Shown: piece after piece, positions 1 through 64,000 of the stretch
Position numbering within the stretch: position 1 is the first letter of the stretch
Layout of the letters: every line of letters begins with the position of its first letter
Notes under the pieces: generated by a model
The model's input: the letters and a program-made list of their open reading frames with translations, nothing else
Told to the model about the DNA's origin: nothing
Databases searched by the model: none
Program-made: the position numbers and the translations under genes
Assembly: GCF_000971115.1 (NCBI RefSeq)
Contig: NZ_BBLV01000019.1
Coordinates: 1-64,000 of the forward strand
Reading direction: 5' to 3'
DNA length: 64,000 nucleotides
From: Demequina gelatinilytica
GTDB taxonomy: Bacteria; Actinomycetota; Actinomycetes; Actinomycetales; Demequinaceae

Positions 1-65
1 CCCCGACGGAGAGTGCCCGCTCTGGGCGCAAAGCGCGCACTCTGCGTCGGTGACAACGCTTGCAC
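1..65 (-). repeat. R1 palindromic repeat, copy A
   Basis: Read on the minus strand it begins GCAAGCGTTGTCACCGACGC and ends CGGGCACT..CGTCGG. The arms CCGACG-AGAGTGC-CGC and GCG-GCACTCT-CGTCGG pair with only two mismatches, forming a long hairpin. It matches copy B (19474-19535) closely in its first 20 bases and last 16. It lies downstream of the lactate permease stop codon and may act as its terminator. Confidence 0.7.
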
Positions 66-114
66 GCCCGGGGGGAGGGGGGCGGGGGGAGGCGGGCGGG
101 GGGCGGCGGGCGGG
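64..114 (+). other. G-run tract, possible G-quadruplex
   Basis: Nearly pure G with short C interruptions, containing more than four runs of three or more G on the plus strand. It fills the gap between repeat copy A and the 3' end of the lactate permease gene. No coding potential is seen. Quadruplex formation is inferred from the run pattern only. Confidence 0.4.
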
Positions 115-1683
115 TCACGCGAGCAGCAGCGCCATCCCGCCCGTGACCACCAAGGTGATCATCGCGGGAGGCAGCGTCCCCTTGAGCAGCTCGCCCTCCC
201 GCCCGGCCAGGCCCACGGTCGCGGCGGCGGCGATGATGTTGTGCGGGCAGATCGCGTTGCCGATCGCGGCGCCCGCGCCCTGGGCGCCCAGCAGCGGGAG
301 CGGCGACAGCCCGGCCTCGGTCGCGGTGAGGTCCTGGAAGTCGGTGAAGAGGATGTTGGAGGACGTCGCGGAGCCCGTCATGAAGGTGCCGAGCGCTCCC
401 ACGAACGGCGACAGCAGAGGCCAGACCGCGCCGGTGCCGGCCGCGGCGACCGCGAGCTGGGTGGTCATGCCGGAATCCGACATCGTGTACGCGACGGTCA
501 CCATCGCGGTGAGCGCCGCGAAGACCGGGACCACCTGCCGCGTCGCGACCGAGAACGCGCCGCCCACCTCGGATCGCGAGGCGCGCTGCCACAGCGCGCC
601 TCCTAGGAACGCCACGAGCAGCAGGGGTCCGGGGTGGTACAGCGGCTGGATGCCGTCGCCGAACGCGCCGCCGAACAGGCTCCACGTGACGTCCCACGAC
701 TGCGAGCCCGCCTTGATGGGCGGCACCAGGCGCGTGAGCAGCACCAGCGCGACGAGGATCGCGTAGGGCGCCGTGGCCGCGAGCAGCCCCATGCGGTGCG
801 CCTCGGTGGCCTCGGCGCTGTCCGCGGCGTGCTCGACCTCGCGCTCGGCGGCCTCCTCCGCCGGCGAGAGCAGCGCATGCGCGCGGGCCCGGCGCATCAC
901 CACGGCCCGCACCACGGCGATGAACACGCCCGCACCCACGATCGCCCCCATGAGCGACGGCAGCTCGGGACCGACGAAGCGGGCGATGAGCAGGTAGGGC
1001 GCGAAGAACGCCACGTACGCGACCGCCATCCACCTCCACGGCGGCCCCGCCGTGGGGATGAGCGTGCCCACCAGCCGCGCGACCACGATCGCGAGCACGG
1101 CGCCCGTCACCACCATGTAGGGCGACACGGCCCAGGACAGGTCCACGGGCTCGTAGTCGACGATCTGCGCCTGGGCGAGCGTAGGCGTGCCCACCGCCCC
1201 GAACGGCACCGCGGCCACGTTCCCCGCCATCGCCGCGACCACCGCCGTCACCGGCTTGAAGCCCGCCGCGACCAGGAACGGCGCCGAGAGGGCCACAGGG
1301 GTGCCGAAGCCCGCGGCACCCTCGATGAGCAGCGTGAAGAACCACGCGATGAGCAGCGCGGCGACCCGCGGGTCGGGCGTGATGCGCGCGAGGCCCGCCT
1401 CGATCGCGGCCGTCGCCCCCGTCCTCTGCTGGAGGTGGTGGATCCCCAGCGCGGGGCCGATGATCAGCATCACGGTGAGCGCCGTCCACGCGGCGCTCAC
1501 CACCACGCCCGTGACGCCCTCGACCCGGCCGAAGCCCGCATCGGTCCCGAAGGCGAAGGTGGTGAGGGCGATCGCGAGCGCGACCACCGCGGCCGCCGCG
1601 CCCGCCCAGATCGCCGACCACTTGAGGCCGATCATGAGGACCAGGACCACCACGATCGGCAGCGCGGCCAGCAGCGTCTCCAT
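115..1683 (-). CDS. lctP: L-lactate permease (LctP family)
   Basis: A 522-residue integral membrane protein of the lactate permease family (TC 2.A.14), which imports L-lactate or glycolate with protons. About 12-14 hydrophobic segments run throughout. The family signatures are visible: FFTLLIEGAAGFGTPVA near residue 120 and a C-terminal block with TGSATSSNILF followed by NAICPHNI. The length fits the family (about 530-560). The ATG is preceded by GGGAGG at a 7-nt distance. It appears monocistronic; no lactate dehydrogenase gene is adjacent, so the substrate rests on family membership alone. Confidence 0.88.
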   Translation of the reverse strand: METLLAALPIVVVLVLMIGLKWSAIWAGAAAAVVALAIALTTFAFGTDAGFGRVEGVTGVVVSAAWTALTVMLIIGPALGIHHLQQRTGATAAIEAGLARITPDPRVAALLIAWFFTLLIEGAAGFGTPVALSAPFLVAAGFKPVTAVVAAMAGNVAAVPFGAVGTPTLAQAQIVDYEPVDLSWAVSPYMVVTGAVLAIVVARLVGTLIPTAGPPWRWMAVAYVAFFAPYLLIARFVGPELPSLMGAIVGAGVFIAVVRAVVMRRARAHALLSPAEEAAEREVEHAADSAEATEAHRMGLLAATAPYAILVALVLLTRLVPPIKAGSQSWDVTWSLFGGAFGDGIQPLYHPGPLLLVAFLGGALWQRASRSEVGGAFSVATRQVVPVFAALTAMVTVAYTMSDSGMTTQLAVAAAGTGAVWPLLSPFVGALGTFMTGSATSSNILFTDFQDLTATEAGLSPLPLLGAQGAGAAIGNAICPHNIIAAAATVGLAGREGELLKGTLPPAMITLVVTGGMALLLA

Positions 1684-1771
1684 GTGCGGCCCTCCCGGCC
1701 TCGACGACGTCCCTGGTTCACGCTATCCCGGGGGCGATCCGGAAGCGCGGCGAGGGACGATGCGCGCGGCC

Positions 1772-3049
1772 CTACACGCCCGTCGCCCCCGATCGCTTGC
1801 GCGCGAGCGCGTCCACCGTCGCCGCGAGCACCAGCACCCCGCCGGTCACGGCGAGGTTCGCACCGGCCGAGAACTTGAGCAGGCCCATGCCGTTGGTGAT
1901 GACCGCGATGACCGTCGCGCCGATGACGGCGTGGACCAGCCGCCCGCGCCCACCGAAGAGGCTCACGCCTCCCACGACGGCTGCCGCGACGCCGGAGAGC
2001 ACGATCTCCCGGCCCATCGCCGCATCGGCCGAGCCGACCTTCGAGACCGTGAAGATGCCCGCGACCACCGCCAGCACCGAGCAGACCACGAACGCCGACC
2101 ACTTCACCAGCGTCACGTTGACACCCGCACGTCGCGCCGCCTCGGTGTTGCCGCCGATCGCGTAGATGTAGCGGCCGAAGCGCGTGCGGTCGAGCACGTA
2201 CGTGCCCACCATGAGGATGAGCAGGACCAGCGGCACCACGATGGGCACGCCCTCGAGCGACCGGGCCGCGGTGCCGCGGTCCTGGTTGAGGTAGAAGACG
2301 ACGAAGGCGCCCAGGACCGCGATCACGCCGAGCTTGGCGTACATGATGGTGGCAGGCGGGTTGGGTGCGCCGGACTTCTCTCGGCGACGGCGGTCGAGCA
2401 GCGCGACCGCGTAGAGGACCCCGAGGACCACCGCGAGCATGGTCCAGCCGGCCCACGGCGGCAGGTTCTGGTTCTGGATGGCCCGGATGGGGCTCGGGAT
2501 GAGGCGGTAGGTGCCGCCCGCGCCGATGATCACCAGCATCACTCCTTGGAGACCCAGGAACAGGCCCAGGGAGACCACGAACGACGGCACGCCGATCCGT
2601 GCCACGAAGAAGCCGATGAACCCGCCGACGGCCACGCCGATGCCGAGCGCCAGCAGCAGCGCCAGCGGCCAGGACATCCCTCCGGGCTGGGTGAGCTTGA
2701 CGAACACGCCCATCGCGACGCCGAACGTCACGCCCGCGGACAGGTCGATCTCTCCCAGCAGCAGCACGAACACGAGCGCCATGCCGAGCGTCACCAGCGG
2801 TGCCGCCTGCGTGAACAGGTTGGCGATGTTGCGCTCGGTGAGGAACAGCGGGTTCGCGGCCGCGAAGATCACCACGAGCACGACGAGGCCGCCGACGGCG
2901 GGCAGCGGGCCCATGTCGCCGCCGCGCACGCGCTGGAGGTAGGAGCGCACCGCGTCGCCGACGCCGCCGTGGCCGCCCTTGCCGAGGAGGCTCGGCGCAT
3001 CGTCCACGACGTCGACCTTGGGGCCCTCGTTCTCGGTCTCGGTGCTCAC
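1772..3049 (-). CDS. Xylose-type sugar ABC transporter permease
   Basis: A 425-residue inner-membrane permease of the BPD_transp_2 family (XylH/RbsC type), last gene of a three-gene importer operon. About ten membrane segments are visible. The cytoplasmic coupling motif GGNTEAARRAGVN, typical of sugar permeases of this family, lies near residue 305. The GTG start overlaps the TGA of the ATPase gene in a GTGA junction, indicating translational coupling; an upstream in-frame extension would run through the ATPase gene and is rejected. The N-terminus has a 45-residue soluble tail. Xylose specificity is inferred from the binding protein. Confidence 0.88.
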   Translation of the reverse strand: MSTETENEGPKVDVVDDAPSLLGKGGHGGVGDAVRSYLQRVRGGDMGPLPAVGGLVVLVVIFAAANPLFLTERNIANLFTQAAPLVTLGMALVFVLLLGEIDLSAGVTFGVAMGVFVKLTQPGGMSWPLALLLALGIGVAVGGFIGFFVARIGVPSFVVSLGLFLGLQGVMLVIIGAGGTYRLIPSPIRAIQNQNLPPWAGWTMLAVVLGVLYAVALLDRRRREKSGAPNPPATIMYAKLGVIAVLGAFVVFYLNQDRGTAARSLEGVPIVVPLVLLILMVGTYVLDRTRFGRYIYAIGGNTEAARRAGVNVTLVKWSAFVVCSVLAVVAGIFTVSKVGSADAAMGREIVLSGVAAAVVGGVSLFGGRGRLVHAVIGATVIAVITNGMGLLKFSAGANLAVTGGVLVLAATVDALARKRSGATGV

Positions 3050-3795
3050 GCGTCGACCTCCGTCATGCGCTTGGTTCCCGTGATGTACCCGACCACGTCG
3101 TCGCGGCTCGTCTGGGACGCCTCGAGCCGGGCCGTCATGGTGCCCAGGTAGAGGACGCTGATGTCGTCCGCGACCGCGAACACGTCCTGCAGGTTGTGGG
3201 AGATGATGATCACCGCGACGCCGCTGTCCGCGAGGCGCCGCACCAGGCCGAGCACCTGCGCCGTCTGCGCGACGCCCAGCGCCGCCGTGGGTTCGTCGAG
3301 GATCACCACCTTGGCCTTCTTCACCACGGAGCGCGCGATCGCGACGGTCTGGCGCTGGCCGCCGGACAGCGACGCGACCTTCTGCCGCAGCGACTTCACG
3401 GTCTTGACCGACAGGGTCTGCAGCGCACGGGCGGCTTCCGCCTCCATGCGTCCCTCGTCGAACGTGCCGCCCGCCAGCTCCTCGCGCCCGAGGAACATGT
3501 TCTGGACGATGTCGAGGTTGTCGCACAGCGCGAGGTCCTGGTAGACCACCTCGATCCCCAGCCGCGCGGCGTCGCGCGGGTGATGGAGCGTGACGGGCGA
3601 GCCCTCGAAGAGCACCTGCCCGCCGTCGTACGGCTGCACCCCCGCGAGGCCCTTGATGAGGGTCGACTTGCCGGCGCCGTTGTCGCCGACGAGCGCCGTC
3701 ACGCGCCCCTCATGCGCGGTGAAGTCGACGCCCTTGAGGACGTCGACGGGGCCGAAGCTCTTGGTGATGGATCTGAGCTCGATGATCGCGCTCAT
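3046..3795 (-). CDS. Sugar ABC transporter ATP-binding protein
   Basis: A 249-residue ABC ATPase energising the adjacent permease. It shows Walker A GDNGAGKST (about residue 37), signature LSGGQRQ (about 143), Walker B VVILDEPTAAL and the H-loop SHN. Unlike XylG or RbsA it has one ABC domain rather than two, as in FrcA-type importers, so a homodimer is expected. The stop overlaps the start of the permease gene. The gene follows the binding-protein gene, with a hairpin (3840-3871) between them. Confidence 0.88.
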   Translation of the reverse strand: MSAIIELRSITKSFGPVDVLKGVDFTAHEGRVTALVGDNGAGKSTLIKGLAGVQPYDGGQVLFEGSPVTLHHPRDAARLGIEVVYQDLALCDNLDIVQNMFLGREELAGGTFDEGRMEAEAARALQTLSVKTVKSLRQKVASLSGGQRQTVAIARSVVKKAKVVILDEPTAALGVAQTAQVLGLVRRLADSGVAVIIISHNLQDVFAVADDISVLYLGTMTARLEASQTSRDDVVGYITGTKRMTEVDA

Positions 3796-3839
3796 GCGGT
3801 TCTCCTTGCTCGGGCGGGACGGACGGGAGGACGATGCGC

Positions 3840-3871
3840 GTGGGGAGGGCGCCGCACGGCACCCTCCCCAC
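3840..3871 (-). terminator. Intercistronic hairpin after the binding-protein gene
   Basis: GTGGGGAGGG pairs with CCCTCCCCAC over 10 bp, with further GCC/GGC pairing inside. It starts 9 nt after the binding-protein stop codon and precedes the ATPase gene. There is no T-run. This position is typical of hairpins that stabilise the binding-protein message or attenuate downstream expression. Confidence 0.55.
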
Positions 3872-3880
3872 CCGTGAGCG

Positions 3881-4984
3881 TCACGATGCGGGCTGCAGCC
3901 CCACCTCGTCGCACTTGGCCGCGACCTCGCCCGTGCAGATCTCGTCGTACGACGCGTTGCCGTCGTCGATGACCTGCTGGATGTCGTTCGGGCCCACGAG
4001 CACCGGGGTCTCGGCGAAGAACGGCGTGCCGTCGTCGTACTCCTCCGGGGCCGTCGGCGCCTCGCCGCTCAGCAGCTGCACCGCGAGGTCCGAGGCGGTG
4101 GCGGCCTCGAGCTGGTACGGCTTGTAGACCGTCGCGGCCTGCTTGCCCAGCAGCACGTTCTGCAGACCGGCGACCGAGGCGTCCTGACCCGAGACGGGGA
4201 CCATGAGGCCGTTCTTGTCGAGGATGGTGATGACACCCGCGGCGTTCGTGTCGTTGGCGGCCCAGACCGCGTCGACCTTGCCGCCCAGGTCCGTGAGGGC
4301 CTGCTCGAACTGGGTCGCCGAGTACTCGCCGTCCCACTTGCCCGGCGGCTCGGCGGCCGGCTGGATGCCGGCGGCCTCCATGACGGAGACCGCGCCGTCG
4401 TGGAACTTCGCGGCGTTGCCGTCGGCCGGGTCGCCGCCGATGTAGACCACCACCGCCTCGGCGGGATCGACGCCGTTGGCCTCGAGGCCGTCGACCACGG
4501 ACTGCCCCTCGAGCTCGCCGACCTTGAAGTTGTCGAACGACACGTAGTAGTCGGCGCCCTCGATCGGGCGGTCGTAGGCGATGACCGGGATGCCCTGGGC
4601 GACCGCGTTCTCGGTGACGGTGATGCCGGCGCCGTTGTAGTCGACCAGGATCATCACGCCGCACCCCTGGGTGAGCATCTGGTCCGCGATGGTCGCGTAC
4701 TTGGCCGTGTCTCCCTGGGCGTTCTGGATGTCCGCCTCGAACCCTGCGGCGGTGATCGCCTCCTCGAGCGCTGGCCGGTCGCCGTTCTCCCAACGGGGCG
4801 AGGACGCCGCATCGGGCAGGATCACGCACGCGCGGCCGCCCTCGGCCATCGCGCCGCCGGTGTCGCCGGTGGTGGGCTCCATGGAGGAGCCTTCGTCGCC
4901 GCCGTCGCCGCTCGAGCATCCGGCCAGTACGAGGGCCGAGGCGGTGAGCAGGGCCCCGGCAGAGATCAGTGAGGACTTCTTCAC
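3881..4984 (-). CDS. Xylose-type sugar-binding lipoprotein
   Basis: A 367-residue periplasmic-binding-type protein (Peripla_BP_4), first gene of the importer operon. The N-terminus is a lipoprotein signal ending LVLAGC, with Cys23 as the predicted lipidation site. The block GQDASVAGLQNVLLGKQ..TVYKP in the C-terminal lobe is characteristic of the XylF/ChvE group, supporting an aldopentose or related monosaccharide ligand. The GTG start (VKKSSL) is chosen because it places the charged n-region directly before the hydrophobic core and has GAAGGGA upstream. A longer start 43 codons upstream is unlikely. Confidence 0.85.
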   Translation of the reverse strand: MKKSSLISAGALLTASALVLAGCSSGDGGDEGSSMEPTTGDTGGAMAEGGRACVILPDAASSPRWENGDRPALEEAITAAGFEADIQNAQGDTAKYATIADQMLTQGCGVMILVDYNGAGITVTENAVAQGIPVIAYDRPIEGADYYVSFDNFKVGELEGQSVVDGLEANGVDPAEAVVVYIGGDPADGNAAKFHDGAVSVMEAAGIQPAAEPPGKWDGEYSATQFEQALTDLGGKVDAVWAANDTNAAGVITILDKNGLMVPVSGQDASVAGLQNVLLGKQAATVYKPYQLEAATASDLAVQLLSGEAPTAPEEYDDGTPFFAETPVLVGPNDIQQVIDDGNASYDEICTGEVAAKCDEVGLQPAS

Positions 4985-5118
4985 GTCGACATCCCTTCGA
5001 CTAGGCCGAGGCTCCATCGCCCCGGGGCACCGCCCTCGACGTTGAGGTGGCGTCTCGCTCACGATATGCCTGACACTCCTGTAAGCAAGGGGTGCAGCGC
5101 ACAATCCGGTCACATTTG

Positions 5119-5130
5119 GATAACGTTGTC
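5119..5130. promoter_or_regulatory. LacI-family operator before the sugar importer
   Basis: GATAACGTTGTC is a near-perfect palindrome around a central ACGT with AACGTT core, the usual form of LacI/CcpA/CebR-type operators. It lies 134 bp upstream of the binding-protein start. On the minus strand TTGACC lies just upstream and could be the -35 of the promoter. No LacI regulator is encoded in this window, so the repressor must act in trans. Confidence 0.5.
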
Positions 5131-5214
5131 ATACCTGGTCAAGTGGCAAATAACGGTCACGCGGCCTTCTGCATCGTTGCAGAGGGCGTCCCGCGCCGGC
5201 GCCCGGAGAAGCAG

Positions 5215-5247
5215 CGAGGGCCGGATCCTCAGCGGATCCGGCCCTCG
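5215..5247 (-). terminator. Hairpin downstream of tRNA-Pro
   Basis: GAGGGCCGGATCC and GGATCCGGCCCTC form a perfect stem, extendable to 14 bp by one outer C-G pair, with a 5-nt loop. It begins 10 nt after the 3' end of the tRNA on the minus strand. No T-run follows, which is common for terminators in high-GC actinobacteria. Confidence 0.6.
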
Positions 5248-5256
5248 TCTCAACCG

Positions 5257-5330
5257 TCGGGGTGACAGGATTTGAACCTGCGGCCTCGTCGTCCCGAACG
5301 ACGCGCGCTACCAAGCTGCGCCACACCCCG
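5257..5330 (-). tRNA. proT: tRNA-Pro (anticodon CGG)
   Basis: A 74-nt cloverleaf on the minus strand: acceptor CGGGGTG pairs with CACCCCG, D-stem GCGC/GCGC with loop AGCTTGGTA, anticodon stem CGTCG/CGACG with loop TTCGGGA (anticodon CGG), and T-stem GCAGG/CCTGT around TTCAAAT. The discriminator base is A, as in tRNA-Pro. CCA is not encoded. It is followed by a 14-bp hairpin. Confidence 0.93.
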
Positions 5331-5385
5331 GTTTTTGAGCCCGCCTAGAATATCGGACTCGGGGCCGAAACACGAAATCGGCCCG

Positions 5386-6288
5386 TCACGCCCCCGGTAC
5401 CAGCGTGAGGATGGTCGCCTCGGGGCGGCAGGCGATCCGGTACGGCGCGTACGGGGACGTGCCCAGGCCCGCGGAGACGTGCACATAGGTGCCCTTGCCG
5501 CCCGAGTCGGGGCGCACGCCCGGCCACCCGTGCAGGCCGCTCGCGCGGCTCGTGTCGAGGTCGCAGTTGGTCACCAGCGCACCGTAGAACGGCACGCAGA
5601 CCTGTCCACCGTGCGTATGGCCCGCGAGGATGAGCGACGCACCGTCCGCCGCCATGCCGTCGAGAACGCGGCGGTAGGGCGCGTGCGCGACACCGAGGCG
5701 TGCGACGGCGCCGTCCGCCTCGGATGCCGGCGCAGGCATGCGGTCCAGGCCGATGTGCGGGTCGTCGACCCCCACGAGGTCGAGCACCGAGCCCGCGGCC
5801 GTGATCGAGCCGCGAGCGTTGTTGAGATCCACCCAGCCACCGGAGGCGAGCCCCGCGCGCAGGTCCTCCGTGGGCAGCTCCGCCTGCTTCGGGCGCAGCC
5901 GCGACGGGCCGCCGAAGTAGTCGAGCGGGTTCTTGGGCAGCGGGCCGTGATAGTCGTTCGAGCCGAACACGAACGCGCCCGGGAGCCCGAGGAAGGGCTC
6001 GAGCGCCTCGAGCGCGGTGGGCACCGCATCGGGATGCGCGAGGTTGTCACCCGTGGTGATCACGGCGTCGATCTGCTCGCTTGCGAGCGCACGCACCCAC
6101 GCGACCTTCCGGCGCTGGCCGGGGGTCAGGTGGAGGTCGGAGAGGTGGAGCAGCCGTACGGGACGGCTTCCCGGCGGCAGGATCGGGACCTCGTGACGGC
6201 GCACCGTGAAGGCGCGCGCCTCCGCGAGGCCCCATGCGAGGCCCGCCGCCGCGACGGCTGCGAGCCCCGTGACCACCCTCCGCGCCAC
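5386..6288 (-). CDS. Membrane-anchored metallophosphoesterase
   Basis: A 300-residue calcineurin-like phosphoesterase (YkuE type). One N-terminal membrane segment is followed by the dimetal motifs in order: LLHLSDLHL (D-x-H), TTGDN, the GSNDYHG variant of GNH(D/E), and AGHTHGGQ. Natural substrates of this family are poorly known; lipid or nucleotide phosphates have been proposed. The GTG start lies 2 nt after the stop of the penicillin-binding protein gene, so the two are probably cotranscribed, which hints at a cell-envelope role. Confidence 0.82.
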   Translation of the reverse strand: MARRVVTGLAAVAAAGLAWGLAEARAFTVRRHEVPILPPGSRPVRLLHLSDLHLTPGQRRKVAWVRALASEQIDAVITTGDNLAHPDAVPTALEALEPFLGLPGAFVFGSNDYHGPLPKNPLDYFGGPSRLRPKQAELPTEDLRAGLASGGWVDLNNARGSITAAGSVLDLVGVDDPHIGLDRMPAPASEADGAVARLGVAHAPYRRVLDGMAADGASLILAGHTHGGQVCVPFYGALVTNCDLDTSRASGLHGWPGVRPDSGGKGTYVHVSAGLGTSPYAPYRIACRPEATILTLVPGA

Positions 6289-6290
6289 GA

Positions 6291-8885
6291 TCAGCCGTTC
6301 TTGCGGCCGCCGCCGCCGTTGCCGTTGCCGTTGCCGTTGTTGCCGCCACCGTTGTTGCCGGTGTCGCCCTCGTCGTCGCTGGTGTCCTCGACCGGCCAGC
6401 CCGCCGGCGGGTTGGTCGCGAACTCGGCCGGGGGCCACTCCGCGCCCCACCAGTCGTCCGGCGCGACGGTCGGGTCCCAGCCCTTGGGCCACTTGGTGTA
6501 CCAGGACGGGAGCTGGTCGGTCGCGACGGTGTAGTTCACCGTGGTGCCGGGAAGGGACTTGTAGTAGGCGCTGGGCGACTGCGCGATGATCGTCCCCGGT
6601 GCGTACTGGGACGAGTACATCGTGGAGCCGGTCTCGGCGAGCTTGAAGCCCGACGCCTCGACGATGCTCCGCGCCGCGTCCGGGGTCTGGCCTACGATGG
6701 ACGGCACGGGCACGGGCTTGCCGTACAGGATGTCGTCGGTCGGCTCGTTGAAGTCCTCCACCGGGAGGTCCTTGAGCGCCTCGTCCATGTAGGCCTTCCA
6801 CGTCGGCGCCGCAAGCGACGAGCCGTAGAGCGGCCAGTAGCCCACGCCGTTGAGCGTGATCCCCTGGCCCGGCTCGTTGAAGTCGGGGTTGCCCAGCCAC
6901 ACGGTCGCGACCAGGTTCGGGGTGTAGCCCATGAACCACGTGTGCGCGTTCTGCTGCGCAGTACCGGTCTTGCCCGCCGCGGGGCGTCCGTCGGCAAGCG
7001 GGATCTTGCTGCCGGAGCCGGTCTTCATGACCTCCTGCATGGCGTACGCCACGCCGTCCGCGATCTCCTTGTCGATGACCCGCTCGCAGTGCTGCGGCGG
7101 GACCTCGAGCTGCTTGCCGTCCGCGTCGGTGACCGAGAGGATCGCGATGGGGTCGCACTTCACGCCCTCGTTCGCGAACACCTGCGCGACCTGCGCCATG
7201 GTCAGCGGCGACGCCTCCTGCGAGCCGAGCACCATGGTCGGCGTGATCTGGAGGTCGTTGCCGTCGGCGCGCTGGAAGCCCAGGAGCTCGGCGGTGTCAC
7301 GGATCTCGCAGAGGTCGAGCTCGTTCTCCATGTGGGCGTACGCGGTGTTGACCGAGTTCGCGGTGGCGTCGAGGACCGTCTGCGTGTAGGTCCTCGCACC
7401 CTCGACGTTGCCCGGCGACCACCAGTCGCCGGTGACGTTCCCGTCGACGCAGTAGGCGTCCCAGGACGAGGGGTCGAACTTGGTCTGCGATCCGCTCACC
7501 TTCTCCATGAGCGAGTGCCCGCTCTGGAGCCAGTTGGTGAGGATGATCGGCTTGAAGGTCGAGCCCGGCGAGAAGCCCGTCGAGCCTCCCCACTGGTAGT
7601 CCACGGCGTAGTTGATGGCGGTGGAGCCCGTCTCGGGATCGTCCGACGGATCGAACTGGCGGTCCTGCGACATCGCGAGGATCTCGCCCGTCTTCGGGTC
7701 GAGCGACACGAGCGCCATGGCCCAGCCCGACGGGTCGTCGGCGGGGAGCGCGTCGTTGAGAGCCTTGTTCGCCGCACGCTGCTTGGAGAGGTCCAGCGTG
7801 GTGACCACGTCGAGGCCTCCCTGGCTCAGGAGCTCGGTGCCGGTGAGCTCGGCGCCCTCCTGGTTGAAGACCGCGTCGCGGCGGATGATCTTGGTCACGT
7901 AGTCGCAGAAGAACGGCGCGTCCTCGGCCGCGACGCACGAGAACTTGGGGCTCGAGACGTTGAGGGTCTCCTCGACCGGGATGGTCGAGTACTCGTCGTA
8001 CTCCTCCGCGGTGATGAACTTCTGCAGGTACATCTGGTAGAGCACCGTGTCGCGGCGCGCCTTGGCGTTCTCCGGGTAGCGGATCGGGTCCCACTTGGAC
8101 GGGTTCTGCGTGATGCCCGCGATGGTCGCCGCCTCGACCGCGTTGAGGTCCGCGGCGGACTTGGAGAAGTACAGCTGCGAGGCGGCCTCGGCGCCGTAGG
8201 TGTTCGAGCCGAACTGCGCGATGTTGAGGTACTGCTCGAGGATCTGCTCCTTGCCGCAGTCGACCTTGGGCTCGAGCGGGTCGCACGAGTCGCCGTACTC
8301 GCGGTCGAGGTTCTCCTCGAGGGCGAGCGCGAGACGCCACTCGCGGATCTTGCGGGTGAGCGAGACCTCGGTGGCCGCCTCGATCGCGTCGTCGTCCTCG
8401 GAGAGGATGGCCTTCTGGAGGATGGTGTTCTTCACCACCTGCTGCGTCAGCGTCGACGCACCGGGCGAGTCCGGCGACGTGAGGTTGACGTAGGCCGCGC
8501 GGAGCAGGCCCTCACCGTCGACGCCGTGGTGGAGCCAGTAGCGCTTGTCCTCGATCGACACCACCGCGTTCTGGAGCCACGGCGAGATGTCCTCGAGCGG
8601 GACCAGCACGCGGTTCTGGAGGTAGAAGGTCGCGAGCAGGTTCTTGCCCGTGCGGTCGTAGATGTTCGACTGCTGCGGGAGCGTCACCGAGGCGAGCTCC
8701 TCGGGCAGCTCCTCGAACAGCTCGGCGGTGCCGCTCGCGGCGGATCCGGCGACCGTCACCGCAGGCAGCGCGAGGCCTGCGACAAGGAAGCCGCCCATGA
8801 TCGACAGGGCCACGAACAGCGACAGCGCGGTGAGCAGCTGCACGAACGTGACCTTCGTACGAGGGCGCGGATGAGACCGGGACAT
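6291..8885 (-). CDS. Bifunctional penicillin-binding protein, class A, with PASTA domain
   Basis: An 864-residue peptidoglycan synthase (PonA type). A short cytoplasmic tail and one membrane segment (about 14-45) precede the GT51 glycosyltransferase with EDKRYWLHHGVD and GASTLTQQVVKN. The transpeptidase domain has the SxxK motif STFK (about residue 440), SVN and KTGTA (about 637). One PASTA domain follows (about 725-790; VPSIVGQTPDAARSIVEASG). The C-terminus is a Gly/Asn-rich tail. Glycosyltransferase and transpeptidase activity follow from the family. It heads a two-gene unit with the metallophosphoesterase. Confidence 0.93.
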   Translation of the reverse strand: MSRSHPRPRTKVTFVQLLTALSLFVALSIMGGFLVAGLALPAVTVAGSAASGTAELFEELPEELASVTLPQQSNIYDRTGKNLLATFYLQNRVLVPLEDISPWLQNAVVSIEDKRYWLHHGVDGEGLLRAAYVNLTSPDSPGASTLTQQVVKNTILQKAILSEDDDAIEAATEVSLTRKIREWRLALALEENLDREYGDSCDPLEPKVDCGKEQILEQYLNIAQFGSNTYGAEAASQLYFSKSAADLNAVEAATIAGITQNPSKWDPIRYPENAKARRDTVLYQMYLQKFITAEEYDEYSTIPVEETLNVSSPKFSCVAAEDAPFFCDYVTKIIRRDAVFNQEGAELTGTELLSQGGLDVVTTLDLSKQRAANKALNDALPADDPSGWAMALVSLDPKTGEILAMSQDRQFDPSDDPETGSTAINYAVDYQWGGSTGFSPGSTFKPIILTNWLQSGHSLMEKVSGSQTKFDPSSWDAYCVDGNVTGDWWSPGNVEGARTYTQTVLDATANSVNTAYAHMENELDLCEIRDTAELLGFQRADGNDLQITPTMVLGSQEASPLTMAQVAQVFANEGVKCDPIAILSVTDADGKQLEVPPQHCERVIDKEIADGVAYAMQEVMKTGSGSKIPLADGRPAAGKTGTAQQNAHTWFMGYTPNLVATVWLGNPDFNEPGQGITLNGVGYWPLYGSSLAAPTWKAYMDEALKDLPVEDFNEPTDDILYGKPVPVPSIVGQTPDAARSIVEASGFKLAETGSTMYSSQYAPGTIIAQSPSAYYKSLPGTTVNYTVATDQLPSWYTKWPKGWDPTVAPDDWWGAEWPPAEFATNPPAGWPVEDTSDDEGDTGNNGGGNNGNGNGNGGGGRKNG

Positions 8886-8962
8886 GCGTACAAGGGTAAG
8901 CGAGGGTTCTGAGAGCTCGGGTCAGGCCCCTCCCTGAGCCCCCGCGGGCTAGGCTCGGGGCC

Positions 8963-9121
8963 ATGACCACCTGGGAGTACGCCACCGTTCCGCTCATCGA
9001 CCACGTCACCAAGCAGATCCTCGACCAGTGGGGCGAGGACGGCTGGGAGCTCGTGCAGGTGGTGACGGGCCCCACGGGGGGCCTGGTCGCCTACCTCAAG
9101 CGCCCCACCGGGGAGAAGTAG
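8963..9121 (+). CDS. DUF4177-like small protein
   Basis: A 52-residue protein, MTTWEYATVPL.., with the pattern of short DUF4177 proteins: an opening WEY-T strand, then LDQWGEDGWELVQVV and a final YLKRP strand. The function is unknown. It is transcribed away from the PBP gene and lies 2 bp before the RidA-like gene, with which it probably forms an operon. Confidence 0.7.
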   Translation: MTTWEYATVPLIDHVTKQILDQWGEDGWELVQVVTGPTGGLVAYLKRPTGEK

Positions 9122-9123
9122 CC

Positions 9124-9597
9124 GTGTCCGCGAGCCAGCGTCTCGCCGCGCTCGGGCTCGAGCTGCCCGAGGTCGCGACGCCCGTGGGCACCTATGTCCC
9201 GGCCCGTCGCCACGGCGACCTGGTCCACACCTCCGGCCAGCTGCCGCTCCTCGACGGCGACCTGCTCGCCGTCGGGCTCGTGGGCCAGCGCACCGGAGAC
9301 GTGACGCCGGAGCGCGCCACGGAGTGCGCGCGCCAGTGCGCCCTCAACGCCCTCGCGGCGGTCGCGCAGGCCGCGGGTGGGCTCGACAACATCGAGTCCG
9401 TGGTGAAGATCACGGGCTTCGTCGCCTCCGCGCCGGGGTTCACGGCGCAGCCGGCCGTGATCAACGGCGCCTCGAGCCTCATGGTCGAGGTGTTCGGGGA
9501 GGCGGGGCGTCACGCGCGCTCGGCGGTGGGCGTGGCGGCGCTGCCTCTCGGCGCGCCCGTCGAGGTCGAGATCACGGTCGCCCTGCGCTCGCTCTAG
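9124..9597 (+). CDS. RidA/YjgF-family protein
   Basis: A 157-residue protein of the YjgF/YER057c/UK114 family, which hydrolyses reactive enamine/imine intermediates or acts on related metabolites. Typical blocks are VHTSGQLPLLDG near the N-terminus, a central AAGGLDNIESVVKITGFVAS, and a closing RSAVGVAALPLGAPVEVEI. The GTG start follows the DUF4177 stop by 2 nt; longer in-frame starts would lie inside that gene. This longer form resembles the YjgH/RutC-like subgroup rather than canonical RidA, so the exact substrate is open. Confidence 0.85.
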   Translation: MSASQRLAALGLELPEVATPVGTYVPARRHGDLVHTSGQLPLLDGDLLAVGLVGQRTGDVTPERATECARQCALNALAAVAQAAGGLDNIESVVKITGFVASAPGFTAQPAVINGASSLMVEVFGEAGRHARSAVGVAALPLGAPVEVEITVALRSL

Positions 9598-9606
9598 CCG
9601 CACCTT

Positions 9607-9630
9607 CCCGACGGCTCCGACGGAGCCGGG
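9607..9630. terminator. Bidirectional hairpin between ridA-like and crp genes
   Basis: GGCTCC and GGAGCC pair around a GAC loop, with CCC/GGG outside a short mismatch. It sits between the convergent stops at 9597 and 9638. The stem is short and there is no T-run. Confidence 0.4.
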
Positions 9631-9637
9631 AGGAGGG

Positions 9638-10330
9638 TCAGCGCGAGCGGGCGCGCAGGCGCTCGGGCTCGTAGACCTCGACCGAGCCGATGTGCACGTC
9701 GATCCAGCCGCGCGACGCGAAGTCCGCGAGCGCCTTGTTGACGGTCTCGCGCGAGGCGCCGACCAGCTGGGCCAGCTCCTCCTGGGTGAGCCCGTGACGC
9801 ACCGTCACGTGGCCGCGCTCCATGCGCCCGAAACGGTGGCCGAGGTCGAGGATCGCCTTGGCGACACGGCCGGGGACGTCGGAGAAGACCAGGTCCGCCA
9901 TGGTGTTGGACTGACGGCGGATGCGCTGCGCGAGCGCGCGCAGCATGTGCCGCGACATCTCGAGGTGGTCGTCGAGCCACGTGTCGAGGACCTGCTTGGG
10001 GAGCTCGTACACCACGGTGTCCTCGACCGCGTGGGCGCGCGACATGCGCGGGCCCGGGTCGAAGACCGCGAGCTCGCCCAGCATGTCGCCGGCGCCGAGC
10101 AGCGCGAGCAGGTTCTCGCGCCCGTCGCGCGCGGTGCGGGCCAGCTTGACCTTGCCCTTCACCACGACGTAGAGCTCGCGACCCTCGGCACCCTCGGCGA
10201 AGATCGTGTCGCCGCGGGAGAGCTCGCGGCGCGTCATCTCGGAGATGAGCGAACGCGCCATGGCGCCGTCCATGCCGCCGAACAGCGGCGACGACCGGAG
10301 CAGCTGCTCCTCCCGTGCCGCATCGGGCAT
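9638..10330 (-). CDS. Crp/Fnr-family transcriptional regulator
   Basis: A 230-residue regulator with an N-terminal cyclic-nucleotide-binding fold (about 10-130; SPLFGGMDGAMARSL, ELAVFDPGPRMSRAHA) and a C-terminal Crp helix-turn-helix (TQEELAQLVGASRETVNKAL). It resembles the actinobacterial Crp/GlxR group, which are cAMP-responsive global regulators. The ATG at MPDAAREEQ is chosen because GGAGG lies 8 nt upstream; that RBS is inside the last codons of the preceding gene, whose TGA is 1 nt before this start. Translational coupling is therefore likely. Confidence 0.88.
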   Translation of the reverse strand: MPDAAREEQLLRSSPLFGGMDGAMARSLISEMTRRELSRGDTIFAEGAEGRELYVVVKGKVKLARTARDGRENLLALLGAGDMLGELAVFDPGPRMSRAHAVEDTVVYELPKQVLDTWLDDHLEMSRHMLRALAQRIRRQSNTMADLVFSDVPGRVAKAILDLGHRFGRMERGHVTVRHGLTQEELAQLVGASRETVNKALADFASRGWIDVHIGSVEVYEPERLRARSR

Positions 10331-10331
10331 G

Positions 10332-10736
10332 TCAGGCCTCCTTGTTCTCCGTCTCGACGGTATGCGCATGGCCGAGCGCACGCACCATCTGGCCCGTCAC
10401 ATTATCAAGCGTTGCGGCCACCCGAGACTCGTACGACGCGAGCCGCGCGTCCAGATCGTCCAGGTCGTCGAGCGCCCGGATTGAGAGAGTAGTCCCTTCC
10501 GGCCACACCGCCTGACCAAGCTCGTCGGTGGTCGGCGCGCCCGCCGCGAGCGCCTCCCACGACAGGTCGAGGCCCAGCTCGCCCGGGCCTCCGGGCTCGG
10601 CGACGAACGCAAGCGCGAGGTCGCGCCGCGCGCGCACGAGGCGCCTCCACCACCGCACGCGCGCGAGCTCGCGCCGCGCGTCGCGACGCTGCTGCCGGAG
10701 GTCGGCGATCACGCTCGCAGCCGCCGTCACCGCCAC
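10332..10736 (-). CDS. Hypothetical protein coupled to crp
   Basis: A 134-residue protein that I do not assign to a family. The first 45 residues are basic and helical (RQQRRDARRELARVRWWRRLVRARRDL), and the C-terminus has an acidic helix (RALDDLDDLDARLASYESRV). The GTG start is supported by GGGAGG about 5 nt upstream; a second GTG two codons on is possible. The crp gene follows by 1 nt. Conserved linkage would suggest a role in the same regulatory unit, but nothing in the sequence proves it. Confidence 0.65.
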   Translation of the reverse strand: MAVTAAASVIADLRQQRRDARRELARVRWWRRLVRARRDLALAFVAEPGGPGELGLDLSWEALAAGAPTTDELGQAVWPEGTTLSIRALDDLDDLDARLASYESRVAATLDNVTGQMVRALGHAHTVETENKEA

Positions 10737-10826
10737 ATCCGCCTCCCGTCCGGAACGCCGTCGCGCACCTGTCCCCTCCCTTATCGGCGGGCCAGGGGGG
10801 CCTCTTGAGCGGTCTAGGGTGGGCGC

Positions 10827-11537
10827 ATGGCCCGCACCCCGCTCACGGTCGCATCGTCGACCCAGGAGGCGCCGCCGGTGGCGCTCGTGCGACGTGCGCG
10901 GGCCGTCAACCGGGCCCTCGCCGACGTCTACCCGGACGCCCATTGCGAGCTCGACCACCGCGACGCCTTCGAGCTCCTCGTCGCGACGGTGCTGAGCGCG
11001 CAGTGCACGGACGTCCGTGTCAACCAGGTGACCCCCGCGCTGTTCGCGCGCTACCCGGACGCGCACGCCATGGCCTCGGCGGATCGCGACGAGCTCGAGG
11101 CGCTCATCCGGCCCACCGGCTTCTACCGCGCCAAGGCCGAGTCCCTGCTGGGCCTCTCACGCGACCTGGTCGAGCGCTTCGGCGGTGAGGTGCCTGGCCG
11201 CCAGCGGGACCTGGTCACGCTCCGTGGCGTGGGGCGCAAGACCGCGAACGTGGTGCTGGGCAACGCGTTCGACATCCCGGGCATCACGGTCGACACGCAC
11301 ATGGGAAGGCTCGCGCGCCGCCTGGGGCTCACGGTGAACGAGGACCCCGTGGTGGTCGAGCGCGACCTCATGGCGCTCATCGAGCGACGCGAGTGGACCC
11401 TCTGGTCGCACCGCGTGATCTTCCACGGCCGCCGTCGGTGCATGGCACGCAAGCCCGACTGCGGCAGCTGCGAGATCGCGGCCCTGTGCCCCACGGCGCC
11501 CGGCGCCCGGGTCCGCGTCGAGCCGCCGACCGCCTGA
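10827..11537 (+). CDS. nth: Endonuclease III
   Basis: A 236-residue DNA glycosylase/AP lyase of base excision repair, removing oxidised pyrimidines. The helix-hairpin-helix [17 protein letters not shown] carries the catalytic Lys, and [14 protein letters not shown] the catalytic Asp. The [4Fe-4S] cluster motif C-x6-C-x2-C-x5-C is complete ([19 protein letters not shown]). An N-terminal extension of about 20 residues is normal for actinobacterial forms. It converges with nhaA, leaving an 11-bp gap. Confidence 0.95.
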
Positions 11538-11548
11538 CGGGACCCGAC

Positions 11549-12895
11549 CTAGCGGGCGGTCTCCGCATCGTCCTCGCCCTCGACACCCACCTCCGCGGGG
11601 TCGACGCCGACGGACCTCCCGAGCTCCTGCGGCTTGGCCATGCGGTTGGACGGCAGCGGGACGGGCGTGGAGCGGCGCTCGTAGAGCCTGCGGTAGAACC
11701 GGTCCCTCCCGAACAGCAGGGAGGCGCCGAGGATCGCCGCGAGCAGCGACGCGGTGAGCACCGAGAGCTTCACCACCTCCGCGTTCTCACCACCGAACGC
11801 GAGGTCGCCGATGAGCAGCGACACGGTGAAGCCGATGCCGGCGAGCATGCCCATGCCCGTGACATCGAGCCACGACAGGCCGCGGTCGAGCTGGGCGCGC
11901 GTGAACGTCGCCACGAGCCACGTCGCGAGCACGATGCCCAGCGGCTTGCCGATCACCAGGCCCGCGATCACGCCGTGCGCGACGGGGCTCGACACCAGCT
12001 CGGAGATCGCCTCGGCGTTGATGGTCACACCCGCCGCGAAGAACGCGAAGATGGGCACGGCCACGGCGGCGGAGACGGGGCGCCACACGTGCTCCCAGTG
12101 CTCCGCGAGCGACGTGCGCTCCCCTTCACGCGCGATCGCCGGCACCATCATGCCCAGCGCGACGCCCGCGATGGTCGCGTGGATGCCGGAGGCGTGCATG
12201 AACGCCCACGCCGCGAAGGCGATGGGGAACAGCAGCCACGGCGACGCCCAGCCCTTGCGGATGAGCAGGCCGAACGCGACGATGCACACCACGGCGGCGG
12301 CGAGCCACTCGAAGTGCAGGTCGTTCGAGAAGAACACCGCGATGATGATGATCGCCAGGAGGTCGTCGACCACCGCGAGCGTCAGCAGGAACGCCCGGAG
12401 CGCGTTCGGCAGCCACTTGCCCACCACGGCGAGCACGGCGATCGCGAAGGCGATGTCCGTCGCGGTCGGGACCGCCCACCCGTCCAGCGAGCCGCCCTCG
12501 ACCGCGTTGAAGAGCACGTACAGCAGCGCGGGCATCGCCATGCCGCCGATCGCGGCGACGATGGGCACCACGGCCGTCGCGGGACGCCTCAGCTCACCGG
12601 CGACGATCTCACGCTTGAGCTCGAGCCCCACGACGAAGAAGAAGATCGCGAGCAGGCCGTCCTTGGCCCACGCCGCAACGGTGAGGTCGAGGTGCAGCGC
12701 GTGAGGGCCGATGCGCAGCTCGCTCAGGTTGCCGTAGAAGTCCTGGAGCGGCGTGTTGGCGAAGATGAGCGCCGCCGCGGTGCCGATCAGCAGGAGGATC
12801 CCGCCGGCTCGTTCCGTGCGCAGCACGTCGACGAGCGTCCGCTCCGTCGAGGGCGTGAGACGCGAGAAGAGGCGGGCGGGGGTCCGTGAGGTCAT
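11549..12895 (-). CDS. nhaA: Na+/H+ antiporter NhaA
   Basis: A 448-residue antiporter with about 12 membrane segments that exports Na+ in exchange for protons. The ion-binding region is visible as PTATDIAFAIAV (Asp) and TLAVVDDLLAIIII (paired Asp), matching the E. coli residues D133 and D163/D164. The 40-residue acidic cytoplasmic tail (DPAEVGVEGEDDAETAR) goes beyond the core family. The ATG start MTSRTPARLFSRLT precedes the first amphipathic helix; a longer frame would run into the glnR gene. Confidence 0.93.
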   Translation of the reverse strand: MTSRTPARLFSRLTPSTERTLVDVLRTERAGGILLLIGTAAALIFANTPLQDFYGNLSELRIGPHALHLDLTVAAWAKDGLLAIFFFVVGLELKREIVAGELRRPATAVVPIVAAIGGMAMPALLYVLFNAVEGGSLDGWAVPTATDIAFAIAVLAVVGKWLPNALRAFLLTLAVVDDLLAIIIIAVFFSNDLHFEWLAAAVVCIVAFGLLIRKGWASPWLLFPIAFAAWAFMHASGIHATIAGVALGMMVPAIAREGERTSLAEHWEHVWRPVSAAVAVPIFAFFAAGVTINAEAISELVSSPVAHGVIAGLVIGKPLGIVLATWLVATFTRAQLDRGLSWLDVTGMGMLAGIGFTVSLLIGDLAFGGENAEVVKLSVLTASLLAAILGASLLFGRDRFYRRLYERRSTPVPLPSNRMAKPQELGRSVGVDPAEVGVEGEDDAETAR

Positions 12896-12941
12896 GGCGC
12901 TCCTGGAGACGGGACGGGAACGCCGCAATCCTATCGGGGCG

Positions 12942-13646
12942 CTAGACGGTCTCCGAGGCGACGGAGCGCTGCGGCTGCGGCGGATCGAAGCGGTAGCCGA
13001 CGTTGCGCACGGTGCCGATGAGCTGCTCGTGCTCCGCTCCGAGCTTCGCGCGCAGCCGTCGCACATGGACGTCCACGGTGCGGGTGCCGCCGTAGTAGTC
13101 GAAGCCCCAGACCTCCTGGAGGAGCTGGTCGCGCGTGTAGACGCGGCCCGGGTGCTGCATGAGGTACTTGAGGAGCTCGAACTCCTTGTACGTGAGGTCC
13201 AGCGGGACGCCCTTGAGGCGGGCGGTGTAGCCGCCCACGTCGACCGTGAGGTCGCCGGAGGAGAACTCCGCCACCCGGTCGAGCGGGTCGGCGGCGTTCG
13301 CACGACCGATGAGAAGGCGGATGCGCGCCTCGACCTCGGCCGGGGAGGCCTCCGCGAGCACCACGTCCGCCGCGCCCCAGTCGGCGTTGACGATGGACAT
13401 GCCGCCGTCGCGCAGCACCAGCAGCAGGGGCACCGCCACGCCGGTCACCTGGATGAGGTTGCAGTTGTTGCGCGCCTCCACCAGGTCGGTGCGGGCGTCG
13501 ACCACCAGGACGTCCGCGTCCATGGCGTCGAGCATCGCCGACGGCTCGGGCGCCACCACGCGGGTGCGGTGCGACAGGAGCGCGAGCGCAGGCAGGACGT
13601 CAGCCGCGCCGTCTCCTGACGGCGTGAGCACGAGCAGGTCTGCCAT
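12942..13646 (-). CDS. glnR: Nitrogen regulator GlnR (orphan OmpR-type)
   Basis: A 234-residue regulator that follows Streptomyces GlnR throughout: LLVLTPSGDGAADVLPALAL at the N-terminus, ADWGAADVVL, SPAEVEARIRLLIGRA, and the winged helix DLTYKEFELLKYLMQHPGRV..TRTVDVHVRRLRAKLG..GTVRNVGYRF. Asp50 is kept, but the acidic pocket at residues 7-9 is replaced (LTP), as in known GlnR proteins that do not work by classical phosphorylation. The ATG is chosen over a GTG two codons upstream because GGAGG lies 5 nt before it. Known GlnR controls ammonium assimilation and transport genes; none is adjacent. Confidence 0.9.
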   Translation of the reverse strand: MADLLVLTPSGDGAADVLPALALLSHRTRVVAPEPSAMLDAMDADVLVVDARTDLVEARNNCNLIQVTGVAVPLLLVLRDGGMSIVNADWGAADVVLAEASPAEVEARIRLLIGRANAADPLDRVAEFSSGDLTVDVGGYTARLKGVPLDLTYKEFELLKYLMQHPGRVYTRDQLLQEVWGFDYYGGTRTVDVHVRRLRAKLGAEHEQLIGTVRNVGYRFDPPQPQRSVASETV

Positions 13647-13703
13647 CGCCACCTCCGATTGCGGTTCACTCTAGCGGCGCGAGGGTCTGAGACACTAACG
13701 CCC

Positions 13704-14438
13704 ATGCTTCCCACGACCAGGGCGACCATCAGCGCCGTCGCAGCGGCGCTCATCGCTGCCGGCGGATTCCTGGGCACCAGGTATCTCGCCGTCGTGGTCC
13801 TCGGGATGATCGTGGTGCTCGCGCTCGGCTGGCCGGCACTGCTGCGCGCCTCACGGCGACGCGCCGCCTCCGTGATCCTCATGGGCGGCGGGGCGCTCGC
13901 GGTGGTCGCCGTCGTGCTCGGCCGGTCCGCACCCCACCTGCGCCACATGGTGGTCGCGGTCGCGCTGATGGCGATCGCGGCGCTCGTATCGGAGGTGTTC
14001 GTGCCGAGCCTGCGCGGGCGGGCCGTCACCTCGGTGGCCGCCACGTGCGCCGGCGCGATCGTGGTCTCCTCCGGTGCCGCGTGGGTCGCCGCGTCGCGCA
14101 CGCATGGCGCCGAGGACCTCGTGGTGACCGGCGGGGCGGCGCTCGCCGTCGCGGCGATCGCGGCCGTCTCGACCCGCAGGCCCCATCTCAACTCGGTCCT
14201 CGCGCTGGTGCTCGCCACCGGCACCGGGGTCGCGACGGGTGTCCTCTTCCCCGAGCTGCCCTGGTACGGCGGTGCAGGCGTGGGCCTCCTGTGCGGCGTC
14301 ATCGTGTCGCTCCTGCAGGAGCTCATGCGTCGCGAGCCGCGAGCCAAGGGATGGATGCCGGGAATGTCCTCGGCGCTCGCGCCCGTTCTCTCGGCCGGGG
14401 TGCTCGTGTACGTCGCGGGCCGCCTGCTCGTCGGCTGA
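13704..14438 (+). CDS. Hypothetical membrane protein
   Basis: A 244-residue protein with six to eight predicted membrane segments and few charged loops (for example LRASRRRAASV and VSTRRPHLNSV). No domain is recognised. It is divergent from glnR and lies 19 bp before the thioredoxin-like gene, so it may lead that operon. The ATG start MLPTTRATIS is preferred over an in-frame codon 45 nt upstream, which falls in the promoter region shared with glnR. Confidence 0.7.
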   Translation: MLPTTRATISAVAAALIAAGGFLGTRYLAVVVLGMIVVLALGWPALLRASRRRAASVILMGGGALAVVAVVLGRSAPHLRHMVVAVALMAIAALVSEVFVPSLRGRAVTSVAATCAGAIVVSSGAAWVAASRTHGAEDLVVTGGAALAVAAIAAVSTRRPHLNSVLALVLATGTGVATGVLFPELPWYGGAGVGLLCGVIVSLLQELMRREPRAKGWMPGMSSALAPVLSAGVLVYVAGRLLVG

Positions 14439-14457
14439 CCTGAAGCGAGGGAGACCC

Positions 14458-14892
14458 ATGCTCGTCCGAGTGCTCATCGTCATCGCGATCCTCGCGGTCG
14501 CGAGCGTGGCCGCGCTCTGGTGGCAGCGCCGCCAGGGCGTGGTGCGCGAGGTCGAGCGCGCCGGGGCGCTGTCCTCCGCGACGCTCGGCGCCCAGCGCGG
14601 CTACCACGCGACGTTCGTGCAGTTCTCGACGCCGATGTGCGCGAAGTGCCCGCCCACCGCGGCCCTCCTGGGCCGCATCGCCGCGGAGGACCCGCGCGTC
14701 GAGCACATCGAGATCGACGCCGCCGAGCGCCTCGAGCTCGCACGGGAGCTCGAGATCCTCCGCACCCCCACCATCCTGCTGCTCGACGGCGACGGCGTGG
14801 TGGTCTCCCGCATCTCCGGCGCGCCCACCGAGAGCCAGGCGCGCGAAGCGCTGGCATCGGTCCCGCGCACCGGCACCGACTACTCCATCTGA
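14458..14892 (+). CDS. Membrane-anchored thioredoxin-like protein
   Basis: A 144-residue protein with one N-terminal membrane anchor (residues 3-22) and a thioredoxin fold. The redox motif is FSTPMCAKCPPT (CAKC instead of CGPC), and the cis-Pro loop is RTPTILLLDGDG. GAGGGAG precedes the ATG. It is followed by DUF4395 and DsrE-like genes, a combination that recurs in actinobacteria and suggests a thiol or sulfur-transfer role at the membrane. Confidence 0.8.
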   Translation: MLVRVLIVIAILAVASVAALWWQRRQGVVREVERAGALSSATLGAQRGYHATFVQFSTPMCAKCPPTAALLGRIAAEDPRVEHIEIDAAERLELARELEILRTPTILLLDGDGVVVSRISGAPTESQAREALASVPRTGTDYSI

Positions 14893-14932
14893 TGGCGGCG
14901 ACGCGCCTAGACTCCGGCCCAGGAGGCACACC

Positions 14933-15373
14933 ATGAACGACATCCAGATCGACCCTCGGGGCCCGCGCTTCGGCGCGTTCTTCCAGCTCACGTTCTCGAT
15001 CTCGGCGCTGCTGGTCGGCGCCAACACGGGCGGCATCGCCATCATGGCGGTGCTGCTGCTCCTCTTCATCCCGGGCGCGATCGTCGGCCCGCAGGCGACG
15101 TTCCAGTCGTGGGTCTTCAAGAAGGCGGTGCGGCCGCGCCTCGCCCCGCCCGCGGAGACCGAGTCCTTCCGCGCTCCGCGCTTCGCGCAGCAGATGGGCC
15201 TCACGTTCTCGATCCTCGCGGTCGGGACCGGGCTGCTCGGCTGGGACCTCGGCTTCCTCATCTTCACGGGGTTCGTGACGTTCGCCTCGTTCCTCAACAG
15301 CGTCTTCGACCTGTGCCTGGGATGCGAGATCTACCTCCTCTTCAAGCGCGCCACCACCCGAACGGCGGCCTGA
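14933..15373 (+). CDS. DUF4395 membrane protein
   Basis: A 146-residue DUF4395 protein: N-terminal IDPRGPRFGAFFQLTFS, about four membrane segments, and the conserved cysteine motif FDLCLGCEIYLLFKR near the C-terminus. The paired cysteines point to a redox or sulfur-carrying role, perhaps receiving electrons from the adjacent thioredoxin; this is inference. AGGAGG lies upstream of the ATG. The stop is 1 nt before the DsrE-like start. Confidence 0.82.
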   Translation: MNDIQIDPRGPRFGAFFQLTFSISALLVGANTGGIAIMAVLLLLFIPGAIVGPQATFQSWVFKKAVRPRLAPPAETESFRAPRFAQQMGLTFSILAVGTGLLGWDLGFLIFTGFVTFASFLNSVFDLCLGCEIYLLFKRATTRTAA

Positions 15374-15374
15374 C

Positions 15375-15731
15375 ATGGCCGCGCTCGTGGTGAAGGTCAC
15401 GTGCGGGACGGAGCGCGTGGAGACGCTCATGCAGGCGTTCACCGTCGCCGCCACGGGGCTCGCATCCGGGCTCGAGGTGAGCGTCTGGCTCACGGGCGAC
15501 GCGACGCTCCACGCGCTGCCCGGCACCGACGACGTGGTGATCCCCCACTCCCCGCCGCTGTCGCAGCTGCGGGATGCCGTCCTCGCCGGCGGCACGCTCA
15601 CGGTCTGCGCGCAGTGCGCCCGCCGTCGCGAGCTGGAGGAGCCCGACCTGCTGCCCGGCGCCCGCATCGCGGGGGCCGCGGCCTTCGTCGCGGAGGCGAC
15701 TGCCCCCGACGCGACCGCGCTCGTGTACTGA
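15375..15731 (+). CDS. DsrE-like sulfur-relay protein
   Basis: A 118-residue protein with the pattern of the DsrE/TusD fold: AALVVKVTCGTE, alternating strands and helices, GLEVSVWLTGDAT, and a late cysteine pair TVCAQCARRREL that could carry persulfide. It is translationally coupled to the DUF4395 gene. A role with the thioredoxin and DUF4395 proteins in moving sulfane sulfur is inferred from context and family only. Confidence 0.68.
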   Translation: MAALVVKVTCGTERVETLMQAFTVAATGLASGLEVSVWLTGDATLHALPGTDDVVIPHSPPLSQLRDAVLAGGTLTVCAQCARRRELEEPDLLPGARIAGAAAFVAEATAPDATALVY

Positions 15732-15802
15732 CCCGGCGCATCGTCCGTCGCACCCGGCGCCGGCCGTGGCCCGGGACCTGCGTCCCGGCATAGACTCGGC
15801 GC

Positions 15803-15913
15803 ATGACTGCACTCGACGTCACCTTCACGGTCCTCGCCGTCGCGGCGTTCGGCGCCACCACCTGGGTCGCGGGCATCGTCGCCTTCCGCCTCGTGAAGGG
15901 CCCCAAGCGGTGA
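15803..15913 (+). CDS. Small single-span membrane protein (36 aa)
   Basis: A 36-residue frame, MTALDVTFTVLAVAAFG..VAFRLVKGPKR, with one hydrophobic segment and a basic C-terminal tail, the usual topology of small inner-membrane proteins. Its TGA overlaps the GTG of the nitrobindin gene (GGTGA), indicating coupling. No strong Shine-Dalgarno is present upstream (TAGACTCGGCGC), so a leaderless message is possible. The function is unknown; reality is supported by coupling and topology only. Confidence 0.5.
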   Translation: MTALDVTFTVLAVAAFGATTWVAGIVAFRLVKGPKR

Positions 15914-16500
15914 CCTTCGTCATCCCGTCCGACCTCGCGCCGGAGGTCTACCCGCTCGCGTGGGTCGTGGGCACGTGGGAGGGCCACGGCGTCGTGGACT
16001 ACCCCGGCATCGAGGCCGCCGACTTCCGCCAGCGCATCGTGTTCGACCACGACGGCGGCCCGTACCTCATCTACACCTCGACCATCACGCTCATGGGGCC
16101 GGACGGCGAGGAGGGCCAGGTCTGGTCGCAGGAGTCCGGGTACTGGCGCGTCGCTCCCAGCGCCCCCGAGGGCGTGGAGCTCAAGGACTTCCAGCATCCT
16201 CTCGAGGTGGTCATGGCCGATGCCTCCGGCCTGCTCACCGCCTACTTCGGCGCGGTTGGGAACGGCCGCATCGACCTCGCGACGCGCTTCGCCGCGGCGA
16301 CCGAGTCCGGTCCCGACGTCCGGGGCGCGACCCGGATGTACGGCAACGTGGCCGGCGAGCTGATGTGGGCGTGGGACCTCGCGGCCTTCGGCCAGGAGCT
16401 CCAGTCGTACGCGAGCGCACGGCTCACCCGCGTCGACGGCCCCGCCGTGCCCGAGGACGCCGACGCTGTCGGCGGCTCGGACGACGACGCGGAATCCTGA
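15910..16500 (+). CDS. Nitrobindin-like heme-binding beta-barrel protein
   Basis: A 196-residue FABP/nitrobindin family protein (formerly DUF1794). It has the N-terminal signature LAWVVGTWEGHG, then QRIVFDHDGGPYLIYTSTI and WSQESGYWRV. Nitrobindins bind ferric heme and act on nitric oxide or peroxynitrite; the family's C-terminal heme-ligand His is not obvious here (AFGQELQSYASARLTRV). The GTG start overlaps the preceding small gene. The C-terminus has an acidic tail (DADAVGGSDDDAES). Confidence 0.82.
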   Translation: MTFVIPSDLAPEVYPLAWVVGTWEGHGVVDYPGIEAADFRQRIVFDHDGGPYLIYTSTITLMGPDGEEGQVWSQESGYWRVAPSAPEGVELKDFQHPLEVVMADASGLLTAYFGAVGNGRIDLATRFAAATESGPDVRGATRMYGNVAGELMWAWDLAAFGQELQSYASARLTRVDGPAVPEDADAVGGSDDDAES

Positions 16501-16525
16501 CCCGCCCTCGGTTCGTTCACCGGCC

Positions 16526-17662
16526 ATGACCTCACCTCTCCTCACCCGTCACGGCGCCGTCGTGGGCCTCGGCGCCGATGCCGGCGTCGCCTGGCACTAC
16601 GGCGACCCCACCGCCGAGCAGCGCGCGCTCGAGCAGGGCCGCGCGGTGGTCGACCAGTCCCACCTCGGCGTGGTCACGGTCACCGGTCCCGACCGGCTCA
16701 CGTGGCTCGACTCGCTGTGCACGCAGCAGGTGGCGGGCCTCGCCCCGGGCGTGTCCGCCGAGCTCATGATCCTGTCCCCGCAGGGCAGGATCGAGCACGT
16801 CGCCGGGCTGGTGGACGACGGCACCACCGCATGGCTGGTCTCCGAGACCGCGCCCGCGCTCGCCGCGTTCCTGGACCGCATGCGCTTCATGCTGCGGGTC
16901 GAGGTGCACGATGCAACCGAGGACTGGGCGGCGATCGGCGAGGCCGTCGCGCGTCCGGCGGCCGAGGGCGAGCCGGTGACATGGGTGGACCCGTGGCCCG
17001 GCATCACCGCGGGCGGCACGTCCTACGCGGCAGATCCCGCGGCGCTCACCGATGCGGTGCGGCCCTGGCGCCTGGTGCTGATCCCGCGCGCATCGCTCGA
17101 CGCGGAGATCGACGCGCGCCTCGAGTCCGGATGGATCCTTGCGGGCAGCTGGGCGACGGAGGCGCTGCGCATCGCCGCGCATCGTCCTCGCGCGGGCCTC
17201 GACGTCGACGACCACTCGCTGCCCCACGAGCTCGACTGGCTCCGCACCGCGGTGCACCTGCACAAGGGCTGCTACCGCGGTCAGGAGACGGTCGCGAAGG
17301 TCCACAACGTGGGCCGCCCCCCGCGCCGCCTCACCATGCTCCACCTCGACGGCTCGGGTCACTCGCTTCCCGAGCCCGGCGCGGCTGTGCTGGGACGCGA
17401 CGACGCCGAGGTGGGACGGATCACGTCGGTCGCGCGCCACCACGAGCTTGGGCCCATCGCCCTCGCGATCCTCAAGCGCTCGGTGGACCCGTCGCTCACG
17501 CTGACCGTGCCCACCGACGGCGGCCCCGTGTCCGCCGCGCAGGAGCTGGTGGTCAACGCGGACGGGTTCTCCGCCGACAGGCCGCCCAAGCCGGGTCCCA
17601 CCATGAAGGGGCTGCTCATGGGCAAGGGCTGCGCGGCCGACGGCGGCGACCTCCCCGCCTGA
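16526..17662 (+). CDS. ygfZ: Folate-binding Fe-S cluster protein YgfZ
   Basis: A 378-residue protein related to GcvT aminomethyltransferase. The YgfZ signature KGCYRGQE (about residue 248) is complete. The N-terminal part VVDQSHLGVVTVTGPDRLTWLDSLCTQQV is the conserved GcvT-like half. YgfZ uses tetrahydrofolate to help assemble or repair Fe-S proteins. It follows nitrobindin by 25 bp, possibly in one unit. Two Fe-S glycosylases (Nth, MutY) lie in this window, but not in the same operon. Confidence 0.9.
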   Translation: MTSPLLTRHGAVVGLGADAGVAWHYGDPTAEQRALEQGRAVVDQSHLGVVTVTGPDRLTWLDSLCTQQVAGLAPGVSAELMILSPQGRIEHVAGLVDDGTTAWLVSETAPALAAFLDRMRFMLRVEVHDATEDWAAIGEAVARPAAEGEPVTWVDPWPGITAGGTSYAADPAALTDAVRPWRLVLIPRASLDAEIDARLESGWILAGSWATEALRIAAHRPRAGLDVDDHSLPHELDWLRTAVHLHKGCYRGQETVAKVHNVGRPPRRLTMLHLDGSGHSLPEPGAAVLGRDDAEVGRITSVARHHELGPIALAILKRSVDPSLTLTVPTDGGPVSAAQELVVNADGFSADRPPKPGPTMKGLLMGKGCAADGGDLPA

Positions 17663-17721
17663 CGCCCGCGCTCCCCGCCCCGCCCGGCCCCGCCCCGCCC
17701 CGCCCCGCGCCGCCCCGCGCG

Positions 17722-17865
17722 GAAGTGGTAGTCCTTGGTCGGATTCCGGAGGCTTCCGCCTCGCAGTGGTCGATGGTTGTCGCCCGCAGGGTCGCGGCGA
17801 CAACCATCGACCACTGCGGTGCTGCGATCTGCCATGACCGACCATGGCGCACCACTTCGGGAAGG
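17722..17865. repeat. Long nested inverted repeat (cruciform-like)
   Basis: A perfect 23-bp inverted repeat (17762-17784 and 17796-17818; core GTGGTCGATGGTTGTCGCC) has an 11-nt loop. Outside it, partial arms AAGTGGT..GGTCGG and CCGACC..ACCACTT extend the symmetry to about 140 bp. It follows a run of CCGCCCC repeats after ygfZ and lies about 60 bp before the VapB-like start. No other copy is found in the window. It could be a terminator for ygfZ or a small non-autonomous element. Confidence 0.65.
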
Positions 17866-17926
17866 GTGCCGCCGATCGAGCGGGCGCCTCCGCCGCGGCA
17901 GCAGACCCCCGGGGTACGGTGGCCGG

Positions 17927-18187
17927 GTGGAGATCCCCATCAGCGACCTGGCGACGAGGCTGGACGAGGCCCTCGCGGCCGCGCGTGACGGCGAGGACGT
18001 GATCCTCACCGACGGCGGGCTCCCCGTCGCGAAGATCGGCCCCGTCGAGTCCACGGCCCTGCTCACGCGCCTGGCAGAGGAAGGTGTGATCGCCGTCCCC
18101 GCCGCCGACCGCGCCGTGCCCCGCCTGCCGCAGGCGGAGGCGGCCAAGGACGCGCTGTCCAGCCTGCTCGGCCGGCTGCGCAGGTAG
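17927..18187 (+). CDS. VapB/Phd-type antitoxin
   Basis: An 86-residue protein with the Phd/YefM-like N-terminus VEIPISDLATRLDEALAAARDGEDVILTDGG.PVAKI, the DNA-binding and dimerisation part of such antitoxins. The variable C-terminus would neutralise the toxin. The GTG start is set by the frame and the family N-terminus. A PIN-domain gene follows after 4 bp, the usual antitoxin-toxin order. Autoregulation through the upstream DNA is expected from the family. Confidence 0.85.
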   Translation: MEIPISDLATRLDEALAAARDGEDVILTDGGLPVAKIGPVESTALLTRLAEEGVIAVPAADRAVPRLPQAEAAKDALSSLLGRLRR

Positions 18188-18191
18188 CGCG

Positions 18192-18623
18192 ATGGCGCTG
18201 GTCTACCTGGACACCTCCGCGCTGCTCAAGCTGTGCGTGCTCGAGACGGGGAGCGACCTGGCGGTCGCGCTGTGGGAGGCGGCCGATGCGCTGGTCACCT
18301 CCCGGTTGGCCGATGCCGAGGCGCGCTCGGTGCTCGCGTCCGCCGAGCGCATCGGGCGGATCGACGCCGCGCCGGCCGCGCAGGCGCGCGACCGCTGGTC
18401 CGAGCTGTGGCCGGGCCTCATCAAGGTCGAGGTGAGCCCCGCCGTGACCGAGCGCGCCGCCGCGCTGGTCGACCGCAGGCCGCTCCGTGCGGGCGACGCG
18501 ATCCATCTCGCGAGCGCCCTCACGCTCAGCGAGACCGAGCTGGTCTTCGCCGCCTGGGACCGCCGCCTCGCTGCCGCCGCGCGCGCCGAAGGATTGCAGG
18601 TCCTGCCTCCTGCGTTAGCGTAG
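18192..18623 (+). CDS. VapC-type PIN-domain toxin
   Basis: A 143-residue PIN ribonuclease. The four acidic metal-binding positions are visible: Asp7 in YLDTSALLKL, Glu43 in DAEARS, Asp102 in AGDAIHLASAL and Asp123 in AWDRRL. Such toxins cut tRNA or rRNA when freed from the antitoxin. It forms an operon with the preceding antitoxin gene. The set of acidic residues is complete, so the toxin appears intact. Confidence 0.87.
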   Translation: MALVYLDTSALLKLCVLETGSDLAVALWEAADALVTSRLADAEARSVLASAERIGRIDAAPAAQARDRWSELWPGLIKVEVSPAVTERAAALVDRRPLRAGDAIHLASALTLSETELVFAAWDRRLAAAARAEGLQVLPPALA

Positions 18624-18657
18624 GAGCCCGTCCGCGCCGTCACACCCGGAGGTACCC

Positions 18658-18993
18658 ATGTTCGGAGGCCTGCAGCAGCTGGTGCTGCTCGTCATCTCCA
18701 TCGCCGCCTTCGGCGGTGCCGTCTACGGCCTCATCGATGCGGCGCGCTACCCCGACACGCAGTTCGTGGCCGCGGGGAAGCGCTCGAAGACCATGTGGCT
18801 CGTCATCCTGGGCCTCGCTGCCGTCTTCACCATCCCCGCTCCGCTGGGCGGCGTCATCGGCCTCGCGAGCATCTTCGGGCTCGCGTCGATCGTCGCGGTC
18901 ATCATCTACTTCGTGGACGTGCGCCCGGCTCTGGGCCCGCGCCGTCCCGGCCAGTCGCGCGGATCCTCCGGCGGCACGCGCGGCGGCTGGTGA
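18658..18993 (+). CDS. DUF2516 membrane protein
   Basis: A 111-residue protein with three hydrophobic segments and the DUF2516 pattern (VYGLIDAARYPDTQFVAAGKRSKTMWLVILGLA..IIYFVDVRPAL). The C-terminus is a Gly/Arg/Ser-rich tail. The function is unknown. CCGGAGG precedes the ATG. The dtd gene starts 7 bp after it, so the two are likely cotranscribed, an arrangement common in actinobacteria. Confidence 0.82.
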   Translation: MFGGLQQLVLLVISIAAFGGAVYGLIDAARYPDTQFVAAGKRSKTMWLVILGLAAVFTIPAPLGGVIGLASIFGLASIVAVIIYFVDVRPALGPRRPGQSRGSSGGTRGGW

Positions 18994-19000
18994 GCCGCGG

Positions 19001-19426
19001 GTGAAGGCTGTCCTCCAGCGTGCCTCGCGCGCCTCGGTGACCGTCGACGGCACCGTCACCGCCTCGTTCGACCGCCAGGGCATCGTGGCGCTCGTGGGCG
19101 TCACGCACGGCGACGGGCCCGAGCAGGTGCAGACCATCGCGCGCAAGATCGCGGAGCTGCGGATCCTCTCCGAGGAGAGGAGCGTGTCGGACGTCGACGC
19201 GCCCGTGATCGTGGTCTCGCAGTTCACGCTCTACGCGGATACCCGCAAGGGCCGCCGGCCGTCGTGGAACGGCGCCGCGCCCGGTCCCGTGGCCGAGCCG
19301 CTGGTCGAGTCCGTCGTGGCCGCGCTGCGCGCGCGGGGGCTGACCGTGGGGACCGGGGTGTTCGGCGCCCACATGGACGTCGAGCTGGTCAACGACGGTC
19401 CCATCACCATCCTGCTCGAGGCCTGA
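19001..19426 (+). CDS. dtd: D-aminoacyl-tRNA deacylase
   Basis: A 141-residue enzyme that hydrolyses D-aminoacyl-tRNAs (and Gly-tRNA-Ala), protecting translation. Conserved blocks are KAVLQRASRASVTVDG at the N-terminus, SQFTLYADTRKGRRPSW in the active site and the C-terminal NDGPITILLE (the GxPxT-type motif). The length matches the family (about 145). The GTG start aligns with the family N-terminus (Met-Lys-Ala-Val) and overlaps no other gene. Confidence 0.93.
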   Translation: MKAVLQRASRASVTVDGTVTASFDRQGIVALVGVTHGDGPEQVQTIARKIAELRILSEERSVSDVDAPVIVVSQFTLYADTRKGRRPSWNGAAPGPVAEPLVESVVAALRARGLTVGTGVFGAHMDVELVNDGPITILLEA

Positions 19427-19473
19427 GCCGCCCGGCACCCGCCCCGCGCCCCCGCCCCGCACCCCCGCGGCGT

Positions 19474-19535
19474 GCAAGCGTTGTCACCGACGCGAAGTGC
19501 CCGTTCCGATGCGGGAACGGGCACTTCGCGTCGGG
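19474..19535 (+). repeat. R1 palindromic repeat, copy B (also a bidirectional terminator)
   Basis: Begins GCAAGCGTTGTCACCGACGC. A perfect 20-bp stem (19488-19507 with 19514-19533; AAGTGCCCG / CGGGCACTT core) has a 6-nt loop. It lies between the convergent dtd and ABC permease genes, so it can terminate both. It shares its first 20 bases with copy A, read on the opposite strand. Confidence 0.8.
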
Positions 19536-19553
19536 ATCGACGATGCGGTCGGC

Positions 19554-20375
19554 TCACACGTCCCGAGTCCGCAGCACCGCCATCGCGGCCAGGAACGGCA
19601 GCACCGCCCACGCGATGAGGACCGCGAGCCCCGCCCCCGGTGTGAGGAAGATGGTGCCGGGGTCGATCGGATCGGTGTTGACGGCGGCGCTGGCCGCGAC
19701 GCCGGGCAGGATGGCGCCGCACCAGTTGGCGATGTCGCTGGGCACGGAGAGCAGGATCCCGGGAAGGATCAGCTGCATCGCGACGATGGTGAAGATGGTG
19801 CCGACCGACGAGCGCAGCAGGACTCCGAGCGAGGCCGCGAGGACCGCGGTGACCACATAGCCGATGAGGCTGACCACCAGCACCTTCACCATCTCGGCGT
19901 TGCCGAAGTCGAGCGACGCCGCACCGGACAGCTTGTCCCCCAGCGCGAACCACGTGGCCACCGCTCCGACCACCGCGATCCCGAGCGCGAACAGCGACGC
20001 GATGGTCGCCTTGGCCGCGAGCACGGCTCCGCGCTTGGGCGTCGCGGTGAAGGTGTTGCGAGCCATGCCGGTGGTGAACTCCGAGGTGGTGAGCAGCGCA
20101 CCCAGCACCGCGACCAGGATCAGCACGAAGTCGCTCGCGGTGAAGATCGCGTGCATCGCCGCGACCGCGCCCTCCGCAGGGTCGGTGACGGTCGTCTCGC
20201 CGGTGACGAGCACCGGGAGCCCGATGAACGCCAGCAGCGCGAAGCCCACGAGGATCCAGGTCGAGCGCAGGGTGCGTGCCTTGATCCACTCGGAGCGGAC
20301 GGCACGGCCATACCCCGCGCGGTGGGTGACGACCTCGACGGACGGGGTCGTGTCGGTCGGTGTCGTGGCGCTCAC
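19554..20375 (-). CDS. ABC-2 type transporter permease
   Basis: A 273-residue permease with six membrane segments. The entry SEWIKARTLRSTWIL and LTTSEFTTGMARNTFTATPKRG are typical of actinobacterial ABC-2 permeases linked to bacitracin- or lantibiotic-type exporters. The GTG start overlaps the ATPase TGA (AGTGAG), so expression is coupled. The substrate cannot be told from the sequence. The gene converges with dtd across the R1 hairpin. Confidence 0.85.
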   Translation of the reverse strand: MSATTPTDTTPSVEVVTHRAGYGRAVRSEWIKARTLRSTWILVGFALLAFIGLPVLVTGETTVTDPAEGAVAAMHAIFTASDFVLILVAVLGALLTTSEFTTGMARNTFTATPKRGAVLAAKATIASLFALGIAVVGAVATWFALGDKLSGAASLDFGNAEMVKVLVVSLIGYVVTAVLAASLGVLLRSSVGTIFTIVAMQLILPGILLSVPSDIANWCGAILPGVAASAAVNTDPIDPGTIFLTPGAGLAVLIAWAVLPFLAAMAVLRTRDV

Positions 20376-21319
20376 TTGGCGGCCTCCTTCGTGGTGTCGG
20401 TGCTGCCGGTGGGCACTCCGGCGCGGTACTCGGTCTCCTCGGCGGTGAGGTGCATGTAGGCGTCCTCGAGGCTCGTGCTCTCGTCGCGGAGCTCCGCGAG
20501 CCACAGGCCGTTGTCGCGGGCGATGCGCCCGATCTCGCGGGCCTCGACGCCGGTCACGGAGATCCGCTCGCGGTGGTCGACGGCCTGCACCGTGCCGCCC
20601 GCGGCCGTGACGGCCTCGGCGAGCCTGCCCGCATCGGGCGACGTCACCAGGACGCCCTCGCGGGCGTGTGCCCGGACGAACTCCTGGAGCGGCGCGTCGG
20701 CGAGGATCCTGCCGCGGCCGATGATGATGACGTGGTCGGCGGTCTGCTGGACCTCGCTCATGAGGTGGCTCGACAGGAACACCGTGCGACCGTTCTCCGC
20801 GAGGCGACGCGCGAGCTGGCGCACCCACAGGACGCCGTCGGGGTCGAGGCCGTTGACGGGCTCGTCGAACATGACGATCTTCGGGTCGCCCAGCAGCGCG
20901 CCGGCGATGCCGAGGCGCTGGCCCATGCCGAGCGAGAAGTTCCCCGCCTTGCGCTTGGCGACCTGGCTGAGGCCCGTGAGCTCCAGCACCTCGTCGACGC
21001 GGCGGTCGGAGATGCCGTGCGTCGCCGCGAGCGCACGCAGGTGCTGGCGCGCCGAGCGGCGCGGGTGCACGCCCTTGGCGTCGATCAGCGCGCCGATCTC
21101 GCTCAGCGGCGTCACCAGCTTCGCGTACGGCTTGCCGTTGACGGTGACCTCGCCGGCCGTGGGGCTGTCGAGGCCGAGGATCATGCGCATCGTGGTCGAC
21201 TTCCCGGCGCCGTTGGGGCCGAGGAAGCCGGTGACGATGCCCGGCTGGACGGTGAAGGTGACGTGGTCGACGGCGGTCTTGCTGCCGTACTTCTTGGTGA
21301 GGTCTCTCGCCTCGATCAT
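20372..21319 (-). CDS. ABC transporter ATP-binding protein (ABC-2 exporter)
   Basis: A 315-residue ATPase of the BcrA/CcmA type: Walker A GPNGAGKST (about 33), the signature variant FSLGMGQRLGIA, and Walker B IVMFDEPVNGLDPDG. Residues 220-300 form the C-terminal extension typical of drug-export ATPases (DUF4162-like). The ATG start MIEARDLTKKYG has GGGAGG 10 nt upstream. It pairs with the permease gene downstream. Antimicrobial export or self-protection is the common role of the family. Confidence 0.87.
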   Translation of the reverse strand: MIEARDLTKKYGSKTAVDHVTFTVQPGIVTGFLGPNGAGKSTTMRMILGLDSPTAGEVTVNGKPYAKLVTPLSEIGALIDAKGVHPRRSARQHLRALAATHGISDRRVDEVLELTGLSQVAKRKAGNFSLGMGQRLGIAGALLGDPKIVMFDEPVNGLDPDGVLWVRQLARRLAENGRTVFLSSHLMSEVQQTADHVIIIGRGRILADAPLQEFVRAHAREGVLVTSPDAGRLAEAVTAAGGTVQAVDHRERISVTGVEAREIGRIARDNGLWLAELRDESTSLEDAYMHLTAEETEYRAGVPTGSTDTTKEAAK

Positions 21320-21486
21320 CGTGTGCTGCCCTCCCGGCTCCGCGCGGCCGGCGGGGTGCGCGACCTGGGACCACCGTAACAACGTCACACCTGATAGGGG
21401 CAGGCTTCAGTCCCGTCAGGGACGGGTTTACCACGGACGCGGTACACGAGGACGATGCGCGATGGCGGTCCCGTACCGCGGACGCA

Positions 21487-21523
21487 GCAGGCGGGTGGCG
21501 CCCCCAGCGCGCCACCCGCCTGC
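21487..21523 (-). terminator. Terminator hairpin after the DUF4352-like gene
   Basis: GCAGGCGGGTGGCG and CGCCACCCGCCTGC form a perfect 14-bp stem with a 9-nt loop, 23 bp beyond the stop at 21546 on the minus strand. There is no T-run. Confidence 0.65.
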
Positions 21524-21545
21524 CACGGCTCTCGCGGCGGACCGC

Positions 21546-22355
21546 CTAGGCGGTGGGCACCGCGAAGAACACGTCGTCCGCGAGCATGCCGGGCGTCACC
21601 CGGATCTCTCCGTCGACGGAGTCCGGCACCAGGAACGCGACACGGCCCTCGGCCGTCGCGCCGTTGTACAGCTCGCCGAGCGCGTCGAGCTCGGGCTCGA
21701 TGCCGGAGGCCATCGCGTCGTAGGTCGCGATCACGGCGCCGTCGGCCGTGACGTAGTGGAGGCTGAGGCCCATGAGGCTGCCGCTGTCCTCACCCGTGTA
21801 GGTGGCCGCGACGTCGAACGCGATCCACCGGGTGCCCGGGGTCGGCTCGTCGTTGAACTCGTTCGCCGCGGCGACCTCGGCGTCCGCGTCCGCGGAGAAG
21901 CCGCCGAGCTCGATGGTCCAGTCGTCGTTCGCCACCACGTCGTCGAACGCGAACGGGTCCTCGCGCGTCCCCTCGGCGCCCGCATCGTCCCCGACCACCG
22001 TGGTCTCGCCGCCCCCGGCCTCCTCGAACGCGTCGGAGACCGCGTCGGCGGCGAGGCTGAGGAACACCACCACGCCGACGATGGTGCCGACGATGGACAG
22101 GATCACCGCGCCGATCGACGTGCCCTTGCGCTGTCCCTTGCGGGTCAACCCGACGATGCCGACCACGAAGGCCGCGGGGAGCAGCACCCAGCCGACGATG
22201 AGCGCGCCGGGGATGCATGCGAAGACCGCGCCGACGATGGCGAGGATGAGCGCGACGCGCCCGACGATGTTCTTGGCGCGTCCCTCGGTCTGGGCGCGGA
22301 CGGTCTGCGGGGCGCCGGCGGGCGCCTCGGGCGGGGTGCTCTCGTGCTGGGTCAT
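21546..22355 (-). CDS. Membrane protein with DUF4190/DUF4352-like parts
   Basis: A 269-residue protein. An N-terminal soluble stretch (about 30 residues) is followed by two hydrophobic hairpins with a small basic loop (LTRKGQRKGTSIGAV), as in DUF4190 proteins. An extracytoplasmic domain of about 145 residues comes next, beginning WTIELGGFSADADAEVAAANEFNDEPTPG and resembling the DUF4352 immunoprotein-like fold. The function is unknown. AGAGGA precedes the ATG. It is divergent from the histidine kinase gene, sharing a 181-bp regulatory region with GGCCATCC repeats. Confidence 0.7.
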   Translation of the reverse strand: MTQHESTPPEAPAGAPQTVRAQTEGRAKNIVGRVALILAIVGAVFACIPGALIVGWVLLPAAFVVGIVGLTRKGQRKGTSIGAVILSIVGTIVGVVVFLSLAADAVSDAFEEAGGGETTVVGDDAGAEGTREDPFAFDDVVANDDWTIELGGFSADADAEVAAANEFNDEPTPGTRWIAFDVAATYTGEDSGSLMGLSLHYVTADGAVIATYDAMASGIEPELDALGELYNGATAEGRVAFLVPDSVDGEIRVTPGMLADDVFFAVPTA

Positions 22356-22443
22356 GATGTGTCCTCTCTGCTGAGGCGGCCTGGGCCGCCGCCCCCGTCG
22401 AGGGGCACGACCACCCTCGCGGCGCCGTCCCCTGCGGCGCATC

Positions 22444-22481
22444 GGCCATCCGGACAAGGCGGGATGGCCGTCCGGCCATCC
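22444..22481. promoter_or_regulatory. GGCCATCC repeat cluster between divergent genes
   Basis: GGCCATCC occurs at 22444-22451 and 22474-22481, with its complement GGATGGCC at 22462-22469; the last two form an 8-bp palindrome around GTCC. The cluster lies 56 bp before the histidine kinase start and about 90 bp before the DUF4352-like gene. A regulator site is inferred from the symmetry. Confidence 0.4.
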
Positions 22482-22536
22482 GTCGCGACCGCGCGGCCGG
22501 TCCGCGGTGTCGGCACGCGCGCCTAAGGTGACGGGC

Positions 22537-23799
22537 ATGGCCGTTCCTGCCTCGCCCCTGCCGCCCGCGCGCCGCTGGTGGCCGCGCGTGTGGGACGGGG
22601 CGTTGTTCGTCATCGGCTTCTTCGTCACCACCATCGCGATCACCAACGTCCCCGGCGTCCACGACGGCGACAGCCTCACCGATCTGGGGGTGGCCGTCTG
22701 GCTCCTCGCGATCGGCGCCTGGGTGACGGTGCTGTTCCGGCGCACCCGTCCGTGGCTGACCGCCGCCGCGGGGCTGGCGCTCGCCGGCATCGGCAGCGAG
22801 TACCTGCTCATGCTCATCGGGGTGTTCCACCTCATGCTCACCAGGCGCGGACGCGAACGCATCGCGATCGGTGCGGGAGCGGTGGTGGTAGTCGGGATGT
22901 ACTGGGTGCGCGAGACGACCTCCGTGTGGGGCGGGGACGTGTTCGACCTCGACGACGGCTCAGGCGTGTCGCCCACCATGGCCAGCGCCGCGATCGCGCT
23001 GCTGAGCCTCGGGATCACGGCGGGCGCCACGGCGCTCGCGTTCAGCAGGCGCGCGACGGCGGATGCACGCGATCGCGCCGAGGCCGAGCATGCGCGTGCG
23101 GACCAGCTGGGAGACGAGGTCGCCCGCCAGGCCGAGCGCGAGGAGATCGCGCGCGAGATCCATGACGGCCTCACCAACCGGCTCGCGCTGCTCGCGATGA
23201 TGGGCGGCAACCTCGAACGTGCCGTGAACCGCGGCGACGATGGCGCGGACGAGCTCGCACGGCAGCTGCGCACGCAGTCGCGCGAGGCGCTCGCGGACCT
23301 GCGCGGGCTGGTGCAGGACCTCCGGGCGGCGCCGGCCGACGTGCCGCCGCCGCGGGGCACGATGCGCGACATCCCGACGCTGATCGCCGATGCGCGTGCG
23401 GCCGGCACCGACATCCACGCGATCGTGCTGCTCGAGGACGCGGGCGAGGCTCCCGCGGCGCTCGGGGCCGCGGTCCATCGCACGGTCCAGGAGTCGATCA
23501 CCAACGCCATCAAGCACGCTCCGGGCGCCGTCGTCTCACTCTACCTCGAGGCCGCTCCGGGCAGGGACGTGCGGCTCCGCATCACCAACCCGCTGGCCTC
23601 CGACGCGGGCGCGGGGACCCCGCGCGGTGCCGGGGTGGGGCTGCTCGGCATCGGCGAACGCGCGGCCGCGCTGGGCGGCACGGCATGGACCGGGGCCCAC
23701 GACGACGAGTTCATCGTCGATGTCACCATCCCCTGGGCCGTGGCCCCGGAGGAGGCGCTTGCGGGCGTGTCGGAGCCGGACCCTACGCTGGAGCCATGA
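22537..23799 (+). CDS. Sensor histidine kinase (NarL-partner type)
   Basis: A 420-residue kinase: about five N-terminal membrane segments (to residue 170), a short coiled helix rich in Arg/Glu, HisKA_3 dimerisation with EREEIAREIHDGLTNRLALLA (phospho-acceptor His209), and a HATPase_c domain with QESITNAIKHAPG and GVGLLGIGERAAALGG. The signal is unknown because no extracellular domain is evident; membrane stress is the usual cue for this architecture. The stop overlaps the start of the response regulator (ATGA). Confidence 0.88.
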   Translation: MAVPASPLPPARRWWPRVWDGALFVIGFFVTTIAITNVPGVHDGDSLTDLGVAVWLLAIGAWVTVLFRRTRPWLTAAAGLALAGIGSEYLLMLIGVFHLMLTRRGRERIAIGAGAVVVVGMYWVRETTSVWGGDVFDLDDGSGVSPTMASAAIALLSLGITAGATALAFSRRATADARDRAEAEHARADQLGDEVARQAEREEIAREIHDGLTNRLALLAMMGGNLERAVNRGDDGADELARQLRTQSREALADLRGLVQDLRAAPADVPPPRGTMRDIPTLIADARAAGTDIHAIVLLEDAGEAPAALGAAVHRTVQESITNAIKHAPGAVVSLYLEAAPGRDVRLRITNPLASDAGAGTPRGAGVGLLGIGERAAALGGTAWTGAHDDEFIVDVTIPWAVAPEEALAGVSEPDPTLEP

Positions 23800-24491
23800 C
23801 GGACCAGGCCGCTCCCAGGACCGACGCCGAGCCGACCACCGTGCTGGTGGTCGACGACGACCCCATGGTGCGCCAGCAGGTGCGGCTCGTGCTCGCGTCG
23901 AGCGCCGGCATCCACGTGCTGGGCGAGGCCGCGGACGGCGCCGCCGCCTTGCGGGAGGTCGAGCGGCTCTCCCCCCACGTGGTGCTCATGGACGTGAGCA
24001 TGCCGACCATGAGCGGTGTCGAGGCGACCGCCGCCCTCGCGTCCCGGCGCAGCGCGACCGCCGTCATCGCGCTGACCGCGCTGGACCACGACGCGGTCCT
24101 GCTGCAGATGCTCGAGGCGGGCGCCCGCGGGTTCGTTCCCAAGGAGTACGCGGACGAGGACCTCGAGACCGCGATCTCGCGGGTCGCGCGCGGCGAGGGC
24201 TTCGTGTCGCCGCACTGCCAGCCCGCGCTGTTCCGGCACCTCACGGAACGCCAGGCGACGGATCACCGGGCCCGTGCGCAGGAGCGGCTCGCTCGGCTCA
24301 CCGACCGCGAGCGCGCGGTCGCACGGCTCGTCGCGACGGGCGCTCAGAACGCCGCCATCGCCGCGGAGATCTTCGTGTCGCCGTCGACCGTGAAGAGCCA
24401 CCTCGACGCGATCCGCACCAAGCTGGGCGTGGCGAGCCGCGAGGAGATCGCCGTGATCGTCGAGCGCGCGGGAGCGGGCCTGCCGGGCTGA
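23796..24491 (+). CDS. NarL/LuxR-type response regulator
   Basis: A 231-residue regulator. The receiver begins TTVLVVDDDPMVRQQ, with the phospho-acceptor Asp66 in VVLMDVSMP. A C-terminal LuxR helix-turn-helix follows (LTDRERAVARLVATGAQNAAIAAEIFVSPSTVKSHLDAIRTKLG). It is translationally coupled to the kinase gene. Likely targets are the flanking DUF4352-like gene and its own operon, given the repeats at 22444-22481; this is inference. Confidence 0.9.
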   Translation: MTDQAAPRTDAEPTTVLVVDDDPMVRQQVRLVLASSAGIHVLGEAADGAAALREVERLSPHVVLMDVSMPTMSGVEATAALASRRSATAVIALTALDHDAVLLQMLEAGARGFVPKEYADEDLETAISRVARGEGFVSPHCQPALFRHLTERQATDHRARAQERLARLTDRERAVARLVATGAQNAAIAAEIFVSPSTVKSHLDAIRTKLGVASREEIAVIVERAGAGLPG

Positions 24492-24594
24492 CGCGTCGCC
24501 GCGCGACCGCCCGGATGAAGGCGTTGTGGGAGTGCTCACACGCCACGCATAAGGCGGATTCCGCGGTCCCTGAGCGCCCCTACCCTCGGGCGCC

Positions 24595-25701
24595 ATGTCC
24601 GTTCCGCGCCCCGGTGCCCTCCGCCGCACCCTCGTGCTCCTCGCGGCGTGGTCCGCGCTGACCGTCACCGCGGTCTCCTCGGCGCCGCCGGCGACGGCGG
24701 CATCGTCCGCCGCCGCGTCGCCCCGCGCGCACCGCGCGTACGTGGTGACCATCTCGGACCCGCGCGTCTCGGGTGACGTGTCGGCCGCGACCGCGACGCG
24801 CGTGACCCGCTCGGCCGCGTCCTACTGGACGTCGGAGTCGCGCGGCGCGATCACGAGCTTCGCGGTGAAGCAGACCCGGACGATGCGCATCTCCGGATCC
24901 TGCGGCCTGACCGCCGGGCAGCTGTGGTCCCGCGCCGCGAAGAAGTTCCCCGGCGTCGACTTCAGCGGGAAGGCGAACCACCTGGTGGTGTACAGCCCCA
25001 CGGGGTGCCGCTACGGCTACAGCGGGCTCGCCGACGCCGGCACGGTGCACAGCGGCGGCAAGGTCCACATGGTCTACCCGCGGATGAACCTGGTGGCGCA
25101 TGAGCTGGGCCACAACCTCGGGCTCATGCACAGCAACGTGCGGACGGGCAAGGGATCGTCGACGCGGACCTCGGAGTATTACGGGCTCTACGGCCCCATG
25201 GGGATCGGCATGGGAGCGCGATACGCACCGGGCGCGCTGGGCGCCGCGCAGCGAGCGTTCCTCAAGCTCCCCGGAGAGGCCCGCTCCACCGTGGCCCTCG
25301 ACACCTCGACGGCGCAGACCCGGACCGTCACGCTCAAGCCGACTCACTGGCGCTCCGGGACGCGCGCCGTCCGCATCACGGACAAGAGGACCGGGATCTC
25401 CTACTACCTCGAGTACCGCAACGGTCGCGGAACCGACGACGCGACGTACTACGCAGCGAGCGGGCTCGGGCCGCTCACGGTCCAGTACCGCTCGGTGGTC
25501 TACCGCTCGGGCCTCCTCGCGACGCAGGCCAAGCGACGCGGCGGCGTCGAGGTGCTGTCGACCGGCCGCAGCGGGCGTTGGCACACCACGCACCGCCAGG
25601 GTCAGACGTTCTCGAGCTCCGGCGTGCCGTTCACCGCCACGGTGGTGTCGCAGACGGCGACCAGCATGAAGGTCCGCGTCTCCATCAAGCGCAGCGTCTG
25701 A
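24595..25701 (+). CDS. Secreted zinc metallopeptidase (gametolysin/M11-like)
   Basis: A 368-residue protein with an N-terminal Sec signal (LRRTLVLLAAWSALTVTAVSSAPPATA) and a metzincin zinc motif HELGHNLGLMH (HExxHxxGxxH, about residue 167). GPMGIGMG, about 40 residues on, may supply the Met-turn. The C-terminal 150 residues are beta-rich (TVTLKPTHWRSGTRAVRI, YYLEYRNGRG), as in the M11 peptidase group. Secretion and proteolysis are inferred from the signal and motif; the substrate is unknown. It stands alone between the two-component system and clpC. Confidence 0.8.
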   Translation: MSVPRPGALRRTLVLLAAWSALTVTAVSSAPPATAASSAAASPRAHRAYVVTISDPRVSGDVSAATATRVTRSAASYWTSESRGAITSFAVKQTRTMRISGSCGLTAGQLWSRAAKKFPGVDFSGKANHLVVYSPTGCRYGYSGLADAGTVHSGGKVHMVYPRMNLVAHELGHNLGLMHSNVRTGKGSSTRTSEYYGLYGPMGIGMGARYAPGALGAAQRAFLKLPGEARSTVALDTSTAQTRTVTLKPTHWRSGTRAVRITDKRTGISYYLEYRNGRGTDDATYYAASGLGPLTVQYRSVVYRSGLLATQAKRRGGVEVLSTGRSGRWHTTHRQGQTFSSSGVPFTATVVSQTATSMKVRVSIKRSV

Positions 25702-25887
25702 GCACGCGACGGCCGCAGCCGGCCCGGACGTCCCGCGCCGTGCGCCGTGCATCGTCCCTCTCCAATCCCTTCACGCCCCTGGCGAACACGGGCATGAGGC
25801 GTGGGGGGCCGCGGTTAGCCTGGAAGCACCGTGGCGGGAGACTGCCGCGACCCCGGCCCCCGGCCGGACGAATCAAGGGAGGCTGAC

Positions 25888-28383
<2,496 letters not shown>

Positions 28384-28388
28384 GGCTC

Positions 28389-28430
28389 ACGGAAGGGGCC
28401 CGGGACCGCAAGGTTCCGGGCCCCTTCCGT
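28389..28430 (+). terminator. clpC terminator hairpin
   Basis: ACGGAAGGGGCCCGG and CCGGGCCCCTTCCGT form a perfect 15-bp stem with a 12-nt loop, beginning 6 nt after the clpC stop codon. No T-run follows, as is usual in this genome. Confidence 0.8.
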
Positions 28431-28463
28431 GTCCCCGCCCGCCCACCCCGCCCGCCCCGCCGG

Positions 28464-28525
28464 GCAAGCGTTTACCCCGTGGGAGAGTGCACGATGTGCG
28501 CCGAGACCGGGCACTTTCGACCGGG
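28464..28525 (+). repeat. R1 palindromic repeat, copy C
   Basis: Begins GCAAGCGTTTACCCCG, carries GAGAGTGCACGATG and ends CGGGCACTTTCGACCGGG. It is more like copy D than copies A and B (shared AGTGCACGATG and a trailing TTGAC). It lies 116 bp upstream of the DUF559 gene, in plus orientation. Confidence 0.7.
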
Positions 28526-28641
28526 ATTGACCGTCGCGGCGACGAGGTCGGCGCGGTCCCCGGCCCCGTCCGGCGGGCTCCCCTCCACCGCGCGAGCCGA
28601 GGTGGCCGGGTCCGGCAGGACCGGTGCGCGACCGTGCTGCC

Positions 28642-29574
28642 ATGGCTCCGACGGTTCAGGAACCAAGGCTTGCGCGGTTCCTCGCGGACCTGGCCGTGAG
28701 CGGCGGAGTGGTGCGCCGGGATCGCGCTCTCGTCGCTGTCGGCCGCCGAGGGCTCGACAGCCTCGTGCGGGACGGACGGCTGGCTCGCGTCGCCGCAGGC
28801 CTCTACCTCCATCACGCGCTCGCAGCGGACCACGAGGTCCGGTGTCGCGCCGTGTCGGTATGGGGCAAGGGCGCCGTGGTGATCGCCGGCGCCTCGGCTC
28901 TGCACCTCCTGGACGGAAGGTATCCGGAGCCGGCCAGGATCGCCGCTGCGGCACCGTCCGATCGCCACCGATTCGCCCAGGCATGGGCGCAGGTCACCCT
29001 CGGCGGCACGCCTCCGCTCCGGAGGATCGTGCGCGGGATCCCCGTGATGCTGCCGGGCGACGCCGTGATCGACGCATGGTGCCGGGCCTCTCCGCACGAG
29101 CGCAAGGGCGTGGTCTACGAGGCGCTCTGGCTTGGCCTGTGCTCCGCGCACGCTCTCGAGGAGGGTGCGGCCCGTCGCCACCGCGTCGCGCAGCGCCAGG
29201 TGCTCGATCGCATCCTCCGCGACTTCCGCAACGGCGCCACGTCGCCCACGGAGGTGATGGCGAGGCGCGACGTCTTCCGGGGTCCGCGCTTCGCCGAGCT
29301 GGAGTGGCAGGTTCCGATGCAGGTGCGGGGCCGCGCGCGACACGCGGATGCGCTGCACCGACGCGCCCGCGTGGTGATCGAGCTCGACGGGGACAGGTAC
29401 CACTCGACGTGGAAGCAACGCGCGGCCGACCGCGAGCGTGACGCAGACTTCGCCTTCGCGGGCTGGCTGGCCGTCCGCCTCGGGTACGCCGACCTCCGCG
29501 ATCGCCCGGGATGGTGCCGCGCCACGGTCGCGGGCATCATCGCCTCGCGCCTCGCCGTGCCGCATCACCGTTGA
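28642..29574 (+). CDS. AbiEi-like / DUF559 nuclease-fold protein
   Basis: A 310-residue protein. Residues 8-65 look like the winged helix of AbiEi-type proteins (RLARFLADLAVSGGVVRRDRAL..LVRDGRLARVAAGLYLHHAL). The C-terminal 90 residues carry a DUF559/Vsr-like nuclease fold: ARHADALHRRARVVIELDGDRYHSTWKQR with Asp, Glu and Asp in place, then the basic end of the fold. Such proteins are common in actinobacteria, often as single genes; function is unproven. Inverted R1 copies lie on both sides (28464 and 29593), hinting at a mobile cassette. Confidence 0.72.
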   Translation: MAPTVQEPRLARFLADLAVSGGVVRRDRALVAVGRRGLDSLVRDGRLARVAAGLYLHHALAADHEVRCRAVSVWGKGAVVIAGASALHLLDGRYPEPARIAAAAPSDRHRFAQAWAQVTLGGTPPLRRIVRGIPVMLPGDAVIDAWCRASPHERKGVVYEALWLGLCSAHALEEGAARRHRVAQRQVLDRILRDFRNGATSPTEVMARRDVFRGPRFAELEWQVPMQVRGRARHADALHRRARVVIELDGDRYHSTWKQRAADRERDADFAFAGWLAVRLGYADLRDRPGWCRATVAGIIASRLAVPHHR

Positions 29575-29592
29575 TCGCATGCGGGCGTCAAG

Positions 29593-29654
29593 CCCGCGCC
29601 GAAGTGCCCGCTTTCGCGCCGCATCGTGCACTCTCATGCGGGGTCAACGCTTGC
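29593..29654 (-). repeat. R1 palindromic repeat, copy D
   Basis: On the minus strand it begins GCAAGCGTTGACCCCGCATG, carries GAGAGTGCACGATG and ends CGGGCACTTCGGCGCGGG. It lies in inverted orientation to copy C, 19 bp after the DUF559 stop and 26 bp before the aldo/keto reductase start. Confidence 0.7.
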
Positions 29655-29680
29655 ATGCGGGGAGAGCCTAGGCTGACGGC

Positions 29681-30694
29681 ATGACCCACGACCCGTATGT
29701 GGCCAGCGACGCCCGCTACGAGACCATGCCTTTCGCCCGCTCCGGGCGCTCGGGGCTCCGCCTGCCGAGGATCAGCCTCGGGCTGTGGCAGAACTTCGGC
29801 GGGCACCATCCGCTCGACAACCAGCGCGCGATCCTGCTCGCGGCGTTCGACATGGGGATCACCCACTTCGACCTCGCGAACAACTACGGTCCGCCGCCGG
29901 GCAGCGCCGAGGAGAACTTCGGCGGCTTCCTCGCGCGCGACCTCAAGCCGTACCGCGACGAGCTGATCATCAGCACCAAGGCCGGCTACTCGATGTGGCC
30001 CGGCCCCTACGGCGACTGGGGCTCGCGCAAGTACCTGCTCAGCAGCCTCGACGCCTCGCTCACCCGCATGGGCATCGACTACGTGGACGTGTTCTACCAC
30101 CACCGTCCCGACCCGGAGACGCCCATCGAGGAGTCGATGATGGCGCTGGACCAGGCGGTGCGCTCGGGCAAGGCGCTCTACGCGGGCATCTCCAACTACG
30201 GCCCCGCGGAGACCGAGGGGGCTGCGCGCATCCTGAGGGAGCTGGGCACGCCGCTGCTCATCCACCAGTTCAAGTACTCGATGTACGAGCGCACCGCGGA
30301 GGACGGCCTCCTCGATGCCCTGGATGCGGTGGGCGCCGGCTCGATCGTGTTCTCCCCGCTCGCGCAGGGCATGCTGACCGACCGGTACCTCAAGGGCATC
30401 CCCGAGGGGTCGCGGATCACGCACTCGCAGTTCCTGCATGAGAACCAGCTCACCGAGACCTACCTCGAGCGCACGCGTGCGCTCAACGAGATCGCGGCGG
30501 GTCGCGGGCAGAGCCTCGCGCAGCTCGCGCTGCAGTGGGTCCTCCGCGGCGGCCGGGTCACGTCCGCGCTCGTGGGCGCCTCCTCCGTCGCACAGCTCGA
30601 GGCCAACGTCGCGGCGCTCGACTTCCCCGAGCTCACCGACGAGGAGATCGCGGCGATCGAGCCGCACGCGGTCCACGGCACGTACTACGCCTGA
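29681..30694 (+). CDS. gpr: Aldo/keto reductase, L-glyceraldehyde-3-phosphate reductase type
   Basis: A 337-residue NADPH-dependent reductase closest in pattern to YghZ/Gpr: RISLGLWQNFGGHHPLDNQRAI, THFDLANNYGPPPGSAEENFG (catalytic Asp and Tyr), a conserved Lys in IISTKAGYSMWPGPYGDWGSRKYL, and YHHRPDPETP with the active-site His. Members detoxify methylglyoxal or reduce L-glyceraldehyde 3-phosphate. The length fits (about 340). It is monocistronic and convergent with mutY. Confidence 0.87.
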   Translation: MTHDPYVASDARYETMPFARSGRSGLRLPRISLGLWQNFGGHHPLDNQRAILLAAFDMGITHFDLANNYGPPPGSAEENFGGFLARDLKPYRDELIISTKAGYSMWPGPYGDWGSRKYLLSSLDASLTRMGIDYVDVFYHHRPDPETPIEESMMALDQAVRSGKALYAGISNYGPAETEGAARILRELGTPLLIHQFKYSMYERTAEDGLLDALDAVGAGSIVFSPLAQGMLTDRYLKGIPEGSRITHSQFLHENQLTETYLERTRALNEIAAGRGQSLAQLALQWVLRGGRVTSALVGASSVAQLEANVAALDFPELTDEEIAAIEPHAVHGTYYA

Positions 30695-30759
30695 CCCACG
30701 TCGCCGCAGGACACGAAGGGCGCGAGGGACGGGACGCCGGGCTGCCGAGGCATGCGCCG

Positions 30760-31686
30760 CTAGAGCGAGCAGCGTCCCGTCGCCTCGTCACGGGTCACCA
30801 GGCCGTCCGCGATCAACCCGTCGAGGCACCGGTCGAGCTGCCCCGGCTCCACGTCGGCCAGCGCCGCGTGCCCGCTCACGTTCACCCCGGACGATGCGGC
30901 TCGCAGCAGCGCCATGATCCGACCACGGACCTGACGGTCCGTGCCGTGCCACGGCTGCGTGCGTCGCGGCGCGGCCTCGAGACCTCGGCAGCCGTCCGCG
31001 AACCACGCGCAGGACCGGGCGAGCGGGCACTCGTCGCAGCGTGCGACGCGCGCGGTGCACACCAGGGCTCCCAGCTCCATCGAGGCCGCGGCCCACTCCG
31101 CGGCGGCCTCATCGTCCTCGGGCATCAGCGACGCCGCGAGCTCGCGTTCCCGCACGGTCTGGTGCGCCGCCGGCAGAGGCTCGCCGCTCCATGCGCGCCC
31201 GATGACGCGGCGCACGTTGGTGTCGAGCACGAGCGCCCGCCTCTGGAACGCGAACGACATGACGGCGGCCGCCGTGTAGTCCCCTACCCCGGGCAGCCCG
31301 CGAAGCTCCTCGAGGGAGCTCGGCACCGAGCCGTCGTGACGCTCGACCAGCGCCACCGCGCACTCCCACAGGCGCTTCGCGCGCCGCGGATACCCGAGGC
31401 GACCCCAGGCGCGCACCGCATCGGCCTGCGTCGCGGCGGCGAGCGCGCCGGGCGTGGGCCAGCGGGACATCCACTCGTGCCACACCGGCTCGACGCGGAC
31501 CACCGGCGTCTGCTGGAGCATGACCTCGCTCACCAGGACGCCCCACGGCGACGTGCGGCCGTCGCGCCACGGGAGGTCGCGCCCGGCCTCACGGAACCAC
31601 GCTCGCACCGCGTCGACGCGTGCGGGGGTCTCGGTCGTCGCAGGCACGGCGGCATTTCTGGGGACGGTCGGCACGCCTTCCATCAT
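30760..31686 (-). CDS. mutY: Adenine DNA glycosylase MutY
   Basis: A 308-residue glycosylase removing adenine opposite 8-oxoguanine. LPWRDGRTSPWGVLVSEVMLQQT carries the catalytic Glu, LPGVGDYTAAAV the helix-hairpin-helix, and LDTNVRRV the catalytic Asp. The [4Fe-4S] motif C-x6-C-x2-C-x5-C is complete (CTARVARC, CDEC, CPLARSC). The C-terminal recognition domain is short compared with E. coli MutY (350), as in other actinobacteria. Two adjacent ATG codons at 31686/31683 are both possible starts. Confidence 0.93.
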   Translation of the reverse strand: MMEGVPTVPRNAAVPATTETPARVDAVRAWFREAGRDLPWRDGRTSPWGVLVSEVMLQQTPVVRVEPVWHEWMSRWPTPGALAAATQADAVRAWGRLGYPRRAKRLWECAVALVERHDGSVPSSLEELRGLPGVGDYTAAAVMSFAFQRRALVLDTNVRRVIGRAWSGEPLPAAHQTVRERELAASLMPEDDEAAAEWAAASMELGALVCTARVARCDECPLARSCAWFADGCRGLEAAPRRTQPWHGTDRQVRGRIMALLRAASSGVNVSGHAALADVEPGQLDRCLDGLIADGLVTRDEATGRCSL

Positions 31687-31734
31687 CCCAGCGCATGCGG
31701 CCCCTACCGTGGATGCGGATCGGAGGTGGCTGCC

Positions 31735-32439
31735 ATGAAGGGTCTGCGCGAGCCCGTGGGCGAGCATCCTGCCGAGGTGTACTGGCGACGCAGGATCGTG
31801 CTCGTGGTCGCGATCGTGGTCATCGTGCTGGTCGGCAGGCTCATCTGGAGCGCGGTCGCCTCGGGCTCGGAGCCCGGCACGGACGACGCGGGCGGATCCG
31901 AGCCCACCGTGACCGAGACCGCTGACGCTCCCGCGGACGATGCCGCGGGCGACGAGGGCGACGACGGCGCCACCGTCACCGAGGTGGCGGACCAGTCCGG
32001 CGCCAGCGCGGAGCCGACCGTCGACGCGGAGGAGCCCGCCGCCGCGATCGGGGCCTGCGAGCAGGGCGACATCTCCGTGGCGCTGGGCGAGACGGCGCGC
32101 GTGGGGGCGGAGGCGGTCGCGTTCGACGTCACGCTCACGCAGACGGGCGACGAGGCGTGCCTCCTCGATGCCTCGACCGGCAAGAGCTCGCTGCTCATCA
32201 CGTCGGGCGACACGCGCATCTGGTCGTCGTCCGACTGCAAGGCCACCGCGACGCTCGCGGACAAGGAGTGGCTGCTCGACTCCGGCAAGTCCAAGACCTT
32301 CGAGGTCTCGTGGCCGCGCGAGTGGAGCTCCGAGGGCTGCGGCACACCCAGCAACCGGGCACCGCAGCCGGGCACCTACTGGGCGCAGCTCACCTTCCAG
32401 GGTCAGACGGCGGAGCGCATCCCGTTCGTGCTGTCCTGA
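31735..32439 (+). CDS. DUF4232-like membrane-anchored protein
   Basis: A 234-residue protein with one membrane segment (about 21-42), an acidic Thr/Glu/Asp-rich linker (about 45-100), and an extracytoplasmic beta domain of about 130 residues. The domain has two cysteine pairs (ACEQGDISVAL, EACLLDAS, SDCKAT, EGCGTP), as in DUF4232-type domains. CGGAGG precedes the ATG. The function is unknown. It is divergent from mutY and converges with radA, leaving 3 bp. Confidence 0.75.
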   Translation: MKGLREPVGEHPAEVYWRRRIVLVVAIVVIVLVGRLIWSAVASGSEPGTDDAGGSEPTVTETADAPADDAAGDEGDDGATVTEVADQSGASAEPTVDAEEPAAAIGACEQGDISVALGETARVGAEAVAFDVTLTQTGDEACLLDASTGKSSLLITSGDTRIWSSSDCKATATLADKEWLLDSGKSKTFEVSWPREWSSEGCGTPSNRAPQPGTYWAQLTFQGQTAERIPFVLS

Positions 32440-32442
32440 CGC

Positions 32443-33816
32443 TCAGTCGCGGGGCAGCGCGAGGTCGACCGCCTGCGCGACCGAGCCCACCGCATGGACG
32501 CGGACCTGGGACGGCAGGCGGGACGTGTCGGTGGAGGCCGGCACGATCACATCGGTGAACCCGAGACGTGCCGCCTCCGCGACGCGCTGAGCGATCGCGG
32601 ACGCAGGCCGGACGGCGCCCGACAGCGCGACCTCGCCCACCGCGGCCCACCCGCGCCGCACCGGGGTGTCGGCTCGCGCTGAGGCGAGCGCGAGGGCGAG
32701 CGCGACATCCGCCGCCGGCTCGCTCACGCGGGCGCCGCCCACGGTCGAGACGTAGACGTCCTCGGAGGCGACGGGGAGACCCACGCGCCGGTGCAGGACG
32801 GCCAGCAGCATCGCGACCCGCGACCCGTCGACGCCCGACGTGGCGCGACGCGGGTTGGCGAGCGCGCTGGGCGCCACGAGCGCCTGGATCTCCGCCGGCA
32901 GGGGCCGCTTGCCGTCGATGGTGATGGTGGGGCACGTGCCGGGCACCGACTCGGCGTCGCGCGACAGGAACAGCCCGGACGGGTCGGCGACCGACTCGAT
33001 GCCGGAGTCGACCAGCTGGAAGCAGCCGACCTCGTCCACCGACCCGAAGCGGTTCTTGAGCGCCCGCAGCAGCCGCAGCGGGCTGTGCTGATCCCCCTCG
33101 AACTGGCACACCACGTCGACCAGGTGCTCGACGATGCGCGGTCCCGCGACCGAGCCGTCCTTGGTCACATGGCCCACGAGCACCATGGGCAGGCCGCGTG
33201 TCTTGGCCGCCTGGATCAGGGCGGACGACACCTCGCGGACCTGACCCACGCCGCCCGGCGCGCCCTCGACCTGGGCCGAGGCGATGGTCTGGATCGAGTC
33301 GATCATCACCAGCGCGGGCTCCGCGGCGTCGAGGTGCGCGAGCACGGCCCCGAGGTCCGTCTCCGCCGCGAGCAGCACCTCCTGCTCGAGCGCCCCGATG
33401 CGCTCGGCACGCAGCCGCACCTGTCCGGCGCTCTCCTCACCCGTGACGTAGAGCACGCGTCCGCCGGCCCTCGCGGTGCGCGCGGCGACGTCGAGCAGCA
33501 GCGTGGACTTGCCCACGCCCGGCTCCCCCGCGAGCAGGATCACCGCACCCGGCACGAGCCCGCCTCCGAGCACGCGGTCGAACTCTCCGACCCCCGTCGC
33601 GGCACGTGCCGCGGCCGCCGCCGAGACCTCGGAGATGGGCAGCGCGGGAGCCGTCACCGCGGTGGCCTTGGTCGCGGGTCCCGCGGGCGCGGCACCTACC
33701 TCGACCACGGTCCCCCAGGCCTGGCACTCGCCGCACCGCCCCACCCACTTGACCGCGCTCCAGCCGCATTCGCTGCAGCGGTAGCCGGGAAGGGTCTTGC
33801 GGGTCGAGGTGGCCAT
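32443..33816 (-). CDS. radA: DNA repair protein RadA
   Basis: A 457-residue RecA-like branch-migration ATPase. An N-terminal zinc finger YRCSECGWSAVKWVGRCGECQAW (CxxC..CxxC), Walker A GEPGVGKSTL (about 95), the RadA-specific KNRFGS motif (about 255) and a C-terminal Lon-like domain (RRVGLPVASEDVYVSTVGG, ASARADTPVRRG) are all present. It acts in recombination and DNA repair. The ATG is 75 bp from the divergent hypothetical gene. Confidence 0.95.
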   Translation of the reverse strand: MATSTRKTLPGYRCSECGWSAVKWVGRCGECQAWGTVVEVGAAPAGPATKATAVTAPALPISEVSAAAAARAATGVGEFDRVLGGGLVPGAVILLAGEPGVGKSTLLLDVAARTARAGGRVLYVTGEESAGQVRLRAERIGALEQEVLLAAETDLGAVLAHLDAAEPALVMIDSIQTIASAQVEGAPGGVGQVREVSSALIQAAKTRGLPMVLVGHVTKDGSVAGPRIVEHLVDVVCQFEGDQHSPLRLLRALKNRFGSVDEVGCFQLVDSGIESVADPSGLFLSRDAESVPGTCPTITIDGKRPLPAEIQALVAPSALANPRRATSGVDGSRVAMLLAVLHRRVGLPVASEDVYVSTVGGARVSEPAADVALALALASARADTPVRRGWAAVGEVALSGAVRPASAIAQRVAEAARLGFTDVIVPASTDTSRLPSQVRVHAVGSVAQAVDLALPRD

Positions 33817-33890
33817 GCGCCCACGCTACCGGCGGCCTCCGACAGCGCGGCTCGCCGGCGGGGTCGGCGGTCGCCCCTAGGCTGGGGCGC

Positions 33891-35117
33891 ATGACGCGCG
33901 ACGAGTGGAGCTGGGCCCCGGTCCACGAGGCCCGAGCCGGACAGCCCGAGGAGGTGGCGCCGTCGAAGCCCGTGCCGCCGCGAGCGCCCGGGCGCGGGCT
34001 CGAGGACGTCCCCGAGCCCGTCGACCTCGACATCGACACCGTCGCCGCGCCGTATGCCGGCCCGGCAGCCGAGGAGGTCCTGCCCGAGCCGTGGGCGCCC
34101 ACCGACGGCGACCGCGGACCCGCGGCACCGGCCGAGACGTCCTACCGCACCTCCGTCGAGGCGCTCGGCGCGACCGCGGCGGCCAACGCCGCGCTCCACG
34201 CGGCCGGCGCCCCCACCCCGCTCGCGGGGGTTCCCCAGGTGCGCGGCCGCATCATCGATCCCGCCCCGATCGCGGACGGCGGCCCCGCGTTCACCCCGAT
34301 CCTGGCGACCGAGGCGGCACGCCCCGAGCCCGTGACGGCGCCCGTGCCCGCCGTGCCCTCGTGGGCGACCATCGCCGCCACGGTCCCGAAGCCCGACTCC
34401 GACGACGAGCCGACCCCGGCGCTGTACCGGCCGCGCGTCCCCGCGGAGGCCCCCGGCGCCGCGACGCGCCCGCCCGCCGATCCGCGACCCGACGCACCCG
34501 GGGACGGCGACGCGGTCGACGGCGGGAACGGCCTCGACACCGACGAGGGCCGCAGGCCCGGCCGCGCGTGGCCGCTCATCCTGGTGGGCCTCGTGATCCT
34601 CGGTGCGGCCTTCGCCGCGGCCTGGTTCCTGCTGCTGCGGCCCGAGGCGATCACCCTGCCCGAGCAGCACGTGCTGAGCGTGCCGTCCGCCGATCCCGGC
34701 AGCACGCTCGAGCCGTTCGTCCCCACGGACCCGAGCCCCTTCCTCGCAGCGATGCCCACGGTGGCGGGCGACTGGACGCTCACCGCCGCGACCGCGCGGG
34801 ACGCCGCCTCCGACGGCGCGCTGCCCGGACGCGTCGCCGAGGCGTACACGCTCACGTACTCCGACGGCACCGCCGAGGTGACCCTCATCGCGCGCCAGCT
34901 GTACTCGGAGGAGGACGCCGCCGCGGCGCTGACCAAGGCGGCCGGCAAGGACGCGGAGCTCACGGACGCGACCGTGGGCGGCTCCGTCGTGGGCCGGCGC
35001 GCCGTGCTCGAGACGGACGATGCCACGCGCGTGCTGTGGACCAACGGCAGCGCCTTCTTCGTCGTCAAGGGAGCGGCCGAGGACGTCGCCCGCTTCACGG
35101 AGACGCTCGGGCTATGA
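33891..35117 (+). CDS. Hypothetical protein with disordered N-terminus and one membrane span
   Basis: A 408-residue protein. Residues 1-220 are Pro/Ala/Glu-rich and probably disordered, starting MTRDEWSWAPVHEAR. One membrane segment lies at about 225-247 (WPLILVGLVILGAAFAAAWFLLL). An extracytoplasmic domain of 160 residues follows, with DWTLTAATARDAASDGALPG, YSDGTAEVTLIARQLYS and VLWTNGSAFFVVKG. No family is recognised. The TetR gene overlaps its stop (ATGA), so this protein may be controlled by or linked to that regulator. Confidence 0.72.
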   Translation: MTRDEWSWAPVHEARAGQPEEVAPSKPVPPRAPGRGLEDVPEPVDLDIDTVAAPYAGPAAEEVLPEPWAPTDGDRGPAAPAETSYRTSVEALGATAAANAALHAAGAPTPLAGVPQVRGRIIDPAPIADGGPAFTPILATEAARPEPVTAPVPAVPSWATIAATVPKPDSDDEPTPALYRPRVPAEAPGAATRPPADPRPDAPGDGDAVDGGNGLDTDEGRRPGRAWPLILVGLVILGAAFAAAWFLLLRPEAITLPEQHVLSVPSADPGSTLEPFVPTDPSPFLAAMPTVAGDWTLTAATARDAASDGALPGRVAEAYTLTYSDGTAEVTLIARQLYSEEDAAAALTKAAGKDAELTDATVGGSVVGRRAVLETDDATRVLWTNGSAFFVVKGAAEDVARFTETLGL

Positions 35118-35728
35118 CGGCCCCCGCGGCGGACGGGCCGCGCATGCGGGGCCCGCGCGGCGTGGGCGCCGACACGCGAGGCGACATCCTCGCGGCAGCC
35201 GCGGCGGTGTTCGGCGACAAGGGCTACGCCGCATCGTCCCTGAGGGAGATCGCGCGCGCCGCGGCCGTGGATCCGGCGCTCGTCCGTCACTACTTCGGCA
35301 CCAAGCAGGACCTCTTCGTCGCCGTGATGCGCCCGCTCGAGAGCGACGATGCGCGCGTCGCCGACCTCGCCTCGCTCCCCCGCGACCGGCTGGGCGAGGG
35401 CCTGCTGCGGCTCGCCCTGTCGCTGTGGGAGGACCCGGTCGCGAGCGTGCGTCTGCGCGCCGTGCTCGCCTCCGCCGTCTCGACCGCCGAGGTGGGCCCC
35501 GCGATGGCCACCGTGATGCAGCGCGACCTCCTGCGCCGCATCGTGCGCGAGGACCAGGCCGAGGCGCGCGCCGCCGCGTGCGCGACGCAGATCACCGGGC
35601 TCGCGCTCGGGCGCTACGTGCTCGAGATCCCCGCGCTCGCCCACGCGACGATCGACGAGCTCTGCGCGATCTACGCGCCCACGCTGCAGCGCTACCTCGA
35701 CGGCGACCTCGAGGGGGCGCCGCGATAG
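35114..35728 (+). CDS. TetR-family regulator
   Basis: A 204-residue regulator with the TetR helix-turn-helix TRGDILAAAAAVFGDKGYAASSLREIARAAAVDPALVRHYFGTKQDLF. The ligand domain is unassigned but shows the TetR_C pattern RDRLGEGLLRLALSLWEDP common in actinobacteria. It overlaps the upstream membrane protein by 4 bp and is followed by proC after 9 bp, so the three may form one transcript. Confidence 0.87.
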   Translation: MTAPAADGPRMRGPRGVGADTRGDILAAAAAVFGDKGYAASSLREIARAAAVDPALVRHYFGTKQDLFVAVMRPLESDDARVADLASLPRDRLGEGLLRLALSLWEDPVASVRLRAVLASAVSTAEVGPAMATVMQRDLLRRIVREDQAEARAAACATQITGLALGRYVLEIPALAHATIDELCAIYAPTLQRYLDGDLEGAPR

Positions 35729-35737
35729 GTTGGACGC

Positions 35738-36580
35738 ATGAGCACCGAAGCCACGTCCTCCTCCGCGCTGCCCACCGTCGCCGTCATCGGCGGCGGCGTG
35801 ATCGGCGGCACCCTCATCACCGCGATGAAGGTCGCGGGCTGGCCGGGCGGGTCGATCACGGTCGCCAACCGCGGCGAGGACAAGCGCGAGGCCCTGGTGC
35901 AGGCGCATGGGATCCGGGCCACCGGGGACAACCGTGAGGCCGTGGCCGGGGCCCAGGTGGTGGTGCTCGCCGTCAAGCCGCAGCAGATGGCGGACGTGCT
36001 CGCCGAGGTCGCGGACGCGATCGAGCCCGGCGCTGTGGTCATGACGGTGGCCGCGGCCCTGCCCGCATCCTTCTACGAGGAGCGGCTGGCAGCGGGCACC
36101 CCGGTCGTGCGGCTCATGCCGAACACGCCGTCCGTGATCGGACGCGGCGCGACGTCGGTGTCCCCCGGCGCGCACGCGACCGAGGAGCACCTGATCGTCG
36201 CGGAGACGATGCTGCGCGCGACGGGCCTGGTGGTGCGCGTCCCCGAGGAGCAGATCGAGGCGGTGACCGTGGTCGCGGGCTCCGCGCCGGCGTTCTTCTA
36301 CGCGTTCACCGAGGCCCTCACCGACGCGGGCGTGGCGCAGGGCCTCGATCGCGATCTCGCCTCGCTGCTCGCGCAGCAGACCTTCGCGGGTGCCGCGCAG
36401 CTGCTCGTCGAGTCCGGCGAGACCCCGCAGGAGCTGCGCCGTCGCGTGAGCTCCCCGGGCGGCGTCACCCTCGCCGCGCTCGAGGCGATGACCGATGCGG
36501 GCCTCCAGGGCGTCGTCTCCGCCGGGGGCCGGGCCGCGGTGGCCCGCACCCGGGAGATGTCCGCGCAGCTCGCCGGCTGA
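35738..36580 (+). CDS. proC: Pyrroline-5-carboxylate reductase
   Basis: A 280-residue NAD(P)H enzyme of the last step of proline synthesis. The Rossmann motif VAVIGGGVIGG, LAVKPQQMADVL, RLMPNTPSVIGRGATSVSP and VAGSAPAFFYAFTEAL are present. RVSSPGGVTLAALEAM differs from the usual SPGGTT by Val for Thr. The length fits the family (about 270). It is third in a run with the membrane protein and TetR genes. Confidence 0.93.
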   Translation: MSTEATSSSALPTVAVIGGGVIGGTLITAMKVAGWPGGSITVANRGEDKREALVQAHGIRATGDNREAVAGAQVVVLAVKPQQMADVLAEVADAIEPGAVVMTVAAALPASFYEERLAAGTPVVRLMPNTPSVIGRGATSVSPGAHATEEHLIVAETMLRATGLVVRVPEEQIEAVTVVAGSAPAFFYAFTEALTDAGVAQGLDRDLASLLAQQTFAGAAQLLVESGETPQELRRRVSSPGGVTLAALEAMTDAGLQGVVSAGGRAAVARTREMSAQLAG

Positions 36581-36606
36581 CGACGCCGAGGCTCACCCCG
36601 GTCGGC

Positions 36607-38376
36607 TCACTCCGCGCGGCACTCGAGCGCGCCTTCGGCGGGCGGCTCACCCTCCCCGATGTAGCTGAAGTCGGCCGTCTCACCGGCCGTGAGGTCGTCG
36701 TTCCATTCCTTGGGGGTCGCGATCCCGTCGGTGTGCTCGGCGTTCCAGAAGTCGGAGCCGCGGATCGCGGTGCCCGCCGGCAGCATCACCGCCCACGTGC
36801 TGAGATCGGCGTACGCCGTCACGAGCACCCGCGCCGTGTAGCCGTTGGTCCAGATCTGCTCGATGGTCAGCGACGCCGCGCAGGCCCCGTCGATCACGGG
36901 CTCCTCGGTCGCGCCGTCAGTCGCGCCCCCGGTCGACTCGGGCCCCTGCCCCACGGACGGGTAGGCGTTCGCCACGAGCTCGGTGAACTGCGCGGGGAAC
37001 CACGCGCCCGAGATGGGAGCGTCCGGGAGCGCTCCGGTGAGCTGGCCGTCGAGCCTGTCCGCGCGGTAGGCGGGGTCGCACATCTGGTCGAAGCCCTTGC
37101 CCTGATCGTTGGCGACCAGGCGTGACGAGCCGTCGGACTCGCCCGGCGGCTTGACCCACACGAATGCGTCGAGGTGCGCGTCGGGGTAGCCGTCGGGCGA
37201 CGCGACGGGCCGCTCACCGATCCCCGCGCCCGCGACGTTGCACCACGCGCCACGATGCCCGCGGCGATCCACCCGCGACTCGTCCACATAGGTCTCGAGG
37301 TCGTCCGAGGTGGATGCGGCCGTCGGGCGGTCGAGCCCTCCCCAGCCGTTGCGGCTCGTGTCGATCACCATGCCGGTGGACTCCGGGAAGCCGGCGGCGA
37401 CCACGCGCGTCCACAGGTCGGCGGCCCACGTCGCCTCGTCGAGGTCGGGGTTGAACTGGTAGAACGATGCGGCCTCCACGGGCTGCCCGCCCACCTGTGC
37501 GCCCGCCTCGAGGAAGGGCTCCTCGAGCGGCGTGGTGTTCGCGGTGTCCGTGACGAAGCCGTCGATCGAGGCGAAGCCCGCCTGCGTCTCCTGCGCGATC
37601 TCCGCGAACAGCGCCGCCGCCGCGCCGGCGTTGTCCGGCCAGCCGAGCCAGCCGGCATGCGCCGCGTCGAGGTACGAGTAGACGTTCGCGAGCGAGGCGA
37701 AGGTGTCGAGCGCGTAGACGATGCCTTCGCGGTAGTACGGCGCCGCCTCCTGGCATGCCTCGGCATCCGCGTTGGTCACCAGGTTGGGAAGGGAGTCGGG
37801 CTCGATCACGGTCACGATGCGGAGGTCCGCGTACTCGTCGCGCGCGAGGATGTCCGTGATCGCGTCGATGTACTCGGTGCGGTACCGCGCCATGTCCTCC
37901 GTGGTGGCGGACAGCTCGCCGTTGGAGGCGAGCGCGTAGCAGTCGCGCCCGGGGAGGTCGTAGACGACGAGCGTCACCACCACGGGCGCGCCGTCGGGGT
38001 CGTTCGCGGCCTGCCGCACGGCATCGTCGAGGTGAGCCTCGAGGCCGCGCACCGTGTCCGTCCCCTCGATGGTCTTGATGCGGTCGAGCCACACGCCGGT
38101 CGGCTGCGTGGACAGCGCGCGCATGTCGTCCGCGAGGAACGAGTCCGTGGTCTCGCCTGCGGTCGAGAGCACGTTCGCGGTCCAGTCCGCGTTCACGTAC
38201 ATGGTCGCGCCCTCGTAGGGGTTGTCCACGTGCCCCTCACGGCTCACGGGCACGCCGGCGCCGGTGGTCGGCGCGCCGGTGGCGCTGGGCCCGGGGTCGG
38301 GCTGCTCGTCGCCCGTGCAGCCGGCGAGCAGCAGCAGCGCGCACGCCGCCGCGGCCATCCGTGTTGCGATGCGCAT
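36607..38376 (-). CDS. Lipid-anchored family 6 glycoside hydrolase with CBM2
   Basis: A 589-residue cellulase. The signal peptide ends LLLLAGC (Cys20), a lipobox. The GH6 domain (about 50-460) has VVYDLPGRDCYALASNG, the catalytic acid region VIEPDSLPN (about residue 192) and FVWVKPPGESDG. The last 90 residues (CAASLTIEQIWTNGYTARV.. to C) match a CBM2 cellulose-binding module with its flanking cysteines. GH6 enzymes cut beta-1,4-glucan with inversion. GGAGGG precedes the ATG at MRIATRM. Lipid anchoring rather than free secretion is unusual for this architecture. Confidence 0.92.
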   Translation of the reverse strand: MRIATRMAAAACALLLLAGCTGDEQPDPGPSATGAPTTGAGVPVSREGHVDNPYEGATMYVNADWTANVLSTAGETTDSFLADDMRALSTQPTGVWLDRIKTIEGTDTVRGLEAHLDDAVRQAANDPDGAPVVVTLVVYDLPGRDCYALASNGELSATTEDMARYRTEYIDAITDILARDEYADLRIVTVIEPDSLPNLVTNADAEACQEAAPYYREGIVYALDTFASLANVYSYLDAAHAGWLGWPDNAGAAAALFAEIAQETQAGFASIDGFVTDTANTTPLEEPFLEAGAQVGGQPVEAASFYQFNPDLDEATWAADLWTRVVAAGFPESTGMVIDTSRNGWGGLDRPTAASTSDDLETYVDESRVDRRGHRGAWCNVAGAGIGERPVASPDGYPDAHLDAFVWVKPPGESDGSSRLVANDQGKGFDQMCDPAYRADRLDGQLTGALPDAPISGAWFPAQFTELVANAYPSVGQGPESTGGATDGATEEPVIDGACAASLTIEQIWTNGYTARVLVTAYADLSTWAVMLPAGTAIRGSDFWNAEHTDGIATPKEWNDDLTAGETADFSYIGEGEPPAEGALECRAE

Positions 38377-38460
38377 CGTCCCTCCTGCCGCCGACCCGGC
38401 AAGCGTAACCGGCGCCGGGCATGCCCACCTCACACCGACCGGTGGCGTGCGGGGGAGGTT

Positions 38461-39492
38461 TCAGGCGGCCTGCGCGACACGCAGGGCGGATGCCACGGCC
38501 TCGACGTCGCGCTCGTCGTTGTAGACGTAGAAGCCGATGCGGACGCGTCCGCCGCGGCCCGCGGCACGGATCCCCGCGCGCGCGAGCACGGACGCGTCGA
38601 CGCCCGTGAGGGAGACGATGGGCGATGCTCCGGGCGCGAGGCCCAGGCGCGCGCGCAGCTCCTCCGCGAGGCCCACGCTGTGGCGGCCGATGCTCCCGAC
38701 GCCCTCGCGCACCAGCAGCTCGAGCGCGACCGCACCGGCCTCGACCAGCTGCCACGGCGGCGACGTGTCGAGCCGCCGCGCGCTGGCGCTGAGCTGGACC
38801 TCGGGTCCGTACAGGGAGGACCAGGGACAGTCCGCGCCGTACCAGCTCGCGGACACGGGACGGACCCAGGCGGCCTCGGGCCGCACGGCCGCGAGCGCGA
38901 TCCCGCGGGGCGCTCCGAGCCACTTGTACGCGCTCGCGACCACCACATCGAAGGACCGCGCGTCGAGCGGCATCCAACCCGCGGCGTGGCTCACGTCGAG
39001 CAGCGTGCGGGTGCCCGAGATCCGCGCGGCCTCGGCGAGCGCAGCGAGGTCGAGCACCGCACCGTCCGCGCTCTGGACCGCGCTCACGGCGACCAGGTCC
39101 GCCCCACGGAGGGTCTCGGCGACGATGCGCGCGAGCGGCACCACGCGCACGTCGAGCCTGGGGTCGTGGGTGAAGGGCAGCATCACGGAGGAGAAGTCGC
39201 CGTCGGCGACCACCACGCGCGCGCCGTCGGGTAGCGAGGCGGCGACCATGCCCACCACCTGCGACGTCGAGCCCGCGAGGGCGATGTCCTCGGCGCGCGA
39301 GCCGACCAGCGCGGCGAACGCGACGCGCATGCGGTCGACCGCGCCGTCGAGCGCGGCCGGGTCGAGCGTGCCCCGCTCCCACGCGCGCACGGCGTGCCGC
39401 ACCGCGGCGGCCGTCGCGCGTGCGGGCAGGCCGTACGAAGGCGTGTCGAGGTACCCGGGTGCGGGACGGAAGGCCGTGGCGATGTCGAGCAT
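38461..39492 (-). CDS. Class V aminotransferase-fold protein (cysteine desulfurase-like)
   Basis: A 343-residue PLP enzyme. The PLP lysine is in VVVASAYKWLGAPRG and the cofactor Asp/His region is TRTLLDVSHAAGWMPLD. It starts MLDIATAFRPAPGYLDTPSYGLPARA, typical of the selenocysteine lyase/isopenicillin epimerase-like branch. It is shorter than cysteine desulfurases (about 400), and no cysteine-loop is obvious, so the reaction is uncertain. It is divergent from a LysR gene, which probably regulates it. Confidence 0.8.
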   Translation of the reverse strand: MLDIATAFRPAPGYLDTPSYGLPARATAAAVRHAVRAWERGTLDPAALDGAVDRMRVAFAALVGSRAEDIALAGSTSQVVGMVAASLPDGARVVVADGDFSSVMLPFTHDPRLDVRVVPLARIVAETLRGADLVAVSAVQSADGAVLDLAALAEAARISGTRTLLDVSHAAGWMPLDARSFDVVVASAYKWLGAPRGIALAAVRPEAAWVRPVSASWYGADCPWSSLYGPEVQLSASARRLDTSPPWQLVEAGAVALELLVREGVGSIGRHSVGLAEELRARLGLAPGASPIVSLTGVDASVLARAGIRAAGRGGRVRIGFYVYNDERDVEAVASALRVAQAA

Positions 39493-39570
39493 GACCCCAT
39501 GCTCGCCGCGCGCCGACACCGCCACAAGACAGCATCGTCGACACCCAGACCTCGATGCCATGATGGTCCC

Positions 39571-40449
39571 GTGATCGATGTCGAACGTCTGCTCATCCTC
39601 CGCGAGGTGGCCCGCCACGGGTCGAAAGCCGCAGCGGCACGCGCCCTTCAGCTGAGCGAGCCGACCGTCGCGCATCACCTGCGCGCGCTCGAGCGCCGCG
39701 CGGGCGTGCCGCTGACGTTCCGCGCGGGCCGCGTCACGCGCCTCACCGCGACGGGCGAGGCGCTCGTCGCCCACGCGGACGCCATCGCCGCCAGCCTCGA
39801 GGATGCGGAGCGCGCGCTGCACCACCACTCCGAGCTGCGCGTGGGCACGCTCCGCATCGCCGCGTTCACCTCGTTCTGCGCGACCGTTCTCCCGCGTCCT
39901 CTCGCACAGTTCGCGCGCACGTACCCCGGCATCGAGATCGGGCTCGAGGAGACCGAGACGGACCCGGCGCTCGCGCTGCTGCGCGAGGGGTCCGCGGACC
40001 TGGTGATCGGGTTCTCGGACGCCGCGACGCCGCCGCCCCTCGACATGCCCACCACGCCGCTCGGCCGCGACGAGTACCTCGCGATCCTGCCCGAGACCCA
40101 TCCGCTCGCGTCGCGGCCCGCGGTCGACATGGCGGCGCTCGCCGACGAGCGCTGGATCTCCGGATGCATCCGTTGCCGGACCCACCTGGTCGCGGCTGCC
40201 GGGGAGGCCGGCTTCGAGCCGCACATCGCGTTCGTCACGGAGGACTACATCGCCGCCCAGCGCCTCATCGCCGAGGGCCTGGGCGTCGCCCTGCTCACGC
40301 GCATGGCGCTCGATGCGAGCCCCGCCATCCCGGGCATCGTCGCCGTCCCCACGCGCGCCGCGACCTACCGTGACATCTTCGTGGCGCTGCCGGCATCGCC
40401 GGCGCCCGCCGCACGCGCCTTCGCGGAGCTGCTGGTCACCGGCCTGTGA
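39571..40449 (+). CDS. LysR-family transcriptional regulator
   Basis: A 292-residue regulator. The N-terminal winged helix is VIDVERLLILREVARHGSKAAAARALQLSEPTVAHHLRALERRAG. A periplasmic-binding-like effector domain follows (LRIAAFTSFCATVLPRPLAQFARTYPGIEIGLEE). The GTG start fits the family N-terminus; a longer frame would enter the divergent gene's promoter. The target is likely the neighbouring aminotransferase-fold gene across the 78-bp gap. Confidence 0.88.
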   Translation: MIDVERLLILREVARHGSKAAAARALQLSEPTVAHHLRALERRAGVPLTFRAGRVTRLTATGEALVAHADAIAASLEDAERALHHHSELRVGTLRIAAFTSFCATVLPRPLAQFARTYPGIEIGLEETETDPALALLREGSADLVIGFSDAATPPPLDMPTTPLGRDEYLAILPETHPLASRPAVDMAALADERWISGCIRCRTHLVAAAGEAGFEPHIAFVTEDYIAAQRLIAEGLGVALLTRMALDASPAIPGIVAVPTRAATYRDIFVALPASPAPAARAFAELLVTGL

Positions 40450-40452
40450 GAC

Positions 40453-40720
40453 ACCGCGAGGCCCCCGGTGTTGGCAGTCACCAGGGGCCTCGCGTATCGG
40501 TCGGGACGACGTTGGCAGCCGCCGCCCCGAGGGGGACGAGCCGAGAGGCGTCCGCGGCCCTGCTCCGGCCCGGCCGAAGCCGGTCATCAGATCCGGAGCC
40601 TGCCGGTCCGACCCGTCCGTCGCGGCCCCTCCGGGAGGTGGGGAGGGAACGCGAGCGATGGACGGGCCGACCGGCGACCATGGGCGCCTCTCGGCTCGGG
40701 ACCCCTGGGGGGGTGGGGGC
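40453..40720 (-). ncRNA. Candidate structured non-coding RNA
   Basis: No credible gene lies in this stretch, but it is full of pairing. An outer 14-bp stem joins CGAGCCGAGAGGCG (40537-40550) with its perfect complement (40685-40698). Inside lie CCGGTC..CCCGTCC with GGACGGG..GACCGG and a GCTCCGG..CCGGAGC stem-loop. The 3' end on the minus strand is the hairpin 40455-40494. A putative promoter lies upstream on the minus strand: the repeat box at 40746-40766 and a -10-like TATTGAT at 40727-40733. It resembles no RNA family I know (not RNase P, tmRNA or SRP). The strand is inferred from the promoter. Confidence 0.42.
40455..40494. terminator. Bidirectional terminator hairpin
   Basis: CGCGAGGCCCC and GGGGCCTCGCG form an 11-bp perfect stem, with GGTG/CACC pairing further in. 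It begins 6 nt after the LysR stop and would end both LysR transcripts and any minus-strand RNA from 40720. Confidence 0.65.
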
Positions 40721-40745
40721 ACTGACATCAATACTCACGACCGCG

Positions 40746-40766
40746 CCTGGGAGAACGCTGGGAGCA
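40746..40766 (-). promoter_or_regulatory. Two-repeat regulator box, copy 1
   Basis: On the minus strand: TCCCAGC, four bases, TCCCAGG; the two CTGGGAG complements are 11 bp apart. The 21 bp match the box at 44208-44228 at 20 positions. The spacing and heptamer fit binding by PhoP-type OmpR-family regulators. A TATTGAT -10-like hexamer lies 12 nt downstream on the minus strand. Confidence 0.6.
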
Positions 40767-40792
40767 GGATGCGAGGTCGCCGGGAGCCTCCC

Positions 40793-40903
40793 TCTCCCCT
40801 GACAGCGCCAACGGATCTCAATGCGACGCGCCGGTGCATCGGCCGTCGTGGGCCGATGCACCGGCGCGTCGTTCGCGTTTCCGTTGCGGCTGTCAGAGAG
40901 GGG
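40793..40903. repeat. R2 inverted-repeat element, copy E
   Basis: Outer arms CTGACAGCGCCAACGGA and TCCGTTGCGGCTGTCAG enclose a perfect 20-bp stem (GACGCGCCGGTGCATCGGCC at 40825-40844 with 40851-40870, 6-nt loop). It ends 2 bp before the stop codon of the Cthe_2159-like gene and can serve as its terminator. The outer arms match copy F at 56505-56610. Confidence 0.7.
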
Positions 40904-40905
40904 CG

Positions 40906-42747
40906 TCAGTCCGCCGTCACGGTGCCGAGCTCGGTGCCGCCGGTGGCCGCGGCGCCCATCACGAGCCCGCCGGCCACCGCGTCGCCCGAGACGGTCGCGC
41001 CGGTCGAGATCGTGTAGCTCTCGCCCGAGACGATCGCGTCGCTGGACAGCACGAGCGACTGCGAGACCTTGCCCGTGGTGAACGTCGCGACCTGGTTGCC
41101 GTCCGCATCGGACACCGTGATCGAGGTGCCCGCCGCGATCGCCGAGGCGAACGTGATGGTGAGCACGCCCTGGCCGTCGGCCTCGGGCGACTCGAGCATC
41201 CCTGCCGCGCCCGACGCCGCAAGGGTGCCGCCCGAGATGGTGAAGGTGCCGTTGGTGTCGATCGCGCCGTTGCCGCTGTTGGTCGGGCCGTCGATCACCA
41301 CGGTGCCGCCGGTCATCGTCGCCGTGCCGTTCGAGTCGAGCCCGTCGCCCTCGGCGTCGATGTACCAGGTGCCGCCGGTGACCTCCAGGTAGCGGCCCTC
41401 GGCCGCCTGGTCCATGCCGCCCATGCCGCCGCCGGGGCCCTCGACCGTGGTCGCGTCGGTGGCGCCGTCGGTCGCGGCATCGGACGATGCGTCGGTCGTG
41501 TAGGCCGCGATGGTCACCGTCGCGGTGGTCGAGGCGGTCGCGTCGGTCGACGTGCTGGTGCCGGTCGTGTCCTCGGTCGAGGACTCGCCGGGGCGACCTC
41601 CGCGGTCGCCGCCCATGCCGCCGCCGGACGGCATCTCGCCGCCCCAGTCCCCGCCGCCCAAGTCGGACGTGCCGGAGGAGGACCCGGAGCTCACGTTGAT
41701 GCCGTCGTCGCTCGACGCGATGGTGCCGGTGCCGCCCGAGAGCAGGATGACGCCACCCTCGAGCCCCTCGTAGGACTCGGAGACGGTCACGGTGCCGTCG
41801 GAGATGTGCAGCACGCCGTCGGTGGTGATGCCGTCGTCGCCGGCAGCGATGGACAGCGTGCCGCCCTCGACGGTGGCCTGGTTGACCGCGTCGATGCCGT
41901 CGACGCCCGACGCGATGTCGAGCGTGCCGCCGGAGATCCACACCACGCCCACCGCGGAGTCCTCGTCGAGCGACTCGTTGGTGGACTTGAGGCCGTCGCC
42001 CTCGGCGTCGACGGTGATGTCGCCACCCTTCACCACCAGGTAGTCCTTGCCCCGGATGCCGTCGTCAGCCGCGGTCACCGTGATGGTGCCCGACTCGATG
42101 ACGATGCCGTCCTTCGACGCGATGCCGTCCTCGGCCACACCGTCGACGTCGAGCGAGCCCTCGCCTGCGATCCAGATGTCCGCGGTCGAGTAGAGCGTCG
42201 CGTTGGGCGCGTCGGACTCCTCGTCGTCCGCGGGCGTCGCGTCGGCGGCGTCGGACAGCGTGTTGGTCGAGCCCTCCTCGAGCCAGATCACCACCTCGTC
42301 CGCTCCCTCGATGTCGAGCGCGGCGGTGTCCGCGGACGTGATGTCCACGCCGTCGAGGATGAGGGTGACGTCCTCGTCGTCGGTCGCGACGACCACCTGG
42401 CCGGCGCTGAGCGTGCCGCTCAGGCGGTAGGTGCCGCCCGCCGTGATGGTGACGACGTCGCCGTCGACGCTCACGCCGTCGCCGCCGGTCGAGCCGGAGT
42501 CGGACAACGTGATCTCCACCGCGTTCTCGAGGTTCGCGGAGGTGTCGAGGTCGTTGACGTCGAGGTCGTCGTACGTGACCTCGGTGAGCTCGGTGGCGGT
42601 GGCCGACGTCGTCTCGGTGGAGGTCGTCTCGGTGGTGGCGCCGGTGTCGGTCGACACCTCGTCGTCGGAGCCCGTGGTGGTCGAGCAGCCGGCGAGGAGC
42701 AGGGTGCCGGCCAGGGCGCCGGCGAGGAACGGGAGGGGCTTGCGCAT
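40906..42747 (-). CDS. Cthe_2159-type carbohydrate-binding lipoprotein
   Basis: A 613-residue surface lipoprotein (lipobox LLLAGC, Cys21) with a Thr/Glu-rich linker and then right-handed beta-helix repeats (DGIASKDGIVIESGTITVTAADDGI, DGIDAVNQATVEGGTLSIAAGDDGI), as in the Cthe_2159 family, reported to bind polygalacturonate and cellulose-like polymers with calcium. A Gly/Met-rich insert (GGDWGGEMPSGGGMGG) interrupts the repeats. Last gene of the DUF4956-VTC operon; in related clusters this place is often held by a CotH-type protein. Confidence 0.82.
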   Translation of the reverse strand: MRKPLPFLAGALAGTLLLAGCSTTTGSDDEVSTDTGATTETTSTETTSATATELTEVTYDDLDVNDLDTSANLENAVEITLSDSGSTGGDGVSVDGDVVTITAGGTYRLSGTLSAGQVVVATDDEDVTLILDGVDITSADTAALDIEGADEVVIWLEEGSTNTLSDAADATPADDEESDAPNATLYSTADIWIAGEGSLDVDGVAEDGIASKDGIVIESGTITVTAADDGIRGKDYLVVKGGDITVDAEGDGLKSTNESLDEDSAVGVVWISGGTLDIASGVDGIDAVNQATVEGGTLSIAAGDDGITTDGVLHISDGTVTVSESYEGLEGGVILLSGGTGTIASSDDGINVSSGSSSGTSDLGGGDWGGEMPSGGGMGGDRGGRPGESSTEDTTGTSTSTDATASTTATVTIAAYTTDASSDAATDGATDATTVEGPGGGMGGMDQAAEGRYLEVTGGTWYIDAEGDGLDSNGTATMTGGTVVIDGPTNSGNGAIDTNGTFTISGGTLAASGAAGMLESPEADGQGVLTITFASAIAAGTSITVSDADGNQVATFTTGKVSQSLVLSSDAIVSGESYTISTGATVSGDAVAGGLVMGAAATGGTELGTVTAD

Positions 42748-42768
42748 GGGGATCGTCTCTCTCAGGTC

Positions 42769-43530
42769 TCAGGCCGCGTGAGCGGCGGTCGTCAGGTGCC
42801 GGCGCAGCGTGCGGGACCACCGGTTCGACGGGAGGTCAGGCTGCAGCGCGGCCAGGGTGGTGCAGTACTTGGAGACGCGGGTGGGACGGATGCCGCGCGC
42901 CCACAGCGCGCGGTCGACGTCGCCTGCCCGCATCGAGGACTTGGTCTCGACGATGAGGGCCCCGCCGAAGTCGATGCTCGGGCCCTCCGCGGAGATGCCG
43001 GTCACACCGGTGTCGACCGTGACGCGGGCTCCGTGCGCCACGAGCGTCGCCCGGCGGTACCGCGTGGTGAGCACCGGGGCGAGGTCGTCGACCGCCGCCC
43101 CGACCTGCGGGAAGGAGGCGACGAACGCGCGGGCCGCGCCCTCGAGGAGGTCCGTCGGAGCATCGTCCGCGAGCCACTCGCGGTGCTTGACCGTCTCGCC
43201 CTTCGGCGAGCGCAGCTTGACCTCGATCGCCCGGCCGCCCGTGTCGAGGTACTCGCGGGTGCGGACCTTGTAGCGGGCCGGCCGCCGGCGCGCGGCGTCA
43301 CGGTACGAGTGGAGCTCCGGGGTGTCGTAGTAGACCGACTCGTAGCCGAAGGAGCGGACCCCGTCGATCTCGAGGGCGCGCAGGCCCTCGACGTCGGCCA
43401 TGACGTCGGCCCACACGGCCGGCGAGACGATGTACTTGCGGTCCACGCGGGTCAGCAGCGCGTACTCGTCCTCGAGCTCGGCGAGCGCGACCGCGGGCAG
43501 CTCCGCCAGGCGGGTCTCCCAGGCGTTCAT
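42769..43530 (-). CDS. VTC-domain polyphosphate polymerase
   Basis: A 253-residue protein with a VTC catalytic tunnel fold: LLTRVDRKYIVSP, ESVYYDTPELHSYRDAARRRPARYKVRTREYLDTGGRAIEVKLRSPKGETVKHR, TTRYRRATLV, IVETKSS and SKYCTTLA. The basic and acidic tunnel residues of this family are present. Eukaryotic Vtc4 makes polyphosphate from ATP; bacterial versions are presumed to act similarly. Its ATG overlaps the stop of the DUF4956 gene (ATGA). Confidence 0.88.
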   Translation of the reverse strand: MNAWETRLAELPAVALAELEDEYALLTRVDRKYIVSPAVWADVMADVEGLRALEIDGVRSFGYESVYYDTPELHSYRDAARRRPARYKVRTREYLDTGGRAIEVKLRSPKGETVKHREWLADDAPTDLLEGAARAFVASFPQVGAAVDDLAPVLTTRYRRATLVAHGARVTVDTGVTGISAEGPSIDFGGALIVETKSSMRAGDVDRALWARGIRPTRVSKYCTTLAALQPDLPSNRWSRTLRRHLTTAAHAA

Positions 43531-44135
43531 CGCGCCACCTCGGCGGCCACGCCCTGGGCGCCGACGCGCTCGACGGTGGGACGCTCGACCTGCGCGTGGA
43601 GCGTGTAGCGGACGTCCACCACGGTCGACTCGTTGAGGAGGTCGACCTTGCGGATGGTCGCGCGGTGGACCGTCGCGCCGAGCAGGGCCTCGAGGTACTC
43701 GCGCGCCCCCTCCTCCGTGGTGAAGGCCTGGTCGAGCACCATCTGCTGCTGGCGGCTGCGGGGCAGCAGGCGCGGGTTGTCACCCACCAGGATCACGCCG
43801 AGCAGCACCGCCATGAGCGTGAAGCTGAGCGACGCGGACAGCGCCGGGAAGCCGCCCAGCAGGCCGATCGCGATGGCCGTGAAGTAGTACGCGATCTCCG
43901 CGTGGTCCATCTCGGTCGATCGCAGGCGGATGATCGAGAGGACCGCGAAGATGCCCATGCCGAAGCCGAGCGAGATGTCCGCGTTGGTCATCGCGTAGGT
44001 CACGCCCATGACGCCCACGTTGATCGACAGGAACGCGACGATGAGGTCGCGGCGGCGATGACGGGGGAAGTACAGGCCGAAGACCATGATGGAGATCGCG
44101 ATCAGGTCGGCGAGGATGAAGGCGTAGACGGGCAT
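43527..44135 (-). CDS. DUF4956 membrane protein
   Basis: A 202-residue protein with about four membrane segments (FILADLIAISIMVFGLYF, LIVAFLSINVGVMGVTYAM, MGIFAVLSIIRLRSTEMDHAEIAYYF, SLSFTLMAVLLGVIL) and a soluble C-terminal domain of about 85 residues. DUF4956 proteins are repeatedly found next to VTC-domain genes, perhaps as membrane partner or channel. First gene of the operon; the divergent response regulator gene lies 189 bp away, with several regulator sites in between. Confidence 0.88.
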   Translation of the reverse strand: MPVYAFILADLIAISIMVFGLYFPRHRRRDLIVAFLSINVGVMGVTYAMTNADISLGFGMGIFAVLSIIRLRSTEMDHAEIAYYFTAIAIGLLGGFPALSASLSFTLMAVLLGVILVGDNPRLLPRSRQQQMVLDQAFTTEEGAREYLEALLGATVHRATIRKVDLLNESTVVDVRYTLHAQVERPTVERVGAQGVAAEVAR

Positions 44136-44182
44136 GGTGACCTCTCAGGTAGGGGGCGCCGGGTCTGCACCCCGTGCCGTTT

Positions 44183-44200
44183 GTTCACCAACAGTTAACC
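44183..44200. promoter_or_regulatory. PHO-box-like direct repeat
   Basis: GTTCACC, four bases, GTTAACC: two heptamers 11 bp apart, close to the GTTCACC repeats bound by Streptomyces PhoP. It lies about 50 bp upstream of the DUF4956 start, and overlaps a possible -10 (TTAACT on the minus strand). Confidence 0.45.
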
Positions 44201-44207
44201 GAGCACA

Positions 44208-44228
44208 CCTGGGAGAACCCTGGGAGCA
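44208..44228 (-). promoter_or_regulatory. Two-repeat regulator box, copy 2
   Basis: Two CTGGGAG heptamers 11 bp apart (44209 and 44220); on the minus strand TCCCAGG, GTTC, TCCCAGG. This is 20 of 21 bases identical to the box at 40746-40766. It lies about 75-95 bp upstream of the DUF4956 operon and about 100 bp from the response regulator start, so it may control either. Confidence 0.62.
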
Positions 44229-44324
44229 CCGCTGGAGTCGGCTGTGACGCCTGGCACCGCCCGTCACGGCCCACGCCCAGGCGCCTCCCAGCGAATCGTG
44301 AGGTTCCACGGCGATACTTGACGC

Positions 44325-45008
44325 ATGCCTGAACGACGCATCCTCGTGATCGACGACGAGGACAACCTCCGCACCATGCTCTGCGCCGCGCTGCGCTACG
44401 CCGGCTACGAGGTGTCCGACGCCGCGGACGGCCAGAACGGCCTCAAGGCCGTGAAGGAGCAGCGCCCCGACCTCATCGTGCTCGACGTGATGATGCCCGG
44501 GCTCGACGGCTTCGCCGTGTGCCGTCGCCTGCGCGAGTCGGGGGACCGCACGCCGATCATCTTCCTCACCGCGCGCGACAGCGCGAAGGACAAGGTCGAG
44601 GGGCTCACCATCGGCGGTGACGACTACCTGCAGAAGCCGTTCAACCTCGACGAGCTGGTCGCGCGCGTCGAGGCCGTCTCGCGCCGCGTCGAGCACGCGC
44701 CGAGCGCGTCCGATGTGTACCGCATCGCCGACCTCGAGCTCGACGACGTGTCGCACCGGGTCACGCGTGCCGGCACGGAGATCCAGCTCTCGCCGACCGA
44801 GTACAACCTGCTGCGCCACCTGCTGCAGAACACCGGCCGCGTGCTGTCGCGCGGCCAGCTGCTCGAGGGCGTCTGGGGCTACTCGCGCGACGACGACCCG
44901 GGCGTGGTGGAGACGTACATCGGCTACATCCGCCGCAAGATCGACACCCACGAGCCCAAGCTCATCCACACGGTCCGCGGCGTGGGCTACACCCTGAGGG
45001 TGTCGTGA
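44325..45008 (+). CDS. PhoP/TcrA-like OmpR-family response regulator
   Basis: A 227-residue regulator. The receiver has ILVIDDEDN and the phospho-acceptor Asp54 in LIVLDVMMPGLDG, then FLTARDSAKDKVEGLTIGGDDYLQKPF. The winged helix is LSPTEYNLLRHLLQNTGRVLSRGQLLEGVWGY..VVETYIGYIRRKID..LIHTVRGVGYTLR. Its pattern is close to Mycobacterium PhoP, which binds heptamer repeats (TCACAGC) with a 4-bp gap; the local boxes have the same layout. It overlaps the kinase gene by GTGA. Confidence 0.9.
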   Translation: MPERRILVIDDEDNLRTMLCAALRYAGYEVSDAADGQNGLKAVKEQRPDLIVLDVMMPGLDGFAVCRRLRESGDRTPIIFLTARDSAKDKVEGLTIGGDDYLQKPFNLDELVARVEAVSRRVEHAPSASDVYRIADLELDDVSHRVTRAGTEIQLSPTEYNLLRHLLQNTGRVLSRGQLLEGVWGYSRDDDPGVVETYIGYIRRKIDTHEPKLIHTVRGVGYTLRVS

Positions 45009-46444
45009 CGGCCCGTGCCGGGCTGACGCTGCGTTCGAGGGTCCTCATCGGCCTCGGGGCCATCGCGGCGATCGCCATCGCGATCTCCATCGTGGTCACC
45101 GCGGTCACCCACACGTTCCTCATGAGCCAGCTCGACGACCGCCTCGCGACGTCCTCGGTGTCGCTGGGCTCGCGCGGCGAGCCGCGCCTGCTCACGGAGT
45201 GCGGCTCGGGCGACACCTCCGGGTCGGAGAGCGACGCCGAGCGCCCGTCGGACGTCTTCCGCGGCTACGTCGACGCCGCGGGAAGCTGCTTCGTCCTGTT
45301 CACCCCGACCACCATGGACGCCGACAACTCGTACCCGGTCCTCGACGACGTGACCATGCCCACCGAGGGCGGCGTGTACCTCACGGTGCCGTCCTCCGAC
45401 GGCGACGACTCGTACCGGGTGCTCGCGCGGCCCGCCAGCTTCGCGTCCGGCGTCACCGAGATCACCGCCCTGTCGACCGAGGGTGTCGAGGCCGCCACCC
45501 ACCGCCTCGTCCTGATCGAGGCGGCCGGCGTCGCCGCCGTGCTCGCGGGGCTCGCGGCCGTCGCGTGGTTCGTGATCTCGCTCGGGGTCAACCCCATGCG
45601 CCGGATGGTCGCGGCCTCGTCCCGGATCGCCGAGGGCGACCTCGACGTGCGGCTCGAGGGCGCCGGCCACGGTTCCGAGAGCGCCGAGCTCGCGACCTCG
45701 CTCAACGCCGTCATCGGGACCCTCACGGCCTCCCTCGAGGAGCGCGAGCGCTCCGAGGCTCGGCTCCGCGAGTTCGTGGCCGACGCCTCTCACGAGCTCC
45801 GGACGCCGCTCACCACCGTGCTCGGCTACGCGGAGCTCTACCGCCGCGGCGCGATCGCGCGCGACGAGGACGTCGCGGACGCATGGCGTCGCACCGAGGC
45901 GGAGGCCGAGCGCATGAAGCGCCTGGTCGAGGACATGCTCACGCTCGCGAAGTACGATGCGGAGCCCCAGCTCAACCCGATCCCGCTCGACCTCGCGCAC
46001 GTGTGCGGCGAGGTGGTGCGCGATGCGACCGCCGCGCGCGAGGGCGTGACGTTCACGCTCGACGCTCCCGAGCCCGTCACCATCGAAGGGGACCCGGACC
46101 GGCTGCGCCAGGCCGTCATCAACGTGGTGACCAACGCCGCGATCCATGGCGGCGACCACGTCACGGTCCGCGTGAGGCAGGATGATGCGCTGGCTCGGAT
46201 CGAGGTTCTCGACGACGGCCCGGGCATGGCGCCCGAGATCGCGGCGCGGGCCACCGAGAGGTTCGTGCGGGGGGATCACTCCCGCGCACGTGCCACGGGC
46301 GGCTCCGGCCTGGGGCTGGCGATCACCGCCGCGATCATCGCGGTGCACGGGGGCACCCTCACGGTCGAGTCGACCGAGGGGGACGGCACCACGGTGACCA
46401 TCGCGCTCCCGGCCGCGCCGGCGCAGCTGTCAGGCGCGCGCTGA
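45005..46444 (+). CDS. Sensor histidine kinase (partner of the PhoP-like regulator)
   Basis: A 479-residue kinase. Two membrane segments flank an extracellular domain of about 120 residues (residues 45-165) with a cysteine pair (TECGSGD, GSCFVLF). HAMP (SLGVNPMRRMVAASSRIAEGDLDVRLEG), HisKA (EFVADASHELRTPLTTVLGYAELYRRGAI; phospho-acceptor His263) and HATPase_c follow (NVVTNAAIHG, GSGLGLAITAAIIAVHGG). The GTG start overlaps the response regulator stop. The last 15 bp overlap the convergent TetR gene. The signal is unknown. Confidence 0.9.
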   Translation: MTARAGLTLRSRVLIGLGAIAAIAIAISIVVTAVTHTFLMSQLDDRLATSSVSLGSRGEPRLLTECGSGDTSGSESDAERPSDVFRGYVDAAGSCFVLFTPTTMDADNSYPVLDDVTMPTEGGVYLTVPSSDGDDSYRVLARPASFASGVTEITALSTEGVEAATHRLVLIEAAGVAAVLAGLAAVAWFVISLGVNPMRRMVAASSRIAEGDLDVRLEGAGHGSESAELATSLNAVIGTLTASLEERERSEARLREFVADASHELRTPLTTVLGYAELYRRGAIARDEDVADAWRRTEAEAERMKRLVEDMLTLAKYDAEPQLNPIPLDLAHVCGEVVRDATAAREGVTFTLDAPEPVTIEGDPDRLRQAVINVVTNAAIHGGDHVTVRVRQDDALARIEVLDDGPGMAPEIAARATERFVRGDHSRARATGGSGLGLAITAAIIAVHGGTLTVESTEGDGTTVTIALPAAPAQLSGAR

Positions 46445-47044
46445 GGCCTGCGCCTCGAAGTTGGCGAGGATGGTCTCGCACTGCGGACCCATCGAGCTGG
46501 ACATCAGCTCGAAGGCGCGAGCGTCGTCGCGGAGGTCGGGCATCCGCAGGGCGAGCAGGATGGTGTTGAGCATGCCGCGCGCGAAGAACTCCGTCGCCTC
46601 CTCAGCGGTGAACCCGGCCTCCTCGCGCACGATGCGGTAGACGTCGAGGAAGCACTCGCGCGCCTCGGGCCCGAACACCGGGTCCTGGCCGAGCCCGAAC
46701 AGGTGCAGCAGGCTCAGCAGGATGCCGCGGTCCGCGACGAGCTCCCCGTACGCGGTGCCGAGCGCATGCTGGCGCTCGAGGTTGGACTCCTCGCCCGTGA
46801 AGCCGGCGATGATGTCGCGGAACGCGACGCGGAGCCGGCCGGTCGCGCGGCGGGAGACCTCGAGGAACAGGTTCTCCTTGGACCCGAACATCCGCACCAC
46901 GTAGGCCTGCGAGATGCCGGCCTGACGCGCGATCGCGTCCGTGGTGCCGCCCGCATAGCCCTTGTCGCCGAACACGACCGTGGCGGCCGCGAGCACCTGC
47001 TCGCGCCTGTCATCGCTGGTCAGACGGCCTTCTTCCGCGCTCAT
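46430..47044 (-). CDS. TetR-family repressor of the adjacent MFS pump
   Basis: A 204-residue TetR regulator: REQVLAAATVVFGDKGYAGGTTDAIARQAGISQAYVVRMFGSKENLF. It is divergent from an MFS drug-type exporter, with two operator-like sites in the 91-bp gap, one a perfect 18-bp palindrome. On the minus strand TTGATT and TAAGTA form a promoter inside the operators, so autorepression is expected. The 3' end overlaps the kinase gene by 15 bp. Confidence 0.9.
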   Translation of the reverse strand: MSAEEGRLTSDDRREQVLAAATVVFGDKGYAGGTTDAIARQAGISQAYVVRMFGSKENLFLEVSRRATGRLRVAFRDIIAGFTGEESNLERQHALGTAYGELVADRGILLSLLHLFGLGQDPVFGPEARECFLDVYRIVREEAGFTAEEATEFFARGMLNTILLALRMPDLRDDARAFELMSSSMGPQCETILANFEAQASARA

Positions 47045-47052
47045 GTTGACAT

Positions 47053-47102
47053 GTTATCAGCCGATTACTTAGGGTGCGAGGCGTAGTAATCAATTGATTA
47101 CT
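47053..47102. promoter_or_regulatory. Twin TetR operators
   Basis: AGTAATCAATTGATTACT (47085-47102) is an 18-bp perfect palindrome. GTTATCAGCCGATTACT (47053-47069) matches it except at the centre and one arm base. Both lie between the divergent TetR and MFS genes; the first overlaps a -35-like TTGATT of the TetR promoter. Such low-GC palindromes stand out from the surrounding DNA. Confidence 0.75.
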
Positions 47103-47135
47103 CACGATGGCTCCACAGACTTCCGGGGAGGGAAC

Positions 47136-48572
47136 ATGCCATCCACCACACGCCGGTCGCCGCTGGGCCTGGTGATCCTCGCGGCGTCGATCCCGGCCTT
47201 CATGGCGAGCCTCGACAACCTCGTCGTCACCAATGCGTTGCCGGTGCTCGCCACCGACCTCGACGCCTCGCTCGAGCAGCTCCAGTGGTTCATCAACGGC
47301 TACTCGCTCGCGTTCGCGAGCATGATCCTCATGGCCGTGGCGCTCGGCGACAGGTTCGGGCGTCGCCGCGTGTTCTCCAGCGGGATCGCGCTCTTCACGG
47401 TCGCCTCGATCCTGTGCGCGCTCGCCCCGAGCGCCGAGGCGCTCATCGCGGCCCGCGTGCTGCAAGGCATCGGCGGCGCGGCGCTCATGCCGCTGTCGCT
47501 CGCGATCCTGTCGACCAACGTCTCAGCCAGGATGCGGCCCATGGCGATCGGCATCTGGGGCGGCGTGGCCGGCCTGGGCGTGGCCGTGGGGCCGCTCATC
47601 GGCGGAGCGGTGGTCGAGGGCCTCACCTGGCACGCGATCTTCTGGCTCAACGTGCCCGTGGGCGTGGTGGCCCTGGCGCTGGTCCGCGCGTACCTGACCG
47701 AGGCCCGGGGCGACGCCGCGAAGCTCGACCTCGTGGGTCTCGCGCTCGGGATGGGTGCGGTGTTCGGCCTGGTCTTCGGGATCGTCCGCGGGAACGATGC
47801 GGGCTGGACCTCGGCGCAGGTCCTCGCCGGTCTGATCGGCGGCGGGGCCCTGCTGCTCGGCTTCCTCGCGTGGGAGCGCGGGCGCCGCGACGCGCTGCTG
47901 CCGCTGTCCCTGTTCCGCGACCGGTCCTTCTCCGTGGCGAACGCCGTGGGGCTCATGTTCTCGATCGGGATCTTCGGCGCGGTCTTCATCCTCATCCAGT
48001 TCATGCAGGTGGTGCAGGGCAGGTCGCCCCTCGAGGCCGGCGTGATGACCATGCCGTGGACCATGGCGCCGCTGTTCGTCGCGCCGCTCACCGGGTTCAT
48101 CGCGCCGCGCGTGGGAACCCGTGCGCTCATCACGGGCGGGGTGGGGCTGCAGGCGGCCGGCCTCGCGTGGATCGGGCTGTCGCTCGACCCCGACGTCGCC
48201 TACGCGCGACTGGTGCCCGGGTTCGTCGCATGCGGCGTGGGCATGGGCCTGGTGTTCGCGCCGCTCGCGACGGCGGTCCTGGCCCGCATGCGCGACGAGG
48301 ACCACGCGAAGGCCTCGGGCACCAACGCGACCGTCCGGGAGATCGGCGTCGCGCTGGGCATCGCGACCCTGACGGCGATCTTCACCGGGGTAGGCGGCGA
48401 GCTCAGCCCGACCGGCTACACCGACGCCGCGCAGACCGCGATGCTGTGGGGCGCGGCGATCCTGGCGGTCACCACCGTCGTCGCGACGCTGCTGCCGTCG
48501 CGCCGCGTCGAGCTCGGCGGGACGCCCACGCCGGCCACGGCCGGGACCCCCGCGGTCCTGGTGCCCGCCTGA
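47136..48572 (+). CDS. MFS drug exporter, DHA2 (EmrB/QacA) family
   Basis: A 478-residue proton-driven exporter with about 14 membrane segments. Signatures are DNLVVTNALPVLATDL (motif D1), GDRFGRRRVF (motif A), LQGIGGAALMPLSLAIL (motif C-like) and a conserved late GTNATVREIGVALG. GGGGAGGGAAC precedes the ATG at MPSTTRRS. The substrate is unknown; hydrophobic drugs are usual. Control by the divergent TetR protein is expected from the operators. Confidence 0.9.
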   Translation: MPSTTRRSPLGLVILAASIPAFMASLDNLVVTNALPVLATDLDASLEQLQWFINGYSLAFASMILMAVALGDRFGRRRVFSSGIALFTVASILCALAPSAEALIAARVLQGIGGAALMPLSLAILSTNVSARMRPMAIGIWGGVAGLGVAVGPLIGGAVVEGLTWHAIFWLNVPVGVVALALVRAYLTEARGDAAKLDLVGLALGMGAVFGLVFGIVRGNDAGWTSAQVLAGLIGGGALLLGFLAWERGRRDALLPLSLFRDRSFSVANAVGLMFSIGIFGAVFILIQFMQVVQGRSPLEAGVMTMPWTMAPLFVAPLTGFIAPRVGTRALITGGVGLQAAGLAWIGLSLDPDVAYARLVPGFVACGVGMGLVFAPLATAVLARMRDEDHAKASGTNATVREIGVALGIATLTAIFTGVGGELSPTGYTDAAQTAMLWGAAILAVTTVVATLLPSRRVELGGTPTPATAGTPAVLVPA

Positions 48573-48623
48573 GAGGAGCCGCACGCATCCGCCCGTCGCC
48601 GGCACGGCGGCGGGCGGATCGCG

Positions 48624-49052
48624 TCACCAGGGCGAGGGGCGGCCCTCGTCGCGCGTCGCATCGTCCGGCAGGCGGGGAAGCTCGCCGCCGCCCGCGCGGA
48701 TGCAGAACCACCGCATCGGCTCCGGGCTGTCGGGCATGCAGCGCCACGTGCGCCAGACGCCCTGGCCCACGCGCACCGCGGTGCCCGGGCCCACGTCCAC
48801 GATGTCGCCGTCGAGCGCCATCTGGCCGCGGCCCGCGAGGAAGACGTAGAGCTCCTCGATCGCCGCATGGGTGTGCCAGTAGCCGGCCTCCTCGCCAGGG
48901 ACGAAGGCGTTGGCGGTCATGCCGATGTACTGCATCGTCAGCTCGTGATCGACCACGCGGCGGCCATCGCGCTGCGTGTGCGGCTGGAAGCCGCCGTGGT
49001 GATCGCGCCAACCGTCGAGCGCGCCCATCTCCAATACCTGGTAATCGCTCAT
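48624..49052 (-). CDS. Cupin-domain protein
   Basis: A 142-residue single-cupin protein. Cupin motif 1 is YWHTHAAIEELYVFLAGRG (two His and Glu as metal ligands), and motif 2 is VDVGPGTAVRVGQGVWRTW, where the usual His is replaced. The N-terminus MSDYQVLEMGALDGWRDHHGG is typical of small cupins of unknown activity. It is divergent from a TetR gene across a perfect palindrome (49089-49105), which may control both. Confidence 0.78.
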   Translation of the reverse strand: MSDYQVLEMGALDGWRDHHGGFQPHTQRDGRRVVDHELTMQYIGMTANAFVPGEEAGYWHTHAAIEELYVFLAGRGQMALDGDIVDVGPGTAVRVGQGVWRTWRCMPDSPEPMRWFCIRAGGGELPRLPDDATRDEGRPSPW

Positions 49053-49088
49053 CCGGCGACGGTAGCGCGCGCCCCGCTTGCGCAACAG

Positions 49089-49105
49089 ATGTTAGTGACT
49101 AACAT
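49089..49105. promoter_or_regulatory. TetR operator palindrome
   Basis: ATGTTAGTGACTAACAT is a perfect 17-bp palindrome, 8 bp before the TetR start and 37 bp before the cupin start. Its AT content is well above the surroundings. It probably mediates autorepression and may control the cupin gene. Confidence 0.75.
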
Positions 49106-49112
49106 TTGAGGC

Positions 49113-49703
49113 ATGACCACCCGTGCCGAGGCCACCAGGGCCCGCCTCCAGTCCGCCGCGCTCGACCTGTTCGAGGAGCGCGGCTACCGCGCGGTGACCG
49201 TCGAGGAGATCGCGGCGGCCGCGGGCGTCAGCCACATGACCTTCTTCCGCCACTTCCCCACCAAGGAGCGGGTGCTGCTCGACGACCCGTTCGACCCCGT
49301 CATCGCCGCCGCCGTCGCCGCGCAGCCGACCGGCATGCCCCCGATCGAGAGGATCGCGCGGGGGCTGGTCTCGCTCGCCCCGCTGCTCGACCAGGAGCCC
49401 ACCGCGCAGGCGCGCCGCGCGATCGCCATCGCGGCGCGCGAACCCGACCTGCAGGCGGGCATGGCGGCCAACACGGCCGCCACCGAACGGGCGATCGTCG
49501 AGGCCGCCGCGACCGCCGGGGACGAGCCCGCCATGCGCATCGCCGCCGCGGCCTGCCTCGCGGCGGTCACCGCCGTGCTGCTCGGCTGGGCCACCGACGG
49601 GTCGACGCGCACCCTCGGCGAGCTCGTGAGCACGGCGATGACCACCGTGGTGCCTGCGCTCGCCGAGGCACAGGTCCCGGCCTTCGCGCGAGCGACGCCG
49701 TGA
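49113..49703 (+). CDS. TetR-family regulator of an ABC exporter
   Basis: A 196-residue regulator: RARLQSAALDLFEERGYRAVTVEEIAAAAGVSHMTFFRHFPTKERVLL, a helix-turn-helix of the AcrR-like actinobacterial group. The ABC ATPase gene starts inside its stop codon (CCGTGAG), so regulator, ATPase and permease form one coupled operon controlled by the palindrome upstream. Confidence 0.9.
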   Translation: MTTRAEATRARLQSAALDLFEERGYRAVTVEEIAAAAGVSHMTFFRHFPTKERVLLDDPFDPVIAAAVAAQPTGMPPIERIARGLVSLAPLLDQEPTAQARRAIAIAAREPDLQAGMAANTAATERAIVEAAATAGDEPAMRIAAAACLAAVTAVLLGWATDGSTRTLGELVSTAMTTVVPALAEAQVPAFARATP

Positions 49704-50452
49704 GCGCGCTGGAGATCGCCGGCGCGGTGCGGACCTACGGGGACCTGCGCGCGCTCGACGGGCTCTCGCTCACCGTTGCCCCGGGAGAGATCCACGCGAT
49801 CATCGGGCTCAACGGCGCGGGCAAGACGACCGCCATGAAGGCGATCGCGGGGCAGACCAGGCTCGACGCGGGCGAGGCACGCGTCCTCGGCGCGCCCGTC
49901 GACGCCGCCGGCCCCGAGCTGCTCGCGCGGCTCGGCCTGGTCATCGACCAGCCGTTCGGCTACCCCGAGCTCACCGTGCACCAGAACATCGTGCACGCCG
50001 CCCGGCTGCACGGGCTGGGGCGCGACGCGGCCGCGAGCGCCGCATCGTCCTGGATCGCGCGCCTCGAGCTCCAACCCTGGGCCGCCCGCCGGGCGCGCGG
50101 GCTGTCGCTCGGCAATCGGCAGAGGCTCGGGCTCGCCTGCGCGGCGGCGCACGACCCCGATCTGCTGGTCCTCGACGAGCCGACGAACGCGCTCGACCCC
50201 GCGGGCGTGCTCCTGCTCCGCGACATGATCGTCGCGGCAGCCGCGCGGGGCGCGGGCGTGCTCGTGTCGAGCCACCATCTCGACGAGGTCTCGCGCATCG
50301 CCCACCGCATCACCGTGATCCACGCCGGGCGCGTGGTCGGCGCGCTGGAGCCCGGCCAGGCGGACCTCGAGCACCGGTTCTTCGAGATGGTCCGCGCGTG
50401 GGACGCCGCTCGTAGCGCGGAAGCCCGCACCCCCGCGGAGGTACGCGCATGA
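49700..50452 (+). CDS. ABC transporter ATP-binding protein
   Basis: A 250-residue ATPase: Walker A GLNGAGKTT (about 36), a signature variant LSLGNRQRLGLA, Walker B LLVLDEPTNALDPAG and H-loop SSHHL. This signature form is typical of ABC-2 drug or bacteriocin exporters. The GTG start overlaps the TetR stop; the stop overlaps the permease start. The substrate is unknown. Confidence 0.87.
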   Translation: MSALEIAGAVRTYGDLRALDGLSLTVAPGEIHAIIGLNGAGKTTAMKAIAGQTRLDAGEARVLGAPVDAAGPELLARLGLVIDQPFGYPELTVHQNIVHAARLHGLGRDAAASAASSWIARLELQPWAARRARGLSLGNRQRLGLACAAAHDPDLLVLDEPTNALDPAGVLLLRDMIVAAAARGAGVLVSSHHLDEVSRIAHRITVIHAGRVVGALEPGQADLEHRFFEMVRAWDAARSAEARTPAEVRA

Positions 50453-51219
50453 GGACGGCGCTCGACCTCCAGGTCGCCACCTTCTCCCGCTCGCTCACGG
50501 CGCGGCTCGCGACCGTCCTGCTGACGGCCTTCCCTCCGCTGATGTCGGTGGGCATGGTCGCCCTCGCACGCACGGCGGACGCCGCGGGACCGTCCGCGGC
50601 CAAGCTCGCGCCGTACCGCGACGGCCCGTTCGGAGAGACCGTCGCGGGGCTCGCCGGACAGGTCGTGGCGGTGGTCGCGCTCATCGGCGTCGGTTTCGCG
50701 GTGGCCTGGCTCGTGGGCCGCGAGTGGGCCGACGGGACCATCGGCTCGCTGTTCGCGCTGCCGGTGAGCCGCGCGCAGATCGCTCGGGCGAAGCTCCTGG
50801 TGATCGCCGCCTGGGCCGCCACCTGCCTCACGCTCGCGATGGCGCTGACGGCTGCGGCGCTCGCCGCCGTGGACCGAGGATCGTTCACCGGAGCGGTCGC
50901 GGCGCAGCTGGTCCGAGTCTGGGCCGCAGGGCTGATGATGGCGACGCTCGCGCTCGGCTTCGCGTGGGTCGCGGTGCGTTCGCGGGGCTACCTCGGAGCG
51001 GCCGGGGCGATCATCGCGGTGACGGCCGCGAGCCAGATCCTCGCGATGATCGGCGTCGGAGCGTGGGTCCCGTTCATCGCCCCCGCGATGTGGGCGGGCG
51101 CGGGCGGCCCGGAGGAGGCTTCCGCGATCGGGCCGGGCTCGCTGGTGCTCGCCGTCGCCTTCGCTGCGTTCACCGCGTGGGCGTCGGTGCGGGCGTTCGC
51201 CCGGGCGCGCCTCGACTGA
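50449..51219 (+). CDS. ABC-2 type permease
   Basis: A 256-residue permease with six membrane segments. The block LVGREWADGTIGSLFALPVSRAQIARAKLLVIAAW is a hallmark of ABC-2 exporter permeases. Its ATG overlaps the ATPase stop (ATGA). With the TetR and ATPase genes it forms a small regulated export operon. Confidence 0.86.
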   Translation: MRTALDLQVATFSRSLTARLATVLLTAFPPLMSVGMVALARTADAAGPSAAKLAPYRDGPFGETVAGLAGQVVAVVALIGVGFAVAWLVGREWADGTIGSLFALPVSRAQIARAKLLVIAAWAATCLTLAMALTAAALAAVDRGSFTGAVAAQLVRVWAAGLMMATLALGFAWVAVRSRGYLGAAGAIIAVTAASQILAMIGVGAWVPFIAPAMWAGAGGPEEASAIGPGSLVLAVAFAAFTAWASVRAFARARLD

Positions 51220-51244
51220 GCCTTCGCAGCCGCCGGTGCGCGCT

Positions 51245-51736
51245 TCAGCCCTCGGCGTGCGCGTACAGGCGCTGGAGCTCCTCGAAGTGCGCGTCGGAGT
51301 CCACCGCGGGCGGCGTCCCACCTCCCAGGTGCAGCTCGAGCCTGTCGAGGTGCCAGTGCCAGCCCGCCGCGATGTCGGGGCTGTTGGGGTCGGGCGCGAC
51401 GTGGTCGAAGGTCAGCGCCGCGCCGTCATGCAGCTCCGCGAGCGCGATGCGCACATGCCATCGCCCGCCGTAGCCGTCCCAGGCGTACTCGAGCGCATGC
51501 TGCTCGTCCCACGCGAGCACCTCGCCCGCGCCGCCGTCGGACATGGTCACCGCCCCGCCTGCGCGCGGCTCGAAGGCCGTGCGGAATCCCCATGCCGCGT
51601 TGCGGTCGGGGTCGGTGAGGGCCGCCCACACCTCGGCCGGCGGGCTGGAGAAGGTGCGCTCGAAGCGCAGGTAGTCGCCGTCGTCGGGCGAGAGGACGTG
51701 CCCCTCGTGGGCAGGGTCGAGCTGGTCCGGGTCCAT
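51245..51736 (-). CDS. SRPBCC/AHSA1-family protein
   Basis: A 163-residue protein with the AHSA1-like helix-grip fold: LRFERTFSSPPAEVWAALTDPDRNAAWGFRTAFEPRAGGAVTM, HALEYAWDGYGGRWHVRIALAELHDGAALTFDHV and a late GWHWHLDRLELHLGG. Members bind hydrophobic ligands or act as stress co-chaperones. It is a single gene, divergent from the methyltransferase. The function is not known. Confidence 0.82.
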   Translation of the reverse strand: MDPDQLDPAHEGHVLSPDDGDYLRFERTFSSPPAEVWAALTDPDRNAAWGFRTAFEPRAGGAVTMSDGGAGEVLAWDEQHALEYAWDGYGGRWHVRIALAELHDGAALTFDHVAPDPNSPDIAAGWHWHLDRLELHLGGGTPPAVDSDAHFEELQRLYAHAEG

Positions 51737-51794
51737 GCCTGCCAGTGTCCCTCGCCTCCCGCCGAGCGCAACCGGAGAGGGGTAGCGTGCGAGC

Positions 51795-52559
51795 GTGACG
51801 CTGGAGGAGGCGGCGGCGCGGCTACGTGCGGCGGGCTGCGTGTTCGCCGAGGAGGAGGCGCGGCTGATCGCCGAGGCCGCAGGCGACGATCCGCGCGCCC
51901 ACGAGTCGCTGGTGCGGCGGCGGATCTCCGGCGAGCCGCTCGAGGTGGTGGTCGGCTGGGCGTGGTTCGCCGGTCTTCGCATCCCGATCGCGCCCGGCGT
52001 GTTCGTGCCGCGCCGGCGCACGGAGCTCGTGGCGCGCCTCGCGACCTCGCTGACGCCTCCCGGCGGGAGGGTGGTCGACCTCTGCTGCGGCGCCGGCGCC
52101 ATCGCGGCCGCGGTCGCCCACGCGCGCCCCGACCTCGCGGTGACCGCCGCGGACGTGGACCCGGCCGCCGTCGTCCTCGCGAGCCGCACGCTCGCGCCGC
52201 TCGGCGCATCGTGCCTCGTGTCCGACATGGACGGCGCGCTGCCCGATCTGGCGGGGCGCGTGGACACGGTGACCGCATGCCCCCCGTACGTGCCGACCGC
52301 GCAGATCGCCCTCATGCCCCGCGAGGCGCGCGACCACGAGCCGCGGCTCGCGCTCGACGGCGGGCCCGACGGGGCCGCGCTGCAGAGGGCGGTGCTGGCG
52401 GCATCGGCCCGGCTGCTGCGCGCGGGCGGCGTCGCGATCATCGAGACGAGCGAGGCCCTCGCCGCGCTCACGCTCGCGGCGGCGGCCGCTGCGGGCTTCG
52501 CGGCCGACGTCGAGCACGACGAGGAGCTCGGCGCCGTCGCGGTGATCGCGCGCCGCTAG
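51795..52559 (+). CDS. HemK/PrmC-like methyltransferase
   Basis: A 254-residue SAM-dependent methyltransferase related to PrmC: N-terminal RISGEPLEVVVGWAWFAGLRIPIAPGVFVPRRRTELV, motif I VVDLCCGAGAIAAAVAH, and TACPPYVPTAQIALMPREARDHEPRLALDGGPDG. The catalytic NPPY of PrmC reads CPPY here, a departure seen in a separate actinobacterial paralog group; glutamine methylation of release factors is therefore doubtful. GTG start. It converges with the AHSA1 gene, overlapping by 4 bp. Confidence 0.82.
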   Translation: MTLEEAAARLRAAGCVFAEEEARLIAEAAGDDPRAHESLVRRRISGEPLEVVVGWAWFAGLRIPIAPGVFVPRRRTELVARLATSLTPPGGRVVDLCCGAGAIAAAVAHARPDLAVTAADVDPAAVVLASRTLAPLGASCLVSDMDGALPDLAGRVDTVTACPPYVPTAQIALMPREARDHEPRLALDGGPDGAALQRAVLAASARLLRAGGVAIIETSEALAALTLAAAAAAGFAADVEHDEELGAVAVIARR

Positions 52560-53545
52560 GCGCCGACCAGCTCGGACTCGAGCCTCGCGTAGCTGGTCTC
52601 CATGCCGTCCGTCATGCCCGTGCCGAGCACGATGTCGCGCAGCTCCTGGCTGGGATAGGTGATGACCAGGCTCAGGAGCGTGCCACCCTCGACCGGCGTC
52701 AAGGTGAGCTCGTTGGTGGTGCCCGGCCCCTCCATCCCGATCATGTTCTCCGTGGTGACCTCGCGGTACGGGGAGGCGGACTCGAGCAGCTCGCCCGTGA
52801 AGCCGAACGGCGGCGCCCCGTCCGCGGGCCCGCCCACGGTCGGCGCCCACTCGTAGCGGTAGGTGTCGCCCACGTTCTCGGCGACCTCGCACACGGGCAT
52901 CGTCCAGCCGTCCGGGCCCAGGAGCCAGCGCCTCATGAGGTCGGCGTCGTGGTGGGCACGCCAGACCTGCTCGACCGTGCCACGGATGACACGGCTCACG
53001 CGGACCTTGGTGTCGGACAGGAGCTGGGCCTCGACGGCGCGGCCCGCCGCGAAGGACTCGAGGTCCGCGAGCACCGCGTCCATCTGCGACATCGCGGAGC
53101 GCAGGCCCTCCTCCATACCCATGTCGACCACGGTCTGGAGCGCCTCGAGCGAGCCGAAGTGCGTGACGGACGTGAAGCGCGAACCCTCGGGCAGCGGCTC
53201 GAAGGTGAAGACCATCCGCATGGCGGGCAGCTCGGTGTTGTCGGTGCCGTCCTCGTTCGCGAAGCCGTCCTCGACCTCGAACGAGCGCGGAGCATCGACG
53301 GCGAGCCACTTCCAGTAGCCGGCGCTGCGCTCGCCGTCGGGCCCGGTCATGAAGTACTCGGAGCGGCCGCCGGGGGCGGCATCGTGCCGCGAGAAGGTCG
53401 CGGGCCACTCGACGGGGCCCCAGAACCGCTCGAGCTGGCGGGGGTCGAGGTACGCGGCGAACAGCCGCTCGACGGGCACGGCGTACTCGCCGACGACGGT
53501 GATGGTGAGGGCCTCGGGGTCGGAGGCGACAGAGGTGAGAGGCAT
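52556..53545 (-). CDS. Tandem AHSA1/SRPBCC protein
   Basis: A 329-residue protein made of two AHSA1 domains. The first is residues 10-165 (EYAVPVERLFAAYLDPRQLERFWGPVEWPATFSRHDAAPGG), and the second residues 175-325 (SRVIRGTVEQVWRAHHDADLMRRWLLGPDGWTMPVCEV). The fused pair is complete in both halves. It follows an ArsR-type gene by 34 bp on the same strand, the common ArsR-AHSA1 pairing, so the two are probably cotranscribed and the ligand may be linked to regulation. Confidence 0.85.
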   Translation of the reverse strand: MPLTSVASDPEALTITVVGEYAVPVERLFAAYLDPRQLERFWGPVEWPATFSRHDAAPGGRSEYFMTGPDGERSAGYWKWLAVDAPRSFEVEDGFANEDGTDNTELPAMRMVFTFEPLPEGSRFTSVTHFGSLEALQTVVDMGMEEGLRSAMSQMDAVLADLESFAAGRAVEAQLLSDTKVRVSRVIRGTVEQVWRAHHDADLMRRWLLGPDGWTMPVCEVAENVGDTYRYEWAPTVGGPADGAPPFGFTGELLESASPYREVTTENMIGMEGPGTTNELTLTPVEGGTLLSLVITYPSQELRDIVLGTGMTDGMETSYARLESELVGA

Positions 53546-53579
53546 GGCTGCTCCTTGGGGACGGCGTGTGGCGAGGACT

Positions 53580-53936
53580 TCAGGCAGGGGGAGGTGCGGG
53601 GGCGTCCGGGTTCGCAAGCACGGCATCGAGCCGGCCGAACCGCGAGCGCCACAGCTCCTCGAGCTGGGCGAGGAGGGAGCGGGCGCGCGCGATCTGCGCG
53701 GCATCGCCGCGGACGATGCGCTCGCGGCCTCGCGACCTCTTGCTCACGAGCCCGGCCCCTTCCAGGACCGCCACGTGCTTCTGCACCGCGGCGAAGGACA
53801 TGTCGTAGGCCTGGGCCAGCTCCGTGACCGAGGCCTCCTTGGTGAGCGTCCGCCGCACGATGTCGCGGCGGGTCGCGTCTGCCAGCGCGTGGAAGATCCG
53901 GTCCACGTCGGCTTGTGAGAGCTCATCTACAACCAT
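53580..53936 (-). CDS. ArsR-family regulator
   Basis: A 118-residue regulator: IFHALADATRRDIVRRTLTKEASVTELAQAYDMSFAAVQKHVAVLEGAGLVSKRSRGRERIV. It belongs to the non-metal group paired with AHSA1 genes. The start MVVDELSQ is preferred over a codon 31 residues upstream because the latter crosses the likely promoter. CAACCATTTGGTTG, an inverted repeat, overlaps this start codon and is a probable autoregulatory site. Confidence 0.9.
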   Translation of the reverse strand: MVVDELSQADVDRIFHALADATRRDIVRRTLTKEASVTELAQAYDMSFAAVQKHVAVLEGAGLVSKRSRGRERIVRGDAAQIARARSLLAQLEELWRSRFGRLDAVLANPDAPAPPPA

Positions 53937-53943
53937 TTGGTTG
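53930..53943. promoter_or_regulatory. Inverted repeat over the ArsR start codon
   Basis: CAACCATTTGGTTG has 6-bp arms around TT and includes the ATG of the ArsR gene. Binding here would block initiation and leaderless transcription alike. Confidence 0.5.
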
Positions 53944-54077
53944 CACGTTACGCCGGGCACGTCGAGGATGCAAGTCCTGCGTCCGCGCCGCCGCTCGCGT
54001 TGAGGGGTGCGGTTGCGCGGCGTGGCCACGCGGGACGCCGACTACGCTGCGGAGCAAAGAGGCCGGAGGGGGTCGCC

Positions 54078-54470
54078 ATGGGGTTGCTGGACAAGCTGAT
54101 CGCAGGCGGGGTGGTCGCAGCCGCAGGCACGGTGGCGGCGCTCCTGCTGAAGGACGCGGCGGAGACACGGCGCCGCAAGGGCACACCGGTCGCGTTCGAC
54201 GATCGCCTCCCGCGCCACGACTTCGAGAGGCTGGTCGCTGCGGCTGCGTCCAGGGTGCCGCGGCTGAGCTCGTTCGACATCAGCGGACTCGCCGTGACGC
54301 TGCGCATCCGGTCCAACTCCGGCGTCTCGACATGGACGGCCGAGGCCGACTTCAACGACTACGGGACGCTCACGGGACGCTACTGGGTCACGTCGGCCAA
54401 CGATCAGTCCCCGCTTCCGGGGTTCTTCGCCGACGCCGTCAGCGAAGCGGTCCAGCTCAGGCTCGGCTGA
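54078..54470 (+). CDS. Hypothetical protein
   Basis: A 130-residue protein. Residues 5-25 are hydrophobic (LIAGGVVAAAGTVAALLLKDA) and may anchor it. The rest has YWVTSANDQSPLPGFFADAV and LAVTLRIRSNSGVSTWTAEADFNDYGTLTGRYW, a likely small beta domain. No family is recognised. GGAGGGGG precedes the ATG. It may be cotranscribed with the next membrane protein (22-bp gap). Confidence 0.72.
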   Translation: MGLLDKLIAGGVVAAAGTVAALLLKDAAETRRRKGTPVAFDDRLPRHDFERLVAAAASRVPRLSSFDISGLAVTLRIRSNSGVSTWTAEADFNDYGTLTGRYWVTSANDQSPLPGFFADAVSEAVQLRLG

Positions 54471-54492
54471 CGCGCGGCCAGGGCGCCCCATC

Positions 54493-55092
54493 ATGGGTTG
54501 GTACGCGCGCAGCACCTTCTCGATAGCGGGATGCGTGCTCGCAGGCATCCTCATGTCCTTCGGACAGACCGTGCTCCCCGAGGCCCTCAGCCCGCTTCCG
54601 AACTCGGCGACGCCGGTGGTCGCCCTGGCAGGCGCGGCGTCCCTCGCCGCGCGACAGCTCCGGGGAGCCGTCGCGCTAGGGGCGGCGGCCGGACCCGCCG
54701 CCATGGCGGCCTACTACGCCACGTCCCACGCGCGCGGCTATGGCGTGAGCATGTCCTACGTCGCGCTGTGGTGCACTGCGGGGATCCTGATCGGCGGCGC
54801 GACGGGCGCCGCGACCTGGCTGCTGCGCAACGGCGCGGGACGCCCCGCGTGGCTGCGCGCGACGGCGGCCGGCTGGCTGCCCGGGATCGCCGCAGGCGAG
54901 GCGCTCCACGGGCTGCTGCGCATCTCCGACACCACCCCCGCGGGCTACTGGTGGACCCAGCTCGGGCTCGGCGTCGCCCTGCTCGCATGGACCTCGGCGA
55001 GTCGCCTCGCGACCTGGACGTCACGTACGGCTGCGGCAGGCACCTCCGCGGTGGTTGCGGTAGCGCTGTTCGCGACGTTCGGGATGATCTGA
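54493..55092 (+). CDS. DUF6518-like membrane protein
   Basis: A 199-residue protein with six membrane segments (GCVLAGILMSFGQ, NSATPVVALAGAASLAA, ALGAAAGPAAMAAYYATSHARGYG, ALWCTAGILIGGATGAATWLL, GWLPGIAAGEALHGLL, GLGVALLAWTSASRLA). The pattern resembles the DUF6518 family of actinobacteria. The function is unknown. No RBS is obvious upstream of the ATG. Confidence 0.68.
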   Translation: MGWYARSTFSIAGCVLAGILMSFGQTVLPEALSPLPNSATPVVALAGAASLAARQLRGAVALGAAAGPAAMAAYYATSHARGYGVSMSYVALWCTAGILIGGATGAATWLLRNGAGRPAWLRATAAGWLPGIAAGEALHGLLRISDTTPAGYWWTQLGLGVALLAWTSASRLATWTSRTAAAGTSAVVAVALFATFGMI

Positions 55093-55223
55093 CGCCGCGA
55101 GGGACACGGGTCGCCGGCGTCGTCGCGCGACACAAGGACGGCGAGCGTCCCGACCGGGCGCGCGATACCCCCCTGGGGTACCGTCGGAGTCGGCCCCGGT
55201 ACACCGACGTGCAAGGAGGCGAC

Positions 55224-56495
55224 ATGTCCACGTGGCGGATCCGGGACGCGCATGCCGAGGACCTCGAGGCGGTGGTGCGCCTGTGGGAGGCGTCGCGCAC
55301 CCGAGGCGTCGAGCCGGTGTACGCGCTGGCCGAGGTGCTGACCTCCGCGACGGAGGACATCGCGGTGGTCGCGACCGCGAGCGAGGAGATCGTGGGCGCC
55401 GCCGTCGCCCGGCGCGCGCACAACCAGGCCTGGGTGGTGTTCCACGGCGTGGACGATGCGTGGCACGGCCAGGGCATCGGCCCCGGCCTTCTCGCGGCGG
55501 TCGAGTCGCGCGTCGCCGAGGCGGGACCCAGCACGCTGTCCGCGCTGGTGCCCGCGGAGCAGACCCACCTCGACGCCTTCCGCGATGCGGGCTTCGCCGA
55601 GAAGAAGGCCGTGCGCTACCTCGAACGGCGCATCCGCGTGCAGCGCGAGGAGATGGCGCTGCTCGAGGACCTGGGCGGGCGGGTGCTCCCCCGCGGCCTC
55701 TGGGAGTCCGTCGCGGGCATGCGGCGCGAGAAGGAGCTGATCGAGAAGCGCCTGGTGCTGCCCCTTGCGGAGCCCGCGCTCGCGGACCGCTACGGGGTCG
55801 CCCCGCCGCGTGCGGTGGTGATGTTCGGCCCGCCGGGCACCGGCAAGACCACGTTCGCCAAGGCGATCGCCTCACGGCTGGACTGGTCGTTCGTCGAGGT
55901 GTTCCCGTCACGGCTCGCGGCGGATCCCGGCGGCCTCGCGGGAGCGCTGCGGGACACCTTCCACAGGATCGCGGAGCTCGAGCATGCGGTGGTGCTCATC
56001 GACGAGGTCGAGGAGATCGCCTCGCACCGCCGGGGCGACCCGCCGTCGCCCCTCCAGGGCGTCACCAACGAACTGCTCAAGCTCATCCCCGCGTTCCGCG
56101 AGCGGCCCGACCGGCTGCTGGTGTGCGCCACCAACTTCATCCGCTCGCTCGACAGCGCGTTCCTGCGCCACGGCCGCTTCGACTACGTCATCCCGATCGG
56201 CCTGCCCGACGCGGAGGCGCGCGCGGCGATCTGGTCGCGCTTCATCCCTCCGGCGGCCGCGGGGGTCTCGGTGAGCGCGCTGGTCGAGGCCTCGGCGGGC
56301 TTCACGCCCGCGGACATCGAGTTCGCCGCGCGGCGCGCGAACCAGTCCGCGCTCGAGTCGGCGGTGGACGGCGGGGACGACGACGGCCCCGGCACCCTCG
56401 ACTACCTCGCCGCGGCCTCGGAGACCCGGACGACGGTGTCGGACGATGCGGCACGCGAGTTCGCGGAGGACATCGAGGCCTTCGCGCGTACCTGA
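55224..56495 (+). CDS. GNAT acetyltransferase fused to AAA+ ATPase
   Basis: A 423-residue fusion. Residues 1-140 are a GNAT domain (IRDAHAEDLEAVVRLWEAS, HGVDDAWHGQGIGPGLLAAVESRV with the acetyl-CoA loop, DAFRDAGFAEKKAVRYLERR). Residues 165-423 are an AAA+ module like FtsH/cell-division types: Walker A GPPGTGKTT (about 202), Walker B VVLIDEVEE (about 256), CATNFIRSLDSAFLRHGRFD (sensor 1 and arginine finger) and the AAA lid FTPADIEFAARRANQSA. AAGGAGG lies just before the ATG. The joined activities suggest ATP-driven remodelling of an acetylated target; this is inference. Confidence 0.85.
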   Translation: MSTWRIRDAHAEDLEAVVRLWEASRTRGVEPVYALAEVLTSATEDIAVVATASEEIVGAAVARRAHNQAWVVFHGVDDAWHGQGIGPGLLAAVESRVAEAGPSTLSALVPAEQTHLDAFRDAGFAEKKAVRYLERRIRVQREEMALLEDLGGRVLPRGLWESVAGMRREKELIEKRLVLPLAEPALADRYGVAPPRAVVMFGPPGTGKTTFAKAIASRLDWSFVEVFPSRLAADPGGLAGALRDTFHRIAELEHAVVLIDEVEEIASHRRGDPPSPLQGVTNELLKLIPAFRERPDRLLVCATNFIRSLDSAFLRHGRFDYVIPIGLPDAEARAAIWSRFIPPAAAGVSVSALVEASAGFTPADIEFAARRANQSALESAVDGGDDDGPGTLDYLAAASETRTTVSDDAAREFAEDIEAFART

Positions 56496-56504
56496 CCCCC
56501 CCCG

Positions 56505-56610
56505 CTCCTGACAGTCGCAACGGAGCCGGTCCCGACACGCCGAGCCGAACCCGGGCATCGTCCCTTTTTTGCGGCGTGTCGCCGCGAGATCCGTTGCGAC
56601 TGTCAGGGAG
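56505..56610. repeat. R2 inverted-repeat element, copy F
   Basis: Outer arms CCTGACAGTCGCAACGGA and TCCGTTGCGACTGTCAGG (18 bp perfect) enclose an inner GACACGCCG/CGGCGTGTC pair and a central run of six T. It sits between the convergent GNAT-AAA and FKBP genes and can terminate both. The arms match copy E at 40793-40903. Confidence 0.72.
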
Positions 56611-56613
56611 TGG

Positions 56614-57006
56614 TCAGCGGGCCTCGAGGACGTCCACCGTGAAGACGAGCGTCGAGCCCGCCGGGATGGGGCCCATGGGGCGGAAGCCGTAGCCGGACTC
56701 CGGCGGGACCACCAGCAGCAGCTTCGAGCCCACGGGCTGACCCACGATGCCGTCGACCCAGCCGTCGATGAGCGAGCCGTACGCGATGGGGAACGAGATG
56801 GACTCGCCGCGGTCCCACGACGAGTCGAACTTCGCGCCGTCCCACAGCCAGCCGCTGTAGTGGACGGTGATGTGCTGGCCCTCGGCCACGGCGGGACCGG
56901 TGCCCGCCTCGTGGACCTCGACGACGAGGCCCTCGGGCTTCTCCGCCCCGGCGAAGTCGATGCTGGGCGCGCCGCTGGCGTCGCGGGTGATGGTGGGCAA
57001 GGTCAT
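56614..57006 (-). CDS. FKBP-type peptidyl-prolyl isomerase
   Basis: A 130-residue cytoplasmic FKBP without signal peptide. Core motifs are GQHITVHYSGWLWDGAKFDSSWDRG, LIDGWVDGIVGQPVGSKLLLVVPPESGYG and IPAGSTLVFTVDVLEAR. It catalyses prolyl cis-trans isomerisation and helps folding. The length equals the family core plus 20 residues. It is divergent from the deaminase gene. Confidence 0.93.
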   Translation of the reverse strand: MTLPTITRDASGAPSIDFAGAEKPEGLVVEVHEAGTGPAVAEGQHITVHYSGWLWDGAKFDSSWDRGESISFPIAYGSLIDGWVDGIVGQPVGSKLLLVVPPESGYGFRPMGPIPAGSTLVFTVDVLEAR

Positions 57007-57076
57007 GATGTCTCCTGACGTTCGGAAGCGCCCACCAGCCTAGGCGCGTCCCGCGCGGCGCACCTACGCTGGCGGC

Positions 57077-57547
57077 ATGACCGACCACCTCGAGCACCTG
57101 CGCCGCGCGATCGCCGTCTCGCAGTCCGCGCGCGACCACGGCAACCACCCGTTCGGCGCCGTGCTGGTCGACGCCGAGGGACGCATCGTCCTCGAGGCGG
57201 AGAACACGGTGGTGACCCACCGCGACGCCACGGGCCACGCCGAGACCAACCTCGTGAGGCTCGCGAGCAACCAGCTCGATCCGGACGAGCTCGCCGGGTG
57301 CACCCTGGTGACCAGCTGCGAGCCGTGCGCGATGTGCTCGGGCGCGATCTACTGGTCGGGCATCGGTGCGGTCGTGTACGGCCTCGCGGAGACGGGCCTG
57401 CTCGCGATGACCGGCGCGCACGACGAGAACCCGACGCTCGCGCTGCCGTGCCGCACGGTGCTCGGTGCCGGCGCACGGGAGATCGCGGTCACGGGGCCGC
57501 TCCTCGAGGACGAGGCGGCCGTCCCGCACCAGGGGTTCTGGGACTGA
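57077..57547 (+). CDS. Nucleoside/guanine deaminase
   Basis: A 156-residue zinc deaminase of the cytidine deaminase superfamily: HPFGAVLVDAEGRIVLEAENTV, the active site GHAETNLVR (His and Glu) and CEPCAMCSGAIYWSG (PCxxC zinc ligands). The form is close to guanine deaminases (GuaD) and related nucleoside deaminases. The length fits (about 155). No purine pathway gene is adjacent, so the exact base is uncertain. Confidence 0.88.
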   Translation: MTDHLEHLRRAIAVSQSARDHGNHPFGAVLVDAEGRIVLEAENTVVTHRDATGHAETNLVRLASNQLDPDELAGCTLVTSCEPCAMCSGAIYWSGIGAVVYGLAETGLLAMTGAHDENPTLALPCRTVLGAGAREIAVTGPLLEDEAAVPHQGFWD

Positions 57548-57579
57548 CGCGACCGCACGTCCGCCTCTAGCATCGGCTC

Positions 57580-59415
57580 ATGACGCTCGCCACCAGCCTG
57601 GTGCTGGTCCTCGTGGCCGGACTGGCCTCGCAGCTGCTCGCCGCACGCCTGCGGATCCCCGCCATCGTGATCCTCATCGCGGTCGGTCTCACCATGGGCC
57701 CCTTCACGGGGCTGGTGACGGTGGATCTCGAGCCCGAGCAGCTCTCCGAGCTCATCGGGCTGGGCGTCGCGGTCATCCTGTTCGAGGGCGGCATGAGCCT
57801 GCGCTTCGCCGAGTTCCGGCGCGTCGGCAAGGGCATCCGACGGCTCACCATCCCCGGACCACCGGTCGCCATGGCGCTCACGGCCGGCGCCGCGCACTGG
57901 ATCGGCGGCTTCGACTGGCCCGTCGCGCTGGTGCTGGGCGCGATCCTGGTGGTCACCGGGCCCACGGTGATCGCGCCGCTGCTGCGTCAGGCCGGCCTGC
58001 GGCGCGACTCCGCCGCGCTGCTGAAGTGGGAAGGCATCGTCAACGACCCCATCGGCGTCACGCTCGCCTTCCTCACCTTCCAGCTGTTCGCCCTGTCCGA
58101 GGGCGGCGTCGGCTCGATCCTGGGCGGGGTCCTGTACGCGGTGGTGGTGGGGGGCGGCCTGGGTGCGGGCGTGGGCCTCCTGCTCGGCGTCTCGTTCCGC
58201 CGGGGATGGGTCCCCGCGCATCTCAAGTCGCCCCTGCTGCTTGTCGCGGTCCTGCTGGTCGCGGGGCTGGGCAACCGGCTCCAGGACGAGACGGGGCTGT
58301 TGGCCGTCACCGCGATGGGCCTGGTGCTGGGCAACATGCGCCTGGCGGAGCGCGAGCAGCTGCTGCACTTCAAGGAGGGGCTCACGGTGGTCCTGGTGAG
58401 CTCGCTGTTCATCGTCATCCCGGCCACCCTCACGGCGGACGACCTGCGCGCGCTCGACTGGCGCATCGTCGCCTTCGTCGCGGCCCTCATGTTCGTGGTG
58501 CGCCCCGCGACCATCTGGCTGGTCACCATCCGCTCCGACGTGCCTGACCCCGACCGTCGGCTGCTCGCCTGGATCGCGCCGCGCGGCATCGTTGCCGCCG
58601 CCACCGCCGGCTCCTTCGGGCCCGCGATGGTCGAGGCGGGCTACCCCGACGGCGCGCAGCTGGTGCCCACGGTCTTCCTGGTGATCATCGTCACGGTGGT
58701 CGCGCACGGCTTCACCCTGGCCCCGCTCGCGCGGCGGCTCGGGCTGACCACGGGCGCCCGCAACGGCCTGCTGCTGGTCGGGGCCTCACGATTCGCGCTC
58801 GAGCTGGCGGAGGCCCTCACCAAGCGCGGTATCCAGGTCACCGTCGCCGACGGCCGCTACCAGAGCCTCCAACCGATGCGCATGGCGGGCGTGCGCACCT
58901 ACTTCGGCGAGGTGCTGTCCGAGCACGCGGACGATGCGCTCGCCGAGTCCGGCGTGAGCCACGTCCTCGCGGCCACCGACAACGACTACTACAACGCCCT
59001 GGTCGCGCGCAGCCTGGGCACCGAGTACGGCTTCCACCGCTCGTTCCAGCTCGCTCCCGCGGAGGGGACCGGTGAGCGCCGCGCCCTCACGTTCGAGCGT
59101 CGCGCCTCCTACGCGTTCGACGGCAGGACCGACCTCGCGACGCTCGACGCCCGCGTCGCAGACGGGTGGCGCATCCACGCGACCCACCTCACCAAGCAGT
59201 ACGGGCTGCGCGAGCTCGCGCAGCGCTTCGGCGGCGACGCCGAGGCGATCCCGGTCGGCGCGATCGACGCCTCGGGCGCGTTCCGGCTCGTCTCGCCCGA
59301 TCAGCGGTTCCTCCCCATGCCCGGGTCGACCTTCCTCTACCTGGGCGCGGGACGCCAGAGCGCGACGGGCGCCGTCCCGCAGGTGGACGATGCGGTGGCC
59401 GGGGGCGCCTCCTAG
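57580..59415 (+). CDS. CPA1-family Na+/H+ (or K+/H+) antiporter with RCK-like domain
   Basis: A 611-residue antiporter. About 12 membrane segments (1-395) include LIGLGVAVILFEGGMSLRF and LLKWEGIVNDPIGVTLAF (paired Asn-Asp ion site). A cytoplasmic TrkA-N-like domain (about 400-500; GLLLVGASRFALELAEALTKRGIQVTVADGRY) and a TrkA-C-like end follow. Such regulatory domains sense nucleotide or ions. It converges with an epimerase gene, overlapping by 4 bp. Physiological role: pH or salt homeostasis, inferred from the family. Confidence 0.88.
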   Translation: MTLATSLVLVLVAGLASQLLAARLRIPAIVILIAVGLTMGPFTGLVTVDLEPEQLSELIGLGVAVILFEGGMSLRFAEFRRVGKGIRRLTIPGPPVAMALTAGAAHWIGGFDWPVALVLGAILVVTGPTVIAPLLRQAGLRRDSAALLKWEGIVNDPIGVTLAFLTFQLFALSEGGVGSILGGVLYAVVVGGGLGAGVGLLLGVSFRRGWVPAHLKSPLLLVAVLLVAGLGNRLQDETGLLAVTAMGLVLGNMRLAEREQLLHFKEGLTVVLVSSLFIVIPATLTADDLRALDWRIVAFVAALMFVVRPATIWLVTIRSDVPDPDRRLLAWIAPRGIVAAATAGSFGPAMVEAGYPDGAQLVPTVFLVIIVTVVAHGFTLAPLARRLGLTTGARNGLLLVGASRFALELAEALTKRGIQVTVADGRYQSLQPMRMAGVRTYFGEVLSEHADDALAESGVSHVLAATDNDYYNALVARSLGTEYGFHRSFQLAPAEGTGERRALTFERRASYAFDGRTDLATLDARVADGWRIHATHLTKQYGLRELAQRFGGDAEAIPVGAIDASGAFRLVSPDQRFLPMPGSTFLYLGAGRQSATGAVPQVDDAVAGGAS

Positions 59416-60413
59416 GCTCCCCGCCGCCCCCACTCCTCGAGCAGCGCGAGCTCGCGCTCGCGCGTGAGACCGCCCTCCACGTGCCGGTCGAGTCCCAGCG
59501 CCCGCTCCTCGGCAAGGATGTCGCGGATGGACTCCATGAGCGAGCGGCGGCGGCCGCCCGTCGCGGAGAACCGCGCCCCCGAGTGGTAGCCCGTCCGCGC
59601 CGCACCGCCGTCGTCGGGCACCCACAGGGGAAGCGAGCCCGGGCCCTTCCACGGCGCGACGCCGTGCTCGACCAGCCAGGAGCCGTCGACGTCGACCTGC
59701 GGACCCACGGCGGCGGCGACCTCGCGCGCGAGCTCGACCACGTACGCGAGCTCGCGCTGCTCGCCCACCACGTTGAACGGACCCGCGACGCCCGCCTCGA
59801 TCGCGTCGAGGTTCCATGCCGCGAGATCGCGCACATCGACGAGCTGCCACGGATGCGCGGGCGCGGCAGGCACCAGCATCGGGCCCGACCCCGCCTGCGC
59901 CGCCCGACGCGGCCAGTACGCGAAGCGCTCCGTCGGGTCGCCCGGGCCGATGATCACGCCCGCCCGCACCAGCAGCGCCTCGGGCGCCTCCACCAGGGTG
60001 TCCAGCTCGCAGCGCACCTTCGCGGCGTCGTAGCGCGAGCCGTCGACGCGCTCGTCCGGGCCCGCCGGCTCCCGCAGAGGCGCGTCCTCCGCGATCAGCT
60101 CGCGGCTCGGCGCGTACGCCGCGACCGAGGAGACGTAGGTCCAATGCAGCGCGCGCCCCGCGAGCGCCTGGGCGGCCTCGCGCACATGGCGCGGCTGCCA
60201 GCTCACCTCCACGACCGCGTCCCAGTCGCGTCCCGCGACCTCGCGGTAGGCGTCGCGCCGGTCGCGATCGGCGGTCGCGAGCGTGGCCCCGGGGGCCACG
60301 ATGCCGGACTCGCCGCGCGCGAGGCACGTGACATCCCACCCGCGCGCGACCGCCTGGGTCGCGATCTCGCGGCCGAGCCAGGCGGTGCCGCCGAGCACCA
60401 GGAGATCGGTCAT
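59412..60413 (-). CDS. NAD-dependent epimerase/dehydratase-like protein
   Basis: A 333-residue extended short-chain dehydrogenase. The Rossmann start is LLVLGGTAWLGREIATQA (GGTxWLG variant), with WTYVSSVAAYA and a YDAAKVRCE (YxxxK) catalytic site. Such proteins act on nucleotide sugars or as reductases; the substrate is unknown. The start MTDLLVLGGTAWLG fits the family N-terminus. Its stop overlaps the antiporter stop on the other strand. Confidence 0.85.
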   Translation of the reverse strand: MTDLLVLGGTAWLGREIATQAVARGWDVTCLARGESGIVAPGATLATADRDRRDAYREVAGRDWDAVVEVSWQPRHVREAAQALAGRALHWTYVSSVAAYAPSRELIAEDAPLREPAGPDERVDGSRYDAAKVRCELDTLVEAPEALLVRAGVIIGPGDPTERFAYWPRRAAQAGSGPMLVPAAPAHPWQLVDVRDLAAWNLDAIEAGVAGPFNVVGEQRELAYVVELAREVAAAVGPQVDVDGSWLVEHGVAPWKGPGSLPLWVPDDGGAARTGYHSGARFSATGGRRRSLMESIRDILAEERALGLDRHVEGGLTRERELALLEEWGRRGA

Positions 60414-60456
60414 GCCGCCAGGCTATCGGGCGGCTCGCGCCGCGCGTACGGCAGGG

Positions 60457-60795
60457 TCAGGCCTCGCCGTCCCAGTCGTAGAACGGGCGCACCTCGAGCA
60501 CCCCGTGACGCGCCATCGGGTGGTCGATCGCGATCGCGATCGCCTGGTCCAACGAGTCGCACTCCAGGATGTCGATCCCCGCGATCGCCGCGAAGTCGCG
60601 ATGCAGGGCACCGGGGACCACGGTGGTGCCGCCGTGACGCACCCGGACCACGCGCGACTCGGAGACGTCGACCAGGCGGTCGCCCCACACGCGTGCGCCG
60701 CTCGCGTCATGGGTCGACACCCAGCGATCGATGTCGTCCGGGCCGTCCGCGGGGTCGTCGATCTCCTCGGTGCAGACCAGCAGCAGGTACCTCAT
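60457..60795 (-). CDS. YCII-related protein
   Basis: A 112-residue YCII/DGPF-type protein: MRYLLLVCTEE, WVSTHDASGARVWGDRLVD and LDQAIAIAIDHPMARHGVLEVRPFYDWD. The family includes small dimeric proteins often linked to sigma-factor genes; the reaction is unknown. GAGGAGG lies 6 nt before the ATG. It is divergent from an aldo/keto reductase gene. Confidence 0.87.
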   Translation of the reverse strand: MRYLLLVCTEEIDDPADGPDDIDRWVSTHDASGARVWGDRLVDVSESRVVRVRHGGTTVVPGALHRDFAAIAGIDILECDSLDQAIAIAIDHPMARHGVLEVRPFYDWDGEA

Positions 60796-60888
60796 GGCAT
60801 ACCTCCTCGAGGCGCGCGCCGTGCGCGGGACCCTCCCCTGCATCGTCCCACCGCGCGCCCGCGCACGCACCGACGTAGCGTCGACAGC

Positions 60889-61956
60889 ATGACCTCGACT
60901 GATGAGATCCGCACCGCACGCCGGCTGGGCGTCTCGGGCCTCCATGTCGCGCCGCTCGGCGTGGGGGCGATGCTCATGGGCACCAGGACCCCCGAGGACG
61001 AGTCGCGGCGCATCCTCGACCACTTCGTCACCGAGGTGGTGCCACGCTTCGCCGCTCCGGACGGCGCGGCGGTGCCCGGCATGATCGACACCGCCGACTG
61101 CTACTGCTGGTGGGAGGACGAGGGTTCGATGGGCGGCCATTCCGAACGCCTCCTGGGCCAGTGGCTCGCGGACTCCGGGGCGCGCCCGAGCGTGCACCTC
61201 GCGACCAAGGGATCGGGCATGCTCTCGAGCGTCGACGGGGTCTTCGTCGACGGCGCCGCCGACTGGGACGTGGCCCGGACGCGCTACGTGGGGGCGGGTG
61301 CGAGCACCCTGCGCGACTCCCTCGCGGGGTCCCTGGGGAGGCTCGGGCTCGACGCGGTGGACCTGTACTACGTCCACGTCGACGACCGCCGGACGCCGCT
61401 GCGCGAGACGCTCGGGTTCCTCGCGAGCGCGGCCGAGGCGGGCCTGGTGGGCTCGTACGGCTGGTCGAACGTGCCGGCGTGGCGCCTCGCGGAGATCCGC
61501 GCGCTGTGCGAGTCCGAAGGCTGGCCTCAGCCCGTCGCGGTCCAGCAGCAGCACAGCTACCTGCGTCCGCGCGCGGGGCTCGACAGCCGCAGCATCGTGA
61601 GCTCCGAGCAGCAGGACTACCTCGCGGAGCACCCCGACCTCCAGCTGGTCGCCTACTCGCCCGTGCTCAAGGGCCTGTTCTCCGCACCCGAGCGGCGCGA
61701 CCCCGCCTTCTGGGCGATGGGTGCGTATGCGGGCCCCGACGCGAAGGCGCGGCTCGCCGCCGTGGACCGCGTCGCCGCCGCGACCGGCGCGACCGGCAAC
61801 CAGGTGGTCCTCGCGTGGCTGCTCGCCCAGGAGTCGCCCACCGTGCTGCCGCTCGTGGGCGCGCGCACCTTCGACCAGTACCTCGAGTGCGCCGAGGCGA
61901 TCGACGTCGCGCTCAGCGCCGAGCAGCTCGAGGAGCTCGGCGCCGCTGGGGCCTGA
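60889..61956 (+). CDS. Aldo/keto reductase
   Basis: A 355-residue reductase. GVSGLHVAPLGVGAMLMG, MIDTADCYCWWEDEGSMGGHSE (Asp-Tyr catalytic region), VHLATKGSG (Lys), YVHVDDRRTPL (His) and GSYGWSNVPAWRL are visible. The insertion PEDESRRILDHFVTEVVPRFAAPDGAAVPG before the catalytic Asp is longer than usual, and GWSN replaces the usual GVSN. The substrate is unknown. It is followed by the convergent ABC-F gene. Confidence 0.87.
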   Translation: MTSTDEIRTARRLGVSGLHVAPLGVGAMLMGTRTPEDESRRILDHFVTEVVPRFAAPDGAAVPGMIDTADCYCWWEDEGSMGGHSERLLGQWLADSGARPSVHLATKGSGMLSSVDGVFVDGAADWDVARTRYVGAGASTLRDSLAGSLGRLGLDAVDLYYVHVDDRRTPLRETLGFLASAAEAGLVGSYGWSNVPAWRLAEIRALCESEGWPQPVAVQQQHSYLRPRAGLDSRSIVSSEQQDYLAEHPDLQLVAYSPVLKGLFSAPERRDPAFWAMGAYAGPDAKARLAAVDRVAAATGATGNQVVLAWLLAQESPTVLPLVGARTFDQYLECAEAIDVALSAEQLEELGAAGA

Positions 61957-61965
61957 GGATCCCGG

Positions 61966-63579
61966 TCACCCGACCGCCCGGTCGCGCACGGGCTCCCCTG
62001 GCGAGACCGACCACTCCCGCGTGGGCGAGATCGCCTCGACGAACGCCGCATCGTGGCTCGCCACGACGAGCGCGCCGCGATATCCGGCGAGGGCCTCGAC
62101 GAGCTCCGCCTGCGAGTCGAGGTCGAGCGAGTTGGTCGGCTCGTCGAGCACCAGGAGCTGAGGCTCCGGACGCGCGAGCAGGACGCACGCGAGGAACGCG
62201 CGGAACCGTTCGCCTCCGGACAGCGTCCCGACCGGAGCCTCGGCGCTCGCGCCACGGAAGCGGAACCGTCCCAGCAGGTCGCGGATCTCCTGCGGCGCCG
62301 CACCGGGCGCACGCCGGCGCACGTTCTCCAGCACGGTCGCCGCCTCGTCGAGCCCCAGCAGGCGCTGCGGGAGGATGCCGACGGGCACCCCCACGCGCGC
62401 CGTCCCGCGCTCGGGCGCGAGGTCCCCCAGCAGGGTCGCCACGAGCGTGCTCTTGCCCGCGCCGTTGCGTCCCGCGAGGTGGATGCGCTCGGGGCCGCGC
62501 ACGATCGCATCGAGCGTCGCGCCGGTGCGCGTCGTGAGCGCCTCGGCCTCGAGCACCAGCCTGCGCGCGGGGACCTCGGTGCCCGGGAGGTCGATGCGGA
62601 TCGCGCGGTCGCGCGCGATGGCAGCAGGGGCGTCGTCCAGCCTGCTGCGCGCCTCGGCCAGCCGCTGCTGGTGGACCTTCCTCACCCTCGCGTCGGTGCG
62701 CTCCGCCTGCTGCTGCTTCGCATCCGCCGCGAGGCCCACCACGCGGCGCTCCGCGCGTGCCTTCTCCCCGGCGCGGCGCTTGCGGCCCGCGCCCTCGACG
62801 TGCGCGGCGAGCGCGCGGGACTGGCGGGCGACCGTGGCGGCCGCCGCCGTGACCGCCTGCGCGGCCGCGGCGTGCTCGACCCCGCGAGCCTCCTCGAAGG
62901 CCTCGATGCCGCCTCCGAACGTCAGCGCATCGACGGTGCGGTCCTCGCGCTCGCGGAGCTCGACGATGCGGTCGACGCCGGCGAGGAGCGTGCGGTCGTG
63001 GCTCACCACCAGCGTCGCGCCCTCGCGCGCACGCAGCTGGTCCGCGAGCGCGGCGCGGGCCTGCGCGTCGAGGTTGTTGGTCGGCTCGTCGAGCACCAGC
63101 AGCCCGGGCCGCGCGAGCAGCGCCGCGGCGACCGCGAGGAGCACCGCCTCGCCGCCGCTGAGCCCGCCTACGGGCCGGTCGAGCTCGGCAGGGATCCGCA
63201 GCGCCCCGAGCATCGCGGCCGCGCGCTCCTCGACCGTCCAGTCGTCCGCGAGCGCCTCGTGATGCGCAGGATCGGTCGAGCCCTCGAGGATCGCGTGCAG
63301 CGCGGCGCGACGCTCGGCGATGCCGAGCACGTCGGCGACCGTCGCACCGGTCGCGAGCGTCACGTGCTGCGGGACATGCGAGATCGACGCGGGACGGACC
63401 ACGGCGCCGGTGGTCGGGGCCAGCTCTCCGAGAGCGAGCCTCACCAGCGTGGACTTGCCGATCCCGTTGCGTCCGATGACGGCGGTGACGCCGGGCGGCA
63501 CCGCGAGCGCGAGGTCGGCGAAGAGCGCGCGGCCGTCGGGCCACGCGAAGGAGACGTGCGAGAACGTGAGCGAGGGCAT
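61966..63579 (-). CDS. ABC-F family ATPase (ribosome-associated)
   Basis: A 537-residue protein with two ABC domains and no membrane part. Walker A motifs are GRNGIGKST (about 36) and GRNGAGKST (about 365); signatures LSGGEAVLLAV and LSGGERFRAFLA; Walker B LVLDEPTNNLD and LVLDEPTNSLD. A long charged interdomain linker (about 225-310; RALAAHVEGAGRKRRAGEKARAERRVV) fits the ribosome-reaching arm. ABC-F proteins protect the ribosome from antibiotics or rescue stalled translation. The 5' leader contains hairpins and a possible mini-ORF. Confidence 0.88.
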   Translation of the reverse strand: MPSLTFSHVSFAWPDGRALFADLALAVPPGVTAVIGRNGIGKSTLVRLALGELAPTTGAVVRPASISHVPQHVTLATGATVADVLGIAERRAALHAILEGSTDPAHHEALADDWTVEERAAAMLGALRIPAELDRPVGGLSGGEAVLLAVAAALLARPGLLVLDEPTNNLDAQARAALADQLRAREGATLVVSHDRTLLAGVDRIVELREREDRTVDALTFGGGIEAFEEARGVEHAAAAQAVTAAAATVARQSRALAAHVEGAGRKRRAGEKARAERRVVGLAADAKQQQAERTDARVRKVHQQRLAEARSRLDDAPAAIARDRAIRIDLPGTEVPARRLVLEAEALTTRTGATLDAIVRGPERIHLAGRNGAGKSTLVATLLGDLAPERGTARVGVPVGILPQRLLGLDEAATVLENVRRRAPGAAPQEIRDLLGRFRFRGASAEAPVGTLSGGERFRAFLACVLLARPEPQLLVLDEPTNSLDLDSQAELVEALAGYRGALVVASHDAAFVEAISPTREWSVSPGEPVRDRAVG

Positions 63580-63594
63580 AGGGAGCTCCGAGGG

Positions 63595-63626
63595 GTCTGG
63601 AAGGTGCAGGCGACCTGTGGCCAGAC
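63595..63626 (-). promoter_or_regulatory. Leader hairpin before the ABC-F gene
   Basis: GTCTGG and CCAGAC pair, with GGT/ACC further in, 16 nt upstream of the ABC-F start on the minus strand. The Shine-Dalgarno region CGGAGCTCC next to it is itself a palindrome that can pair with GGAGCTC at 63645-63652. This layout fits a translation attenuator. Confidence 0.4.
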
Positions 63627-63642
63627 TCGTGGTCCGGCGTCC

Positions 63643-63654
63643 CTAGAGCTCCAA
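63643..63654 (-). CDS. Possible 3-codon leader peptide
   Basis: TTG-GAG-CTC-TAG on the minus strand, preceded by GAGGAGG 4 nt upstream. Stalling on such mini-ORFs controls some antibiotic-resistance genes. Only the RBS and the position before an ABC-F gene support it. Confidence 0.25.
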   Translation of the reverse strand: MEL

Positions 63655-63680
63655 CGTTCCTCCTCGGCGCCGACCCTCGC

Positions 63681-63704
63681 GGCGCACCCGCACCAGGGTG
63701 CGCC
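63681..63704. terminator. Hairpin in the ABC-F leader region
   Basis: GGCGCACCC and GGGTGCGCC form a perfect 9-bp stem with a 6-nt loop, about 100 bp upstream of the ABC-F start and 113 bp upstream of the divergent MFS start. It could be a premature terminator in the ABC-F leader. Confidence 0.4.
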
Positions 63705-63816
63705 ACGCCTCGCCCGCCGTCAAGCCGCTGCCAGGACGGGCGTAGGGTGAGGAAGGCGCACGTGCCGATGCGACGCCGCGGAAGAACCGCCCGCGTCAGC
63801 CGGTTGAACAGGTGGC

Positions 63817-64000
63817 ATGTCACAGACCTTCGCCTCGCTGCGCTTCTTCAACTACCGCCTGTGGTTCGCAGGCGCGCTCGTGTCGAACATCGGCACCTGG
63901 ATGCAGCGGGTCGCGCAGGACTGGCTGGTGCTCACGGTCCTGAGCGACAACTCGGGCACGGCGGTCGGCATCACCACCGCGCTCCAGTTCCTCCCCTTCC
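63817..64000 (+). CDS. MFS transporter, N-terminal part (truncated by window end)
   Basis: The first 61 codons of a transporter: FASLRFFNYRLWFAGALVSNIGTWMQRVAQDWLVLTVLSDNSGTAVGITTALQFLPF. The motif NIGTWMQRVAQDWLVL is characteristic of the MFS_3/EntS-like transmembrane effector group. It is divergent from the ABC-F gene, and may be a second resistance-type function in the same region. The 3' end lies outside the window. Confidence 0.85.
   Translation, partial: MSQTFASLRFFNYRLWFAGALVSNIGTWMQRVAQDWLVLTVLSDNSGTAVGITTALQFLPF

Follow-up and report, generated by a model that had tools for sequence, protein, structure and literature searches.

Conserved direct-repeat boxes, candidate operators of a PhoP-like regulator, precede a DUF4956-VTC operon and a probable structured small RNA gene in Demequina

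The analyzed DNA of Demequina gelatinilytica, called the window below, comprises 64,000 nt (positions 1 to 64,000 of contig NZ_BBLV01000019.1). The locus described here consists of a regulator gene and a kinase gene on the plus strand, which diverge from the genes for a DUF4956, a VTC-domain and a Cthe_2159 protein on the minus strand, a putative cell-surface/polyphosphate operon. The following features were assigned:

40455..40494, no strand assigned: terminator-like hairpin with the loop UGCCAAC (as read on the minus strand), which also lies just after the convergent LysR gene
40455..40722, minus: putative structured small RNA of about 270 nt, with the 5′ end placed from the -10 element and the 3′ end at the terminator hairpin
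40729..40734, minus: -10-like TATTGA of the candidate small RNA promoter, at a distance of 11 bp from box 1, placed by visual inspection of the alignment
40746..40763, minus: box 1, TCCCAGC-GTTC-TCCCAGG, upstream of the putative small RNA
40906..42747, minus: Cthe_2159 carbohydrate-binding protein (Pfam PF14262)
42769..43530, minus: VTC-domain protein (Pfam PF09359)
43527..44135, minus: DUF4956 protein (Pfam PF16316)
44183..44200, plus: PHO box, GTTCACC-AACA-GTTAACC, 13 of 14 bases of the consensus
44193-44198, minus: proposed -10 element of the DUF4956 promoter, by eye, overlapped by the PHO box
44208..44225, minus: box 2, TCCCAGG-GTTC-TCCCAGG, facing DUF4956
44275..44303, plus: box 3, triple repeat GCCCAGG-CGCC-TCCCAGC-GAAT-CGTGAGG, facing the regulator gene, last unit decayed
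44313..44318, plus: -10-like GATACT, by eye, 6 bp before the regulator ATG
44325..45008, plus: PhoP-like response regulator of the OmpR family (Pfam PF00072 and PF00486; PDB match)
45005..46444, plus: histidine kinase with HAMP, HisKA and HATPase_c domains (domain search)

The short distance between the GATACT element and the start codon suggests that the regulator mRNA may be leaderless.

A preliminary description of this DNA had pointed out the near identity of positions 40746-40766 and 44208-44228. Indeed, 20 of the 21 bases agree, with a single difference, and the paired heptamers that it had read at an 11-bp period are present in both boxes. The common minus-strand sequence is TCCCAG-S-GTTC-TCCCAGG, i.e., two units with a period of 11 bp. 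In the whole window, boxes 1 and 2 were the only matches to the 18-mer at up to three mismatches, whereas shuffled windows yielded 0.18, and just one of 100 shuffles reached two. The genome (3.23 Mb in 32 contigs) contains 13 matches at this threshold versus 5 for the backward control. They comprise boxes 1 and 2, one site with a single mismatch (C20:12364) and ten sites with three mismatches. A looser pattern (TCCCAG-N5-TCCCAG, up to two mismatches) was dropped as useless, with 223 matches versus 269 for its control. The exact pattern TCYCAG-N5-TCYCAGG was found 78 times in the 31 Demequina genomes that encode the regulator, versus once for the backward control. The boxes are not random. The half site that the preliminary description had noted at 44288 is real, but it does not stand alone; it is the middle unit of box 3, a third box cluster of the locus, which faces the regulator gene. 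The relatives of box 3 are full boxes facing the same gene; in several genomes, the better-kept ones stop 21 bp upstream of the regulator start. A literature search that covered few subscription journals found no response-regulator operator with a TCCCAGG direct repeat and, among the matches listed, nothing on small RNAs, two-component systems or CotH regulation in Demequina.

The distribution of the genes and boxes was compared in 37 genomes of the genus, including that of the window. The regulator was found in 31 of them (E <= 1e-70) and DUF4956 in 29 (E <= 1e-20), and in 28 of the latter the two genes are divergent neighbors. The remaining genome with DUF4956 had no regulator match and was excluded from the set of intergenic regions, which included the window and thus comprised 28 regions. 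At up to two mismatches, a box facing DUF4956 was present in 26 of these regions (0.5 in dinucleotide shuffles), in agreement with the earlier claim that the box at 44208 precedes the DUF4956-VTC operon, and a box facing the regulator was present in 22 (0.47 in shuffles), although the regions are related and the occurrences are therefore not independent events. The place and orientation of the boxes are kept across the 28 regions, while regulator identity drops to 69%. Two genomes with the regulator contain no exact box (G007 and G012). The six genomes without a regulator match (G005, G016, G019, G020, G028 and G032) together contain five exact matches, versus three for the control. Three of the five are in G028, where one precedes a gene of the FMN_bind type and another lies in a sigE-like region. 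As the G028 assembly is 88% complete, the regulator gene may have escaped assembly, or its role may be taken by a paralogue. A link between the boxes and the regulator at 44325 is strongly supported by this comparative evidence.

The resemblance of the regulator to mycobacterial PhoP, claimed before, was borne out by the comparison with solved structures. M. tuberculosis PhoP was the best match (1.8e-72), followed by PrrA (2.8e-55) and MtrA (3.1e-51); MprA was not among the matches. A make-up of receiver and winged-helix (Trans_reg_C) domains is common to the Demequina regulator and M. tuberculosis PhoP (PDB 3r0j, 5ed4), and the 7-4-7 direct-repeat geometry of the boxes is, as had been proposed, that of the PhoP site as given in the excerpt of PMC4832192. 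The systems differ in gene neighbors, in targets and in the sequence of the repeat. The PhoP site is TCACAGC-N4-TCACAGC, whereas the Demequina units read TCYCAGS at equal spacing, with C or T instead of A at the third base. The crystal structure of PhoP with DNA shows base contacts by Asn212, Val213, Glu215, Ser216, Tyr217 and Tyr220, and a water molecule common to Asn212 and Ser216 extends to base 3 of TCACAGC (PMC4832192, in excerpt). In the alignment to PhoP, four of the six base-contacting residues are identical in the window regulator. The other two, Gly in place of Asn212 and Thr in place of Ser216, correspond to this water-sharing pair, and base 3 is the one altered in the box. Across the 28 Demequina genomes, Thr is constant at position 216, and position 212 varies between Gly, Ser and Ala. 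The difference at base 3 alongside the change of residues 212 and 216 would fit a shift in recognition.

Loci outside the genus were also compared, namely 39 actinobacterial loci, one region of which is present twice (L139/L228). A repeat of either type at up to two mismatches precedes the regulator gene in 12 of the 39, and 27 have none. As raw counts, the seven loci with Asn212 and a repeat comprise five of the TCACAGG type, with A at base 3, and two of the C type (L231 and L232); the five without Asn212 comprise three of the C type and two mixed ones, so that C occurs in one or both units of all five. Residue 212 was rejected as the sole determinant of specificity, because L231 and L232 combine Asn with C-type repeats and L142 combines Asn with TCCAGG units. 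As a separate observation, repeats of two or three units, e.g., TCACAGG-N4-TCCCAGG, follow the regulator gene in four of the loci (L139, L140, L145 and L147), about 2.7-2.8 kb into the locus and some 2.2 kb from the regulator start.

The boxes might instead serve another OmpR-family regulator, of the MprA/CseB type that responds to envelope stress, with the PhoP-like gene merely one of its targets. sigE has a box in Demequina, and MprAB is an activator of mycobacterial sigE (PMC12113857, in excerpt). The own genome contains 11 Trans_reg_C loci, and boxes occur in G028, where no regulator was matched. However, the remaining five genomes that lack the regulator are at the control level, with two matches versus three, and the recognition helices of the own paralogues differ, where they are readable. 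The repeats of the 12 loci outside Demequina precede orthologues of the 44325 regulator itself. Furthermore, the box is unlike the published MprA motif of C. glutamicum, TKTTAAGAAM, the species to which this comparison extended. We therefore regard a different regulator as unlikely and keep the 44325 protein as the candidate regulator of the boxes. Its best paralogue in the own genome is 45% identical. The window itself contains a gene for an OmpR-type DNA-binding domain (12987-13205, minus strand), whose product shares about 28% identity with the regulator in the matched part.

The genes downstream of boxes were considered for 59 exact matches from 18 genomes. The regulator locus accounts for 24 of these matches, and the other 35 are spread over the rest of the genomes. 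A downstream gene could be assigned to 26 of these 35. The most frequent one was sigE, with seven cases: the own copy, which scores above the NCBIfam NF007229 cut-off, L182, L191, L201 and L209 (blastp), and L177 and L203, for which the start was read. Four boxes precede genes for an HlyD/MacA-like adaptor (L003 and three by blastp), three precede CotH lipoprotein genes (L053 and L186 by Pfam, L176 by blastp), and four precede genes for a short CotH protein (L183 and L019 by Pfam, L200 by blastp, L197 by eye). Cthe_2159 genes account for three cases (L204 by Pfam, the others by blastp), FMN_bind genes for two, and DUF3500 and cyclophilin genes for one each. One exact box (L180, G024:C8:175780) precedes the gene of another OmpR-like response regulator, as judged by eye, hinting at a possible regulator cascade. 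The own genome has five exact boxes: the two in the window and those of an adaptor gene (C20:12364), a short CotH gene (C28:43887) and sigE (C29:141677). Apart from these assignments, L069 (G025) and L198 (G024) have an exact box in a similar sequence context common to both. CotH, polyphosphate polymerase and DUF4956 genes are accessory genes of Gram-positive pel clusters (PMC7112168, in excerpt). These families go together in Demequina as well, where the CotH genes lie elsewhere and have the same box; as a difference, Cthe_2159 proteins belong to the Demequina set.

The regulatory picture of the locus drawn in the preliminary description was right about the boxes and the regulator but missed the PHO box at 44183-44200. 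The consensus of the PHO box bound by S. coelicolor PhoP is GTTCACC-N4-GTTCACC (PMC4415409 and PMC4832192, both in excerpt). The Demequina copy has equal spacing, but it sits over the proposed -10 element of the VTC operon. At up to two mismatches, this consensus was found in 11 of the 28 intergenic regions, versus 0.04 expected and none on the other strand; at up to three mismatches, it was found in 15, versus 0.35 expected and two on the other strand. A family search of two candidate phosphate regulators yielded no match above the cut-off. Because the PHO box covers the proposed -10 element, the simplest reading is repression, and this suggests that a phosphate regulator may repress the VTC operon at low phosphate.

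The box at 40746 had been described as preceding a region without a gene. This was not upheld, because a conserved segment, probably a structured RNA, lies downstream of it. The segment of about 270 nt is common to 9 of the 28 Demequina loci, and a box core that is exact or has one mismatch lies upstream in all nine genomes that have it; the -10-like TATTGA reads TATGGA in several relatives. The segment comprises a C-rich hairpin at the 5′ end, a basal stem that is invariant and bears a branched core, and two hairpins with the loop UGCCAAC, one of them the terminator-like one. The predicted fold of the window RNA has a z-score of -4.8. In the alignment of the nine sequences, 97.7% of the 754 pair cells are standard. 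Changes on both sides were found in 14 of the 84 pairs, versus 5.5 in shuffles, none of 500 of which scored as high, and 1-4 in slid structures; a score for further pair types was equaled by 34 of 500 shuffles. In the same alignment, no two-sided change was found in the 20-pair basal helix, i.e., the main stem. Both copies of CTGCCAAC in the window lie within the putative small RNA, and 20 of 100 shuffles likewise had two copies.

A known Rfam family was rejected as an explanation, since searches with 12 kb and with the 451-b region gave only sub-threshold matches, none near a gathering score. A conserved reading frame was rejected as well, as neither the length nor the location of ORFs of at least 20 amino acids is constant across the nine sequences. 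When 59 relatives were searched with a covariance model, the RNA was recovered from 9 of them, exactly those whose sequences had gone into the model; with 50 candidates scored per genome, diverged copies may have been missed. Similarly, an exact scan with a 21-base core of a collection of 84,980 species, to which diverged copies are invisible, found eight Demequina records in addition to the window. Two further loci, G021 (L120) and G026 (L118), also carry a box after the Cthe_2159 gene, in the position of box 1, and the strong hairpins behind it differ in sequence from those of the nine; one of the hairpin loops in G021 (L120) also holds CCACCUCCC.

It might be argued that the segment is nothing but a 3′ untranslated region, belonging to the DUF4956 operon or to the convergent LysR gene, and that its hairpins are terminators or stability elements. 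It does lie between convergent genes, its last hairpin follows directly after the LysR stop codon, and this hairpin is kept in G026, which lacks the RNA. Yet in nine genomes the box and the -10-like element are found directly upstream at a fixed spacing, and in the window a strong inverted repeat, seen by eye, lies between the operon stop codon and box 1. The minus strand is also favored by an excess of G-U over A-C cells (52 versus 3), a hand count that is biased by the prediction of the structure on the minus strand. An untranslated region is thus improbable, and the segment after box 1 is probably a small RNA gene that no Rfam family describes. A chance origin of the boxes, or repeated DNA that has no function, would agree with the looser pattern, which is not commoner than its control. 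This reading is scarcely credible, since the exact pattern outnumbers its control by 78 to 1 in 31 genomes, and place and orientation are conserved in the orthologous regions down to the lowest regulator identity.

We consider it likely that the boxes are operators through which the 44325 regulator activates its own gene, the DUF4956 operon, the small RNA and a dispersed regulon for the surface and envelope stress. A tandem dimer of the regulator would bind to the two 7-bp units separated by a 4-bp spacer. With the -10 elements placed by eye, the inner unit ends 9-11 bp before the -10 element in the three window promoters, which would allow class II activation of the PhoB/PhoP type. Class II activation by PhoB has a comparable placement of the operator relative to the -10 element. 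The regulator would thereby drive its own gene together with the kinase gene, the DUF4956-VTC-Cthe_2159 operon, the small RNA of about 270 nt downstream of this operon and, elsewhere in the genome, sigE, the HlyD/MacA-like adaptor, CotH and further Cthe_2159 genes. Under phosphate scarcity, a phosphate regulator bound to the PHO box would repress the VTC operon. The small RNA probably acts in trans, and its exposed C-rich (CCUCCC) or UGCCAAC loops would pair with mRNAs, by analogy with the loop of Mcr7. In M. tuberculosis, Mcr7 is PhoP-dependent and restricted to tubercle bacilli, and a loop-mediated block of tatC translation has been proposed (PMC4038636, in excerpt). The Demequina RNA would resemble it as a lineage-restricted, structured intergenic RNA behind a PhoP-type operator. 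The likeness is one of context, and the Demequina RNA has about 270 nt, versus 350 nt for Mcr7 (PMC4038636, in excerpt).

The broader proposal is plausible, but we stop slightly short of calling it likely: a code shift in the PhoP family (TCACAG to TCYCAG, with residues 212/216) would command a new family of small RNAs together with a DUF4956/VTC/CotH/Cthe_2159/sigE program that is gated by the PHO box. The analysis points to a PhoP-type regulon in Demequina, a genus that is not known to include pathogens. The change at one position of the recognition helix versus one base of the operator would provide a testable rule. The sharing of a predicted regulator with sigE may offer a clue to the function of DUF4956, VTC, CotH and Cthe_2159 proteins, which are poorly understood families. 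The confinement of the RNA to one set of Demequina species would parallel Mcr7 in M. tuberculosis and, if true, would hint at a repeated recruitment of lineage-specific RNAs by PhoP-type systems.
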